Assembly: GCA_008704415.1 (NCBI GenBank)
Contig: VXIS01000201.1
Span: forward strand, 1-64,000
Source: Sphaerosporella brunnea
Taxonomy: Eukaryota; Ascomycota; Pezizomycetes; Pezizales; Pyronemataceae
Length of the DNA: 64,000 nt
Reading direction: 5' to 3'
The notes below the pieces were generated by a model. That model saw only the letters and a program-made list of their open reading frames with translations, searched no databases and had not been told where the DNA came from. Of the stretch, positions 1 to 64,000 are shown one piece after another; within the stretch, counting starts at the first letter, position 1; each line of letters begins with the position of its first letter. A program made the position numbers and the translations under genes.

Positions 1-825
1 TGTCTGGTTTGGTTTGACATGGGAATTCTCCATGCAGTGATTGGGATTTGAATGAACGAATGCTTTTCGCCGACGTGTGGCGCCAACCCTCTGCAATATG
101 CACATTGGGAGTGCTAGACCGTCGTATTCCGCGCTGCGACAGTTTTGCCTGCACTAAACTAAAACGCGGCGGAGGGTCCGGTCCAGAAGAACAAAACGTC
201 CAATGTCTCCAAGGCCCAGTATCTCAGCTGCGCAAAATCGGCAACATCGACGCACTATCCAGCGGTGGTTGGCGCTGGCGATTGCAGGCCGCTGGGTTCA
301 AGAACGGCGTTTTCTACCAAACTGTTCCGCCGGGTCGCGTGAGTATGCGTTTCCATTCAAATTTTGATGTCCACATCCTTCCGACATTCAGGACCACCAC
401 TGGACCGACCTGACCGCCTTCCAGATAACATCTGGATCTCGTGTGGCATCACTAACTGCGATTAGGTTCCTGGGATGAAGGTATTTATGCTCAGGATAGA
501 GAAACGGGTTTGCTTGCAGAGCACGGTTGCAGTGCGGATGTCTCGAAGTCGGAACGTCCATACGTCCATTAGCTGACCCTTTTTTGGCCCGCTGGGACGA
601 CACAGCTGCGTGACAGTTACTGCCCAGACCTGGCGTGTGTATTACCTATCAGAGTGCACAATATTTGATTCATTTTTATTTGTTAAACAAAGATGCCATT
701 CCCTGCCTCAGACGCAGTCACTCGCCATTCTCAGTAGCTTCGTCCAAAGCATCAAATGTTTCCCGGCTAACTGCCGCTCCCTGGAGCTTCCGCCAGTTCT
801 TGGGCTTCCCAAAGTGGACACAGAA
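1..825. other. No recognisable gene
   Basis: Only short overlapping open frames on both strands, with no domain, repeat or splice pattern that I can support. The last 8 bases (818-825, ACACAGAA) are the left copy of the target-site duplication of the hAT element that follows. Confidence 0.5.
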
Positions 826-1669
826 TAGTGATGGACACGAGCCGAGCTAGCTCGAGCCAGAAGCTCGAGCTGCCGAGCCGAGCCGAGCCGAGCCTTCGTC
901 CTCTACGAGCCGAGCTGGCTCTAGCTGAGGGTGGAGGATCGGCTCGAGCCAGCTCGAGTTTTCACCATGATCGGTGATGGGGGGTTCTGATGGGGCGGGG
1001 CGAGCGTTATACAATGGAAACAGATAATCATATACAAACTTCGGGTCTCTTGTTCCCGTCACGCAACCCAATACTACCCACCTACCCATAACTACCAACT
1101 TCGTGCAGCTATGGTACACAAATCGTCGGATGCACTGCCCCCGGATGAGCGTGCTGCTTATTTTAAAAAGCTATCAGGGAACTGGGGTATACTCACTGAA
1201 TGCTTGCTAATATCCCTCTCTACCACAAGTATCCTGGCTGAGAGTCTTTTCTCCCAACCTGGAGATCGTATCACCAAAAAGCGAAACAGGCTCTTAGAAG
1301 CCTCAAGTAGCGCTTGCTTGTTGCTTAAAAGCTGGTTGGGGCAGGATGATGTGGAGCAGTGGGAACGTGAAAGGTCAAGCAAGGCGGATGCAGGATCGAT
1401 CGACAGTGGCGATGAGTTTCCGGTTCCCGATACCCATCAGGAATCACTACTAGATAGTGACAATGATTCGGATGCCGAGGAATTGTAGTCAGTTTATATT
1501 CCTAGATATGTTGAATACTATTACAATTCTGTGGTAAAGCAGAACAGCTCGAGCTGGCTCGAGCTGACACCCAAGGCTCGGACGCGAGCCCGAGCCTCCA
1601 CCTCCACGAGCCGAGCCAGCTCGAGCTGGCCTTGGAGGATTGATTCGAGCCGGCTCGTGTCCATCACTA
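826..1669 (+). mobile_element. Non-autonomous hAT element, AGCTCGAGC family, copy 1
   Basis: The element is bounded by a terminal inverted repeat of 18 bp, TAGTGATGGACACGAGCC at the left and its reverse complement at the right. It is flanked by a perfect 8-bp target duplication, ACACAGAA at 818-825 and 1670-1677, the size expected for hAT transposons. About 120 bp inside each end consists of overlapping GAGCC and palindromic AGCTCGAGC motifs, likely transposase-binding sites (inference). Between them lies only the C-terminal end of a transposase, so this 844-bp copy must be moved in trans. A sister copy lies at 50289-51250 and a more distant relative at 27443-28557. Confidence 0.93.
1111..1488 (+). 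pseudogene. hAT transposase C-terminal dimerisation fragment
   Basis: A 125-codon frame from ATG to TAG inside the hAT element. Residues about 45-75 resemble the hAT C-terminal dimerisation region: a Ser/Thr-rich stretch, then LFSQPGDRITKKRNRLLEAS and LLLKSWL, where intact transposases have SERVFS followed by ITKKRNRL and FLK-W. The rest is an acidic, Ser/Asp-rich tail. The BED zinc finger and the RNase H-like catalytic core are absent, so the product could not cut DNA. The ATG and open frame may be accidental or may still give a short peptide. The same reading frame is partly preserved in the sister element at 50897-51064. Confidence 0.75.
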
Positions 1670-2210
1670 ACACAGAAATACACGCATCGATGTTACTCAG
1701 GATCCCACTGTGTCTCCACCACGGCAAACCCGTTTGCAAAGGCATATTGTTGTACCTTGGCAAATGCGCTCTCGTCGTGGCTAAATTTATCACCAGTCTC
1801 AGGGAGTTCGCAATCACCATTTGACTATTCCTGGATGACTTGCTGGATGAGTGCTTCGGTATCGGGCGGCACTTGTGGTTATGTATGCATACTTCCCGTC
1901 GTCCTCGTCGTGGTCGTTGTTGTGTTAACTAAGGGGCTCGCTGTTCCGGAGCGTTGGTCAAAAAAGATTTATACTAAGTGCAAAGCGCGCGCCTTTTCGG
2001 CGAGTGGTCTTGGACGGATAGCGTGACGGATAGCCCCTAGGAAACCCGGACATTCACGAGGGACGTTACATGGATGTACATCGCGCAGTTCGGTGGATTA
2101 CCGCTCAGTAGTTACTCGTGCTGTACAATGGTATAACGAAGCCTGTAACCTATTTGCTGAGGCACGCACCTACACAATCCGGCCAAGACATGAAAGGTGG
2201 ATTGAGGATT
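1670..2210. other. No recognisable gene
   Basis: Apart from the right 8-bp duplication of the preceding hAT element (1670-1677), this stretch shows no conserved domain or repeat. A 128-codon frame (1640-2026, plus) crosses the transposon end and is probably accidental. Confidence 0.5.
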
Positions 2211-2655
2211 GATAACTCATATATAGGGCATTAAAGGACGCTCTTTCACCCTCTGTACTCACATTTATCCCCCATGGATGGTTGTTGTGTGGGGTGGGCG
2301 TCCGTGGGTCCGGTAGCTCCCCCGGGTCAACAATGGCTGGAAGCTGTTACTCTCAATGGAATGAGCTCAAACTCACAAATATAGGGCGTCAAAGGACACT
2401 CTTTCTCTTTCTGTTCTCAGATTTATCCCCCATCGATGGTGGTTGTGTGGGGTCGCCCCGCGCAGGTCCAATGGTTTGTCCGGTTCAAAAATAGCTGGAA
2501 GCTGTTACTCTTAATGGAATGAGCTCAAACTCGCAAATATAGGGCATTAGACGACGTTCTTTCTCTTTCTGTTCTGAGATTTATCCCCCCATAGATGGTG
2601 GTTTTGTGGAGTGGCCCTGCAGAGGCCTTATGGCGGGTTAATAAATAGCTGACGA
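2211..2655. repeat. 158-bp tandem repeat, about 2.8 copies
   Basis: The word ATAGGGC recurs at 2223, 2381 and 2539, exactly 158 bp apart. Each unit then carries a TTTATCCCCC motif, a GGTGGTTGTGTGG-like motif, and ends with ATAGCTGGAAGCTGTTAC or a decayed form of it. The units differ by scattered substitutions and small indels, and the third is shortened. The repeat lies directly upstream of the Pro/Gln-repeat gene, so it may overlap its promoter region (inference). Confidence 0.85.
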
Positions 2656-2833
2656 ACTTAGGTTTCCAAGGAGTTCGCTGCGAGACGTGGATGGAAAAGA
2701 AAGGCCTGCTATGCAATCCTGGAGCAGTTGTGTCGAGCAAATCACCGCAATGAGGGATCGCGCAGGCAGGTGCTGCAGTTATTTTACCAACTCCCCGGGG
2801 ATCGACGCACAATAGGTGTCCCAATACACACTA

Positions 2834-3786
2834 GCCATCGACTACTCCTTCCTCGCAGTCCATACCGCCTGACGATGCACCGCTCCAACTGCCTTACAAT
2901 GCGTCGCTCCGGCCGCCTCAGCTACCGAACGATGCGCCGCCCCAGCCACCCCAGCCACCTGACGAGGCGCAGCGCCAGATGCTCCATTCGCCTGACGATA
3001 CGCCGTTTCAGCCGCCTCAGCCACCTCGAGATGCGTCGCCCCAACCGGCCCAGGTACCCGATGATGCACCGCCCCAGCCGCTCCAGCTACCTGATAATGC
3101 GTCGCCTCAGCCGTCCCAGCTGCCCCCGCCGCCTCGCGATACGCCGCCTCCACCGCTCCAGCTGTCTGACGATACGCTGCCCCAGCTGGCTCAGCAAAAT
3201 GATGATGTGCCGCCTCAGCCGCCAAATGGTGTAGTGCCTTCAGCCACAGCCCAGGCATCTTCGGTACATCTGTACTTTCTGTGGCTTTGCTATGCACTTC
3301 TGACAAGCTTGACAGCTTAACGTTGCTCCAATTGCGTCGTGGTTGGAGAGGACAGTTCCAAGCCCTGCAACAAACAAGGTGGACCACGTAAACAGGCCGC
3401 TCCTAAGATCTACCGGCTGCCTAGTCGATTCTAGCCACGTTGCCGCAAATGCGGCTGCCGAAACCGCCAGTGCAGCATCCAGCACTGTAGCAAATGGCCT
3501 GCGGCGCTCCGGGAGGACAAAAGGGTTCGCTGTCAACGTTTTAGACAATGTGTACCAACATGCAGAGAAAACCCTAATAAACTCACTTGCATCAGCAAAT
3601 GAGGCTTGCCGGAAAGCACGGCAAGCTTTTCATGATGCGGAGAGTTGTATTGCTATAGGAGATGGGGGTTGTAGTGGAGGCGGTGGTTCTAGGGGACGCG
3701 GGACATTTGGCGTGGGAGGTTATTTTTCCTCTACATATGTACTTTTCATAATCAATTTACGTCATCTATGCCGTATATATGTATAA
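2834..3786 (+). CDS. Pro/Gln-repeat protein, two exons, 5' end unresolved
   Basis: An open frame begins after a TAG at 2831-2833 and runs to 3263. It encodes an imperfect 11-12 residue repeat of the form PPQPxQLPDDA, predicted disordered. A 52-bp intron is inferred at 3264-3315: GTACAT donor, CTGAC-like branch site and GACAG acceptor. Splicing joins codon TCG to CTT in phase 0 and leads into the open frame that ends at 3786. The second exon encodes a 'LRRSGRTKGFAVN' segment, a helical stretch with many Ala and Lys, then Gly-rich GGCSGGGGSRGRG. No family is recognised. No ATG lies in this frame near the start, so a first exon is missing from the model. All frames over the repeat are open because of its codon-periodic composition, so strand choice rests on the intron. 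Confidence 0.45.
3264..3315 (+). other. Inferred intron of the Pro/Gln-repeat gene
   Basis: GT at 3264 and AG at 3314-3315 enclose 52 bp, close to the usual basidiomycete intron length. The junction keeps phase 0 on both sides. A CTGAC branch-like motif lies about 15 bp before the acceptor. Confidence 0.5.
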
Positions 3787-3945
3787 AGCTTTGTATACGT
3801 GCGCACGCTGTAAAAAATCCCGCGCTGTATAGACTCTGTATAGGGTACTGTATAGACCCTGTATAAAGGCCTGTATAACGCTCGTAGCCTCGTTGTAAAC
3901 AGCGCGCTGTATAGATCGGGTGTATAGATGGTTTATACAGGGGCG
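3770..3945. repeat. Interspersed TGTATA motif cluster
   Basis: The words CTGTATA and TGTATAG recur about ten times in 175 bp (for example ctgtatagact, ctgtatagggt, ctgtatagacc, ctgtataaagg), with variable 8-20 bp spacers, so this is not a strict tandem repeat. It sits just past the stop codon of the Pro/Gln-repeat gene. A 3'-end processing or transcription-terminating role is possible but not shown. Confidence 0.6.
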
Positions 3946-4600
3946 TCTACCACAGCGGGTATGGGCTGGTGTGTCGGAAGCCCTCAATACGTCTGTAAGA
4001 AAGCCTTTGTGACATTGCCGTCCCCATTGCACTGTTCCCAGCCTCGGACGTTTTTAACCCTGTTTGGATGGCATAGTAGGATTGTGTACTTTTACAAAAA
4101 TCTCTGATCTATCAGTGCAATTACGGTTGCGAGCGTTCGGGACGGACGTCACCGGTCGCTGGGGCAGGCCGCTGTACAATCAAATAAACGGAAACCCGTG
4201 AAAACGCCACAGATTTTCCATTTCCCTACGACCTGCCAGACTCACGCCCAATTACTATAAGATCCCACAATCCAAACATCATAATTCCTGAGCAAATTCC
4301 CCTCCATGTACTGAAACGCCGCGCGAGAACGCTCTACAAATACAGGCTGACTAGGATGTGATCTTTGGCGGGAGCAACAATAGTTGGCAATTGTGGCTGG
4401 CAACTATCTGCTGGTGGCAGTGACGCGGCTCGAGATGTTGGCGCAGAGGTGGCGATTCGGACGAACAGCATACTTTCATAGGATACAGATTGGGCACCAC
4501 GCTACGTTCATCACCAATGCCATCAAACCCCAAGAAAACAAAACTAGACCCAGTAATTGAAATTTTCTACGGCTGTACGCACTACCCAAGAGCCGTCGGG
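3946..4600. other. Intergenic, no recognisable gene
   Basis: No domain or repeat is evident. This is the 3' side of both the Pro/Gln-repeat gene (plus) and the SH3 gene (minus), which converge here, so both genes may place their 3' UTRs in it. Confidence 0.5.
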
Positions 4601-4990
4601 TTAATCGCCCAAATGGAACTTGTTCTTTGGGGCCCAACCGATCACGCCATCACCACCGCGGACACGGCCCATATACCAGTCCTTGTTCTCGTCGTAAAGC
4701 ACCTCAAGGACCTGTCCTTTGTCGACGTGCAGCTCAGCTGCGCCCTTCTTTTCGTGCGTGAAGGTGCAGGTGACGACATATTTTGCGATCTTGAGCTTGT
4801 TGCGCGTGGTCGCGAGGCTCTGGTGAATCGTGGCATGGGCCTCGTCGGAAATCATGTCGTTCGTATGAAGGTACTCGAGCTCCTGTGATGGACAGGCGGT
4901 TAGGCAGGCTTGGGAAGAGGGAAGGGGACTTACAGCCATCAGCCGCTGCAGGGAGGCTTGAAACAGAGAGTTGTTAAGCGCGGAGGTCAT
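4601..4990 (-). CDS. LSB1/PIN3-like SH3 domain protein
   Basis: Two exons, 4934-4990 and 4601-4882, give a 112-residue protein. The intron (4883-4933, 51 bp; GTAAGT donor, CACAG acceptor) joins MTSALNNSLFQASLQRLMA to ELEYLHTNDM in phase 0. Without splicing the frame stays open but inserts 17 residues that do not fit. The N-terminal 42 residues match the layout of yeast Lsb1/Pin3 proteins (a short helix, then L-E/D-L-L, I-S-x-D/E and I-x-x-SL). Residues about 53-110 form an SH3 domain with ELHVDKGQVLEVL, the DWYMGR tryptophan and a WAPKNKF segment in place of FPSNYV. The ALYDY motif is degenerate (VTCTFTH). In yeast these proteins bind the Las17/WASP actin nucleation factor; the same partner is inferred here. 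The usual C-terminal Pro/Gln tail is absent. This is a clean host gene. Confidence 0.82.
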   Translation of the reverse strand: MTSALNNSLFQASLQRLMAVSPLPSSQACLTACPSQELEYLHTNDMISDEAHATIHQSLATTRNKLKIAKYVVTCTFTHEKKGAAELHVDKGQVLEVLYDENKDWYMGRVRGGDGVIGWAPKNKFHLGD

Positions 4991-7275
4991 GGTGATTGTT
5001 GTGTTGGGGAGGGATGAATCAGCGAGGTTGTGGTTTTGGCTTTTGTGGAGATTTGGGGAATGGCAACTGTGCTAGGTAGTGTGCGGAGAGGCCAGGCGGA
5101 ATGAAGCTGGGGGTGCAACGCACACATACAGCCGTCTTGCACCCCAGTAGTGGGTTTTGAAACCCTAACCCGACACACGCCCGGCAATGAACATACTTAT
5201 GCAACTGAAATGAGCGCGCCGGGAGGGTTGGGGCGCAAACCTGTGGTGCACCACGCCTCCAAGTCCACCGAGCCACCGCTTCGTCGCTAAAGGTGCCCAC
5301 GGCAGTCAATGAGCCATGACATTCGGTGACAATTGCCCGTAAAAAAAGGGCAGCGTACCCCTTCAGCGAAGGTCTGCTTTTGCAGCGCACGGCCCAATAC
5401 TTGCGGAAAGTTGATTGTTTCTACTATTCACACGTAGCGGTATATATCATGACGGCACAAAACTGATAAACACTCCACACCGTGGCTAGCAGCGGATACA
5501 GCAATATCAGGCGCTGGGGAGACATGGTTCATTGCAGTGCCGCTGGCAGGGCATATCTGCACATCATGACGAGCGCTGTTCTGCGTGCCTATGACCGCGT
5601 GTCGACATGGCATGACGAGGGCGCTTCTGAGCCAGATGGTCTTTCTTTGTTGGTGTCATGCACAACTGATGATCCTACCATGTCGCCTGCATGGCAGGAA
5701 ACAGGGCAAAGGCAAGATCGCAGTGCTGGAGACGAGCCTATTCTGACTTTGCACAGGCAATATTATGCATAAAAGTGATCCTGATTTCATCGATATCTCC
5801 GTAATCTGCATCCGACAGCACTGCGCAGCGCCGGGCGAAGGTCATCACTGTCCGTTGATGCAGAATTCCAGATAGTGCAAAGAATTTTTACATACCGCAG
5901 TGGGCCGCGATTGCCGAGTGCGTCCTTTCGTTTGTGCGCTCAATCGAGGCACTGCTTCCGTTGTGCTGTTGCTGTACGGCAGACACTGCGGATCCGTTCG
6001 CGGACTTAGGATGCGTGCGGGCTGATGTGGCAGTTCTCTGCTATCCCCCGGGGTTGACGGGATTCTGTCAGACGTTTTGCGTGCTGCTCGGTGTTACAGC
6101 CACCACAATTTCTGGTTCCGATTGTCTGCAGCGCAACCGCGCAGGGACGCTTCGGGACCTGAGAGTCAAATATAACGGTATCAACTGCGCCAGTCTTAAC
6201 TCGCCCGCGATGGATGAAACGTTTTGCAGGTCAGGGCTGCGCATTCACCATCGCCTTAAGCCGGTCCCCCCGCAGTCCAACTCACAGGCGCCGCAGAAGA
6301 TGTCTCCGCTGAATGTTAAACAACCTTGAAGTCGTCCACTAGCGTTCGACTGACAGTGCGCTGGCGGTGGATGCAAGAGCAGCCATCGCATGCCAGTGTA
6401 CATAAGCTGCAATTCAACCAGCGTGTAAACAATCGAAGCCTTTGGCCATAGGTGGTACAAACAGCTTCTTTTTCGGACCAGTAGCCAAATACCCCGGAAT
6501 AAGGACACGACAGATTCCTCGCAGGCAGCGCTTCCACGTTGGTTGGTCCACTGTGGGCAATAGACCAGGCGAGGTGTTGAGTGTCGCCTCGCCACCTGTA
6601 GGCCACGCTGTGAACCGTGATTTATGGGTTGACTCCAGTTGGGTGAATGCTGCAGCTTAAGTGGCGCATGGACGACGCACTGGGAATGTCTTGTATTCAC
6701 ACATAGCGCCGGCTGATCAGAAAGTGGAGACGGGGCTATCATGCCGTGATACGAACGAATGACCGCAACTGCACCCTCCCACAGATAGCCGATACAAATG
6801 TGGCACAACTCTGTTTGTGCAACGGTTGGTTGGAGCTCGGATTTGACTTCGATGCTGAGACGAAAGTAAACGCAATTGCAATGATCTGCCGATATGATGC
6901 TCTGACGGCAGCTGATTGCGATTGCGATATCAATTTCAGTAATGCAACCTGTCACGCCCTCAGACAGGGATTCACAATGGTGTGCTGTTCTTTGTCTGAG
7001 GATTATGGTGCCTCCATACTGTCCAGTCCGGATGTCCTCTCTGTTGCTCAATTCCACAGACCCCGGTACAATCCACGCATTTGCTGAATGTTCCGTCCCA
7101 GAAGGGTTTCGGAAAGAAGTTCCATGCTCACCATATCCCGGTGATGCTATACCACCCACGGCGCGTCACGAGCATAATTGCATTATAACCCGCGGGTGGC
7201 TGTACATACCATGAGCGCCACTGCCCACTCGCGCCTGGTCCGATTTTGATTTGCCATCGTAAGTACCGCATTTGA
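4991..7275. other. No gene supported; long open frames present
   Basis: The longest open frame is 6245-7159 on the minus strand (304 codons). It is rich in Cys, His and Trp, shows no domain, and is overlapped by several open frames on the other strand. A plus-strand frame at 5934-6329 is Cys-rich and also unrecognised. The first 200 bp should contain the promoter of the SH3 gene. A short AACCCTAACCC telomere-like match lies near 5162-5172. I cannot assign a gene here. Confidence 0.4.
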
Positions 7276-7716
7276 TAGAGCTGTGCACGGGGCGACGGGT
7301 CGGGACGCGGGCGGCCGGGACGCGACGAGGTGGGCCGGGGCATGACGGGGTGGGTCGAGCCCCGGCGAGGTGGCTCAGGGGTACATCGGCGCGGCATCGG
7401 GCACCGCAGCGGGGGGAGAGTGATATATGCCGGGAATTCAGGGCCGCTACGCTTAACGGTCCAAGTGGCGCGCAAGGCGCTCATCTCAGATCACGGCCGA
7501 ACGAGGTACCCCGGGAGCGCATCCTGATGTCGTCCATAGGCTGTACGCGAGTTTGGGGTAATCGGGGTCTGACGTGGTGGCCGGGGCAGCCGCAGGGTGG
7601 GCGGGGCGCGACGAGGTGGCCAGGCCGCGGCGAGGTGGATCGCGATCGCGCGAGGCTTTCTCCGCCTTGTTGATCATCGAGCCCAGTCGGGGCGCCCCAA
7701 CCCGTGCACAGCTTTA
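7276..7716. mobile_element. GC-rich MITE with TA ends, copy A
   Basis: The ends read TAGAGCTGTGCACGGG at the left and CCCGTGCACAGCTTTA at the right, an imperfect terminal inverted repeat beginning and ending in TA. The interior is made of GC-rich motifs such as GACGAGGTGG and GGCCGGGGC, with no coding capacity that I trust. A second copy at 63226-63613 shares the ends and interior motifs. TA ends suggest mobilisation by a Tc1/mariner- or pogo-type transposase (inference). If the TA is the target duplication, the element proper is 7278-7714. Confidence 0.7.
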
Positions 7717-8219
7717 TACAGCGGTTACTGTGGAAACACAGGAAGGAACGCCCAGCAAAACACCAGTTCTGTGGTGAGGCGTTCGGGTAGGTGACGGTTA
7801 TTTGATTAGGAGCGCCCGAGGGTTAAGCCTTGACGTCTATCAACGTTCCAGTACCCCTCCTGACTCGCACCTGTACCCAATCCTACCAGCAACCCTACAA
7901 GCGTCGACACGAGAGGGGTGGGACGAAGCTGGATGCCGAGAGAACGCTGAGTGCGAACTCCGAGTGAAACGCGGAAACCCAAAACGCACGATTTGTCTGG
8001 TTGGGGTGAGTATGGGTTAGGGATTTTGAATGCACAATGGCCAGGGACCATTACGTAACGAGAAAAAGCACAGGCCGGCTGCGGTCTGGAAAAAAGCGTT
8101 TGTAAAACGTAACACAAGGGGGCAGGCCAACGTAGCCGGTTACAATTGCCACCACTCTTGGAAATTCGGAGTTATAAGCTCTCAAGGCCATCCTGTTGAT
8201 TGTGAATTTTACCCGCCTA
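7717..8219. other. No recognisable gene
   Basis: No domain or repeat is seen apart from a short GGGTTAGGG match near 8005. The region leads into the degenerate tandem repeat. Confidence 0.5.
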
Positions 8220-8935
8220 ACGCAACCTTGTCCGGTTTCTCAGCTTCTGGATCGCCTAGTGTACAGGTTCATGAAGAAAATAGTCGTTCAAGAGTGCACT
8301 CGGGTGTCAGTTTCTCGTACCTTACAACCAACCCCTGACGTCCTTGGGTGTTGGTTCCTTACCGTTAAATCCCCTGCCTGCAATCTCATAGTATCTGCAC
8401 TTCTGGATCGACTGTGTTACAGGTTTGGGGGGAACACAGGCTTCGGACAATACACTCGGGTGTCGGTTCCTCGGCCCTTATAGTCCCTGCATGCAATCTC
8501 ACACTATTTGGACTTCTGAATCGCCTGGTGTACCAGTTTAAGAAGAACAAAAGAGGAGTTCGAGGGAGCGTTCACCCGCCGGCGCCTCGACCCTTACTTT
8601 TTCGCTCCTCATCCCTTAAATCTCCTGTCTGCAATCTCACAGTATCTGGACCTATGGATATCCTTGTGTACAGTTTCGAGAAGAACAAAACAGCCGTTCG
8701 AGAGCCACCTCGGGTGTCGGTGCCTTGGCCCCTACATTGCAGCCCCTACCGGCAATCACACAGTATCTGGACTTCCGGATCACCGGGCGTACTGGTTCAA
8801 GAACAAAACATCCTTTGAACAATGCGCTCGACTGTCGATCTCACTCCCATACAACCCCTGACTGCAACCTGACAGCATCTGGACTTCTGGATTGCCCGCT
8901 GTACAGGTTCAAGAAGGAAAAAGGGTTTTGCGATG
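8220..8935. repeat. Degenerate tandem repeat, six units of about 112-156 bp
   Basis: A shared core reads like CTGCAATCTCACAGTATCTG, then GACTTCTGGATCGCC, GTGTACAGGTTCAAGAAGAA and CTCGGGTGTCGG. The CTTCTGG anchor or its variant occurs at 8244, 8400, 8513, 8652, 8772 and 8884, so spacings are 156, 113, 139, 120 and 112 bp. All six are in the same orientation and differ by many substitutions and indels, indicating age. No function is known; the open frames across it do not stay in phase from unit to unit. Confidence 0.8.
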
Positions 8936-8957
8936 TGTCAGCATGCCACCATCCAAC

Positions 8958-9377
8958 AGTGTTCTCAGTGGCCAGCCCAAACAGCCGGGCGGGCTTGGCC
9001 TGCTTTAAGCAGCAGCCCGGCGGGCTTTTTGCGTCAGCCCAAACGGCCCAGCCTGCCGTCGGGCCAGCCTGGCTGCCTGGGCTTTGAGTGATCTCCGGTG
9101 AATACCGACCGCTGCGAGTGGCGGGGTTCACTCAGCGCTGATAAACTTATCAGGATCTGTGATGTTATACTAAACTCCTATCTAGTGATCTCCTACTAGT
9201 CATGATTTTACACGGCGAACATCTTTCTGTACTTTTCATTTCATAGCAGTAGTTGGTATCACGGTGGTCGTATTGGCCGTCATTGTGGGCTGCAGCCCAA
9301 ACAGCCGGGCGGGCTTTTTGATCAGCCCATATCTGCCCAACGCAGCCGGCCGGGCGGGCTGGCTGTTGAGAACACTG
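8958..9377. mobile_element. Non-autonomous hAT MITE, CAGTGTTC family
   Basis: The ends read CAGTGTTCTCAGTGGCC and GGCTGTTGAGAACACTG. They are flanked by CCATCCAA (8950-8957) and CCATCGAA (9378-9385), an 8-bp duplication with one mismatch. Just inside both ends are GC-rich motifs of the type CAGCCCAAACAGCCGGGCGGGC, which recur in the copies at 37774 and 62197. There is no coding sequence. The likely driver is a hAT transposase of the type left at 55490-56415, which shares the CAGTGTTC tip. Confidence 0.88.
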
Positions 9378-9385
9378 CCATCGAA

Positions 9386-10241
9386 TAGGATATGCGTATA
9401 TAGTCAGGTTGCAAGCTTGGGGTACTGGCCCCATAAAAGCATCATTTTACGATGTGTATTACGCTCTTCTATGTCATTTTCTATGTCCTTTCCCAAATTC
9501 CCCTTTGACAAGTCTCCTTGGTGCGAGTATCATTTGCTCTTGGTTTTCTTGTCTCGGTTTCTTGCAATAGCCGCAGGCCCCAACAGTGGCAATTCTTTGT
9601 ATGTATGTCATGGCCGCAAACGGCCTAGTACATGATAATTAATACAAAGAAAACCAGCACGCTTCTCTGTCCGGCCGTTTCTCGTTGGTAATCGTTTGTC
9701 TGATGGTGCTTTGTTGAGTCCCAGCCGATAGTACCACGCCGCCAGCGCCTTAGGCGTTTGGCATGGTGTTTTTGACTTTCTTTTTGCGCCTGTAGTAGTT
9801 TTTCAATTTGTATTGCTCTACTTGCCAAGCATTTCGATCCGGGTTCCTGGCCATCGTAACTTTTCAGCCGATGAGGCCCACAAGCTTGGTGGTTGTGCGG
9901 GGTCAATTGAACCACATTCGCACATGGTGAGAACTTCCTTCATACAGATGGCGAGGATCTGCGGGGTCAGTTAAACCCCGCTCGCCTACGCAGACACTTT
10001 CTTCACATCTGTCGTTCTGACGCCGGGATCTTGATTTCTTCCAACTTTGCAAGTAGATGGAGCAAACAGAGCAATCCTGCGTCGCTTTTTGTATATGATG
10101 TATACATATCAGGATTCATATCGTCCCTCGACTAGATCAGTCTAAACGCATAACCCAGAACACTGGGCCCTCCTCACTCGCTTCTTGGCCGGTTATTCTA
10201 TCAAATCATAGGTCAGCCGCTTCCATCCCGAACCACCTAGG
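9386..10241. other. No gene supported
   Basis: Holds one dispersed repeat (9596-9660, listed separately) and an unrecognised 96-codon minus-strand frame (9625-9915). The words GCGGGGTCA and GGGGTCAATTGAACC recur near 9898 and 9960 as a weak duplication. Confidence 0.45.
9596..9660 (+). repeat. Dispersed repeat, copy 1
   Basis: This stretch, with TATGTCATGGCCGCAAACGG followed by TACATGATAATTAATACAAA, aligns with 15096-15156 at roughly 75-80% identity in the same orientation. It may be the end of an unidentified element. Confidence 0.5.
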
Positions 10242-11115
10242 TTGTCGAACCCGCCACAATCACGCTCCGAGTGCAGCTCTGAATCCCGACATGTGCGGTC
10301 TGACCAGGTCAAACATTCGTCATCCGATGCTGTGTCGGACCAGGAGTTTACAGTAGAAGTTCAACCGTTGACCATCAAAGAATGGAAATTGGGCCAACAA
10401 AACAAAAGAAAAACACAAAATAGACGTCAGCATGCATGCCTATAGGCGACAGAGGAGAAACGGACGCAAGAGGCAGCATCTCATATGGAGGGGAGGACAG
10501 AATTATCCAGGTTTTTCCAGTATGTAGCCAACATAAAGCTCAAGCGGAGACCCGACCTCGCACAGGAGATGAATGATAGAAGACGTGTTTATACTGATCC
10601 AACCTTTTACGACTTTCAACGCATAGGTGGCCAAGGCAACGGCACAGTCAACGTTCTGGGCGAGGATATTGACTAGGTGGTTTTTATTAACCAAACCACC
10701 GAACTCCAGGCTTGACCCGAGACGACCTTGCCACCTTGAACCATGTTTTGCCCAACTTTCACAAAAACCAATACCTTGACCATCCCGTCAAGAAGAAACA
10801 TGCATTGTTCAATAATCAAATGACGCCAATCCACTGGCAGACACGCATGGAGCCCGAACAGGCGTTTGATCGCCTAGACAACGACGTCTCGACTTTTACC
10901 CATGGTATACGCGGTAACGTGAGTAAGGCCACCGAAAGGTTTGCTTCGTTTGAGGATGGGTGTCAAATCGAAGAGGCTTTTTTCCATGCTTGCCTGCTTG
11001 TTGAATATGACAAGATTGATCGGCTGGCTGTACAGATCTGCCAGGGGACAAAGCAGGATCGTGGAACAGTTGAAGGTAGGTCATGCAGGGCTTTAGCCGG
11101 CCCAGCAGTTCAAAA
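10242..11115 (+). other. Coding-like region, unrecognised
   Basis: Several plus-strand frames (10485-10676 and 10712-11161) have protein-like composition, with segments such as ELSRFFQYVANIKLKRRPD and HACLLVEYDKIDRLAVQIC, but they lie in different frames separated by stops. They precede a decayed hAT C-terminus and could be the upstream part of that or another transposon protein. I recognise no family and cannot build an intact gene. Confidence 0.3.
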
Positions 11116-11149
11116 CAAATTAAACTACGCCTTACTGCAAAAGGTGCCA

Positions 11150-11395
11150 TGTATCAGATAGATGCAGATGGTATTGCCAATCGCCGCCATGTCCGCGGAG
11201 CCAGAGCGGGTCGTCAGCAGCGCAAAAAGCACGCCCGATGACGGTTGATGCCAGCTTTCGGACGAAGCAGTGAACGCCTTGAATTGGCTGAAAGGTTGGC
11301 ACCGCGATGGGCTCATCAGCGCGAGCCATGCTGAGAGTGCAGAGCTTGAGGAGATGCTAAATACGCTCTGCATCCTCCTGCTTCTTGCAACTTGG
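11150..11395 (+). pseudogene. hAT transposase dimerisation-domain remnant
   Basis: Read on the plus strand, this gives IAAMSAEPERVVSSAK, a stop, then CQLSDEAVNALNWLKGWH and RDGLISASHAE. That is the hAT C-terminal dimerisation motif (IPAMSAEPERVFS then RCQLS and NALECLKSW). A TGA interrupts it and no catalytic core is nearby. It is closest to the CAGTGTTC-type hAT sequences at 23315-23557 and 55740-56100, but no CAGTGTTC end is visible around it, so the copy is truncated. Confidence 0.75.
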
Positions 11396-12877
11396 TGGGG
11401 ATACGGTTGGACTGTCAAGAAAACTGGCTGATGGTACCGGGATGCGTGTGCCTGTGTTTTCACGCTTGCTAGCTGGTCGAAAGCCGATCTTCTTGTGCAC
11501 TGCGTGAGATGCTTGAAAGCTTGTGCGTCGATGAATACACTGCCTGGTGGTATGGCTGCGGCTTCCGGGGACTGCCGCTTCAGGTGGGGCCACACTGGAC
11601 TGCCGCAAAAGCGCCTCGTTGGGATCTCTGACTGGGGACGATGCTGCGTCGTTGAACATCATATCCGCTAACCCCACGGGATACATCGTGATATATTTTG
11701 GTAGACGGCTTGAGTCAAACCGATGCTGGACGCCACCATGTGTCAGGGTACTCACACTGTACCATTGGCCTCAGACCTGGAATTGATAGTGTTTCCCAAA
11801 GAACCCCTACAAACGTGACACAGATCCTGACTGCGAATATTTGGCCCCATAAGGTACGTGCTGTAGTTTGGGCTTTGGCCTTCGTCTGCAGATTGTTTTC
11901 CCAAACGAGTTGGCATAGCAACACTGTGTCACTCCGGTAGCTGATTGACAGCCTTTTCACACGTCGAGCACCTTGTCCGAACCTCGGCGGTCTCTCGCTG
12001 CGGTGTGCTGCGACTGATTGGAGAGAACACGCGAGTACATGACCAACCACAGGGGAAATCTGTGTATAGGTATTCTCCGCTACAAGAGCTGGAGTAGGGC
12101 AGCTGCCCCAACACCAATCATCATATTGGAGACAGATGTCGGCCGCATGCCAGCACCAAACTGAATCACCCCCTCAACGGCGGAACGAGGTTAATTCAAG
12201 CCTCACGTTTCACCACATGCACGGCAGGTACGACCTTTGTTCCATCTGGAGTTCGATTCCTGCTCAACCGGAACGTGCCAGACACGGCAGGAAGCAAATC
12301 TGCATTGACGGTGGTGAATATAACGGCAAAGGTTACCATCAGTAGTCAGAACCTTGAGGGAAGGCCATTTTGTGGGATATCATATGCGTCAACGCATCAC
12401 CAGCACATTGGGCTGGGGGCGCTGGTTTGGCGAGATTCTCTCGTAGATGGGACCGGTGCTGCAGGCCTCCCTGAGTGGTTGATCGCTTCCATTGCACCGG
12501 CAACGTATGGTGGGCTGTCGTTTGACAGTTGTTGGATGAGTGAGGCGCCCATCAATGTGACGCGGCGTCCCGCGTGAGGTCAGCTGGCGGAGTTGCGAGT
12601 GATGTTGACGTGTTTTACTGTGTCGTTGTCATACTCGATCCACGCTGCCGACAGACCCTAACCCGCATTGCGACCGTGGAGAGGCGAGCAGTGGAGACAG
12701 TGGAGACGCGCCCTGTCTCCTCGTTGGAGCCGCATCCAAGTAGCCCTAAATCTCGGATCTTTCAAGTGATCTCCCCATCACGACCACTGCTACTACCACA
12801 ACCACGGCTACCACTACCACCATGACATACCACCACCGAGCGGTCACCGACAATCACAAAACGCCCTATCCCCGCTG
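11396..12877. other. No gene supported; holds promoter side of next gene
   Basis: Open frames such as 12275-12577 (plus, 100 codons) show no domain. A run of ACTACCACAACCACGGCTAC-like repeats at about 12783-12822 lies shortly before the start codon at 12878 and may belong to the 5' UTR or promoter. A short ACCCTAACCC match lies near 12655. Confidence 0.4.
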
Positions 12878-14651
12878 ATGCCCCCCGCCGCAAAACGTCC
12901 GCGCCACTGCGGCGCCTCGCAGCGACGCGACCAAGCGTCATCATCGCCCGAACCTCAACCGGTCGCCCCGCCAGACAAGCCCGCGCCGGCGATCTACAAA
13001 GACTACCCAGCACTGTGCGCACTGATCGGGATCTCGGTGAACGACAAAGTCACGATGCTGCAGATACGCACCCGGATCCTCGAGCAGTGCCAGGCGTTGG
13101 GGGTGCCGCTGGACCAGAATTACCGCAGCTACCCGACGGAGACGCTGACCCAACTGACCAACGATGTGACCACGTGGTGGAACACGAACTATGGCAGCAC
13201 CGAACGCTACCTGTCCTTGGGAGTTGTTGATAGCATTATCCATCGCTTGTGCTTGGATAAGGTCCGCAATTCTCGCGCGAGGAACAGGAGGAAAAGGGCG
13301 TGTGCGAAGATCGTTAAGGTATGCGCGTCGTTGGTGTTGCTGGAACAATGAATGATATCAGGCTGACGGTTGGAAGGCTCACCCGGGAGATCCCTCGCCG
13401 TATCAAGCGTATCCGGGGAGAAAACACCCACGTGCGACGGAACAGGACGCCTCGTCGGACGAGCAAGACGATAAAGGGGGCCAAAACGAGCAGTCGTCGC
13501 AACATTCCGAGATCGAGGTCCGAGGCTCCGTCACGCCTCCCAGCTTGATCGATGACAGTCCCCCAGTCGGGTCTGCAAGCGCAGTGAATGACCCATCAGA
13601 AATCAGTCCGTTACAGTCCGATCTGGCTAGCCCAACCGGTGGTTTTGCGACGCCATCCAGATCCAACCACTACCACGTTCCAGCTGACCCCGGAAGCGAA
13701 TCAAATGTCCAACCAGCATCCGGTACCTTACTTGAAAGCAGCGAGCTGCGCGTTGCTCCGACCCCGGCTGAGGATATCCGATCCGAGTCCGAGTCCGAGT
13801 TACCATTGGAGTCCACGCTGGAGGTTGGTATACCGCCCGCAGCTGATATACACGGGCACAAAAACCATGATCCCCGGCCGCGTTCAGCCACACCATCCAA
13901 ATTGACAGACCAGGAGGTTCCGGAGGAGACCCCCAGTCCGTCACATGCCCCACCAGAAACGAGTCCCGCACCACAAATATCCGGGCTGCGGGTGTCTACG
14001 CCGCCGGACCCTGCGATATCAGCACAACTCACCGAGCTGAACATTGATCAGCCGCCGTCACCACGCGTCGCCAGTCTGACCGTCGCCGCGCCGCCCACAC
14101 AGGACGTTGCTCCCGGCGGAGACACAAACTGCATAACACTGACGATGCCCGCCGCAGGCGCCCAACTCACGATCCCCCGCTCGCGGTCTCTCCTCTGGTT
14201 AGTTTCATGGCTAGCGGAATACTTCCACCACCCTGCGGGAGGGTTCACGCTCGGCGCGTATCTGCAGTCGCTTCAGTTGCGGTTGAAGCAAATAACGACG
14301 GAGGAGGAGTGGCAGACAATCGTGACCGATCCGCAGATCACTGAACTGACAATCATCGCGTCGAGATGCGAGAACCTTCCTGTGGGAGAGGATCCGATTC
14401 AGGCGTATGTGGGGTGTCGCGAGCAGACTATAATGTTGCCGAGGAGGGCGCCGATGAGTTGGATCGTGAGCAGAGTCGCGGGGTGGTATTGGCGTTCAGG
14501 AGAGGGACATCGCCTCGCTGTGCACTTGATGGACTATAACCTCACTCAGGTCGAATTGGATCGCGAGGAGACGTGGATGCGGGTTGCTAGCGATCCGAAG
14601 GTGAGGAGTGTCGTTTTTGTGATCAGTGAGGGAGGAACGGGCACGGGGTAG
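12878..14651 (+). CDS. Unknown protein with a duplicated C-terminal domain
   Basis: Two exons, 12878-13318 and 13362-14651, give 576 residues. The 43-bp intron (GTATGC donor, ATATCAG acceptor) keeps phase 0 and removes an in-frame stop. Residues 1-35 are basic and Pro/Ser-rich. Residues about 36-147 look globular and helical, ending in a very basic SRARNRRKRACAK stretch that could be a nuclear localisation signal. Residues about 150-400 are acidic, Ser/Pro-rich and probably disordered. The C-terminus holds two related units of about 75 residues, 405-479 and 495-568. Each has a strand ending in LP/IP plus R, a W-[LI]-VS-x-[LV]-A helix, a W-[QM] segment, and a D-P-[QK]-[IV] turn followed by a final hydrophobic strand. 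No family is recognised. Codon use and splicing make this the best host-gene candidate in the window. Confidence 0.7.
13319..13361 (+). other. Inferred 43-bp intron
   Basis: GT at 13319 and AG at 13360-13361. The exon frames on both sides stay open only if this segment is removed. Short, but within the range seen in basidiomycetes. Confidence 0.65.
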
Positions 14652-15555
14652 GGGGATTTGCGCAGGCAGGGACTGGTGGAATGGGACGGGAACATCGGCT
14701 CAGTCGGATCGCATGAGTCGCGGCGTGGGTTAGGGTTAGCAACAAGCCACCACTGCCCGAAAGCCCACTCGTCCCGCTCGCGCTTTGAGGAGCGGTGCAT
14801 GATTCTAAATTGATCTTATTGCTGATAATACTAGACGTTGCATCACATAATGCGTTGTTTGTTTTAGGTTGTTTCGACGGGAGGCCAAAGAGCCTCAGCT
14901 TCCACGGGCCAGTGAGAACTCATCTCCGTCTTCAAGATCTATTCGCTGCTCCTCGAGGTATGGTAACTCTTGCTCTTGAAGTTGTGACGGAATCCCAGCC
15001 AGCACGGTGACAAACGGTGCCATTTGATTTTCTTTCCTTCGGAGGAGCAGGCCCCACAGTAGGACCCCGAGCCTAGGGGCAGCGTTGATTCCGTTTTTAC
15101 CTATGTCATGGGGGCAAGCGGCCGAATACATTATGATCAAAACAAGCAAAACAAACCAAAGCTCCCGTGGGCGGCTGCCCGGTGGAGAGTCCGCGCGAGG
15201 CGCGGAGGCGCGGGGCAGTACTCGACGTTTGAATAGTGGGTTGGACAGTCCGTAGGCTTTCCGATACCGAGGGTAAACCCTGCCATCATTAGGCGCTTGT
15301 GTGGGTAAGTCCCTGGGTTAAGATCAAGGACGCAATCTGAGCAATAACCGCGGACAACGCCGCCGTGAACAATAAATTTTTCCATTGCTTGTAGAAGCTT
15401 CAACCAGAGATTATACGGTGAGATACTCAGGGTCGATGCATCGCACACGTTAACAACCTTGCTGCACAAGCTATTCTTCGCACCCTGCTACATGCTGAAG
15501 CTCCGAAAGACGGAATCCCCATGTGCGAACGTGAGGATGTACCTCCCGCACCGTT
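14652..15555. other. No gene supported
   Basis: Contains a short telomere-like GGGTTAGGGTTAG match at about 14727-14739 and one dispersed repeat (15096-15156). A 110-codon minus frame (15137-15469) is unrecognised. Confidence 0.45.
15096..15156 (+). repeat. Dispersed repeat, copy 2
   Basis: Aligns with 9596-9660: TATGTCATGGGGGCAAGCGG followed by TACATTATGATCAAAACAA. Same orientation; similarity fades on both sides. Confidence 0.5.
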
Positions 15556-15559
15556 TTCC

Positions 15560-16300
15560 CATCAACCGGCCGCAAGGCAACAGGTCCCAAGCGCCCGCGC
15601 ACCAAGAGCCATTCTCACAATCGTTCGACAGGTTTTACTAAGGTACGCTCCTCAAATATCCGTTTGGAAGCCCTCGAAGCGCAATGCCACGCCAAGAAAA
15701 TCGCCTTTCTTCGTGCAATTAAGGACGTCAAGACCCGATGCAACTCTACACACGCGTTGATTTGCCGCACACTAGTTCTCAAACCTGCGTTGAAACAGCT
15801 GTGTAGTGCAGAAAAATGGCTACGTCCTCTTCGCCTTGTTGTAGAAGGATGGCTGCCTTTGGATAACCTACGAGACCTTTTGCAATCATTTGTCACCGTC
15901 ACCGAAGCCTTAAGTGGCTGTTTATATCCTACTATATCTTTCCAGCTCCAGTATTTTGCGCTAGTCATGTCAACCACGAGCGGCGGTGTCCAAACTCACC
16001 GCTTCTCTCCGCAGCATCTGCCGGTCTAGTTCTCTTAAAGAAATATATGGAAGATACGCAACATTTTAGCACGCGAAAGCTTGCAATTAGTTTAGACCCG
16101 CGTTTCGAAATACAAGGCATCACCACGATCGGGTGGTCGCCTGTCGCAGTTGGAATGACTCGTTTACGGTTTGAGGCCATACTGGAAAAGCAATATCATC
16201 AGCAACACCCCGTTCCAGCCACTGAAATTAGCCAGCTTCAACGCGTTCGGGTCGATGCCAACCTTGCCTCTCTCTATGTTTGGGAGCCTGGGATGATCGT
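15560..16300 (+). pseudogene. hAT transposase central-region remnant
   Basis: One frame gives LEALEAQCHAKKIAFLRAIK, then DVKTRCNSTHALICRTLVLK, then a W-x2-L-x2-L helix and TEALSGCLYPTIS. This is the hallmark order of hAT transposases: the DVxTRWNS motif of the catalytic core, the alpha-helical insertion, and the ELSG-x-YPT motif. After a frame change, 16050-16280 continues with LAISLDPRFEIQG and a helical LRFEAILEKQY stretch, again typical for hAT. The conserved Trp after TR is Cys here. The N-terminal BED finger and the C-terminal dimerisation region are missing and the frame is broken, so this is dead. The preceding 60 bp in another frame gives ILTIVRQV, probably the segment just upstream. 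Confidence 0.85.
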
Positions 16301-17617
16301 CACCCTGCACTCGCGCCATCCGAGATTAATGACGCCGCTTACTATGCAAACAATCTTTAGATACAACTGCTGCGACAACCCGCACTGCATTGATTATCTC
16401 GGCCTGCAGCTGCTGCAAAGCACACATCACACACCTGCCACAGCTCCAACCGCACGCACGCCTTGCGCGCAGTCCGCAAATCCGGCGCTTGGCCCGGCAT
16501 AACTAGGTTCACACGGTGACCTTCGCCGCTTCGCGTACGCTGACAGATCATGTGTCCTACCCGTCTATCGTCTTTTAGCATTTTCAGGTGCCATTGGTTG
16601 TAGCGATCGCTGACTCGCAGCAGGGTCTGGGGGTCTGTCATCAACGTTTCGCGGTGGAATACGGACCATTCACATCATAATACAGCACTCTGCGCCATGT
16701 TGTGTGCAGTGGAGCTCACAATGGTTGACAGGGCCCATGTCGTTATGTTGGGGCCCCAATCATCATTTAAGCACCCAGCTTTTCATCACTTGCTCAATCT
16801 TTTATTGTTGGATAAATGTCGACTGCAACCATATGTTGCAGATCCAAGAGTCGGGTCCAAGACTATATATTGCGCGCCCTTCGGCTCGACACCTCCATCA
16901 TCATCTTCCCACACAACCACATCGACAGCCAACACACATTCAAGTCATCATGCCTTCGGACCACCTCCTAAAGCGGCTCTCAACTCTTATAGCCATAAGA
17001 TGCTTGCAGCGCTCCTCCCTCCCGTTCTTCAGCCACCGGTGCTGGAACGATTCCAGCACCGCCAAAACCGATGGGCGATCCAACGCATGTCAACAAGCTG
17101 ATCGCTCGTATGGAGAGGCAGCTGGGAGGTGCGCAACCACAGGTTGCTCCTGCACAGGCTTCTCCTGTCCGGACGATCGACCCTCACGAGGATCCGGGCG
17201 AGAGACGGTGGCGTCCACCACTGCCGAGGACATGCCCCACAACCCCGGAGGGCCATCCAGAACGACCGTCAGCTCCCCTGACGACCGCTCCAGCCCAGTA
17301 TCCTTCGTTCAATGCACTCCGAGTCGCGATCCCTCCGTCTCGGCCCTTAGAAACACCGGCGATTTGAGGAAAGTGCTCATATGCCCGCCGATTTGTTCGC
17401 GCGTGCAGATATACCCTCGCGGGCTTTTATGCCCTTGAGCCCCAACGGAAAGCCACGCCAAATTTTCTTTATCCACTCAATAAAAATTCTCTTCGCTACA
17501 ATTTCGCATTCTAATCTCACACTCTATCTGTACTCTGGCAGCCGACATTGGATCCATCCAATGCGTTGCAGTAGTGATGGCAGAGTCGAAATATTCTTAG
17601 CGGCTGCGCTAAGCAGA
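16301..17617. other. Promoter-like segment and Pro-rich open frames, unassigned
   Basis: A TATATATTGCGCGCC box near 16862, followed by a CACA/CATC-rich leader and ATG at 16950, looks like a fungal core promoter. Downstream, three frames are open in overlapping pieces (16697-17101, 16704-17438, 17071-17367). The last contains a PAPPKPMGDPTHVNKLIARM segment and is Pro/Arg-rich, reminiscent of a retroelement Gag-like start. The frame breaks prevent a gene model and no domain is recognised. Confidence 0.3.
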
Positions 17618-17619
17618 CT

Positions 17620-18483
17620 CTACGGTGCAAGGCGCCTTAAACCTGGACCTTCGCTGGTTTGGGTTACCCGGAGTAAACTGGAATCATTCCTTGTGTAGCA
17701 ACAACCAAACAGAGTCATCAGTCACAACTTACAACCCAAAGACACCCTGGAACCATCTTGCGGAGTGCGAGGAGCAAATAAGAGAAGTGCCGCCGTGCAT
17801 ATATCTTGGATCGATCCCAAACGTACTCGATTGGGTTGAGTTTGGGATGGTATGGTGCAGGCGGCCTTAAACCGACCCGTCGGCGGTGGTGGAGACATCA
17901 ACGACTGTTTATAATATAATAAACTGATCACCGCGTGAGAACTCTGGGGAAACAGCCCTCCCGTCCCCTGAATAAGATGCGCTCTGTAAGACTGAGGCGC
18001 TGGCTTCCACCAGTCGCGCAAGCTTGTGATGTTATTGAAGTCGGGGAAATTTTGGGCGACAGGTTGGTTTGAGGCCACCTGCACCATACGTTGGTACAAA
18101 GTTGACTAAATGACCGTGCTTTTGCAATGACCTCAGGTATGATACACTTCTTCGGGTTCCATGGCAAGAAACGACGCGCTTGCCCTTCCGTCTATCTTCC
18201 GCAGATTCCTTAATCTGGAAACCCACTACCTTGCCCTCGTCGAGGATGGTAATTTGCGCATCGTGCCATTTACGCATAGCATTAACTAGCTAGTAAATTC
18301 GGCTGGGACGTAGACTCAAAGACGTAGACCTGGGGACGTAGAATGTCGCTTCACTCGCACGTATGAGAGAGAAAAGGTCCGTTCGCTTGAAGCGTGCTCG
18401 CGTGCACATGACGTGACCACTCTAGTGTACTGGTAACCCCCAAACCAGCGAAGGTCCAGGTTTAAAGCGCCTTGCACCATATC
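17620..18483. mobile_element. Inverted-repeat element with TA tips
   Basis: The left end, TACGGTGCAAGGCGCCTTAA followed by ACCTGGACCTTCGCTGGTTT, is repeated in inverted orientation at 18432-18482 over about 50 bp with few differences. A third, weaker copy of the tip (TATGGTGCAGGCGGCCTTAA) lies in direct orientation at about 17850, so a second insertion or an internal duplication is likely. TA at both tips suggests a Tc1/mariner-type target. A minus-strand frame at 18032-18277 encodes a segment with WHDAQITILDEGKVVGFQ and KRVVSCHG; I do not recognise it. Confidence 0.6.
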
Positions 18484-18599
18484 TGGTCTGGAGCCCACAA
18501 TCTTCAGCGTCTGAGCAACCTCGGTCCTGGACGTGCTTCTGCATTCGTCCCCCGGATCCCAGTTCTGCCAGCATCGAAATTGTGGTAACAGAGCGGCCT

Positions 18600-18790
18600 C
18601 CTTTCCGACTAGTTATTGAAGGGCTGTCAAAAGTCTGGCCAGCCCGGCTTTGAGCGCGGCCTGAACGGGACTGATTGAAACGGGCTTTTGAAATCACGGC
18701 CCGTTTGGATCACGCTTTGTGGATCCAGACCCAGGCGCCTACGGGCACCCCAGAAGCACCCGGCACCCGGCGCGCCCGCCAGCCATCAGT
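18600..18790 (+). repeat. Dispersed GC-rich repeat, copy 1
   Basis: Starts around GGGCTGTCAAAAGTCTGGCC, continues with GCGGCCTGAACGGGACTGAT and ACGGGCTTTTGAAATCACGG. Partial copies occur at 21182-21265 and 25490-25640 in the same orientation. The GGGCTTTTcaaa...GGCCCGTTTG core suggests a terminal region of a DNA transposon, but the full ends were not found. Confidence 0.55.
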
Positions 18791-19018
18791 AGTTTTTTGC
18801 TGAAACACACACCAAGGAAAGAATCATGAGCGCTGGATACAGATTCATGCGAGGAATATCATGTCCGAACATCCCATTGGAGCCTTGGTCCATCGCTTTA
18901 ACCCAGTAGTCTTGGATGACAGCGAATGCTTCGACCTGGAGTTGCTGAAATAGCTCCACTGCATCGACTTGGGAGCTTGCCAACCGGGCGCGTTTTTTTC
19001 TGCATTCGGCACGATTCA

Positions 19019-19198
19019 CCGACCCGACCTTAATTCAGGATACCGGCCACCGGCCGGGACCTATCAGATATCCAGGTTTTTGTCATGCCGACCCGAACCT
19101 GTCGACGGCGGGCTTGCCACATCACCGGCCTGACCTGAAGCACTTCTTGGGGCCCCATTTGAACTGGCAGCCGGCCGGCTTATTGACCGCCCTGGTCC
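19019..19198 (+). repeat. Dispersed repeat GACCCGACCTTAATTC, copy 1
   Basis: About 178 bp starting GACCCGACCTTAATTCAGGA and ending at CCGGCCGGCTTATTGACCGC. A copy of about 170 bp at roughly 85% identity lies at 22339-22508 in the same orientation. It is non-coding, and the surrounding sequence is unrelated. Confidence 0.7.
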
Positions 19199-19404
19199 AA
19201 CCATCGTCGCAATATCGCAAAAGCGAATCTTGATCTTCTCTGAAACACAAGAATGAGACGATATGACTCCGAAAAACGTCTTCCATTTTCATCCACCAAC
19301 CGGGGGAAAGGTTTTCACAGTTAGATAGATATTAAGCTGCCAGCTAGCACTCGAACTTTGACGTCGGCGAAAATCACCTTGGCGCGCTAGCCCAACCACC
19401 CGAG

Positions 19405-19475
19405 CGCCTTTTCCTTTTTTCTTTTTTTCCTTTTTTCCTTCCTTCCTTCCTACCTTCCTTCGTCACACCTCCGAT
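19405..19475 (+). promoter_or_regulatory. CT-rich promoter tract
   Basis: A pyrimidine run (CCTTTTTTCTTTTTTTCC followed by CCTTCCTTCC repeats) lies about 90-155 bp before the start codon at 19562. Such CT tracts are common just upstream of transcription starts in highly expressed fungal genes. Its role here is inferred from position. Confidence 0.5.
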
Positions 19476-19561
19476 CCGACTACACCAAACCTCCAATCCA
19501 GCCCCAATTGAATCCACCCAACCAAACCCACCTAAACGCAACGACACCCACACAAACCATC

Positions 19562-20981
19562 ATGAAGCGCAGGGGCAGTTCCGATATCGACGATACCACT
19601 AGGCCTCCCTTTGTTGTTGCCCCACGCGCTCCCCCACCCGCTCCACCACCTGCACCTACAACATTGAACCTCGGCTTCGCTGGAGGTCGCCCGTCGAAGG
19701 CGGGAAAAACGCGTGCACCATTGCTAAACAAAAGCGCGACCCCTCTGACCAGCAATGCTGGCAGCGTCGCCAACCCGAACACGACAGGCAACAATTCTGC
19801 ACCACCAAATGCTCCACCTGCACCCAAAGCCATGACTCTCGGCATCGCTGGAGGTCGCCCGTCCAAGATGGGGACCTCTCATGCGCCCCCTCCTCGCGAC
19901 CTGCTCAACAAAACTGCCACTCCTTCGAACAGCAATGCTGGCAACAGTTCCACGGACAAGCACTCTGCTGAAGGTGTAAGTGCCAAGAATGCTAAGCGAC
20001 ATTTGAAACTCTAGATGCTGACTGCGAACAGGAAGATGACGATCGCCCTCCGCCTCCCGAGGCGAAGCGCAAGATGGGCAGACGCAATTCGGCCTCAGGA
20101 GACTCAATACCCCTTTTCGCGACACCATCGGCGCAGGGAACGTTGCCTGGGCAACCTTCCACGCCGACTGTGTTCGCAGGACCCCTCAATGCCATGGGCT
20201 CACCCAACACTGCGCAAGGGCTTTTTTCCACGCCCACAACGATGCAAGGAGCTCCCAACCTCACGAACACACCGAACACTGCTCAAGTAAGTTCACACCA
20301 ACGATATGATTGTGAATTCCCCGTTGATGTCAATCACGACAGACTCAGCAACTGTCGGCAGTGCAGCCACAACCCGTTGCCCAGCCTGTGGCGCAGCTGT
20401 TGCAACAGCCACAGATCGCTCCCCAGTTCCAGCCACAGCCACAGATGTATCCGCAGTTTGGACCCCAGCCACCGATGGCGCAGCAGCATCAACCCCAGCC
20501 TCAGATGTATCAGCAGTCTTCTGCTCACCTGCAGTATCACTCTTCCTGGCTGCATTACCAATCGCTGATGCCCGCCCGCCCAGCTCTCACCACTTCCATC
20601 AACGATTCTCCGGCGATCGGATACCTCGAGGCGATTGAGGCCCAGCGCGTGGCCCCAGAGCCAGTTTACCACTGGACTCCGACTGCGACTCGTGTTCGCA
20701 AGGCGTCGCAACTGTCTCCAATCCGTAATACCCCGGCGTACAGTGTCACCAAGTACACTCCGCCCCCGCGCGAAAGGATTGTCAGACACTCCTCGTCCTC
20801 TTACATCGGCGAGCCGCCGCTCCGTCGGCAGCGCACAGAACGCAAGACGGTCGAGTGGCGCATGCTTACTCCCCATGATACGGTCAAGCAGTACCGCCAG
20901 CCCAGGAGACTTATCACCATTGACGGAAGAATCATGTTGGCGCTTGGGTTGGTGGTTGCAGGTTGGTTGGGCGGCCGGTAG
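19562..20981 (+). CDS. Pro/Gln-rich protein with duplicated AGGRPSK segment
   Basis: Three exons, 19562-19975, 20032-20286 and 20343-20981, give 435 residues. Both introns are 56 bp with GTAAGT donors and ACAG or GACAG acceptors, and both are phase 0. The start MKRRGSS was chosen because it follows an ACCATC context and the CT tract; an upstream ATG at 19508 is in frame and would add 18 residues. Residues 35-130 hold two copies of a segment with L-G-[FI]-AGGRPSK, a Lys/Thr stretch, LLNK-[ST]-ATP and SNAGS/SNAGN. The middle is basic then Thr/Pro-rich. The third exon begins with a Gln/Pro tract (QPQPVAQPVAQLLQQPQ). The C-terminus ends in a hydrophobic IMLALGLVVAGWLGG stretch that could be a tail anchor. 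No family is recognised; likely a real host gene. Confidence 0.7.
19976..20031 (+). other. Intron 1 of the 435-residue gene
   Basis: GTAAGT donor, CTAAG branch-like motif and GAACAG acceptor; 56 bp. It contains an in-frame stop, so removal is needed for the frame to continue. Confidence 0.7.
20287..20342 (+). other. Intron 2 of the 435-residue gene
   Basis: GTAAGT donor and CACGACAG acceptor; 56 bp. It separates the Thr/Pro-rich region from the Gln/Pro tract and keeps phase 0. Confidence 0.7.
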
Positions 20982-22338
20982 AGGGAGGGGGGGTTTGACA
21001 TATCCCGTGTATTACGTAGAGCACGATATGCTACACTACCAGTCTGTCGGTCCAATCGATCAGTGCGAAGGTGGGAACACCGGAGTTTACGTCTCAGGAG
21101 AGACGTGATTCGTTCCTTTAAACCTGTTGAGCGCACTGCCTAGAAAGCCAACAACCGACTGGTTGGTCGGTGCATTCCGGCTGCATCCGCAGGGCTGTCA
21201 AGACCGGCCAGTCCGGCTTTGCGCGCGGCCTGAACCGCAGTGATTGAAACGGGATTTTCAAGTCACTCAGCATACGCGAAAAGAAGCCAGAATAATGCAG
21301 CGCTACAGTCGTAGTGTTCACGATGCCTCTGCTCCCACGCTCCACAGGTTTCAAAATCTTTGGATTTGAGAGCAAAACGTCAGCCAGATTCATCCGCCTC
21401 TCTGCCAACCTGGATGTTCTGGTGTTCTGGATCCCAGCGCGGCTGTCACGGGTATGGTCGCGCGACATGTAGTCAGCTAGGGAACTGAACAAGGGGCACG
21501 TGATGGTCGAGTGGCTCCGGATCATGATAGGTAGCCCTGGTGATCTAGAGGAAGATATGATCTAAGAGATAACAACAGTATAAGCTATTCTTAGAGCGGT
21601 TGCGAGTTGTCTTTGATGATTCAATATTGCATGAAAACTAGCATGACGATCGAAGGGGTCAGGACTGATTAAGCCGAAGGCGTAGAGCCGAAGACGCGAC
21701 GGCCGGTAGGCCCAGAACCTCCATAGTAAGAATGGTTGTCGCGTGAGGCATGCGATGCAGAAGATCGGGCGATGGAGCACCAACCATGACTCGCGCTGTG
21801 ACGATCGAGCGACGGAGCACCACCTATCACTCGCGCTCTTGAAATGACAATGCGGGGGCGATCTCTGTACGAGCCTAGACGCCCAAGTCGTGGAGACTGT
21901 CGGAAAGCTAGCAACTGGGCTAGAGGGCTGAGCATAGCTCAGGCGGAATGGTAGTCTCTGGAGCCGCTTTCTACTGTAAGTAGGACTGCTTCCGCCCAGA
22001 GAACCCTCTCTTCTCCAGCATCAAGAACCATTAGTATCCGCCTCGAGCAAGAAAACCCTTAAAGTTCTATTGTTTATGATTTATTCTTAGATCTCTTCTT
22101 TCAGACCTTAGTTTACTCCACGACCCTCCGGTAGACAGAGCATCGTTACAGCGTCGAATTTGCGAGATCAGTGAGTAAATCTTCCGCATTTCCGCTCCGC
22201 CGTATTCCAACTCTCGTCCGAGCTCCTGTTTTTGCGGTGGATCGACCAGTCCTTTTATTGCAATCGATGTTTTACCTGCCGCGGAACGAGCACCGAACGA
22301 TTAGCGCTTTTGATGGCCCCGCGTTTGGCACAATGACT
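20982..22338. other. No gene supported
   Basis: Contains a partial dispersed repeat (21182-21265) and two copies of a 41-bp repeat at about 21759-21840 (core GGAGCACCA and ACTCGCGCT). Open frames here are unrecognised. Confidence 0.45.
21182..21265 (+). repeat. Dispersed GC-rich repeat, copy 2 (partial)
   Basis: Matches the first 75 bp of 18600-18790: GGGCTGTCAAGACCGGCC followed by GCGGCCTGAACCGCAGTGAT and ACGGGATTTTCAAG. Similarity stops before the GGCCCGTTTG core. Confidence 0.55.
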
Positions 22339-22508
22339 GACCCGACCTTAATTCGGGATACCGGGCACCGGGCGGCATCTATCAGATATCCTGGTTTTTG
22401 TAATGCCGGCCCGAACCTGGCGGGCTTGCTACATCACCGACCCGACCTGACCCACTCCGTGGGGCCCCGTTTGACCTGGCGGCCGGCCGGACTATTGACC
22501 GCCCTGGG
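22339..22508 (+). repeat. Dispersed repeat GACCCGACCTTAATTC, copy 2
   Basis: Aligns with 19019-19198 with small indels. It lies upstream of the 5'-truncated hAT element and may mark where that element was cut off, or may have inserted into it (inference). Confidence 0.7.
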
Positions 22509-22861
22509 GACTATTGCTGCCACTGTTCCCATCGCCATGGTCGTCGCTCCACCTATCTGTGAACCCGGGATCGCTCAAGAGGCGAGAGGATCACGTGAGA
22601 AAGCGTAAGAAGCAGATGAAAAGTGTATTAGTGAAGATCTAAGCTCTCGCTAGGAGCGACTGAGTGTAAACCCTTCTCACGTGCAAACCCTAACCTTGCC
22701 CGTGATTCACCGGTTTGACAATCGCTGTGAGTACACGGTAGCCGTTCAACGCACACTACATGGCGCGACAGTTTCGCTTATCGACTGGTCTGTTAGGCTC
22801 GAGGTGTCCCAGGAGGGGAACTAATTACCATGATTACCAATGGCTCGGATTCGTTGACTTG

Positions 22862-22944
22862 GTGAGTTGTTGCGGTGACTATTCTGATGCCCACGTTATC
22901 CCTTTTTCACTTTTTTTTTAAAACCTCCTGCTAACGATGTTTAG
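22862..22944 (+). other. Candidate intron in decayed hAT transposase
   Basis: GTGAGT donor at 22862, CTAAC branch motif at 22931-22935 and TTTAG acceptor at 22941-22944. The exon after it starts with hAT-like coding (YYAKTDLCSAYIVALAVLP). Confidence 0.5.
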
Positions 22945-23557
22945 ATACTATGCAAAAACAGACCTCTGTTCTGCATACATCGTTGCGCTGGCCGTGCTCC
23001 CTTGCTTAAAGATCAAATACCTCCATGAGGAATGGCAGGACCGGCAAGAGTGGATTGTGCTCACGGAGACAACGCTTCAACCAGTGTGGGAAACAGACTA
23101 TCGAGGACGTGCTGAGGCTCAGAAACATGCAGCCGCCAGATTCCAGGCATGGCTGGCAGAAGATGACTTCTTCTGACATCACTGGCAAAGAAAGCGGCGA
23201 GACGCCTTGGAGATTTTTCAAGGAAAACCACCGCTTGAACCGGGCGCGGTCAACGATGTGATTGCATACTGGCCGCGCAAAAGAACTCATTCTAAGTGAA
23301 AAGACCTCGCCAAAATGGCGCTCGAATTCCTGCTAATCCCCGCCATGTCTGCCGAGCCAGAACGGGTCTTCAGCAGCGGAAAGCTTACCCTTTACGACCG
23401 TCGTTGCCAGCTGAGTGTCAAAGCTGTCAACGCCTTGGAGTGCCTGAAAAGTTGGCAGCGGGATGGGCTTGTTAGCGCGAGCCATGCTGAGGTGACAGAG
23501 CTTGAGGACATGCTGAATGCGCTCTGTATCCAGCAAGTTGATGGGGGCGAGGCATAA
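22945..23557 (+). pseudogene. hAT transposase C-terminal half, decayed
   Basis: The first part gives YYAKTDLCSAYIVALAVLPC and KYLHEEWQDRQEWI, the hAT region after the catalytic core (YY...aAlvLhP and the W...W helix). A frame change near 23170 is followed by ALEIFQGKPPLEPG, then IPAMSAEPERVFSSGK and RRCQL, NALECLKSW. The latter is the dimerisation domain, ending at TAA 23557. A TGA replaces a Trp codon near 23298 (compare KWKDLA in the 55740-56415 copy), a G-to-A change. No catalytic Asp or BED finger is visible. The protein would have acted as the nuclear transposase for CAGTGTTC elements in this window. Confidence 0.85.
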
Positions 23558-23639
23558 AGGACTTTTGGAGCGTGCGGAGGACACAGTTTGGTTTATGGGT
23601 TTTCAGGACACCCTTTGTATATAAAATCCTTATGTAATA

Positions 23640-23743
23640 GGGCAAATGTCTAGTATACCACCCAAAAACCCTCGAAAAGAGCAGGATACCACGAAATTTC
23701 GTTATTGTCCAGGATACCACAACCCCGCGTGAGAGTACGTGAC
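23640..23743 (+). repeat. MULE left terminal inverted repeat
   Basis: 104 bp; begins GGGCAAATGTCTAG and ends GAGAGTACGTGAC. It includes two copies of the word AGGATACCAC, a possible transposase-binding repeat. Confidence 0.93.
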
Positions 23744-23886
23744 AAACAACAACCTCCGCCGGCGCCTGAACGTGAACCTTCTACACCGCTCTCCACCCCA
23801 TCGCACGAAACCACCCCACGCGCGACCCCCCGCCCAGTCACTACTACCTCCGTTGCCGTCTCGGCGACGCCGCTCAATCTGCGACG

Positions 23887-24903
23887 ATGTCAACTCCGCG
23901 TGCAACGTCAATGGAACAGCCGGGCACAGTGGACACCAGTGGTGTTCTAAGTGTTGTTGTACAGAGCAAAGCGCTGCAGGGAGGCGAGCTGTTCAGCACG
24001 TTTCAGGACTTTAAGGCGAGGATACACTCCTGGGCTGCAGTTGCGGGCTTCGCTGTGCGCTTTGAACGGTCGGACCGGAAAAAGAACTTTGTCGTCTGCA
24101 AGGCGTCCAAGGAGTGCGACTTCAAAGTCCACGGCTACTGGAAGCCGAAGCTCGAAAAAGTACACCTTACAAAGGTTGTCGCAACACACACGGTATGCTT
24201 GGGAGCTGCAAAACCGCCCGGGATTCAGTCAAAGAGCACGGTACCGAAGCTGCTACCGATCACCCAGACGACCACACCGAAGCAGATACAGGAAGCAGTG
24301 CAGATGCATCTGAGCCGGGCTATCAAGTATCGCGCCGCATATAAAGTGTTGAAGGCGCTCCAGAACCGAGGTTTGGCGGTTGAACGATGGGAATTTCAGC
24401 TTCTCCCTGCCTACATCGAGTGTTTGAAGCGTGCGGATCCAGAAGGAAGCTTTTTTTTGAGCATCAGCGCCGAGACCTCGCGGTTCCATGACAAAGCCAG
24501 TTTCTTCGTAGACCTGGGGAAACGCAGCTGTACGTGCTACCGATTTCAAGAACATCAAGTGCCCTGTGGACATGCAGTTTCTGTTATGCATGGCTTGAAT
24601 TTAGCTCCCGCGGACTTTATGCCTTCATATCTTCGTCTGACGACAGTTGTCTCGGCGTATCAATCACAACTTCCGGCAATAAACCTCGAGGATGTGCGCT
24701 TACTAGCGCAGGGAAACGACGCGGTGGCGAACGCAGTATCTGACTCCGATTCTGGTACAGATACTGACTCCAGCTCTTCTTCGGATCTCAGCGATCCTCC
24801 CTTGGACCGCTGTGAACCACCGCTGACTAAAGTCCCTCGTGGACGTCCCAAGAAAAAGCGTATGTGCAAAGACGAAGCGCATAGACAACGGATATTTGAA
24901 TGA
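23887..24903 (+). CDS. MULE protein lacking the DDE core: FAR1-like DNA-binding plus SWIM finger
   Basis: An uninterrupted 338-codon frame, ATG to TGA, inside the MULE. Residues about 35-105 form a WRKY/GCM1-type zinc finger of MuDR/FAR1 transposases (F-x-VRFERSDRKK, C71, C77, then H101 and C104). Residues 128-165 look like the adjoining helix-turn-helix segment. Residues 205-235 are a SWIM zinc finger, C215-x-C217, C227-x-H229, followed by the usual short helical tail. The tail from 282 is Asp/Ser-rich and ends in PRGRPKKKR, an AT-hook or nuclear signal. The roughly 200-250 residue DDE catalytic domain that normally sits between residues about 190 and 205 is absent, yet the frame is preserved. 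The product should bind DNA but not cut it. It could be a defective relic or a repressor-type product; no sequence evidence decides this. Confidence 0.8.
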   Translation: MSTPRATSMEQPGTVDTSGVLSVVVQSKALQGGELFSTFQDFKARIHSWAAVAGFAVRFERSDRKKNFVVCKASKECDFKVHGYWKPKLEKVHLTKVVATHTVCLGAAKPPGIQSKSTVPKLLPITQTTTPKQIQEAVQMHLSRAIKYRAAYKVLKALQNRGLAVERWEFQLLPAYIECLKRADPEGSFFLSISAETSRFHDKASFFVDLGKRSCTCYRFQEHQVPCGHAVSVMHGLNLAPADFMPSYLRLTTVVSAYQSQLPAINLEDVRLLAQGNDAVANAVSDSDSGTDTDSSSSSDLSDPPLDRCEPPLTKVPRGRPKKKRMCKDEAHRQRIFE

Positions 24904-24923
24904 AGGGAATAAAACCAATGTTG

Positions 24924-25027
24924 GTCACGTACTCTCACGCGGTGTTGTGGTATCCTGGACAATAACGAAATTAGGTGGTATCCTGCTCTTTTCGAGGGTT
25001 TTTGGGTGGTATACTAGACATTTGCCC
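24924..25027 (-). repeat. MULE right terminal inverted repeat
   Basis: Reverse complement of 23640-23743 with about 3 mismatches. It ends CATTTGCCC directly before the 9-bp duplication. Confidence 0.93.
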
Positions 25028-25489
25028 TATGTAATACATCACTCCGCTAGCAGTATCCAGTCGACTGGATCGCCTGCAGGCCGTCCAGTCCTGACCCCTC
25101 CAAGGACTGATTGGTCCAGGGCAGCCACTCGGACTGGACTGCATGATGTGATCCAGGTCCGGTCCGCGCTCAGGACTGAACAGACTGGACTGTGAGGAAC
25201 ACTGTGTAGATGTTGTAGATGTAACCGGGCGTTTTGGATGCGCTGGTTGTGTACGGCCTGCACGCACGAGGAATGGTAGGCATCCCAGCGGCTGTGGAAC
25301 GAGATGAAGACCGTGGCGCCCAGAGCTGAGGGGTCCATCATCCTCAACCATTCTAACGGTGAAGATCAGGGTCTCCGGAGGGGTAGCCGTCAATAGACAA
25401 TCGCTCTGAAGACCAAAGCGGTTCCTAGTAATGGGGAACATGCTACTACTGCAAATGCTACAGTCGGTCGACGCGGCCACGGCTGCCAA

Positions 25490-25640
25490 CAGACCGGCCA
25501 GTCCGGCCCTGAAGCCGTTTGAATTATACGGGCTTTTCAAAGGGGGGCCCGTTTGTACCAGGTATTTGGACCGAGATCCGGGCGCCCGATGGGCTGCGTG
25601 ACATGCAGGCGCACACCGGGCCCGCCAGGCACTGTGCCAT
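25490..25640 (+). repeat. Dispersed GC-rich repeat, copy 3
   Basis: Begins GACCGGCCAGTCCGGCCCTG, continues to TACGGGCTTTTCAAAGG and GGGCCCGTTTGTACC, and ends near ACCGGGCCCGCCAGGC. This matches the order of motifs in 18600-18790, including the GGCCCGTTTG core and the CCGGGCGCCC/GGCGCCT segment. Confidence 0.55.
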
Positions 25641-26316
25641 TGTTTTAAACAGCACAACAACCCCCAGACGACGTCGAACTCAGTCCCCACAACCTGCAAT
25701 CATTCCACCCTAAACCCACCAGTGATTCCGTCTTTGCTGCCTGGGTTTCCAAATCGTTCACTATACGTTCGACCTTCTCGATCTGCGAGCCGGGACCATA
25801 CAGAAGAGCCTGCACACAAAAACCCGTAGATGGTGTGCAGGAATACCGATAACCGGCAGGGATTCCGGCGTTTCCGACCACTCAGTGCGTTCGGAGATTG
25901 CCTCGTGATCGGCACGAGAGACATACCGGCACAACCGGCACCCAAAGGCGCCTGTCAGGCATCCAGATATTGAAGACGTCGCCAACCATCGGAGAGTCTA
26001 TAATTTTTTGGCAGTGTTTATAACATCGTCTTTGTATGCTTTTCAAACAAGTATCGTGTGATCTCAGGTCCCTTCTCACAACATGGCATCCATTCCTCAG
26101 CAAGACGCCCTTCCATTCTAAGCCACTCCTCGCTTCTTCCATTCCCCATCTCTCCGGAGGATCTGAAACTTTCTTTTCAGCCTGCGTCGAGCTCCGTGGT
26201 TGTGACGCAGCGATCTCGATCTGGGTGGCTGGTCTCCATCGTGATCGGCTTTTCACAGCTAATCCCCCTTTTGCCTTTGTATTCCACTCCCGTGCATTGT
26301 CTTCTAAATTTTCCCC

Positions 26317-26860
26317 GAGGGTCTCGGTCTAGTGAGAATCGTGCGGTCTCGAAATGTATCGCCGGTCTCGTGGCAGTCTCAACGGTTCTTGTTCGGTGTC
26401 GTCTTCTCGCGAATGCTCGGATGTCTGGCCAACGTTCTGGCTGCTATGGTGCCGCTGTTGTGTGGGGAGGCATAGCTCGGGTCGTGAAGGGTCTGCAGGG
26501 CGCGGGATTGTAGGGGTTGATTCGGTCGTTGCCAGTGCACAGTGATTCGGTGGAGGACCACCGGTGAAATATACCACGTCCAGCGGCTGGTACACAAATG
26601 GCTATTGCACGAGGATAGTGTTGGCAATTGCATTGTTGCTATGTTCCTCACCCACGTAGGTGCGCCAGCGCGCATGACCCGTGCGCCGAGTTTACGATGC
26701 AGACTGGAAGCTCTCCCGTGGCGGAGAGATTCTCGCCGGGTCTCACCTGGTCTCGCGAGGCCGCCATCATTCTCGGTCAGTCTCGCCATTCTGGAGCGGT
26801 CTCGACGCTTCATGACGTGTCTCGATCATTCTCAGTCTCGTCTCGCGGTCTGCTGTGCAT
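26317..26860 (+). repeat. Two clusters of GGTCTCG/TCTCG motifs
   Basis: TCTCG recurs many times at about 26317-26420 and again, more densely, at 26718-26860 (for example GGTCTCACCTGGTCTCGCGAGG and CAGTCTCGTCTCGCGG). Both clusters have the same orientation with irregular spacing. They resemble subterminal motif arrays of transposons, but no inverted ends were found. Confidence 0.5.
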
Positions 26861-27120
26861 CACTGGTTCAAACAGTCGCATGCTCAATGTATTGTACTGG
26901 GGTGCGGCTGGTCAGGATGAGACGTGAGGGCGGGCGGTGAGAGTTCGATCGCGAGCGGGTGGTGGCGAGGCAGTGGCAGTGTTGTGCAGTGTGGTGGATG
27001 GGCAGTAGTGGTGAAGCTGGTTGAGATGGAGCTTGAGTCGGTGAAATATCGAAGACCAGGTACACCCACAGGCTGAACACAATTCTATGTAGAAGCTCGA
27101 AGCCCGGTTGAGCCAGACTT

Positions 27121-27226
27121 ACCATCGTTAGAGCCGGCTGGGGCTTAAAATTTAGCCGAATCGAGTCGCCTCTGGCTCAGAGCTCGAGCCATGCACTCGA
27201 GCCGGCTCGGCTTGTGTCCATCACTA
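27121..27226 (+). mobile_element. Truncated right end of an AGCTCGAGC-family hAT
   Basis: Ends CTCGAGCCGGCTCGGCTTGTGTCCATCACTA, the same tip as the element at 826-1669. The matching left end is not in the preceding sequence, so only about 106 bp remain. It lies 216 bp left of another member of the family. Confidence 0.65.
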
Positions 27227-27442
27227 CTGTGAAATAGCAGATCGTAAAAGCTCACAACAAGGTCACAAACGGCGTTCGGGATACCATTGAGTATCTCGGC
27301 CCGTTCACAAACATCGTTGGACTGGGTGTGAGGGTGGAAGCAGAGAGGAGACCACCCGCTGGAGCAATGCCAGCTCCACATTGAGGGGTACGACCGGTCG
27401 CTCGTCAAGTCCCTTTCTCAGTTGGTTGACCGTTATCTACCT

Positions 27443-28557
27443 TAGTGATGCAAACGAGCCGAGCCAGCTCGAACTCCGAACTCGAGCTGCGAGCTAGAGC
27501 CGGCTCGAACGTACATATTTTTGTACTCGAGCAGCTCGAGCATAAAAATGTTTGGGCTCGAGCTCAGCTCGACTTCTCTCGAGCTTTCTAAAAAGAACGA
27601 GGTTCCGCCGAGATTTCGAGAGGAGGTACCCCGAGCCAGAAAGGGAAACAACGCTGGACCGGCGGCGGATGCTTCAAGCCGGGAAACCACAGAACCTGAA
27701 GTAGATGAACATGATTCCGGCACAGAGGGTGACACGGAATCTGATGCTGAAGAAGGCTCATCACCGAAGCGACGGAAGAAGAAGGCAGGCTCTAGTTCTG
27801 ACAACAAGAAGCCCCTCGAACTCGTTCGATGTTGCCATTGCTCGAAGACGTGGGGTCCCTATAAATCCTGGTATAAAACTACCAGCCCTTATAAGAGGAA
27901 CATCGCATCCAAGCACCCGAAGCTGCCCTGCAATGATGCCTCGGAAAAAGGTTATGATTCAGCAAATGCGAGACAGGCTTGCGGCGGAGGGTAGTGCTTC
28001 TGGCCTTGGCATAGCGGGAGATATTATCAAAAAGAAACGCAAACGGCTTCTGGAGGAGTCGAGCAGCGCTTTGTTGTTGCTTAAGCATTGGCTCAAGCAT
28101 ACGGAAATAATTTGCTCTGAGTTCGGACGCGGGGATACCGGCATTGATTGTGGTCGTCCATCTCCGACGACCAGGTTTATTTAACTGCCTGCACCATACG
28201 AAGATCCGGATGTTCTACCAGAGGTGGCAGTCAGGGGGGGGCAACCACTCGGAGTGACCATGATATGCCGGAGGGTGTAGATTTAAACACGGAGGCAGCG
28301 CTCAAATCCTCTTCGGGCCTGTCCGACTTATCGGACTGATCTACCCTGGGATAACTACATAGTAGAAAATTTACATGGCCATGAACTGCCTCCTGCCGGC
28401 GTGCTCCCGCCTCAAAATTTGATTTCTCTCCACCAGCTCGAGCTTCGGCTCGAGCCGCTCGAGCCCGGCTAGCGCTCGCGAGCCGAGCCAGTAAAACTGA
28501 CGATCCCGCTCGAGTCACCCCTTGAACTCGTCTCGAGCCGGCTCGTTTGCATCACTA
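27443..28557 (+). mobile_element. Non-autonomous hAT element, TAGTGATGCAAACGAGCC subfamily
   Basis: The ends are an exact 20-bp inverted pair, TAGTGATGCAAACGAGCCGA-type at the left and GGCTCGTTTGCATCACTA at the right. Subterminal arrays of AGCTCGAGC and GAGCCGAGCC match those of 826-1669. The flanking 8-mers ATCTACCT and GCCAGGTC do not match, so the target duplication is lost or the copy was rearranged. Internally it keeps both a zinc-finger segment and the C-terminal dimerisation segment of a transposase, joined by a deletion. Confidence 0.85.
27521..28184 (+). pseudogene. hAT transposase remnant: zinc finger joined to dimerisation tip
   Basis: The frame 27521-27994 encodes an acidic and Lys-rich N-terminal tail with a PKRRKKKAG nuclear-signal-like stretch, then VRCCHCSKTWGPY and NIASKHPKL, which fit a BED-type zinc finger (C-x2-C and a C-terminal His). 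After a frame change, 27998-28130 encodes IKKKRKRLLEESSSALLLLK, the hAT dimerisation tip. The catalytic core is deleted. It is related to the copy at 1111-1488 (ITKKRNRLLEASSS) but clearly diverged. Confidence 0.7.
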
Positions 28558-29500
28558 GCCAGGTCAGCGTGCACTCAATAAAAGCGTACCAATCACGGGA
28601 ACCATTTTTCGAGAGTAAGTCTGGGTGTAAAGCTTTGTCTGCGACGAGATTGACCAGTCACGCTAAGACTGGCTACTGCGCGGACATCCACACTCCAGAC
28701 GGGTGCAAGTGATGTGCAACGTCTGTCTACGAGCACCGCAATCTGCTGGAAAACCCCAACCCGCATCCTGCCTTACCCAAGCTGCGCCGGATTGGATATA
28801 TCAACGGCCGTGGACAGCTCGATATCTTCAGGCTTCACTCCAAGTACAGTGTCGAATCCACAGCATGATGTTGAGCAACTCCGGCAAGTGTTTTTACAGG
28901 CACGGTCACAGCGGATTCAGCCCCTTGCGCCAGCTCAGTTTGGCTATTTCGCCGCGAGTACCCGAGATTTTATTGTTTCTTTTTGCGCAGCCCTGGCTCC
29001 AGGGTTAGCGTTAGGGTTGGATGCCAGGGCAGGTGCTAGCAACATTCCTAGCGTGAACGCTAAGAATATTCCGCAGTCCCTGACCACGTGTTCAAACGTT
29101 CACGTACCTTTCGCCTGCCTAACCCACGTTCGACATCGGTTAGCCGAAAGTTGCGCGTGTAGAGAAACACAACCGGTGGAGGGAACCGCGTCGCGGCAAT
29201 ACACGAAACGACGTACAGCACGCGTGCTTGCGGCGCTTCCATCCGCGCGCAGGCAATCCGCGGTGTGATCTTGACAACTCCAGCCTACTACTCGCTTCTG
29301 CTTCCGGTCCAGACTGCGATAGCCGCAGACTTTTGACAGTGTTCAAGACTAGTATAGGGCAGGCGGAGTATAGCACCGATGGGCACAGGGGCTCAGTGAC
29401 GGACAACACAACCCGTCCGGGTCAGGTCGTTGAAAGCTCTGAAGGCGTGGCTCCGGCACTGCACAAACGCCAGGCCTGACGCCCGTCCGTTGCAGAGTTG
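28558..29500. other. No gene supported; gypsy-1 target region
   Basis: A 184-codon plus frame (28714-29268) has protein-like composition with a helical VEQLRQVFLQARSQRIQPL stretch but no recognised domain; a retroelement or host-gene exon is possible. GGGTTAGCGTTAGGGTTGG at about 29001-29019 is a telomere-like match. Bases 29496-29500 (AGTTG) are the left target duplication of gypsy-1. Confidence 0.4.
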
Positions 29501-29632
29501 TGTAGGGATATACATAGGTACATAGGTACGAGTGACGACTAGTGAGGGAACCTAGATAGACCTGTTCCCCGCTGGCGTCGCTTAGGATCAATCAACCTTT
29601 CCCCTACAAACCAACCCCTATCCCTCGCGACA
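29501..29632 (+). repeat. gypsy-1 5' LTR
   Basis: 132 bp, starting TGTAGGGATATACATAGG and ending TCCCTCGCGACA, with TG...CA ends. Identical to 35101-35232. Contains the short direct repeat ACATAGGTACATAGGTAC. Confidence 0.97.
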
Positions 29633-29634
29633 TT

Positions 29635-29643
29635 TGGTAGCAG
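29635..29643 (+). promoter_or_regulatory. gypsy-1 primer-binding site candidate
   Basis: TGGTAGCAG two bases after the 5' LTR fits the complement of the 3' end of initiator methionine tRNA, the usual primer for many LTR retrotransposons. The match is short (9-10 bases). Confidence 0.65.
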
Positions 29644-29765
29644 CACCTTACTCGGACAGACGTACCTCGTTACCTTGTAACGTTCTCTACGCGCGTCTGA
29701 GTAAAGCAAAGCAACCGACAAACCGACAACGAGACACCGAGCGGAGTGAAGCAAAGCAAGCGACA

Positions 29766-31235
29766 ATGGACTTCGGCGGTGGGATTGACGAACTCGAACC
29801 ACCTGGCAACCCGTGGATGCCCCAGATGACCCAGATGCCCGCTCAGATGGACCCCTCTACAGTGGCGATGTTTCAGGCTGAACACAACAGTCAGATGAGA
29901 GCCGCGCAGGAGGAGTACGAGCGACGACTTGGTGAGGTTCAGGCGGACCACAATCGACAACTGGCAGAATTGAGAAACGCACTGGCTCAGCTGCAGCAAC
30001 AGCAGCAGCCACAACAGCAGCCACAACAGCAGGCACGACAGCAGCCGCAACAGCAGGCACAACAGTATACACCACCTCCGATCCCAGGTTCCGCAATTCT
30101 TGCTGCTGCGCAGCGACCCAATCGTCTTGATCCTGATTATAATCAGAAGCAGCAGCTGAAGGCAATCGCTCTCACGGCATTTGAGGGGGACTTTGATCAC
30201 AAGTTGGTGGTGACGTTCATTCAGAAGGTCCGCCTTGCTGGCACTGTGATGCGCCTTCGACCTACAATCTCGACAGCTGATTCCAACGCACTCATTGAAT
30301 TTGCAGCTGGTTGGTTTGCAGATGAGCCAATGAACTGGTTCCAGCTGGTGGTCTTGGAGGATAATCACAGCACTACGTATGACGATGCCCGGAACGATGG
30401 ATTTCTCTTTACCTTCAATGAGTTTGCGGACATGATGGTTCACCGATTCTCGCCAACGGGGGCTACGGAGGACCTGTGGACTGAGCTGGAGAAGATGCAG
30501 AGGAAGAAGTATACTACGGCATATGCTTTCCATCATGCCTTCCTGGGAATCGCTAAGATGCTCGGAGTTTATCGACAAACAGAGCAGAAGGGTGGACGTG
30601 CCTTTGCCCTCTACGTCAAGAAACTTACTGCGCGGGAGGAGACGATTTACCAGTCGATGATGGCTACCCTCCACCGTGAGCACAAGACCATGTATCTGGA
30701 TGACCTGATGACTATCGTGGAGAACGCTGAGTCGAACCGCTCAAACCTACCCTCAACAGCAACCCCTACAGCTACTCCCTCTTCAACTCCTGCTGTCCTG
30801 ACTACTCCAACTATGACCACTAGACCGACACCGATGGAATTGGATGCAGTAAGCGTTCGAGGTCGCGGTCGTGGACGAGGACAGGGACAGGACCGCGAGA
30901 AGTGTTTCAAGTGCGGCGGCTATGGCCATCATTCTTACCAGTGCGGCACTCCCGACGATTACAAGTCTGGTGGTGGTTTGCCGAGTCGTGGCCGTGGCCG
31001 TGGAGGACATGATGGAGAAGGCCGTGGAGGACGAGGTGGATATAGCGGATATGGTAGCCGTAGTGGCTATAGTGGACGTGGCCGTGGCGGAAACAGCCAA
31101 GTCAACCAGCTTGAAGATGGCGACAAGGAAAAGACAGAAAAGAAAGCGAAGCATAAGGAGATGGGTGGACGCATAATTGGCGAGGTCCGAGATGGCAAGC
31201 TGTATGCATTGGAGGATAAGGAGGCGGATTTTTGA
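29766..31235 (+). CDS. gypsy-1 Gag
   Basis: Intact 489-residue Gag, ATG (MDFGGGID) to TGA. An upstream extension of the frame into the LTR lacks a better start. Residues about 30-75 form a charged helix, followed by a Gln tract (about 73-100; LQQQQQPQQQPQQQ). Residues about 130-330 fit a retrotransposon capsid-like region, with conserved features such as WFADEPMNWF and FADMMVHRFSP. A CCHC zinc knuckle, CFKCGGYGHHSYQC, lies at 380-393, flanked by RGRGRGRGQGQ and a long GRGRGG/SGY-rich RNA-binding tail. Gag packages element RNA into cytoplasmic particles. Pol begins in the -1 frame across the stop: GAT TTT TGA could be re-read as TTT TTG ACT, consistent with -1 frameshifting. Confidence 0.93.
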   Translation: MDFGGGIDELEPPGNPWMPQMTQMPAQMDPSTVAMFQAEHNSQMRAAQEEYERRLGEVQADHNRQLAELRNALAQLQQQQQPQQQPQQQARQQPQQQAQQYTPPPIPGSAILAAAQRPNRLDPDYNQKQQLKAIALTAFEGDFDHKLVVTFIQKVRLAGTVMRLRPTISTADSNALIEFAAGWFADEPMNWFQLVVLEDNHSTTYDDARNDGFLFTFNEFADMMVHRFSPTGATEDLWTELEKMQRKKYTTAYAFHHAFLGIAKMLGVYRQTEQKGGRAFALYVKKLTAREETIYQSMMATLHREHKTMYLDDLMTIVENAESNRSNLPSTATPTATPSSTPAVLTTPTMTTRPTPMELDAVSVRGRGRGRGQGQDREKCFKCGGYGHHSYQCGTPDDYKSGGGLPSRGRGRGGHDGEGRGGRGGYSGYGSRSGYSGRGRGGNSQVNQLEDGDKEKTEKKAKHKEMGGRIIGEVRDGKLYALEDKEADF

Positions 31236-34200
31236 CTCGGGCTGCCGCCACGCGCACGACAGCCCACAGATCGGTCAAAATGGAGCTTAGCATAGTTGAT
31301 GGAGATTCAGCTAATCTACTACATTTCAATTTGCCGGTTCTAAGTCGCGAAGAGAAGAGAGTGGCTACAGCTTATTCGTTGATGGATGGTGGAGCAAGCC
31401 ATAAATTTGTTACACCATCAATGGTGGAGGCAATTGAAGCAGCGGCAGGAGAGAAGATGGAGAGACGCAACCGTGGAAATATGGAACTCACGACAGCCGG
31501 AAAAGTGGAAAACCTGCCACGAGTGCAAGTGAAGCTGAAAATCGCATTCGGTCGTTTCAAATACTCAGGTTGGTTCACACTATACAACCTGGTGAAATAC
31601 GACATAATCTTTGGCAAAGATTGGATGGAGGAGATCGAGCACGACATCAATCATACCACCAACGTCATCACAATCCACCCGGTGGGCGGAATCGAAGCTG
31701 TTCGCCTCCGCGGCCTGGTGAGAGGTGTAGGACGAGAAGGTGGCACTTCAGAGGAGGAGAAGGACAAAGGAGAAGGACGAGAAGGTGGCACTTCCGAGGA
31801 GGAGAAGGAAAAAGGAGAAGGACGAGAGGATGGCATTGATCTTATGGTTGTTGAGCAGGTGGTTGCATACATTGATCCACCTGGTGAAAGGGAGTACGAG
31901 GACATGGCGATATCCACAACCGCATGCCGAGAGTATTACTCTTCACGTCGCACGGAGCCTGTTTCTGCACGAACACGTCGCCTGGCAAGCTTGGAAGCAG
32001 CAAAGACCATTCACGAGCTATTTGTAGCGGAGTTGAATCAAGTGGAAAGTCCAAGTCCTATGGATGCCAAGATTCGTAAGGAGTATGCCGACCTCTTCAA
32101 GGAACCAGAAGGGTTGCCTCCACACCGACCTAAGTTTGGCGATTTCCGTATACGACTGGTTCCTGGATCTCAAGCTCCATACCGAGCTCCATATCGCCTT
32201 ACCCCGGCAGAATGGGATGAGTATAAGCGGCAGACAAAGCTATTCAGCAGCAAACGACATATCCAACGCAGTCGCTCACCCTATGCAGCCCCAGTGTTAT
32301 TTGTTCCCAAACCAGGTGGAGCGCCTGGAGAACTACGTATGGTAATCGACTATCGAGCACTCAATGCAATTACCATCAAGGATCGATTTCCGCTACCACT
32401 ACCAGAGGAACATGAGTGGCATGTAAAAGCGGTCCTGGATACGCTGCGAAAGAATGTGTTCCGCCTGAAGGACAAGAAATGCGCGTTTGGTCATCAGGAA
32501 ACCGACTTTGTTGGCTTCCACATTGATGGCAAGGGTATCCGTCTAACGGAAGACAAGATCAAGTCAATCGCCAGCTGGCCAATGATTCAATCACCCAAGG
32601 ACGCTCGGATCTTTCTGGGCCTTGCAGGAGCATACCGCAAGTTCGTACCCAAGTTTACCATCAAGGCTTTACCGTTCTTCGAGGTCCTCAATATGAGCAA
32701 GCATGAATTCCGTGCGCATGTGGCCAATACTGAGAATCAGGCAAGGCTGGAGCAGGCTCTGGCAGATCTCAAGGAAGTACTAACGTCAGAACCCTGTCTG
32801 GCACTACCGGAGGCTGGAAACAGTGAATTCCTTGTTCGAACAGATGCTTCAGATTTTGGCATTGGTGCCACGCTACGACAGCTACAGCAAACGAACGATG
32901 ACGGCCAAAGCTTTGAGGAGAAAGTACTGGCCTATTTCTCACGCAAACTTCACGGTGCGGAACAACGTTATTCCACATACGACAAGGAACTTCTTGCAAT
33001 CCGTGACGCTCTGAAGCATTGGCGATACTACTTACTGGGCCGCCACACAACTATATCAACTGATCACGCCAGCTTACGCCACATGCTACAGCAACCAAAG
33101 CTCAGTCAACGTCAGATGCGTGCTCTTGAGGATATGATGGAGTATGATTTTGATGTTGAATACTTACCGGGAGCAAAGAACTACGTGCAGGATGCCCTGA
33201 GTAGACGTCCTGATTACAAGGAGCCACCACTACCACGCTTGACATCTGCGAGCAAGTAATTGGCGAATGAGGAGCTATTTCAACTGGCTATTGAAGACGG
33301 CAAGGAATGGTTCGAGAGCATCCGTCATGGATATTTGGAGGATCCCTACTGCCGCGATGTATTGTATCATTTACAACCAGAACCGAACCCAGTTGGCAAA
33401 CGGTCACCAGGAGAGGAGCGACAGCACAAGGCCGACCTTCGACGGCAGCACTCTCGTGGACGACACTACCATTTGGACGATGGTATGATCATTCACAACC
33501 ATACTGGCTGTCTGGTCATCCCGCAGATAAAAGATATCAAGTATCGCATTCTTCGAGAGGCACATGACGCGGCAGTTGGAGGCCACTTTGGGCTTAGCAG
33601 AACGTACGAAACAATTGCACGAAGGTTCTTTTGGCCGCGAATGTATCAGGAAGTGAAGCGCTATGTGCAAGGCTGTGCAACATGTGCACGCACCAAGTCA
33701 TCAAATTAGAAGCCGTACGGACTCCTACAGCCCTTGGATATCCCGGACGAGAGATGGCGGAGAATTAATATCGATTTTATTACAAAGTTACCGGTGACGA
33801 AGGATGGAAATGACACCATCATCACTATTATCGATGCTTTGACAAAGCGTACACACTGGATTGCGACCACGGAGAAGGACCTGACAGCTGTAAAGTTTGC
33901 TGAGATTTTCCAGGACCACTACGTGCGATACCATGGACTCCCGGATGCGATTGTCTCCGATCGCGACATACGATTCACATCAACATTCTGGGAGACCCTG
34001 ATGAGTGAATTCGATACCAAGCTCCGTATGTCAACAGCATTTCACCCTCAGACTGATGGGCAGGCTGAAAAGGCAAACTCGATTGTTGAGCGATATCTCA
34101 GGTCATATGCAGGCGAACGCCAGGATGAATGGGATCAACTGCTCGCTCTCGCAGAATTCGCATACAACGCAACACGGCAGAAGTCGATCGAAATGTCTCC

Positions 34201-35047
34201 ATTTGAAGCTGATCTCGGTTACATTCCTCGCATGCCACTTGATGCTCTTGCAAGTGTTGGAAAAGAACGGAGCCGTAGAGAAGGTCTGAGGAGTCGGCCC
34301 GGACAGGTGAATTTGCCGGCAGATGGCCGTACATTCGCAGCAGAAATGGTTAACACGCTTAATCGACTACGACCAAATATTCAGCACGCGCAGGAACAGC
34401 AAGTAGCAGAAGCCAACAAGCATCGACAACCACATACCTTTCAGCAAGGAGATAAAGTTCTGTTGTCCGCAAAGAATCTACCAATCACGTATGCCACCGA
34501 TACCGATAACCACCGTAAAGTACTACACCAGAATTATATCGGAGAATTTGAGCTTGGAAAGCAGCACGGTGAAAATGCGTTTGAAGTTCTATTGCCCAAG
34601 AACTGGAAGATAGCACGCACTCAGAATGTGGCTTCACTCAAGCCCTCGACCATTGATCACTCACGACCGCAGGCACCAGCTCCTGCACTGCGCGTCACAC
34701 GAGCCCATGCAAAAGCACAGCCTGAGGCAGAGTATGGAGTTGAGGAAATTCGCTCATGGCGCCGAAACCCGGATGAGGGTGGACGGATCGAGTACGAGGT
34801 AAAATGGGAAAACGATGAGGAGTTGACTTGGGAGCCAGCAGAGATGTTTACTGGCGGTGGAACGGAGATACTGCAGGAATTTCAGGCTGCGGATGAGGAG
34901 TTGCAGCGTGTACTGGCAGCCGAGAAGGCAAAAACACGGCCCCGGCGCAAACGACGGAAAAGGCAAGCATGGGTAATGGAGGTAGAAGACGGAGCAGTGG
35001 ATATCACGGTTTTCGAGGCAGATGATTGGAAGGAGGAAAAAGACTAG
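31232..35047 (+). pseudogene. gypsy-1 Pol: RT core deleted, two nonsense codons
   Basis: One frame from 31232 to TAG at 35047, broken by TAA at 33257-33259 and TAG at 33707-33709. Protease: LMDGGASHKF at residues 50-59, with DGG instead of DS/TG. A linker (168-199) has a 15-residue tandem repeat rich in GREGGTSEEE. The RT begins normally (RMVIDYRALNAI, KDRFPLPLPE at about 384-392) but jumps directly to EEHEWHVKAVLDTLRKN, skipping about 85 residues that should include the YxDD active site. RNase H is retained (VRTDAS, TYDKELLAI, STDHASL). Integrase after the stops has an HHCC finger (33540-33700), then D14, D76 and E112 of the last segment, with the canonical 35-residue D-E spacing. The chromodomain (YGVEEIRSWRRNP...EYEVKWE) covers residues 334-385 of that segment. 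Both stops could be C-to-T changes in Gln codons. Confidence 0.92.
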
Positions 35048-35085
35048 GAGGACTGAGAGGATGGAGATAGGGGATTTCTTTTTTG

Positions 35086-35100
35086 TCATCGGGGAGGTGA
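35086..35100 (+). promoter_or_regulatory. gypsy-1 polypurine tract candidate
   Basis: GGGGAGGTGA directly precedes the 3' LTR; the same GGAGGTGA-TGTAGG junction recurs at the related fragment ending at 59260. Confidence 0.6.
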
Positions 35101-35244
35101 TGTAGGGATATACATAGGTACATAGGTACGAGTGACGACTAGTGAGGGAACCTAGATAGACCTGTTCCCCGCTGGCGTCGCTTAGGATCAATCAACCTTT
35201 CCCCTACAAACCAACCCCTATCCCTCGCGACATCCCTCGCGACA
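35101..35244 (+). repeat. gypsy-1 3' LTR with 12-bp terminal duplication
   Basis: 35101-35232 is identical to the 5' LTR. The terminal 12 bases TCCCTCGCGACA are then repeated (35233-35244) before the AGTTG target duplication. So the integrated 3' end is 12 bp longer than the 5' LTR, and the duplication arose before or during integration. Confidence 0.95.
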
Positions 35245-35249
35245 AGTTG

Positions 35250-37725
35250 GCCGTTGACATCGCAGTTGATGCTCCAACTGGTGAATTGCAGCGTGACCGG
35301 CCCCGGTGGTATGCTGTTGTGGCAGATTCTTCGTCTGCCAGGCCGTGCAGAATTCGCTCGGCGATACCTGATGCGCGAGGGTGAGAGTAATGTGCCAGAC
35401 ATTGAGAGTGCATGAATTCCTACCGTGCAGCGAATCATCGCCGCGGGTACAGTGAAGAAAGCTTTGCCGCACTTAGATACACGCCTGACGCATCCGACAC
35501 CCTCCAGCGGCGATATCGATGCCGCACCATGCGGAAACGGGAAAAAAACCAACAGCCGGACCCGACATGAGAGAATTAATTGGCATGGCCTCGGAGCTGG
35601 CAAAATATTCGGCCACTATTCCACCAACCGCACAGGTTGACAGTGCAGAGTTTGCCGATCATTCCAAACTGTCTATCTCTAGATGGCATACACAGTTCCC
35701 GTAACAAACCTAGAAATGCTGGTATTGCGGCGTCCAGAGTTGCGACAAAACTCCCTTGCCCGCTCACCTCATCTACCTCCAAAAGCCGCATCTGCGGCTT
35801 CTCGTGCATCCTTACGAATCAGAACAATTGGACTTGTCAGCTAGCCAAAGTGGGAGAGGAGGTTGTTGCAGGTATCTCACCCCAGCACGAGAAGCAGGAT
35901 CTCCGGCTCTCCTGCTGGCCGCGTTCAAGCCTTGTTGGAGCAGGGTCTGTTGTAGGAAAGGTAGCAGCAGTGGTAGCGGCAGGTCAAAGGGTTCGATGCT
36001 GAGCGATGATGATATACACCCGGCAATCTGCAAGCGAAACTCCTTTCGCGTGATGTGGTTGTGGTCTGTATGGTGTCAGTGCTGTTAGCGAATATTGGCT
36101 GCCAGGTGAGCTGCACATCGTTGTAGCTGCGGAGTTGATTACAGTCGTCTACCCAGGCAGGAATGGATATATCCATCTCACACCCTTCTGTAAAAGCTGC
36201 ACGAAGCCAGTTACGAATTGTATGGTGTGTCGTGAGGCCATCAGTCTGCATCTGCTGGCGACACACGTACCGCCATATATATTACAGCCCTACCAATTGC
36301 AATCCACACTCCGAACTCATCTACAGTAACGTCATCCTACCTCCGCGCTGCAGTTTGGTGCGGTTTGCTTCGCCTTTGCTGGGCATACGCAGTGGTGTTC
36401 GTAGCTATCGTTTCGAGCCGGGTTGTATGGAAAAAGAGTTGGAATATATCAAGCTCCAGAGTCCAGCTGAATCGGACCTCTGGGGGACGAAGATCGCAGG
36501 CGGAATGAGGAGGTGTAACAGGTGCTACTGGGATAGAGACAACCTTGCGTGAAGCGTCGATGGGAGTGGCAGGGTGGACAGGCTTGTAATCGGGTGACAA
36601 TCATGATTCATCGCTTCTTACTGAGAGGGTAGTAGGGGTGTTGCTTCTCTGGAGTCTTCCCCTTCACATCTGAGGTGGTAGCTGTCGGCTGCCTAGACCG
36701 GAGGGTACAGTCGGCCATTCTGCTTCGAATTGCGGGTTCAGCGTGGCGACACTTTGTGTCTATCTCTACCCCTCGGTAGAACATCGCCGAAAAGGACAAA
36801 GAAGCACTGGAATTCTATTCTTAATTTTGGTTCTATACTCTCGGACACAACTGTTGCTGTTGCTGCCTCTGGTGGGGTAACGTCAATCGGCAAAAATTTG
36901 CGGGCTCGACGAGACAAGGGATGGGACATTTCTTCATACTAAGGACACATGAAGACTTGATGGTGGTTGAGATACGCCGCTGGGCGGGTTGCGGTCGTTG
37001 GGTACTCAGCCTGACGGGATAACGTCGAGTGGGTTCTTTTGGCCGCATGCAACGTGAGTCTTCCACCCTGATTTTGCCATTCAGCGCCGGAAAATCAGGC
37101 TTGCTGGGCGACGAAGAGATCAGATGACGATATCTTCGCGTGATCACACGCTTTACTCAGCTACATTTACATCGCTCTGGAGGGTCATCATGCCGCGAAT
37201 GACCGGAAGAGGGCGGACAGCAAGGAACGGTTCTCCCTATATAAACGCGGTGGCAATGTTTGAGGACTCACGATAGATGCTTTTTGTGGCTGTTGTGCGA
37301 TTTTGCTTTCGCTGCGATGTGTTGTTCGCCGAGGCACGCAGGGAGGCTACAGACTGAGTTTTGATTTCGTCACAGCCTGGTGGCGTCACCAAGCCTGCCA
37401 GCACGTTTGCACAAAAGGTCGCTCAGAGTCTGCAACCAGTCTGGAGCCTCCTATTGGATGATTGGGACACCCGATTTTCAGCCAAATGGCCTTTTCGGCC
37501 TACCTTGAGTACCATCAGTGCTGCAGTGCTGCTCACCACTCATAAGGCAGTACCAGGACTGGCAGTCTTTTGGGCATCATGGCTCTGACCGCGTGCGGGT
37601 GACCGCAGTTGACCAAGGTTGACGCCAGTCCAGCGGGCGAACAGTTCGCAATCTTTTCTCGACTCCTTACTAGTATACAAGATCTTGCGGCCTTCGGCCT
37701 CTATGTTCTGGGTCTGCGTCTCCGG
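35250..37725. other. No gene supported
   Basis: Many short frames on both strands and no domain recognised. The first 160 bp is the right flank of the gypsy-1 insertion; a plus frame there (LAVDIAVDAPTGELQRD and on) stays open for about 55 codons and could be a disrupted exon, but no partner is visible on the left flank. Confidence 0.4.
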
Positions 37726-38400
37726 CAATAACTTTGTCAGTTTTCATGCGATTTGAAGCTGCAGATTACCCACCAGTGTTCCTAATAGCCGGCCCAAAAA
37801 GCCCGGCTGTGCGGGCGGGCTGCCAAAGGGCAACAGCGCGGCTGTCTCAAAATCACGACGGGCTGGCTGGTGGGCCGTCGGGCTGCCAAAAACTTTCGAC
37901 TGAGGTGAACCTGTCATGCAACCATCAGTTTGACCTAGTTACGTCGTAAACTGAAGAAACTGAAGAGTGTTTCTGTGTAGCTGTTGCTCCATTCCCCATA
38001 GCACATGATCCCTGCACCCGCCAGCCAGCCCGTTTTTTCGATCAGCCCGACGGGCGGTCTGGCTATTAGGAACACTGTTACCCACCGCATCCTCCACGCT
38101 CCAAGCTCCACGCTCCTAGCTCCACGCTCCAGATCCCGCATCGCGTTCTGCGCTGAGACCTGCGTCGAGCCTCTGTGTTTTTGTGTATGCTTCTCCTGCC
38201 ATAACTTTGTCAGTTTTCATCCAATTGACTTGGGGTTTGAAGCTGTAGATTACCCACCGCATCCTCCACACTCCATGCTCCACGCTTCACGTTCTACGCT
38301 CGAAACCCCGCATCGCGTCCCACGTCGAGTCCTACGCCGAGCCGTTTGGAAGCACCTTCGAAGATCCATCGCATGGTAAACGGAGTTTTCTTCTTCGCCG
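37726..38400 (+). repeat. 160-bp tandem duplication split by a MITE
   Basis: TAACTTTGTCAGTTTTCAT ... GAAGCTGCAGATTACCCACC ... GCATCCTCCACGCTCC occurs twice, starting at about 37729 and 38201. Subtracting the 304-bp MITE and its 8-bp duplication leaves a period of 160 bp. Both copies carry short CTCCACGCTCC and CCGCATCGCG repeats. The duplication therefore predates the MITE insertion. Confidence 0.8.
37774..38077. mobile_element. Non-autonomous hAT MITE, CAGTGTTC family
   Basis: 304 bp, ends CAGTGTTCCTAATAGCC and GGCTATTAGGAACACTG, with a perfect 8-bp duplication TTACCCAC at 37766-37773 and 38078-38085. The internal sequence (AGCCCGGCTGTGCGGGCGGGCTGCC) is shared with 62197-62533. No coding capacity. 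The second unit of the surrounding 160-bp duplication preserves the empty target site (GATTACCCACCGCATCC). Confidence 0.95.
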
Positions 38401-38566
38401 CGGTATCGTAATGTCGACTGCAAACATCGATAGACTTGAGGGAAGGTGAAATCTTGATATGACCAAAGTTCTTGATTATGTTTGAAGATCACGTCCATCA
38501 CGAGATAATTTGTTTTTTGTTTTTTCCGTTTTTTTTCTTGTTTTTTTTGGTTTTTCCAAAAAAAAA

Positions 38567-38800
38567 ACAGCCCACAAAAGCCCGGGCCAAGAAACCCTCA
38601 GGAGATCATCATTTGCCCTACCACACAGTCGCTGGATTCCACATACACACGCAGCCAAACCAAAATCTCCGCCCCCAAAAAACAGCCCACAAAATCCCGG
38701 GCCCAGAAACCCTCAAGAGATCATCATTTGCCCTACCACACAGTCGCTGGTGGGTTCCACATACACACGCAGCCAAACCAAAATCTCCGCCCAAGAAATC
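38567..38800 (+). repeat. 115-bp tandem duplication
   Basis: ACAGCCCACAAAAGCCCGGG at 38567 recurs at 38682 as ACAGCCCACAAAATCCCGGG, and the rest of the unit (CATCATTTGCCCTACCACAC, ACACACGCAGCCAAACC) repeats in register. The two copies differ at a few positions and one 4-base indel. A poly-T/poly-A stretch precedes them. Confidence 0.85.
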
Positions 38801-39029
38801 CTGGCTCCACACCAAGTCATATGCCGTGTAACGTTTAGAATGCATATGCAGGAATATCCTTATACTATTGTAATGTGACCGCCATTACCATCTCCGATCC
38901 TCCAAAGGACCAGCTTGTCGTTCCTCTTTTCGGGGTCGGCTTTAGACTCACCGGCGATCGTCGAGATAACCCGCGTATCGTTGTTTTTGTTTCTGCTTTT
39001 GCTTCCTCTTTTCGACCTCCCCTTTAGGC

Positions 39030-39785
39030 AGCGCCGCGAGCATTTCATAAAGCACTGTTAGTTGCGCAAATGTGGCCAAAATTAGGCGATCGCGCGACTA
39101 TCATTTTAGACATGCGTGTGCGCTGATGGCATCGTCGCTCAGATTGCACCGACAATCGGTAATCGTGATCTTTGCTGCAGTAAAGGCACGCTCCGGCTCT
39201 CCGGACATTGCCAGTATACCTATTTACTCAAGTGCGGTCTGTGCGCGAGCGTTCCAGCGTGGTTCACGGCGCTTCGAACCCCAATATCGCATCACATTGG
39301 GAACCACATATTCGTCCAGGTGTGGCTCCAGCTGAAAGTCCTCCATGCTGTCACGGTTTATATAATCAGCTGCCTGGCGCTGGCGGCGCTTCCGCTTCCA
39401 GCGAGGGAGTGTTGAGTCGTTATCGTCTGCTCATCCACCAGCGCTGGTGACCAGTTCTCCACTTTGACCACGATTTGATGTTCGCGAGGTTTTTTCGTCC
39501 TCACAATTGAATTCAATCTTTGGCTGCTTGGTACAAAGGGAGCCTCAATTGTTTGCTGATGCTCTGGGGGGTCAGCAGTGTTGCGACCGAAGTTGTGCTT
39601 GTCTCGTAAATGCACAAGTGCGCTCTTAGTAGAGGAAATTGCACCGTTTGCGGCGGTGTTTGGATTCGGGCTTGCTGAGACCTGCGGTCAGCGCTCTCCA
39701 ATGCCATCCGGTAGCTGCATCCAGTATTCATACATCGGTTACACCTCCATCTCAACTGGCCGCCGATCCTCATGCTATGTGGCTG
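39030..39785 (-). pseudogene. hAT transposase remnant: BED finger joined to dimerisation domain
   Basis: On the minus strand, about 39770-39580 encodes a BED-type zinc-finger: LRWRCNRC, then, in another frame, SALVHLRDKHNFGRN (the C-x2-C ... H-x4-H pattern). About 39260-39040 encodes ILAMSGEPERAFTAAK, ITITDCRCNLSDDAISAHAC and a Lys/Arg-rich tail, the hAT C-terminal dimerisation domain. The central catalytic part is missing and frames change at least twice. Terminal repeats were not found. It differs from the CAGTGTTC-type sequences and probably represents a third hAT lineage. Confidence 0.75.
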
Positions 39786-40071
39786 TTTCTCGCCCAAAAC
39801 CATATCCGGGACGTGAGATCCATCAGGCTCCGCCGGGTTGCTGAGTGACGAGATCGCTCGGCACTGAAGAAAGGCGTGGTTTGACTACCTGCCCTTCCTT
39901 TTTCAAAGAACGCCAAAGGTTCGGTTGAGGAGGCCTGAGAACTCCGGGAGTGCGCAGAAATCATGATCAACGTTAGTCTTCGGTGTCTCTGGGTCCCGCG
40001 GGCTGGATAGGACTGCATAGTTGCGTGAGTGAGAAACGGACTGGACCGCGGCATACGGTCCAGTGTTGCCT

Positions 40072-40928
40072 TTCGTCTTCGATGGACCGTCAGGAGCACT
40101 GGCTCTACGAGCGAAGCCATAGTACATTTCTGGATGTAACTCAGATTTAGGGTGCAGACACGTGAATACTTGGTGGTTGTGAGATCCGTTGCTGGACGGG
40201 GTAGCACCGGCGGCGCATCGGGGGATATCCCATGACCACTGCGAACACCCCTTTCACTCCGCTCCATTGTGTGTCGAGTCGAGTCCACAATACAACACCC
40301 CAAATCTGGGGTCGCAACTAGAGCAAAGCTTTCCTCACACCCCGAGACCTTGTGGCTTGGCTGCTCGGTTGAATATCATCCAGCAAACCTGTAACCACGG
40401 CCAGGTGTCAAAACCGACGCGCGAATGGCCTGTCTGCATGCTAATCCGCTACACTGTCAGTACTCGCCGTGTATTTCAAGGGTGCGGCTATTGGGTACGC
40501 AGCCTCAGGCCGCTCATAACGGGATATGGAACGAATATCCCACGGCTCCTGCAAAACCCTTTCACTCCGGACCATGGTGTGTCGACTCCGCAATACAAAT
40601 CACAAACCACCGCCTCCGAACTACGGCAAAGCTTCCTCACAGCCCAGCCCTCTGTGGCTTGGCTTGGCTGCATGGTCAAATCCCATCAAGCAACCGTCGA
40701 AAGTTGTAACTGTAGCTGGCCACTGTTACCACGGCCGACTCTGTGCAGGTGCTAATCCGCTGCACTGTCATTTCTTTCACGCACGGATCGCCCCCTATCG
40801 CCAGTTCATTTGACTGCCGGCAGAGACAGCTGTTACAGCTTCCGCAGCACCCTTCCAACGCCACTGGCTAAAAGAAATCTCCGTTGCTGTTATCCCACCC
40901 GGCAACATAGCTATGAGCATGGGGTAAG
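40072..40928 (+). repeat. Satellite-like array, about 310-bp units, left segment
   Basis: The anchor CTTTCACTCC followed by GTGTGTCGACTCCGCAATAC occurs at 40251 and 40559, 308 bp apart. Each unit includes CCTCACACCCCGA, TGTGGCTTGGCTGCTC, CATCAAGCAACCGTCGAA and a GCTAATCCGCTACACTGTCAGTA motif. The array ends with a CAGCTGTTACAGCTTCCGCAG module finishing at TAGCTATGAGCATGGG, where gypsy-2 is inserted. It continues at 48769. Confidence 0.8.
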
Positions 40929-41440
40929 TGTAACCTTTTCGTGAGCTTATAAGATCCGCTATTTCACAGATGCAAATAAACTCAGAACCGTTTGTGTATC
41001 TGACTTGATAAATACCAAGAGAATACTCGCACTCAGGTCACTGATTAACTCAGTATTTATTGATGATAGTCGATACAATCTGGGCTGCTCGAAAGGCCGT
41101 ATCGAAAGAAGAGAAAAGAATGAGTGTAGGAAAAAGCTCGCAGCTTTTATAGCCAACGATGCTGAGTACATCATGTGATAACAATCTGGTGGCAAATTCG
41201 AAACTAAGGAAAGAATGGTCTAGAAGACCTATAAGTCTGCCTTGTGGAAACTAGAAGATTCCAAAGTGACGTAGCATCGAAGGGGCTAGAAAGTGCTAGA
41301 AACATGGTGACAAAACATAGTAAAGAAAGTAATGGAAACTCGTAGAATGCTGTCATCATACCATCGTTACTGCCATATAGTTTTATATCTTAGTAAGGAA
41401 ATACGTAAGAAAGAATCATACTAAGTGTAATAATCTTACA
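40929..41440 (-). repeat. gypsy-2 3' LTR
   Basis: 512 bp; on the minus strand it begins TGTAAGATTATTACACTTAG and ends AAAAGGTTACA. Six differences from the 5' LTR. Confidence 0.97.
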
Positions 41441-41450
41441 CTTCCCCTTA
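41441..41450 (-). promoter_or_regulatory. gypsy-2 polypurine tract
   Basis: On the minus strand, a T-run then AAGGGGAAG directly precedes the 3' LTR, a typical primer for plus-strand DNA synthesis. Confidence 0.75.
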
Positions 41451-41467
41451 AAAAACAGTTGAAACAG

Positions 41468-44400
41468 TTACTCACGTACTTCAAAAGCGGAAGAAGCAAT
41501 AGATGACATAGGAGAGGAACAGAAAGAATCATCAGAAGGAAAGAAAAAATCGGGAGGAAGAGTGACTGCGGTGGAGGTGTAGTCCTGGGTCCTCTTCGAA
41601 AGGAATTCCTGGATGGAATCTGCGCCAGTGTTGCGTACATTCTCATCAGGTTCCCAAGAGTTGTTTTCAGGTCCATAATTCTCCCAAGAGATATACCAGT
41701 AATCGATACCGTTAATCTTCTTGTGGTCGAGAATCTCCTTGATGTTGTAGAGAGTGTGGTCGTCTTCTTCTTCGTCATCGTAGCTGGAGGGAGGAGGCGG
41801 AATTGTCTTGTCTGAAATTCGCTGGAAGAGCTTGAGTTTGTCCTGGGCGAAGATGGGATAAACACGCTTGTTCTTGGGGAGTTCAAGTGTGCAGTTGCCT
41901 GTATCCTCATCGACTTTGGTGATCCTGTAGGGCCCTTCCCAAACTTCCATAAGCTTCCTAACCTTGCCCTTCCCTCGAGAACGTCTCTTGTAAAACACCC
42001 ATTGTCCAACCTGAAGTTGAACCTTAGGATTCCTACGCTTGGCAGCAATGCTTGCCTGGCGGTGACGTGCTGCCAGCAATGCATCTCGAGCCACAGCATT
42101 GTTGATCTTTTGCTGCTCGAGGTACTCATTGACTGCAGGGACATTCGAATCGAATTCAACTGGTAAAATGCGAGGGATATGACCAAATTGAACTTCGTGA
42201 GGGGTACGCTTGATGGTGGTGGAAGGAGAGTGGTTGAAGGCGTGCTCAACACGCCAGAGGTGACGAGACCAGTCTGCCTGTTTGTTGTTGGTGAAAATCC
42301 GAAGCATTTGAGCAATGGTACGGTTGGCCCGCTCCACTTGTCCATTGGTGTTTTGATGGAAAGCGGTGGCCATGAGGAGGTCGGTACCAATCTGCTTGTG
42401 GAGTCCTTGCCAGAACTGCGAGGTGAATCGAGGGTCTCTGTCCGAAACGATTGACTCTGGGAGTCCGTAGCGAGCGTAGTAGTGTTTAATGAAAACATCC
42501 GTAACATCCTTTGCCGAAAATCCGTCCTTTAGGGGAACCAAAACAAGACCAGAAGAAAAACGATCTATAATGACCATGATGTGCTTGAATCCGTCCGAAA
42601 AGTTGAATGGACCAAGGAAGTCAATGGCAATTGACTCCCAAGGGCGAAGGGGGATTTCCAAGAGGCGAGCTTTGCCAATTGGCTTGGTAGTGGCATCTTT
42701 GTTGCGCTGACACTCAAGGCATTCTCTGCAGAACTCGTCGATGTCCTGCTTCATCCTAGGCCAGTAAAAACTCTGCCTGCATAGGATGTAGGTCTTCTCG
42801 GTGCCTTGATGTCCCACACTCTTGTGACAACTCTGCATGATGACATGCCGGACTGAGGAGGAGGGATTGTCTCTGGAAAGGACTGCATTGGGGACGTAAA
42901 CTCCAAGGTTGGAGGTGATGGAGGGGTCATCTAGCACAACATATCCTGTGTCATGCCAGTGAAATGGCTTGCGAATGCCATTCTTGACCATGGGATCGTC
43001 TTCATATGCCTGCTTGAATGTAGGGAGCATGGCCTTCCCTATGTGGTTGTCAAGGAAAAATGCAGGTACTCTGTTGCGAGTGTCGTAATGAATGACTTTC
43101 TGGGAACGATTTCCTGGTGGGTGTTGAGGTGGTTCGAACATTTCTGCATCCTCTTTGTCCAGAAGAGGGGTTTCGTCCGAAATCGATGGCTGAATTTTTT
43201 GCTGAGTCCCTTCCCCTTCAAAATCCTTGTTGGAATCTTGGTCATGCTCTGCCGATTCCTTATCCTTTTTCTCCTGTTCCTTACGAGCCTGAGCTCGAGT
43301 TAGAAAGGCCTGGGGATCAGACGGTATGGGTTCCATGGGTGGGGAAATGGGCTCAATGGGCCGCTCTCTCTGGAGTCTGGGTACCAGATGGCGGTGACTG
43401 GATGGGTTGGAAATCTGACTATCTTGGTGGGTGGCAGCTTGGAGGAGCGCACATACTCCACCTGGGTTGGCCTCAGCCTGGCCATAAACCTGTCGATTTC
43501 CTCCTTCGATGGGGTCTTTGTCGACCAAGAGGGGGTTTCTCCTGGGTGCGATGGCGTAGGTTTGGAATGGCATGACTTCGTCCTGGATTCGCTGAGGGTT
43601 TTCCTGGTTGTTCTGTTGCTGGTCTGGGAGCGTCCTGGGGGTAGGCGTGGTGGTGAAGGTCTGTACTTGTCTGGGTATATCCTGTTTCCACCAAGGGCCG
43701 TCTGGGTGTTGTCTCTCCTGTGGGAATTTCGGGCGTGGTGCGCCTGATTCTGGAGTCCATTGGAGGGCAGGTGCCCTTGAACTATTCGCGTAGGTGATGT
43801 AACCATGGTGGACAAGCCACTCATAGTTGCCGATGAGGTCTTCATCTGGGTCTGGACATTCTGAATTGGGTCCAAATGAATCGTCCATGTCTGTGTCTTC
43901 GTCTGGGGAGTCGTAGAACTCGTCGTCGCTATCGGATTCAAATTGAGCGTGATACTGAGAGTTTGACTTCCAGGTGCTGAAGGTTTCCATGAATCCTGAG
44001 GAATAGTGATATGGGCAGCCGTCTCTGGAGCGGCAGGCTGTCCAGTGGAGGTTTGGGTCGCACCTCTTATAGCGCGAGGCTCCCTTGGGGCGGAGGCTGG
44101 CGGAAGGTTTGTTGTTTGAGGTGGACATCTCATTTGAGACTTGAAGAGCGTGTGAAAAGTGTGAGGAAAGCTTGTCTGTTTCGGTGGAGGTGGTCTGTTG
44201 AGGAATGGAGGTTGTTGGGTTGAGGAGACTGTCAATGGAGCCGAAATCCTCTGGTTTTAAGTTCTCATGGAGGAACTCATCCGGTGGCGTTATCTGCTTG
44301 TCCTCATCCTCATACAGACGTGAAAGGGTGTCTGCTAATTGATTGCTTTCTCCTGGTGTGTGCTGGATTTGGAAATTGAACATCTGGATGTATTCCAACC

Positions 44401-45853
44401 ATCTGGCTAGTCTGCCAGTGGTCATGGGTTTCGTCACAAGGTACTCCAGTGCCTTGTGGTCAGTAATTACCGTAAATGGTATTCCTAATAGCTTTGTTTC
44501 GAATGCACCTAGTGCATCAACTATAGCTAGAAGCTCCTGGTTGGTGGTGTTGTAATTTTCCTGGGTGGCGGTAAAGCGTCTGCTGTGTATCGCTGCGATT
44601 TTAGACTTTGAATCTTCTAGATTCTTGCCATGACAAATGAATGCACCCGTCCCCACCCGAAATGCATCTGTCACCAGATACACCTTATCTTTGCCTGACT
44701 TGATTCTGTCATATCGAAGTGGTGTGAGGGGTACATGTTTTCGGCAAAGATCCTTGATCTGCCGAAATGCATGGTCATGCAGGGTATCCCATCGCCACTC
44801 AGCATTTCCGGTTAATTCCGTGAGTGGTGCTAGGATAGTGGAGCTGTGAAAAAGGTGTGGTGCCACATAATTTATTACACCTAAAAAGCTTTGCAGCTGC
44901 TTTTTGTTTGTGGGTGTGCGCCAATCCTGTATTTTCCGAATTCTCTCTGGGTGTGGGTGGATCTCATGACCAGAGATAATGTGTCCTAGGAGGCGTAGCT
45001 GGGATGTCATGAACTGACATTTGTCCATCCTGAGATAGAACTTCGCTTTTGCAAGCTGCCGAAAAACTTGCTCAAGGTGTCGCATGTGTTCTTCTCGAGT
45101 TTCGGAAAAGATAAGGTTGTCATCTAGGTACACCCATACAAATTTTCCGATGAATTCACCTAAGATAGTGTTCATGCAGCGCATCATGGTTGCAGGAGCA
45201 TTGCAGTCTCCCTGCAGCATGACCTTAACTTGAAAAGAGCCGAGGTCATCTGCATTGATGACATTTAATTCTTCCGATGATGGCTCCACTCGTACCTGGT
45301 GATAGGCGTTGGAAAGGTCTAGAACTGACTTGAAGTTTGCTCTAGCAGCATCCTCTCGGATGTTATCTGCATGAGGTAGTGGCGTGTAGTCCCGTTCTGT
45401 GATGCTATTCCTATCTCGAAGGTCATTCACCCATCTCCATCCTTTGGAGGGTGGTATCTTTGGTGTTCCGAAAATTGAACATGGGAATCTGCCGGGTCCA
45501 GGCACTGCAATTCCCTGTCGTTTCCAATTGTCCAGGTGAGCAATGAGGTCCTTCCGGTAGGCGTCAGGAATACGTCTTGCATGGAACTTGAATTGCTCGA
45601 GTTTGTCTGGATCAAGTCTGACCACATGGTTGCATCTATCACGTAGTGGAGGTAATCCTTCTGGTTCCTTCTCTGGGAATACTGTTGGAAACATCTTATC
45701 GAAAGGTGGGATGTCTTCGGTAGTTGCTGATGATGTGAGAGAGAATGTTCTAAGCTGTCTTGTTGCACACTGGATGGTGGTGTCATGTTTCGGGAAGTGT
45801 GCTGTAGAATCTGCCGTATTCAGGTTCACATGGTTATCCTGAAGGAAAGGCAT
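41468..45853 (-). CDS. gypsy-2 Pol: RT, RNase H, integrase, chromodomain
   Basis: 1461 codons without interruption. RT has FGTPKIPPS, LDLSNAYHQV and the active site VYLDDNLIF (Y242, D244, D245). RNase H shows LVTDAF (D396), NQELLAI (E440) and ITDHKAL (D465). Integrase has an HHCC finger (H1010, H1015, C1045, C1048), then D1078, D1138 and E1174 with 35 residues between the last two. A GPY/F-like module follows, and a chromodomain at 1369-1420 (YNIKEILDHKKINGIDYWYI ... SWENYGPENNSWEP). Residues about 515-925 form an unusually long acidic, Pro/Gln-rich insertion between RNase H and integrase with a C598/C607/C613/H616 cluster. The listed start is a Met codon inside the protease-RT junction; translation probably enters by frameshift, so the mature N-terminus lies farther upstream (VAVSSYDIILEMPFLQ is in frame). 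Confidence 0.95.
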   Translation of the reverse strand: MPFLQDNHVNLNTADSTAHFPKHDTTIQCATRQLRTFSLTSSATTEDIPPFDKMFPTVFPEKEPEGLPPLRDRCNHVVRLDPDKLEQFKFHARRIPDAYRKDLIAHLDNWKRQGIAVPGPGRFPCSIFGTPKIPPSKGWRWVNDLRDRNSITERDYTPLPHADNIREDAARANFKSVLDLSNAYHQVRVEPSSEELNVINADDLGSFQVKVMLQGDCNAPATMMRCMNTILGEFIGKFVWVYLDDNLIFSETREEHMRHLEQVFRQLAKAKFYLRMDKCQFMTSQLRLLGHIISGHEIHPHPERIRKIQDWRTPTNKKQLQSFLGVINYVAPHLFHSSTILAPLTELTGNAEWRWDTLHDHAFRQIKDLCRKHVPLTPLRYDRIKSGKDKVYLVTDAFRVGTGAFICHGKNLEDSKSKIAAIHSRRFTATQENYNTTNQELLAIVDALGAFETKLLGIPFTVITDHKALEYLVTKPMTTGRLARWLEYIQMFNFQIQHTPGESNQLADTLSRLYEDEDKQITPPDEFLHENLKPEDFGSIDSLLNPTTSIPQQTTSTETDKLSSHFSHALQVSNEMSTSNNKPSASLRPKGASRYKRCDPNLHWTACRSRDGCPYHYSSGFMETFSTWKSNSQYHAQFESDSDDEFYDSPDEDTDMDDSFGPNSECPDPDEDLIGNYEWLVHHGYITYANSSRAPALQWTPESGAPRPKFPQERQHPDGPWWKQDIPRQVQTFTTTPTPRTLPDQQQNNQENPQRIQDEVMPFQTYAIAPRRNPLLVDKDPIEGGNRQVYGQAEANPGGVCALLQAATHQDSQISNPSSHRHLVPRLQRERPIEPISPPMEPIPSDPQAFLTRAQARKEQEKKDKESAEHDQDSNKDFEGEGTQQKIQPSISDETPLLDKEDAEMFEPPQHPPGNRSQKVIHYDTRNRVPAFFLDNHIGKAMLPTFKQAYEDDPMVKNGIRKPFHWHDTGYVVLDDPSITSNLGVYVPNAVLSRDNPSSSVRHVIMQSCHKSVGHQGTEKTYILCRQSFYWPRMKQDIDEFCRECLECQRNKDATTKPIGKARLLEIPLRPWESIAIDFLGPFNFSDGFKHIMVIIDRFSSGLVLVPLKDGFSAKDVTDVFIKHYYARYGLPESIVSDRDPRFTSQFWQGLHKQIGTDLLMATAFHQNTNGQVERANRTIAQMLRIFTNNKQADWSRHLWRVEHAFNHSPSTTIKRTPHEVQFGHIPRILPVEFDSNVPAVNEYLEQQKINNAVARDALLAARHRQASIAAKRRNPKVQLQVGQWVFYKRRSRGKGKVRKLMEVWEGPYRITKVDEDTGNCTLELPKNKRVYPIFAQDKLKLFQRISDKTIPPPPSSYDDEEEDDHTLYNIKEILDHKKINGIDYWYISWENYGPENNSWEPDENVRNTGADSIQEFLSKRTQDYTSTAVTLPPDFFFPSDDSFCSSPMSSIASSAFEVRE

Positions 45854-45885
45854 TTCTAGGATGATGTCGTATGAGCTGACTGCGA

Positions 45886-46239
45886 CTATGAAAACTTCGT
45901 TTTCTCAGTGAATCCTGGTTTAATTTCGACGTTGGCGTAAGCAAATCGATTGGCGTTTGTCTTGGATCCTTTCGCGGCCATGTGAATGGTGATAGGTTGC
46001 GGCAGTTCTCTGGTAAAGATGTTGTGTGTCTGGGCCCAACTGCTGGACATAAGATTCGTCCCTGTTGTCCCTGTGTCTAGAAGAACTCTCGCCTGCCTTT
46101 CGTTGACATTCATGTTGGTGACCATGTTGTTGATGTTGTCCTTCTTGCTATGTTCTGCTCGTGCAGTTTCGATGAATTCTTCCACAGTTGGCGGTAAGTT
46201 GTCTTCCATTATGTTGACAGTGGTTCTTGCTGATTGAAC
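45886..46239 (-). CDS. gypsy-2 protease segment
   Basis: In the same frame as Gag, directly after Gag's TAG. It encodes about 117 codons with a retropepsin-like active site, VLLDTGTTGTNLM (DTG at codons 45-47 counted from the internal ATG at 46209), followed by a HMAAKGSK flap-like region and YANVEIKPGFTEK. It ends at TAG 45886-45888. The expected continuation, VAVSSYDIILEMPFLQ, lies in the -1 frame. The switch must occur within GAG AAA ACG AAG TTT TCA TAG, because an upstream TGA closes the -1 frame just before it. A programmed -1 shift or loss of one A from the AAAA run would both fit. Confidence 0.8.
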   Translation of the reverse strand, partial: VQSARTTVNIMEDNLPPTVEEFIETARAEHSKKDNINNMVTNMNVNERQARVLLDTGTTGTNLMSSSWAQTHNIFTRELPQPITIHMAAKGSKTNANRFAYANVEIKPGFTEKTKFS

Positions 46240-47847
46240 CTATTTGCCTTGTTGCTGATTTCGTTGCTTGGCTCTGCATTCGTTGATGAAGTGTCCTGCC
46301 TTCTTGCAGTAGAAGCACTTCTTCTCCTGTCTGAGTTGCGCTTTCTCATGGTCTGAAAGCTTCTTGAATTGCTTGTTGTTCCTTCCTTGGTTTCCTCGTC
46401 CTGAGTTGTTGTTGTTCTTGCTGAACTGAGGATTCATAGCATTGCTAGAATGGTGTTGTCCATTTCGATTCAATTGTTGCGGTCGTCCATACTTTCCAGC
46501 TTGGAAAAGAGCGGCATCCTTTCGTTCCGCTAGTTTCTTGACGTCTTCCCATTTCGCTGTCGATCGATCCACACCCTCAGGCTCAACTGCATAGCGAAGA
46601 TCTGGGTGCATAGCATCCAAGAATCGCTGGATTTTGACCTGGGTGTTGATGGCTTTTCCGATTGGAGCTGCTACTTTCTCAAGTCGAATGGCAGTGGCGT
46701 TGATGCGGTCAACTCTGCCATTTCGAGTTTGAGAGATCTTATACCAATCATCCCAATATCGATTGACTTCTGTGGATGGAATGATGTGGTTCTTGAGCTG
46801 AGTGAGGAACTCATCGAAATTCATGGTTCCTTCCATTCGTTTGGTATGGTAGAACTCCTTTGCTGTTCCGCTGACAAAGTACTGAAGCACTAGGAGTTTT
46901 TTGTCGTTGTCTTGAAGTCCTGAAAGCGTTAGGTAGTCCTTGACTTCCTGTAACCACGCATCAATGGTGGCTGCATCTCGATCCTGATTCTCTCCTGAAT
47001 ATGTTCGTGGCTTTGGGACTTTAAACTTGTCTGCCATGATAGTGGTTGCTTTGGCTTCGATTTTTGCCTTGAAAAGCTGTTTCCTTGGGGACCGTGGGTT
47101 TGGATTTTCTTCTTCTGAGCTGGATTCGTCCTCTTCAAATCCTCCTGGTGGTCTTGGAGTTTCTTCGTGGCTAGTGTCTCTGACCTCGTGTGGTGGAGGA
47201 GTTGTTTGCCTTGTTAAGTCCAGGTAGTCTTGGATGGCTTTGTTTGTTGATGCTGTTAGAGCCGAGTCTGATTTGAATCTTCCTTCTTCGTATAGGCGTT
47301 GCCAGGCCTCACGTAGTCCTTTAGCTCGCTCTTTGGCTTCTTCGGTTGTTGCTTGTTGTATTTCTTGCTCAAGCTTTTCAAATCGTGGGGTAAATTGTTC
47401 CAACCGGAAGTTGTAAAGTTCCTTCTCAAGCTTGTTGAATTCGGAGCTGGTCTCAATGAGAAGTTCGTAGTTGTAGAGTAGGTCTGATCCAGAGCTTCTT
47501 GCAATCCAGTCAAGGATAAGCTCTATGTGGCTTTGAAGGTCCTGTAGACGCTTGCGTGCTTCGTGTTCTGATTTGAAAACTTGTGCAATAGGGGGCCGAT
47601 TTGTACTGGTCTCAGAGATGTCTGATTCGGTCTCTGATTTTGAATAGATTGATTGAAAGGCTTCGGTTTCCTCTGGTTGCTTCTTTCGTGGTCTGCCTCT
47701 CTTCTTTGGTTGTTGTCTCTGTTCCTCTGCTTCGTCGTGGAGCGCTTGAATGACCTCTTCTGTGGGTATTTCTGGATTGAGGCGTTGGGTCCTTCTTGTT
47801 GCTGTTGGTTGCTCCGTGGTGATGGTTGTTGTGCACTTCCCTGAGGC
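46240..47847 (-). CDS. gypsy-2 Gag, start unresolved, AT-hook near N-terminus
   Basis: The frame is open for 535 codons after a TAA at 47848-47850, but contains no ATG until deep inside (IMADKFKVPKP near 47040). A non-AUG start, a missing upstream exon or a lost ATG is therefore needed. Near the N-terminus is QPKKRGRPRKKQPEE (47681-47707), an AT-hook-like RGRP core. The middle has a coiled-coil-like helix (EKLEQEIQQATTEEAKERAK), then a capsid-like region (DAWLQEVKDYLTLSGL, FDEFLTQLKNHIIP). A CCHC zinc knuckle, CFYCKKAGHFINEC, lies near the C-terminus after an Asn/Gly-rich stretch. It ends in RNQQQGK and TAG; the reading frame continues into protease without a shift. Confidence 0.85.
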   Translation of the reverse strand, partial: ASGKCTTTITTEQPTATRRTQRLNPEIPTEEVIQALHDEAEEQRQQPKKRGRPRKKQPEETEAFQSIYSKSETESDISETSTNRPPIAQVFKSEHEARKRLQDLQSHIELILDWIARSSGSDLLYNYELLIETSSEFNKLEKELYNFRLEQFTPRFEKLEQEIQQATTEEAKERAKGLREAWQRLYEEGRFKSDSALTASTNKAIQDYLDLTRQTTPPPHEVRDTSHEETPRPPGGFEEDESSSEEENPNPRSPRKQLFKAKIEAKATTIMADKFKVPKPRTYSGENQDRDAATIDAWLQEVKDYLTLSGLQDNDKKLLVLQYFVSGTAKEFYHTKRMEGTMNFDEFLTQLKNHIIPSTEVNRYWDDWYKISQTRNGRVDRINATAIRLEKVAAPIGKAINTQVKIQRFLDAMHPDLRYAVEPEGVDRSTAKWEDVKKLAERKDAALFQAGKYGRPQQLNRNGQHHSSNAMNPQFSKNNNNSGRGNQGRNNKQFKKLSDHEKAQLRQEKKCFYCKKAGHFINECRAKQRNQQQGK

Positions 47848-48251
47848 TTAGGCACTCGGGAATGCTATCGAGGAATTGTTGTCTGTATAGCTCACGTCGA
47901 GAGCTCTTGAATAGAATTGTGCAGGGCTGTCTCCTGATCGATCTAATTATTCGTCTTAAAGCTTAACCCGGGACTGCTGATACCTCTGCCGGTTAACTAA
48001 GGCCTTGTTGACGCTTGTCGTTCCTAGGATTGTCCTAAAGACTCGAAAATGTATTGTTGTGCTTGTCGTGCTTAAAGTGAGTTGTACTTGTGGTTGTGTC
48101 TTGGTTCGTGATATCGATATGTTGTACATTCGGAAATTTCCTGGCCAGCAGGGCGGCTTCGAGTAGGGGAGAACCAGGTGATCAGTCTGGTCTGAGGATC
48201 AAAGATTGTAGGCTGGGGAGAGAGAAAAGATACTGGCTGGAGTGAAAAAAA

Positions 48252-48763
48252 TGTAACCTTTTCGTGAGCTTATAAGATCCGCTATTTCACAGATGCAAAT
48301 AAACTCAGAACCGTTTGTGTATCTGACTTGATAAATTTCAAGAGAATACTCGCACTCAGGTCACTGATCAACTCAGTATTTATTGATGATAGTCGATACA
48401 ATCTGGGCTGCTCGAAAGGCCGTATCGAAAGAAGAGAAAAGAATGAGTGTAGGAAAAAGCTCGCAGCTTTTATAGCAAACGATGCTGAGTACATCATGTG
48501 ATAACAATCTGGTGCCAAATTCGAAACTAAGGAAAGAATGGTCTAGAAGACCTATAAGTCTGCCTTGTGGAAACTAGAAGATTTCAAAGTGACGTAGCAT
48601 CGAAGGGGCTAGAAAGTGCTAGAAACATGGTGACAAAACATAGTAAAGAAAGTAATGGAAACTCGTAGAATGCTGTCATCATACCATCGTTACTGCCATA
48701 TAGTTTTATATCTTAGTAAGGAAATACGTAAGAAAGAATCATACTAAGTGTAATAATCTTACA
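48252..48763 (-). repeat. gypsy-2 5' LTR
   Basis: 512 bp; drives transcription toward lower coordinates. The 400 bp between it and the Gag frame (47851-48251) is the leader; I could not find a clear tRNA-complementary primer site, since the LTR is followed by a T-run and CACTCCAGCC. Confidence 0.96.
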
Positions 48764-48768
48764 GTAAG

Positions 48769-50288
48769 GTCCACCAGCCAAACATCAGCGGGTGCTGAAA
48801 GCTGCCTGGAAAATCACTTACCAGTCGAGAACCTGTAAGGTCAACCGGCTGTGTATGTGAACAGTGCGGCCGGCGATACACAGCTATTCACACCCTCTCT
48901 AGTGCCGTCCTAACGCCCTCCCAACGCCAATGCCCCTGCCAAAGGAAATTCGTGTTTCGGTTGTCCCACCCTGCAAGGTAGCTATGAGCATGGGATAATG
49001 TCCGCCAGTCAGTCATAAACATTGACGGGGGCTATACGCTGCCTGGAACAGTCACTTACCAGACCGGCGAGGTGATTACGGATCCAATTCACCCGCTGAG
49101 CTGCAGTGGGTAGTAGAGAGTGTACGGCGTGACGACTCCTCGCCCACCCATCACCCCCTCATCACCCCCAGCTTGACTCCGGGCGAGACACAGCTGTTAC
49201 CGCTTCCGCAGTACCCTCCCACGCCACTAGCCAACAAAACCACCGGTGCGGTTGTAATAGCCTGTAACGTAGCTGTAAGCATGGGATAATATCCACCAGT
49301 CAGTCAAACGTCAACGGCTCGAAAAATCACTAACCAGTCCAGAATCTACCGGCGAGAACGTCAAGGATGGAATTGAACCGGGTGTATGTGAACTGGCCAG
49401 CGCTGCGCTGCGGTGGGTAGTATGCAGGGTACGGACTTGCAGAAAGGCAGTTTGGGCGACAACAACACATGCCGAACTCTGTTCCGCAATCTATGGTGGC
49501 GAAGTGCATAAGGCGGCGGGTAGGCAACTTTACCAGTGGCGAGCACCGGTTTTCTTTCCAGCTTTGACAAGCTTCACCTGCCGAGGTTCACCGTCACCTG
49601 AACCTATAGTTTGGATACCCGATGACATTGCACCGTCGACCCGCGACCTGCTCACACATTGCACAGGCATGGCTACATAGCTGTAACTGACTTCCGAACT
49701 CAAGTTGCCTCAATATTCCACCTGTTTTTTCTCTTTGTGTTTTCAAGTCCATAATCCCCCGCCTCGACGCGGCTTTCCATCCATCGTCTACCCCAGTCAA
49801 TGTTTCTTCTTCTTTTTTTTAAACAAATGCGTGAAGCGCACAATCCTCCATCTACGATCCGGCCTCCACCTGCCCTGACTGACCCATGCCGCTTCGCACA
49901 AAGCCATGTCAATAGGACAACCGTCTTAGATGGACCGTGAGGATCACTCGCTGCATGAGCGACGCGTAGCACGTTTCTGCATTGAACCGAGATTTACGGT
50001 GCAGACACGTGGATATTTGGTGTGCGTTGATACGCTGCTGGGAGGGGTGGCAGTGGCGGGGTACGCAGCCTCCTGCGCCGCGATGATGAGTGGACCGAAT
50101 ATCTCACTTTCACTGCGCTCCATGTGGTGTCGAGTCCGCAATACATCTCACAACCCCCCCCCCCAACTACAGCAAAGCGTTCCTCACACCCCAAGCCCTC
50201 TCTGGCTTGGCTCCTCGGTGAGATATCATCTGGTAACCGTCGAATAAGGATAAGTGTAAACGTTACCACGTCCGACGCCTGAATGGTC
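48769..50288 (+). repeat. Satellite-like array, middle segment
   Basis: Continues the array cut by gypsy-2. Modules end at TAGCTATGAGCATGGGATAA near 48980 and at a TAGCTGTAAGCATGGGATAA variant near 49270. They are followed by CCGCCAGTCAGTC, a CTGCCTGGAA/AATCACTTACCAGTC segment and CACCCGCTGAGCTGCAGTGG. From 49900 the other module type resumes (GATGGACCGTGAGGATCACT, GTGCAGACACGTGGATATTT, then the CTTTCACTGC anchor at 50107). It ends at the hAT insertion; bases 50281-50288 are the hAT target site. Confidence 0.75.
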
Positions 50289-51250
50289 TAGTGATGGACA
50301 CGAGCCGAGCCAGCTCGAGCTAGAAACCCGAGCTGACGAGCCGAGCCGAGCCGATCCTCCGACCTCTACGAGTCGAGCTGGCTCGAGCTGATGGTGGAGA
50401 ATCGGCTCGAGCCAGCTTGAGTTTTCACCATCAGCTGGGGTTCTGATGGAGCGGGTTGATGGGAATGGAAATTATAGCGAGTGTTGTACAATGAAACAGA
50501 TAAGCAAATGTGTCATATAGATACTTTGAGTCGCTTGTTCCTGTCACGCAACCCAATACTACCTACCACCCCTCACTGGACCACAACTACCAACTTCGAG
50601 CGGGTGCACCATCACCAGCAGAGCTATGCTAGACAAATCGACGGATGCACGGCCCCCGGATGAGCGTCCTGCTGGAAATGGAGGAAACTCTGGCAGAGTA
50701 CACCTGTTTGGATGGACTCGACATCGACACGACAGACACCAAGGGCCCTGCAGCCGTCCTGAAATCCGGCCGTCGGATATTTTCCAAAACTCGAGCCTCA
50801 AATCTTTTGTGCGAGGCCTTGGAGCTACAATGTGAGGCTACAAAAATACAGTTTCAAAGCCCAATATTGGATATGAAAGTCTGTTGCGACTTGCTTGTTG
50901 CTTAAAAGCTGGTTGGGGCAGGATGATGTGGAGCAGTGGGAACGTGAAAGGTTAAGCAAGGAGGTTGCAGGCGAGATTGACAGTGGCGATCAAATTACGG
51001 TCCCTGATACCCATCAGGAATCACTACTAGATAGTGAGAATGATGCGGATGTTAAGGAATTGTAGCCAGTTTATATTTCTAGCTACGTTGAATACTATTG
51101 CCTTGAATTATGTGGTAAAGCGGAACAGCTCGAGCCGCAGCTCGAGCTCACCCACAGCTCGGACGCGAGCCCGAGCCTCCACTTCGACGAGCCGAGCCAG
51201 TTCGAGCTGACCTTGGAGGATTGATTCGAGCTGCCTCGTGTCCATCACTA
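50289..51250 (+). mobile_element. Non-autonomous hAT element, AGCTCGAGC family, copy 2
   Basis: Tips TAGTGATGGACACGAGCC and CTCGTGTCCATCACTA match those of 826-1669. The flanks GAATGGTC (50281-50288) and CAATGGTC (51251-51258) are an 8-bp duplication with one mismatch. Both subterminal AGCTCGAGC arrays are present. The outer parts align with copy 1, but about 50690-50890 does not, so the two copies carry different internal sequence. It inserted into the 310-bp satellite. Confidence 0.92.
50626..51065 (+). pseudogene. Decayed hAT C-terminal segment in copy 2
   Basis: The start, LDKSTDARPPDER, and the end, LLLKSWLGQDDVEQWERERL, correspond to both ends of the frame at 1111-1488, including the acidic tail HQESLLDSEND. 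The middle (50690-50890) is different, encoding ETLAEYTCLDGLDIDTTDTK in another frame. There is no ITKKRNRL motif here, so the copy is more damaged than copy 1. Confidence 0.65.
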
Positions 51251-51258
51251 CAATGGTC

Positions 51259-52010
51259 TCTGTGCAGGAGCTACTTCGCCACACTGTCAGTACGCACCGT
51301 GTCTTTCAAGAGTGCGGTTATTGTATACTCCTCCTCAGGCGCTGCGGTGATTAGTGGACCGGATATCTCACTCCCAATGCCAACACCCCTTTCACTCCGC
51401 TCCATTGTGTGTCGACTCCGCAATACAACTCCCACAAACCCCCCCCCCCCTCCGAACTATAGCAAACCTCTCCTCACACCCCGAAACCTCTGTGGCTTGG
51501 CTGCTCCGTCAATTTTCATCAAGCAACCGTCAAATAGGAGCCTGTTCCCACTTAATGGGCGAATGGCCTAGTCCCTACGCGCCGCGTCTTTCATCCACCG
51601 ATCACCCCCAATCGACCGTTCACTTGACTGCCGGCGAAATACACCCGTTACAGCTTCAGCAGCCTCAACAGCACCCTTCCCCCTTCTACGCCACTGGCCA
51701 AAAGAAATGCCCGTTACGGGTGTGCTACACCGCAACTTAGCTATGACCATGGCGCAATGTCCGCCAGTCAGTCATAAACGTCTACGGGACTGTACGCTGC
51801 GTGGAAAAATTACTAACCAGCCCTGTGGGGTGATTGCGGATGGAATTCACCCGCTGAGCTGCAGTGGGTAATAGACGGTACCGCGTAACCACCCATCACC
51901 CCCTATCACCTCCAATCGACCGTTCAGTCGAGTCCCGGCGACAGACCAACCCTAACCATAATTTGTCGTGATACTCAACAGGTCTCTGGCGATGAGACAG
52001 GAAAGTCAGC
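51259..52010 (+). repeat. Satellite-like array, right segment
   Basis: The CTTTCACTCC anchor at 51389 is 312 bp from the one at 50107 once the hAT insertion and its duplication are removed. The TAGCTATGACCATGGCGCAA module end is at about 51740, followed by CCGCCAGTCAGTCATAAACG and CACCCGCTGAGCTGCAGTGG. Similarity fades near 52000. Poly-C runs (51438-51450, compare 50154-50164) mark the same point in each unit. Confidence 0.75.
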
Positions 52011-52845
52011 CGGGAGTGAGTCAATTCTTTTATAGTGCAGCGGCGGGTACAAACACTAAGGAGCTCCGGCGGGTGCACCTCTGGACGGCTAATTGCCAGT
52101 TGGACCCGGGTGCGGATATATACCTGTGCTTTCATCTGGAGGTGTTGCCAGCTGAGTGCCGATTGGGAGCTCGACCCGGGTCGACCTATCTGGCGGAGAT
52201 TTCGGTCATATCTTCACCAGTTCAATACCGCCACGCGGATGGCGTTCAGTGAGTTAAGCTACCAGGGGAAAGGCGCCTGGTGTTAAGTGACAAACACCTA
52301 GAAGTCCGATATATTGTCGCCCGCGGCGACGGTTGTAGGTGCAGGAGATGGCCGATGTGGACATGGCGACGGGACGCCGGCCGGTCGTGTGTCTAGAGAG
52401 CCGTAAGGTCCCACAGGAGGTTCGATGTTTCCTGCAGGCCTACGGTGGCTAGGAGAACCCCCGGAGACAGTACGCCTACATACCGTGCACCACCGCGCGG
52501 TATGACTGCCCAACAAGGCAGCAGATTGAGTTCTACCGTATTCAATACGCGGGAGGCGGTGTCTATGCCGTAGGGGCCCCAGAGTGCCTTCTTCTAAACT
52601 CGGTGAGGGATTCGGTGGGTGAGACCGGCGACAGGAGATTGAGCGCCGCCGCGGCACTGAGCGGAGTATGCACGGCGATATCTCCCTCGTGTCGTATTTG
52701 ATGGGACTGACGCCGTGCCAGCTGTGGTGCACTCTGACGCCGACGGGGCCAGAACCAGAAGGGGGACGCAGCCACCGCGTGGTGGCGAGACTGGTATCTT
52801 GCTGGTGATTCTCGGCACCATGACCGCGACGTCGTGATACCGAGG
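52011..52845. other. No gene supported
   Basis: Unrecognised sequence between the satellite and a hAT fragment. Its right edge interrupts the hAT frame after VEHPKFQ, so 52300-52845 may be an insertion or rearranged DNA. Confidence 0.4.
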
Positions 52846-53487
52846 TTAATAACAGTGCGGATACTGAAATTTGGGGTGCTCAACATGTGAGAAACTGACA
52901 TGCGCGCAAGCGATCCACTCGCATAGGGCGCTCTTAAATTGACGAAGATTTAGTCCCTGTTCCTCTATCTTTGCAACGACGGCCTCCTCCTGAATAGTAA
53001 TATTGCCATCCTTTCCTTTAAGAGCATCCTTGAAAAAATGCTGACTTGCCTTGTCAGTTGAGCATCCAGTGATCCTGTACTCCCGCGAGTCGTCGCTCTT
53101 GGTCTTGCTGCAGCGCCACCACTCGTGACCCCCATGCTGGGATTTCACTCCATGCAGGTAGATGTGGGACGTCAGAGGCCGCTTTTTTGATCCCCTCCCC
53201 TCAGCAGGCGTTCCGGTCACCTTGACCTCTTTTGCATTGCGCTTCCGGCTGCGTTTGGGGCCATTTATCATGGCTGTATCAGTCGCTTTCGGAACGAATG
53301 GGCTTTGCACCGACCCGGGTTCAAGGAGAGAGGGGCAGATGGCGAGTTCAAATGGGCTCGGGGCTCTAGCCACTGTCACCTCCGAAGCTTGAGAGTCTTG
53401 AGAGCTTGCGCTTCCATCGGACTCCCATCGAATGGTCATATGCGGACAGGAAGACATGAAGAGGTAGGATTTGCAGCCCAAAAACAA
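52846..53487 (-). pseudogene. hAT transposase N-terminal fragment
   Basis: 213 codons from ATG to TAA. Residues 1-100 are basic and Ser/Pro-rich with RSRKRNAKEVK, a likely nuclear signal. Residues 115-150 (GHEWWRCSKTKSDDSREYRI and TDKASQHFF) resemble the BED zinc finger seen at the start of hAT transposases, with the second Cys displaced. Residues 180-208 (FKSALCEWIACAHVSFSHVE followed by HPKFQ) match the hAT segment just after the finger (F...L..WI....PF..VE.P.F). The sequence then leaves the family, so the catalytic part is absent. The upstream flank (53488-53600) has GC-rich palindromic motifs that may be its terminal region. Confidence 0.72.
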
Positions 53488-55489
53488 TGGCCCGGGCCGT
53501 CGATACGGGCCAGTGGGCCCAGGCGCTTTTCATCGAGGCTTCACCCACAATCAGTCATCAGCAACACAGCCGCCGGGCGACCCGCGTTTTAGACACAAAA
53601 TCTGGTCGTTGGAGCGCCGGATGTGTGGCGGTACTCGGGCGTGCAAGCGCCTTTTACAGTCTTAATGATGCTCGCGAAATCAGCCGGGCTGCAGCCGGGC
53701 TGTGTGGGCTTACAGCCGGGGTGATCAAAAAGCCGGCCGGCCCAACCCAGGCTGTTTGCGCGGGGGCTAATGACAACAATGATCAACCGTATCTTGATGC
53801 AAGAGTTGATAGTCAGATTCCGTCGCCGAACCTGGACCCGGGCTCTGCTAGGCGACCGCATATGCCTACGCAATCCACAGGCCGGCCTGAGGAAATGGTG
53901 ATCATGGCTATCGCGAGAGTTGAGGATGCCGTGATCGCCGACTTTGCGGCATCCACCCACCTACTGACCACCACCATCCTGCCGGCATGGCACCGCCAAC
54001 GTGTTCCCCGCCGAGTCTGCAGAAATCATCGATGAGGTTGATGCGCGGCGAACGGTGGTATGCAGCCATGCGAAGAGGCGCCTGCAGCATCTAGGTTCCA
54101 GGCCCATCGTCCCCAAGTGCCCTACAGGGCCTGGCCGCGATAATGAAAAAGACTAGATTCCGGAGGCGATGGGGATCGCCGAGGCGCCCTGGGAATAGGT
54201 CAGTTTTGCTTTGTGCCGCTCCAGGGGTGTATCACCTATCCGTCGTCGAGACAAACTTCAATTCATGCGTCGCTGAGCCAGCCTTCGGGGCGGGCTGGAG
54301 ACGGCAAGTACCCATACTCAGTGTACCTGTCAGAACAGTGGTTGGTACGTCAACCTACCACCGGGGGGCTGGGAGCAGGTATTGTCGGCGATAGCTTCTT
54401 CAATTCAACATCAACGAGTCCGATGAGAGTGGCGACGAGGATTGCCAGTTCCAGGACATAAAGTCACCGATGGAACACCAGTGCTTTCCTCCGGCGGGTG
54501 GCTTGTAGACCGCGGTGATGTATTTGAGACTCAACAAACGAACCGAACAAATAACTGTGAAAGACTAAGAACCAAAACTGTGAAATCCAACGTATCCGAA
54601 GGTTTGCCGCTGGCCCGGACCGAGGGATGAGAGTTGGTGACCCAATTGCTCCAACCCCCCGGGCCGAGCCTAAATTCCTCCCAGCCTCGCCCGTGGGCCG
54701 AGCTACGGGGAATGGAGCAAAGTAAGGAAAGGGGGTGTCGGTGGGCGGGCAGAAAACTGTGCGAACACGTGCGGTCTGAGGTACCGGACGGGGTCCTCGG
54801 GCCCAATTTTAAAGGGCCTCGAGGTCCGTCTCCCGCTCTTCCTGCGCCGATCCGCCACAACCCCTTTTCCGGCACCTGGACCCTTCTTTCCTACAAGCGC
54901 AGACCCTTCCATCCTTCCAGAAAAACCCTTTCATCCAGCCCAGATCCTTCCATTCCGTCAACCGCCCAGATCCTCCGGCTCCGTCAACCGTTGGGGGGGG
55001 GGGGGGCAGCCCCTCCGTCCGCACTAGTCCACAGTCAGGCTGCACCATGGTAATGGGTGGCCGCTATACTGTGATATCCGGATGTGGTGTCAGTTGGAGA
55101 TTGCGGATTGCGCAATCCTCGGTATGGTCGTTTTTGAATATATAATAGTATAATCAGAGCGCATCCAACGCAAAGAGCGGCAGGTTCGCGGCACTACGGT
55201 TGCAGGGACAGCAATAGACAGCCCATCTGGGCTGGATCCAAATCAGCCATCCCGGTTTCTAATTCGGAAGATGCTGCAATTCATGGAGGCAAGGCGAGGT
55301 GGGTTTCACACAGGCGCTCCGCACCATGGAGCCGAGTTGAGGCAAGGGCAGCAAGAACGTTACCGTGTATCTGTAGACCCTCCGACCGCCTCAACGCAAA
55401 GCTTCACCTGCTGTCCAACGCGGATCGGTGCCGAAGACCCTATCCGAAGAGAAGTACCCCTGCACGACAGGCTCAAAGCGTGCGGGGCC
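53488..55489. other. No gene supported; GC-rich transposon-end-like motifs
   Basis: 53490-53600 and 53640-53760 contain CCGGGC/GCCCGG palindromes similar to those inside the CAGTGTTC MITEs (for example CAGCCGGGCTGTGTGGGC), without intact ends. A 182-codon plus frame (53487-54035) crosses them. 54630-55050 is rich in GGGCC and CCCTTCC motifs and includes a 14-base G run. No domain is recognised. Confidence 0.4.
54993..55006 (+). repeat. Poly-G run of 14
   Basis: An uninterrupted G14 tract, a potential G-quadruplex-like or length-unstable site. Confidence 0.9.
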
Positions 55490-56415
55490 CAGTGTTCCTC
55501 ACAGTCCAGTCCGACCAGTCCTGAGCGCGGACCGGACCCGGACCACATCATGCAGTCCAGTCCGAGAGGGTACCCTGGACCAATCAGTCCTTGAAGGGGT
55601 AAGGACTGGATGGCCTGCAGGCGATCCAGTCGACTGGATACTTCTAGCGGAGTAATGTATTGCATCAGGATTTTATATACAAAGCGCATCCTCAAAACCC
55701 ATAGACGAACTTGTGTCCTCCGCACGCTCCAAAAGTCCCTTATGCCTCGGCCCCATCAGGTTGCTGGATACAAAGCGCATTTACCATGTCCTCAAGCTCT
55801 GTAATCTCAGCATGGCTCGCGCTAATAAGCCCATCCCGGTGCCAACTTTTCAGGCACTCCAAGGCGTTGACAGCTTGGTCACTCAGCTGGCAACGACGGT
55901 CGTCAAGAGGGATTTTCGCCCTGCTGAAAACCCGTTCTGGCTCGGCGGACATGGCGGGTATTGACACGAATTCGAGCGCCATTCTGGCTAGGTCTTTCCA
56001 CTTAGGATCGGTTCTTTTGCGCGCCCAGTATTTAATCCCATCGGTGACCGCCCCCGGTTCAAGTAGTGGTTCTTCTTGAAAAATCTCCAGGGCATCCCAC
56101 CGGTTTGCCTGCTGTTGATGTTCGACGGCGGTTGTTTTGCAACAGCGGAAGATAGCAAAGATAGAGAATTTTTTTTTTCTCCGGGGCATGTTTGCCCCCC
56201 CTTGGCGCGCACCGCTCGCACATTCCGGCCCACGGCATATGACATAAGGCTGGACTGCAGACCGACCCAGTTCACGGAAATTTGGACCAGGCCATCCAGT
56301 CCGCTGGAAATCCCGGACTGGGTCATCGCAGTGCACCAAAAAGAGTGGACTGGACTGGACTTTGGCAGACCGTCCAAGCCGACCGGCAGGCCGCCCCGGC
56401 CCGTGAGGAACACTG
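55490..56415 (-). mobile_element. hAT element, CAGTGTTC family, 926 bp with partial transposase
   Basis: Ends CAGTGTTCCTCACAGTCC and GGCCCGTGAGGAACACTG, with a perfect 8-bp duplication GCGGGGCC at 55482-55489 and 56416-56423. The left 170 bp match 25037-25204 in inverted orientation. It keeps the C-terminal transposase region but lacks the catalytic core, so it is a deletion derivative. It carries the intact empty site for the MULE that split the related copy. Confidence 0.95.
55740..56415 (-). pseudogene. hAT transposase C-terminal part in deletion derivative
   Basis: The minus frame is open from the element's right tip to TAA at 55740. The first 110 codons come from terminal, Arg/Pro-rich sequence and are not transposase-like. 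From ALEIFQEEPLLEPG onward it matches the 23k copy, then gives ARMALEFVSIPAMSAEPERV, DDRRCQLSDQAVNALECLKS and a C-terminal ELEDMVNALCIQQ. This is a clean hAT dimerisation domain without stops. The missing BED finger and catalytic triad make it inactive as a transposase; it could at most dimerise with an intact relative. Confidence 0.88.
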
Positions 56416-56423
56416 GCGGGGCC

Positions 56424-58889
56424 CACATGGCGCGTAGCCGGCGAGGGGCCGAGAAAGGCCTAAATAGGCGCGTAGACGAGAGAACGACTCAGCTAAGCTC
56501 GGCGATGGCTTGCCATGAGTGTTTCGCATTCATTGAAAGTTTGCAGCGCGCTTTAGAATCGTCGAAGCCATATGCCCTTAAGAACCCGATGCCTCCTATT
56601 CATCTTCTTTGTGACCTGTCGGTGGAGGTCATCCACCTGGGGGCGATTAATAAGGTCGTCCATGATGACATGGTATAAAGCAGACTGCCAATTCTGTCCA
56701 GTTCCCAACGGTAGCAACTACTACGCTTTTCCTTTTACTTCGTTCGTAGTCAGCGAAGAGAGGCGGTACTGCAGCGAACTTTGATGATGGTCGAAATTTT
56801 GTGCGGACAGGAAATGTGTACGATACACGGTCATAGTTGCAACGCCATTGAAAGGAACCATAGGGTGGTGCCATGTGAGACACGGCGCAAAGACCTCTCC
56901 CCCTCGACCAATCAGGATACCGCCTCACTGTTTCGAGAAGGGGTTCCAAGCGACATTTGGGTACCTCTCACCTGACAACGACGATGACAAAGATCCCGGG
57001 ACTATAGGGTTGAGGAGCACAGCACCGGTCCGGTAGACATACGTGCTGGGTTTGACCTCGCAAGAAGGACAGGCCCGCGCGCTTCGGGATGTCAGTGTGT
57101 TGAATGACGGAAATTTTGCTGTTAGTTGACAGTACTACAGAACTTGAATAGATCGTGCGCTATTAATCTACCAAAGCTATGGCCCATAATACGTGCCTCC
57201 CATAGCGCCCGCGGTGGAACTATGCGTAAATGTCCAATTGCATGCATGCATCACTCCACGCCGGATGCACCGAACGTGACGCCCAGCTCACGATAACGAT
57301 CACATCCACAGGCAGTGTAGGCCAACAATGGAAGAATTGTGGATTGCTCAGCCGACTCAATATTTGGCCGTTGGGTACGTTGTCTCTTTCAATAGCCATT
57401 CATTTGAATTCCACGTCATGGAACTCGTGGTGCCACTTTGAGCGTTGAATGTCCGCTCACGAGGGGAGACGACCAAACACAATCAGACGTCACGGTATCT
57501 CAAGAACCTGTCTGCTAGCCCAGGAGAGGAACAGCAAGCGTCCATCGTTAGGCGACATATAAGGTATCCTCTTTCGACGGAATCCCTCCAATAATATCGT
57601 ACATGAGTAGGTGTTGATTTAGCGTGGTAACTTCGATAGTCCAAGCGCCACGGTTGCATATTAACCCTCTCCGCGACAAAACGATTCATCCACCTTTACA
57701 CCTGAATCGCTATACCCACGAGGCCATCCAGTGAAATACTGGTAGCTGTCGTGATATATCCGGATCGGCTGCCCTTGTGTCCACGTCTCAGGGCGCACAC
57801 AGCGCTGCTCATTAAGCCGTCGCTCCGATTGGAAGTCGGAACAAACAAGTCCCAACCTCACGCTGGGATTTTTATTAAGCCTTTGTTCCCGCACGCCGGT
57901 GTACCTTGCGACGATTTCGGCGTCCAGGCCTATATTGACCAGCCTAGCGACGAGGCGCAGAAACGACTGAGGTTAACAAACATGCAAGTGTGTGACTACC
58001 ACACTCAGCGTGTCTAGTAAGAGCCACTCTCGGTGCCAGTTTCGCCATATCCCTATCCCTTTGAATTGGTTATATCTTCGTGTCACTACAGATCATCTAT
58101 GCCGGTGGGTCTTAACATGGTGGTGCCAACTTTCCTGTGCGATGGGCCTGACCCTGGCTGCTGTGTAGGTTTATGTCAGTTTGCTCCAGCGAATTTTTGC
58201 AGGCGATGTTCCCACCCACCGCTGTCCCCCTCTTTGTGTTTTTCCTTTTGGACCCGACACCAATGAGATAACCTTTCCCGGGTGTTGCATTCAGGCAAAC
58301 GCCTGACTCGGTGTCTCAAGGTCTCCCCCCCAGGATCAGCACGGCCCAGATTACCGCGCGCTGATGTAGCGGAACTGGGCAGAGATGGTGACCAGTGGTA
58401 GCAGGATAGTTCGGGATACCCCAACGTCACGCTGGACATGAACGGCCGCTTGGTGTTCGCCGTGGCAGCCATCTTTGTTGTTGTGCGTGCAGCGTGACGT
58501 TCGGATCAGTTGTGTTGGGGGTGCAGGCAATCAATACCGCCTCCGCTATTGACTCGCTACCTCGCACTCCGCGGCAAAACTATCACCACGCAGCGAGATG
58601 TTCGGGTTCCGCTCCCAAGAGTGTGTGCAGATCGGTTGTGCAGTCTACACTCCGTTCTTGCGTGCGTAGCTGTGACCGCAGCCTTTCCCGCGTGCACAGT
58701 GCAGAAGAAGCGTGGAAACCCTAACCCTAACCACATTACAGCACGCTCACGATAACTGTACGCTTTGAGAGTTTTACAAAGGCACATGCCGACACGCACG
58801 ACAGAATGCTGTCGAAGTCCTTCTACTCTCTCATTGGCGCACATTCAATGTTGATCGGCTCAAGCACTCAACAGATTTATCATCCACCA
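56424..58889. other. No gene supported
   Basis: Short unrelated frames on both strands without domains. Includes the telomere-like match at 58716-58732. The left 8 bp belong to the hAT target duplication. Confidence 0.45.
58716..58732 (+). repeat. Interstitial telomere-like repeat
   Basis: AAACCCTAACCCTAACC is two and a half copies of the CCCTAA telomere unit, the longest of several short matches in the window (others near 5162, 8005, 12655, 14727, 22686, 29001 and 51952). Confidence 0.7.
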
Positions 58890-59263
58890 GCACCAGCACT
58901 TGGAGTAGAAGGTGGCAACCACAGAGCTGAGTATGGAGTGGAAGAAATTCGGTCGTGGAGACGAAACCCTGAGGAAGGAGGACGCTTGGAGTACGAAGTT
59001 GAATGGGAAGACGATGGGGAGCTATGGTGGGAGCCAGAGGAATCGTTTGGAAAGGGCGGAAAGGAGATTTTGAACGAGTTCAAGGAGCGCGATGCGCAGC
59101 TGCAGCACGAACTGGCAGCGGAAACAGGGAAAACCACGACCCCGCAAGCGACGAAAAAGGCAAGCTTGGGTGATGGGGGGTGGCGGATAACACGGTTTTC
59201 GAGACAGACGATTGCGAGGATTGAGAAGGGGAGATTTCGTTTTTTCATCGCGGAGGTGATGTA
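58890..59263 (+). pseudogene. gypsy 3' fragment with chromodomain
   Basis: Encodes YGVEEIRSWRRNPEEGGRLE and YEVEWEDDGELWWEPEE, the chromodomain of a gypsy-1 relative (about 80% identical in this part), followed by KEILNEFKERDAQLQHELAA. The frame continues to TAG at 59262-59264, at the LTR border. Everything upstream of the chromodomain is absent, so this is a 5'-truncated remnant. Confidence 0.88.
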
Positions 59264-59370
59264 GGCATGTACATAGGTTCGAGTGCTGCCCAGTGCAGCT
59301 GGGCAGATAGACCTCGGGTCCTCGACCCTTCCTTCTGATCGACTCACCTTCACCTATCCCACCCTCCACA
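59260..59370 (+). repeat. Diverged LTR of the gypsy fragment
   Basis: Starts TGTAGGCATGTACATAGGTT directly after a GGAGGTGA purine tract, as in gypsy-1, and ends near CCACCCTCCACA. About 111 bp; the end position is estimated. Confidence 0.65.
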
Positions 59371-59479
59371 CCTATCGGCAGGTGTGATACCATCCCCGCC
59401 CGAGGCGGAGGTTTTTGTACCGCCCGGTGCTCATAGACGACCAGGGCATGAAACGCATATTCCGCAGCCGCGCTCAATC

Positions 59480-60160
59480 AATTGACCCCGAGGCTCCAGA
59501 AGAGCCCGCGCTCTGCGACGCCCGTCAAAATCAATTGCCGGCGAGGTTCCGGAAGAGGCTCCAAGAGGGTGAAATTTCACCCCCCGAAACAGGTCCCACA
59601 CGGGAAATACCCCAAGCTGCCGGTTTCCACGCCGGCTGCTCGAGTATCGCCACCGCTCTCCCAGTTGAACTTTATCAGCCGCCGCCTCGGCCAGCACCTG
59701 TCACCGGTCTGACGACCGCAGCGCCCTCCGCTTGTTGCGCCCGGCGGAAGCGCAAACTCTACGACGAGCTGGCGCCATCAGCACGGCTCCGAAGCACAGG
59801 CGTCTCAACGATGGCGATTCTCTCGGCGATTCTCTCGAGCGCTGGCGTGCAGAGTGGAGACGGTCGCCGAACGGGATGAATCAGGTTCTCCGTGAGAGAG
59901 GGCTATGGCGGGAAGGTATGTACTCCCCTGAGTCCACCCCGCTGAAAGAGACCACCTCTGATTTTTTTTCTCCCGGCGAAAAGCCCAAGAGGATCAAAAC
60001 CCCGTCTGTGCTGATGGCCTTGAGGGTCGTACACATTGTGCAGCGGCCATCCTCTCGGCGCAGCCTGACTTCAAAGGCCAGCGCAGTCGGATTTAGGAGA
60101 TTGTTGAGGATGCTGCATGTTGGAAACTGGCTTTCTAGGCATGGGTACGGCATGGACAAC
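59480..60160 (+). pseudogene. DDE transposase remnant of an Agaricomycete-type family, copy 1
   Basis: Pieces of one protein appear in shifting frames. About 59730-59880 gives a KHRRLNDGDSLGDSL-like basic linker and AILSSAGVQ. Then GMNQVLRERGLWREGM follows at about 59875-59922. About 60005-60130 gives CADGLEGRTHCAAAILSAQP, DFKGQRSRI, a stop, then EIVEDAA. The order (K-[QV]-L-x-ERGLW, then a Cys-rich CADGL...CCAARIL segment, QPDF and EEIVE-[DE]-A) is that of fungal DDE endonucleases of the Tc1/pogo-like group, as I recall the family. In those proteins the last catalytic region follows with FPKFHCELN-like sequence; it is not visible here. An inverted copy lies at 63614-64000. Confidence 0.7.
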
Positions 60161-62196
60161 AACGAGAGAGAATGGGTGATTAGTGGAGCCATATGCTATG
60201 ATGGAGGACATGGTGACGGGTGGAAGGATATATATATCCGTACTGAGGTTAGCCTTTCGGCTAAGTGAATCAATCAACCTTTTCATCGTCTACTACCTAC
60301 ACTTGACCTCCACACCTACACTATTTTCAACACCCACCACTTCGTACCCCTTTGACCGCCATCTACACCGTGCCTGCACCATACATCACCCAAATGTTTG
60401 GACGCGATCCAGAATACACACATGGTTACCTGCCGCGATCAACCTTGCTGTGAATGCACAATTCGCACGCACAGAATACAGTCACTTGGGCGTGCGGCAA
60501 TCCACACTCTGGAGCGTCGTCACTGGCGCCTTGTGTATATGCAGAACGATGACGTGTGTGTGGCGCGCACACGCAACCCCGATCAACTGTAACTGCACTG
60601 GACCCACCCGTACTCGTGATCTGCGCGGTCTTGGCAGTTGCGCGCAGCCTGTTGTGAATCAGTATCAGTGTGAAAGTGATTCATTCCCTTGTGCTGGTTG
60701 TCGTAACTTGCAGCACGTAGCCGGCCTTACTTAAAGCCCATCATCATGCGCCCGTGGCGCGTACATCAATTCAAGACGGCCATGAGTAGGTCCGGCTCGC
60801 GCCCGCGGGACCCACGCGACGTTCGGACCCCGCCAGCGCATCAACCAGTTCGAATTCGTCCGCGAGAGGTCATGGAAATAGAGTTTAGTGACGATATCCG
60901 GTGCTTTCATACGGTGAGCGTGATCGGCGCGTGAGGATCACCCATTCCGCGCGTGAGGTCTACGTCCAACCATGCACGCACAGTTTGCCAGTAGTCACAG
61001 AAAACGCGCGCAACATCAAAAAGCAAAGAAGCGGACGTTTCATCTGTGGAAGCTTGCCACGCCAGTCTGGCGGGATTCTATGGCATGTTTCATGATGTGG
61101 AGCATGTTTTGTGACAGCAGAAACGCTGGGCGACCTTGCTTGGCCGGCTGGAGACCGTTGGGAGATGTTTGCTGACCGCCGAGCTCGATTACAGAGAAGA
61201 TAATAGCAACAAGCACTCCGGCAAGCACGGTCCTAACCCCCCATTACCAGGCACCAAGCCTTCAGCAGTTCCGTGTATACACGTATGCTGCTACTCAGGC
61301 AGATCATTCCGCGCATGGATACCCATCATTTAGCGATTTTCAGGCACTGCGAGCGCGTGGGTCTGTCACTGGGCCGCCCGAAACTCTCCGGTTAATGGTC
61401 GAACAATGGGTCAAGCACGACGGGGGTCACAACATGCTCACACATGCCTAAACACCTCCGGCGCACGCATAATCTATCAACAAATCATGTTGAGGAGGAT
61501 AATATCACACCTGAGCGTGGACTTGTGTTGGGCAAAAAGCGGAAGGACCATGAACTTGATCCGCGGGACAAAGGTGCTGTCATGCTTGGAGATCGTTTGG
61601 AGGCATGGAATCTGCGCAAACAGGTTGCGCCATTTCCTCCGCCAAAATCGCGGCGGTAAGGACGTTTGATAGATGGCCATCAAATAGACGGATGCCATAC
61701 CTTGGTATAACCGTCCATTAAATGGATCGAATATCCTGGACGGTTCATCACATATTGCTCGTCTTTCGATACTTTCCCGGTAGCCACACTTCGGAGCAGC
61801 TGTCAAAGGCTACCAGTCATGCAGTGCAAGAATGGGTCATTGACTGGGATTATTTTCGGACAATCGCCAGCCACTCAAATGCGCGCTCGAAGGTGATTTT
61901 CCGGGGTTTGTTGCTAAGCACTCCACGATCCGCTGCTCGAATTTGGCAGCTCAAGCGATGCTGCGTGTGCTCAGAGCAGATAGGGATGAGTACCACACAG
62001 GCACGAAAAGCTTTTGCGCTACCGGCGCACATAGAGGAGCAGACATTGCCGCAGTTTTTCGGCATGCTCGGAAAGATATTTTGAAAAGTCAATTCTGTTG
62101 CGGTGCTGGAACTGATCCGCGACGTGCGAACCAGGTTTGCACCACTTCCAAGGCGGCGGCAGTGTGGCTTGCAAGAGAAATATGTGGAATTCCACC
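60161..62196. other. No gene supported
   Basis: Several frames have protein-like stretches (for example 61440-61660, with ERGLVLGKKRKDHELDPRD and GDRLEAWNLRKQVAPFPPP) but are broken and unrecognised. 60290-60420 looks like a CT/CA-rich leader ahead of an ATG (MFGRDPEYTHGYL) that stops after 20 codons. A decayed gene is possible. Confidence 0.4.
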
Positions 62197-62533
62197 CAGT
62201 GTTCCTAATAGCCAGCCCAAAAAGCGCGGCTGTGCGGGCGGGCTGCCAAAAGGCAACAGCCCGGCTGTCTCAAAATCACGACGGGCTGGCTGGCGGGCTG
62301 TCGGGCTGCCAAGCACTTTCGACTGAGGTGAACGTGTCATGCAACCATCAGTTTGACCTAGTTACGTCTTAAACGGAAGAGTAGCTGTTGCTCCATTCCC
62401 CATAGCGCATGACCCCTGCATCCGCTAGAAGCCCGGCAGCCAGCCCGGCAGCCCAAACAGCCGGCCCGTCGTTTTGATCAGCCCATGCAGCCCAGCATCA
62501 GCCCGACGGGCGGGCTGGCTATTAGGAACACTG
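62197..62533. mobile_element. Non-autonomous hAT MITE, CAGTGTTC family
   Basis: 337 bp, ends CAGTGTTCCTAATAGCC and GGCTATTAGGAACACTG, with a perfect 8-bp duplication ATTCCACC at 62189-62196 and 62534-62541. Closely related to 37774-38077, sharing the first 150 bp almost base for base. Confidence 0.95.
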
Positions 62534-62541
62534 ATTCCACC

Positions 62542-63225
62542 TGGGCAATGCTTGAACGGTTGCAGCACCTGCGACCAGATGCTTCTCTCGTCACACAGAG
62601 TGATCCCACGCTGCAAAAACAGCCTTTGCAGCTGGATGATCACGACGGGACGTGGATCGAGCGGTTAAGCAACACCCTCGAGGTTTTTGAGGCACCTGCG
62701 TACTCAGATCTAGTTTGAAGGATTCCCGATTCATCAGCCGGGTATGTTCCCACTGGTAAACTGAATTTCGCTCCACACCTGCCTGTAACAGGAGACCCGC
62801 CATAAGCTAGTTATGCACGACGCTCAACTGTAGCGATGAAGACAGTTCCGCACGATATCACCCTGCGTTGGTTTGCGCGTTGCCTCAATATCTGTCGTAT
62901 CACGGCGGCCCACCACTGATGGCGCTTTCACCGTTGCAACAGCTGAGACGGCAATCTGGATGATGTGATGCCACAATAGTTTCCAAATTGCAACCACCTT
63001 GGCGTTGGCCGATATCTGGTGGGGCGGAGGTAACGGGCGCTGTTGGCTATCTACGTGACACCTCAAGATCTAATTGCTGGCTTTCAGTGACAGGACTGTG
63101 ATGACTATGCGGTTTCACCACGGCTGTTCGGACAGTATTATGTGGATGTTCTGGCTCACGTATAGTGCAGACACCTATACACCTCGTCATCGCACGGTGC
63201 CAGTCGGTGGGCATGGGTGGAGATG
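62542..63225. other. No gene supported
   Basis: No domain or repeat recognised between the two MITEs. Confidence 0.5.
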
Positions 63226-63613
63226 TAGAGCTGTGTACAGGTCGGGGCGCCCCGACGGGGCACGAGGCTTGACGAGGTGGAGAAAGCCTCACCGCGCCCC
63301 GGCCACCCCGTCGCTGCCCCGGCCGCACCGTCGAAACCCCGGTCCTCCCATTGCTCCCAATGCACCTGTTGACAGCAAGTTTGCACGCAGCGATACTACG
63401 ATGTTGGTAGAAGACATATGTATTGAAGGTACGGAGCTTAGGCACTGGGTTCTGCACATACTCGGATCCCAGATAGAGTGACAACAGCACCCCGCCGCCG
63501 TCACACCCGGATGACCCCGCCCAACCCCAATTACCCCGTCGCGCCCCGGTGCACCCCACCTCGTCGCACCCCGCCCGCCCGTGCCCCGACCCGTCGCCCC
63601 GCGCACAGTTCTA
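63226..63613. mobile_element. GC-rich MITE with TA ends, copy B
   Basis: Left end TAGAGCTGTGTACAGGTCGG and right end CCGCGCACAGTTCTA, an imperfect inverted pair with TA at both tips. The interior carries CGACGGGGC, GACGAGGTGG and the reverse motifs CCACCTCGTCGC, as in copy A. The right edge abuts the DDE transposase remnant at the codon where copy 1 of that remnant continues, so it either inserted there or lies at a breakpoint. Confidence 0.7.
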
Positions 63614-64000
63614 CCCTGAAGGCCATCAGTGCAGACGGGGTTTCCACCCTCTTGGACTTTTGGCCGTGCGTGGGGTTTGGCATGTAGCAGTCCTAAGGGG
63701 AAAAAAAATCAGCGGTGGTCTCTTCAGCGGGGTGGACTCAGGGGAGTACATACCTTCCCGCCATAGTCCTCTCTCACGGAGAACCTGATTCATCCCTTCG
63801 GCGACCTCGTTTTCTGATTGTGACGGCGGTTGTCGCGGTAAAACCAGCCATCCTTCATGTCTGGAGTCTGCGCGCCAGCGCTCGACAGAATCGCCATGTT
63901 TGAAACTCCTGCGCTTCGGAGCCGCGGTGATCAAGTTCAACGGGAAGAGCGGCGCCGATACTCAAGCAGCCGGCGTGGAACCGGCAGCTCGGGTATTTCT
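63614..64000 (-). pseudogene. DDE transposase remnant, copy 2 (runs off window)
   Basis: The minus strand gives ILSSAGAQTPDMKDGWFYRD and NRRHNQKTRSPKG, then, after a one-base frame change, MNQVLRERGLWREGM, and finally VCTDGLQG, where the GC-rich MITE begins. It aligns with 59600-60020 in inverted orientation, with an internal difference of about 100 bp near 63950. The DGW-[FY]-Y segment upstream of ERGLW is better preserved here than in copy 1. The remainder lies beyond the window end. Confidence 0.7.

What the first reader, a model, noticed from the sequence alone, without database searches (positions are those of the whole stretch)
32392..32430. Recently inserted gypsy element without an RT active site
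Gypsy-1 has LTRs identical over 132 bp and a perfect 5-bp duplication, yet its RT jumps in frame from KDRFPLPLPE to EEHEWHVKAVL, removing about 85 residues including the YxDD motif. The shared Glu-Glu codons at the junction suggest a microhomology deletion or template switch. A copy this young and this defective must have been made with another element's RT, so a trans-mobilised deletion lineage may exist.
Basis: partly seen in the sequence, partly recalled or inferred. Interest (0 to 1): 0.75.

Follow-up and report, generated by a model that had tools for sequence, protein, structure and literature searches.

The report
One-off deletion in fungal retrotransposon copy
One copy of a fungal "jumping gene" has lost the core of its copying enzyme in a single slip between two short repeats; no other copy examined shares the loss, so it does not show a family of defective elements living off healthy relatives, and it looks ordinary.

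Summary
The element (29501-35232) has identical 132-bp LTRs and a perfect 5-bp target duplication. Its reverse transcriptase (RT) jumps in frame at 32405-32411: relatives show 267 bp (89 codons, with the FIDD active site) missing between two 7-bp direct repeats. The inference does not hold. The junction was found once in the 50.6-Mb assembly. The 6 other copies found to span the site are undeleted, and 0 of 76 protein hits have both flanks without the segment, 12 not judgeable. This copy also has two private stops and 36-42 private substitutions, more than its three close relatives. Zero differences in 132 bp of LTR cannot show that it is younger than its defects (P = 0.19). A deletion made while this copy's cDNA was synthesised, or after insertion, needs no second element. 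I favour an RT template switch in the cycle that made this copy, narrowly over later deletion; a 12-bp duplication of the 3' LTR end at the insertion border hints at irregular cDNA synthesis. A trans-mobilised lineage is not excluded (9 further LTR sites do not reach the region), but evidence for it is weak. Interest is low.

The parts
29496..29500 (.). left target-site duplication AGTTG
   Evidence: read directly
29501..29632 (+). 5' LTR, 132 bp, TG...CA
   Evidence: identical to the 3' LTR
29766..31235 (+). gag frame from its first ATG; open in this copy
   Evidence: ORF 29586-31235, first M of its translation at 29766; same element position 266 in a relative without indels here; 0 Pfam hits
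31220..33259 (+). pol frame, first open piece: remainder of the deleted RT, and RNase H; ends in a private stop at 33257-33259
32405..32411 (+). deletion junction: the one remaining copy of the 7-bp direct repeat GAGGAAC; 267 bp (89 codons with the FIDD motif) missing
33707..33709 (+). second private in-frame stop in pol
33710..35047 (+). pol frame, last open piece: integrase core, SH3 and chromodomain-like end
   Evidence: Pfam rve 20.3 bits, SH3_Tf2-1 24 bits, Chromo 24.9 bits, all under their cut-offs
35101..35232 (+). 3' LTR, 132 bp
35233..35244 (+). 12-bp duplication of the LTR end; only instance found in the assembly at up to 2 mismatches
35245..35249 (.). right target-site duplication AGTTG

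Best explanation
This is one copy of a low-copy Ty3/gypsy (chromovirus-like) LTR retrotransposon of an ascomycete fungus. It suffered a single 267-bp deletion between two 7-bp direct repeats, found in no other copy that could be examined. Most likely the deletion arose by an intramolecular template switch of reverse transcriptase while this copy's cDNA was being made from an undeleted parental RNA, with proteins of the same family; the already deleted cDNA was then integrated. Shown: the deletion, its repeat, its uniqueness among testable copies, the intact insertion signature. Inferred: that it happened before rather than after integration. That the deletion is private to this copy, whatever its timing, I hold at about 0.88.
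For: 7-bp direct repeat exactly at the gap in 3 of 3 close relatives; no other indel against these three over 5732 aligned bases; junction once in the assembly; 6 of 6 other copies found to span the site undeleted. The only other indel of this copy is a 12-bp duplication whose end coincides with the LTR/target border, which suggests abnormal cDNA ends or integration. The three close relatives have 69 private substitutions together and no indel among them, so later indels look rare here. A review describes intramolecular template switching between direct repeats as a source of deletions in retroviral reverse transcription (PMC3187697, passages).
Against: The junction would look the same if made after insertion. 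The review reports lower deletion frequency for shorter repeats (PMC3187697, passages), and 7 bp is very short. A survey of Triticeae LTR elements counts 220 'other recombination events' (it files all deletions there) and only 2 template-switching complexes (PMC1950507, passages). The predicted RNA fold of the segment in one relative is not unusual (z = -1.39; 10 of 100 shuffles fold at least as well). Two more private stops fit decay after insertion.
Confidence: 0.48

Rival explanations
1. Post-insertion deletion: the copy inserted whole and later lost 267 bp by slippage or microhomology-mediated repair between the two 7-bp repeats, as part of ordinary decay.
For: Two private stops and 36-42 private substitutions, with a share of amino-acid-changing ones not far from neutral (20 of 36, stops included; neutral mean 23.9; P = 0.12 by simulation; 0.038 by a plain binomial). 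LTR identity does not forbid it (P = 0.19). Another copy (C605) has its own 147-bp in-frame RT deletion at a 4-bp repeat that its close relative C6 lacks. In rice, small deletions at micro-homologies in LTR elements are common, 0.095 per substitution and 2.79 bp lost per substitution, i.e. about 29 bp each by my division (PMC1940013, passages).
Against: 0 indels among the three close relatives, which have 69 private substitutions. C115's private C:G>T:A changes are less CpG-biased than theirs (6 of 27 against 23 of 39, Fisher P = 0.005), so part of its branch may predate insertion. The 12-bp end duplication points to the insertion event itself. 267 bp is long for the small deletions reported in rice.
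Confidence: 0.4
2. Trans-mobilised deletion lineage: an RT-less element is copied repeatedly by RT from full-length relatives.
For: Non-autonomous LTR elements living off relatives are known: BARE2 transcripts are packaged in BARE1 particles (PMC3735527, passages), and a fungal survey says that one genome often holds such a pair (PMC3248453, passages). If this copy's stops predate its insertion, its RNA needed help. Pooled over four copies the LTRs are somewhat more alike than expected if all private changes came later (1 difference, 4.7 expected, P = 0.052). The low CpG share of C115's changes could mean change before insertion. The deletion is in frame.
Against: Junction found once with up to 3 mismatches in 37 bases. 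6 of 6 other copies found to span the site are undeleted. No other young copy shares C115's private states, either among the four full-length ones (by construction) or in the four truncated ones where they cover them; C115 has the state of the older copies at 6 sites. 0 of 76 protein hits have both flanks without the segment; 12 of the 76 could not be judged.
Confidence: 0.08
3. Assembly artefact: the segment was lost by a collapse between near-identical copies.
For: Draft assembly of 640 contigs; several copies are cut at or near contig ends.
Against: The junction sequence exists in no other place found, so a mix of copies would not create it. The 42 private substitutions fall on both sides, 21 and 21. 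No N in the window. No second full-length match to the 601 bases left of the insertion, only partial ones of 68-90% identity.
Confidence: 0.03

Closest known systems
Fungal Ty3/gypsy chromoviruses
   Same: LTRs TG...CA, 5-bp target duplication, gag then RT-RNase H-integrase, chromodomain-like end
   Different: This copy lacks most of the RT palm and carries two stops; its chromodomain score is just under the Pfam cut-off (24.9 against 25.1 bits)
Direct-repeat deletions by intramolecular template switching in retroviruses (PMC3187697, passages)
   Same: Loss of one repeat and everything between, precise junction
   Different: Repeat only 7 bp; the event is read from a genome, not from a single-cycle test
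Illegitimate-recombination deletions in plant LTR elements (PMC1940013, passages)
   Same: Deletion flanked by micro-homology in an inserted copy
   Different: 267 bp, against about 29 bp on average in rice (my division of the two rates shown)
BARE2 and other parasitic LTR elements (PMC3735527, passages)
   Same: A deletion removes a function that a relative could supply
   Different: BARE2 is a subfamily with a conserved deletion that abolishes gag; here one copy only, and RT is hit

Membership tests
Ty3/gypsy LTR retrotransposon | LTR pair and 5-bp target duplication | tested here: met
   5-bp duplications are also readable in the 6 other full-length copies
Ty3/gypsy LTR retrotransposon | domain order RT, RNase H, integrase | tested here: met
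   this copy; the rve and RVT_1 scores are under cut-off; an undeleted relative, to the integrase zinc-binding domain
Ty3/gypsy LTR retrotransposon | RT with xxDD active site | tested here: not met
   this copy lacks it; 3 of 3 close relatives have FIDD. It is a defective copy of such an element, not a functional one
Chromovirus | chromodomain at the integrase C-terminus | tested here: inconclusive
   E = 1.9e-5, 24.9 bits, cut-off 25.1
Ty3/gypsy LTR retrotransposon | tRNA or self-primed primer-binding site | not tested
   sequence after the 5' LTR seen, primer not identified
Non-autonomous, trans-mobilised deletion lineage (BARE2-like) | two or more insertions sharing the same deletion | tested here: not met
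   1 junction in the assembly; 7 loci span the site, 9 further LTR sites do not
Non-autonomous, trans-mobilised deletion lineage (BARE2-like) | packaging and copying of the deleted RNA by a helper | not testable with these tools
   needs RNA or particles

The most novel reading that the evidence does not exclude
This copy is the only sampled member of an RT-less sublineage that split off early from the other young copies, lost its RT, gathered stops and was still copied by helper RT. The low CpG share of its private changes and its unchanged LTRs would then reflect change before insertion.
Probability: 0.08. Interest if true: 0.4.

Novelty: new member of a known kind. Interest (0 to 1): 0.12.

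Why it matters
It matters mainly as a caution: identical short LTRs do not date an insertion finely enough to place a defect before or after it, and a deletion made during reverse transcription needs no helper element. If the lineage reading were true, it would be a fungal RT-less parasite of a chromovirus-like element, comparable to BARE2 in barley.

Tried and rejected
Not favoured: a shared deletion lineage as the leading reading. Rejected: assembly collapse. Could not be tested: a switch between two different RNAs at the junction; among the four close copies only 3 sites split two against two. Tried without result: RNA fold of the lost segment in one relative (z = -1.39); dating by LTRs (too short); nine paper searches, which gave general precedents in their listings but no described case like this one that I saw; passages of PMC12789967 did not bear on deletions between direct repeats. 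In one search the first 24 listed C115-only columns (32373-32404) are an artefact of how I cut that copy; I dropped them. In some searches I dropped 6 of 42 private sites where C115 has the state of all older copies. One search failed half-way and was rerun.

Full report
What is there. The element spans 29501-35232 in the window, which is part of contig C115 (88,642 bases) of a 50.6-Mb, 640-contig assembly. The two LTRs are 132 bp, TG...CA and identical. The target duplication is AGTTG at 29496-29500 and 35245-35249. Between the 3' LTR and the right AGTTG lies a second copy of the last 12 LTR bases; this tandem pair was found nowhere else in the assembly at up to 2 mismatches. The host is an ascomycete: among the listed hits (the best 120 of 3396) of an RNA-polymerase III subunit from this genome, the best named one is from Tuber magnatum, 82% identical, followed by Arthrobotrys and Orbilia at 78%; unnamed metagenome proteins reach 84%.

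The gap. A 201-base query over the junction found seven loci of this family and two distant ones of 78% identity over 68 bases. In the six other family loci the two halves of the query match separately, and the alignment shows the same 267-bp gap against all six. Against the three closest copies (C123, C110, C159) it is the only indel over 5732 aligned bases. In these three the segment is bounded by GAGGAAC twice; the window copy keeps one. The segment codes for 89 residues with FIDD. The Pfam RT match is accordingly cut to profile positions 163-205 at 26.4 bits, under the 29.6 cut-off, against 1-205 at 108.5 bits in an undeleted copy. Random break points in one relative would share 7 or more bases in 0.05% of cases.

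Is it a lineage? A 37-base junction pattern with up to 3 mismatches occurs once in the assembly. LTR matches number 23, a lower bound by the tool's own words: 14 belong to the seven full-length copies and 9 stand alone. I fetched stretches around all 9; in none does the match reach the deletion site, because the copies stop at contig ends or against other sequence, are LTR-only, or are remote. So 7 of 16 LTR-bearing sites could be tested, and 1 of 7 has this deletion. Four of the truncated ones (C109, C621, C631, C187) overlap the right part; they share C115's private state at 0 of 14, 0 of 11, 0 of 9 and 0 of 8 sites. If those private changes came after insertion this says nothing about siblings, so the four cannot be excluded as deletion carriers.

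Age. Among the four close copies there are 116 variable sites outside the gap: 42 private to C115, 33 to C159, 25 to C123, 12 to C110, and 4 others. At 6 of the 42, C115 has the state of the three older copies, which suggests that C115 split off before the other three. With those dropped, C115 has 36 private changes: 16 silent, 18 amino-acid-changing and 2 stops; a neutral simulation gives 9.9, 21.7 and 2.2 (and 2.2 non-coding), with P = 0.12 for as few changing ones; a plain binomial gives 0.038. If all 36 came after insertion, 1.66 LTR differences are expected and none is seen, P = 0.19; over the four copies 4.7 are expected and 1 seen, P = 0.052. LTR identity therefore neither proves recent insertion nor places the deletion. 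Identical LTRs are also usual here: in 5 of 7 full-length copies the pair does not differ, one pair has 1 difference and one has 4.

Decay is common in this family. Five of the seven full-length copies carry at least one in-frame stop or a deletion in pol. One of them, C605, has its own 147-bp in-frame RT deletion at a 4-bp repeat (GCAT), absent from its close relative C6. Two different RT deletions at short repeats, each in one copy, argue for a general mutational process rather than for one inherited deletion.

A result that cuts the other way. C115's private C:G>T:A changes fall in CpG in 6 of 27 cases, against 23 of 39 in the three close copies (Fisher P = 0.005). In the black truffle, methylation prefers CpG and targets transposable elements (PMC4165359, abstract), so a CpG bias may be expected of changes made after insertion. 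C115 may thus have gathered part of its changes before insertion. This is the best hint for the lineage reading, but it is also explained by descent through undeleted elements, or by a site that is less methylated.

Mechanism. The anatomy allows two ordinary routes. Reverse transcriptase can jump from one repeat to the other on the same template; a review describes this for retroviruses, with frequency rising with repeat length (PMC3187697, passages). Or DNA repair or replication can do it after insertion, as proposed for rice LTR elements (PMC1940013, passages); a Triticeae survey files 220 events, all deletions included, under recombination and only 2 complexes under template switching (PMC1950507, passages). 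The 12-bp duplication that ends exactly at the LTR border is more easily placed at cDNA end formation or integration than at a random later slip, and the other close copies have no indels among them. I therefore put the first route slightly ahead (0.48 against 0.40). In neither route is RT from a second, different kind of element required, because the parental RNA was undeleted. Parasitic LTR elements do exist (PMC3735527, passages; PMC3248453, passages), but the feature that defines them, several insertions with the same defect, was tested and not met as far as this assembly allows.

Verdict. A correctly read sequence, an over-reached inference, and most likely an ordinary defective copy.

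Noticed in passing
35233-35244: 12-bp duplication of the 3' LTR end, lying between the LTR and the target duplication; found once in the assembly.
   Followed up: yes
31220-31235: gag and pol frames overlap by 16 nt in the -1 direction in 7 of 7 copies; in the window gag ends in T TTT TGA; a possible frameshift or restart site.
   Followed up: partly
L013 (C605): Another copy with a private 147-bp in-frame RT deletion at a 4-bp repeat and identical LTRs.
   Followed up: partly
41468-47847, minus strand: A different gypsy element with a 1478-residue open pol that has RT, RNase H, integrase and chromodomain matches.
   Followed up: partly
L017, L018, L024: Sequence next to the broken ends of the partial copies C109 and C631 is 99.7% alike over 699 bases and also occurs in C141, as if another repeat had inserted into them.
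   Followed up: partly
about 31730-31840: Repeat of about 45 bp in pol (GREGGTSEEEK...), seen by eye, with 45 bp more in the four close copies than in the three older ones.
   Followed up: no
58731-59264: Reading frame resembling by eye the chromodomain end of this family's pol (AEYGVEEIRSWRRNP); no Pfam match.
   Followed up: no
29501-35232: Private C:G>T:A changes of this copy are much less CpG-biased than those of its three close relatives, 6 of 27 against 23 of 39.
   Followed up: partly
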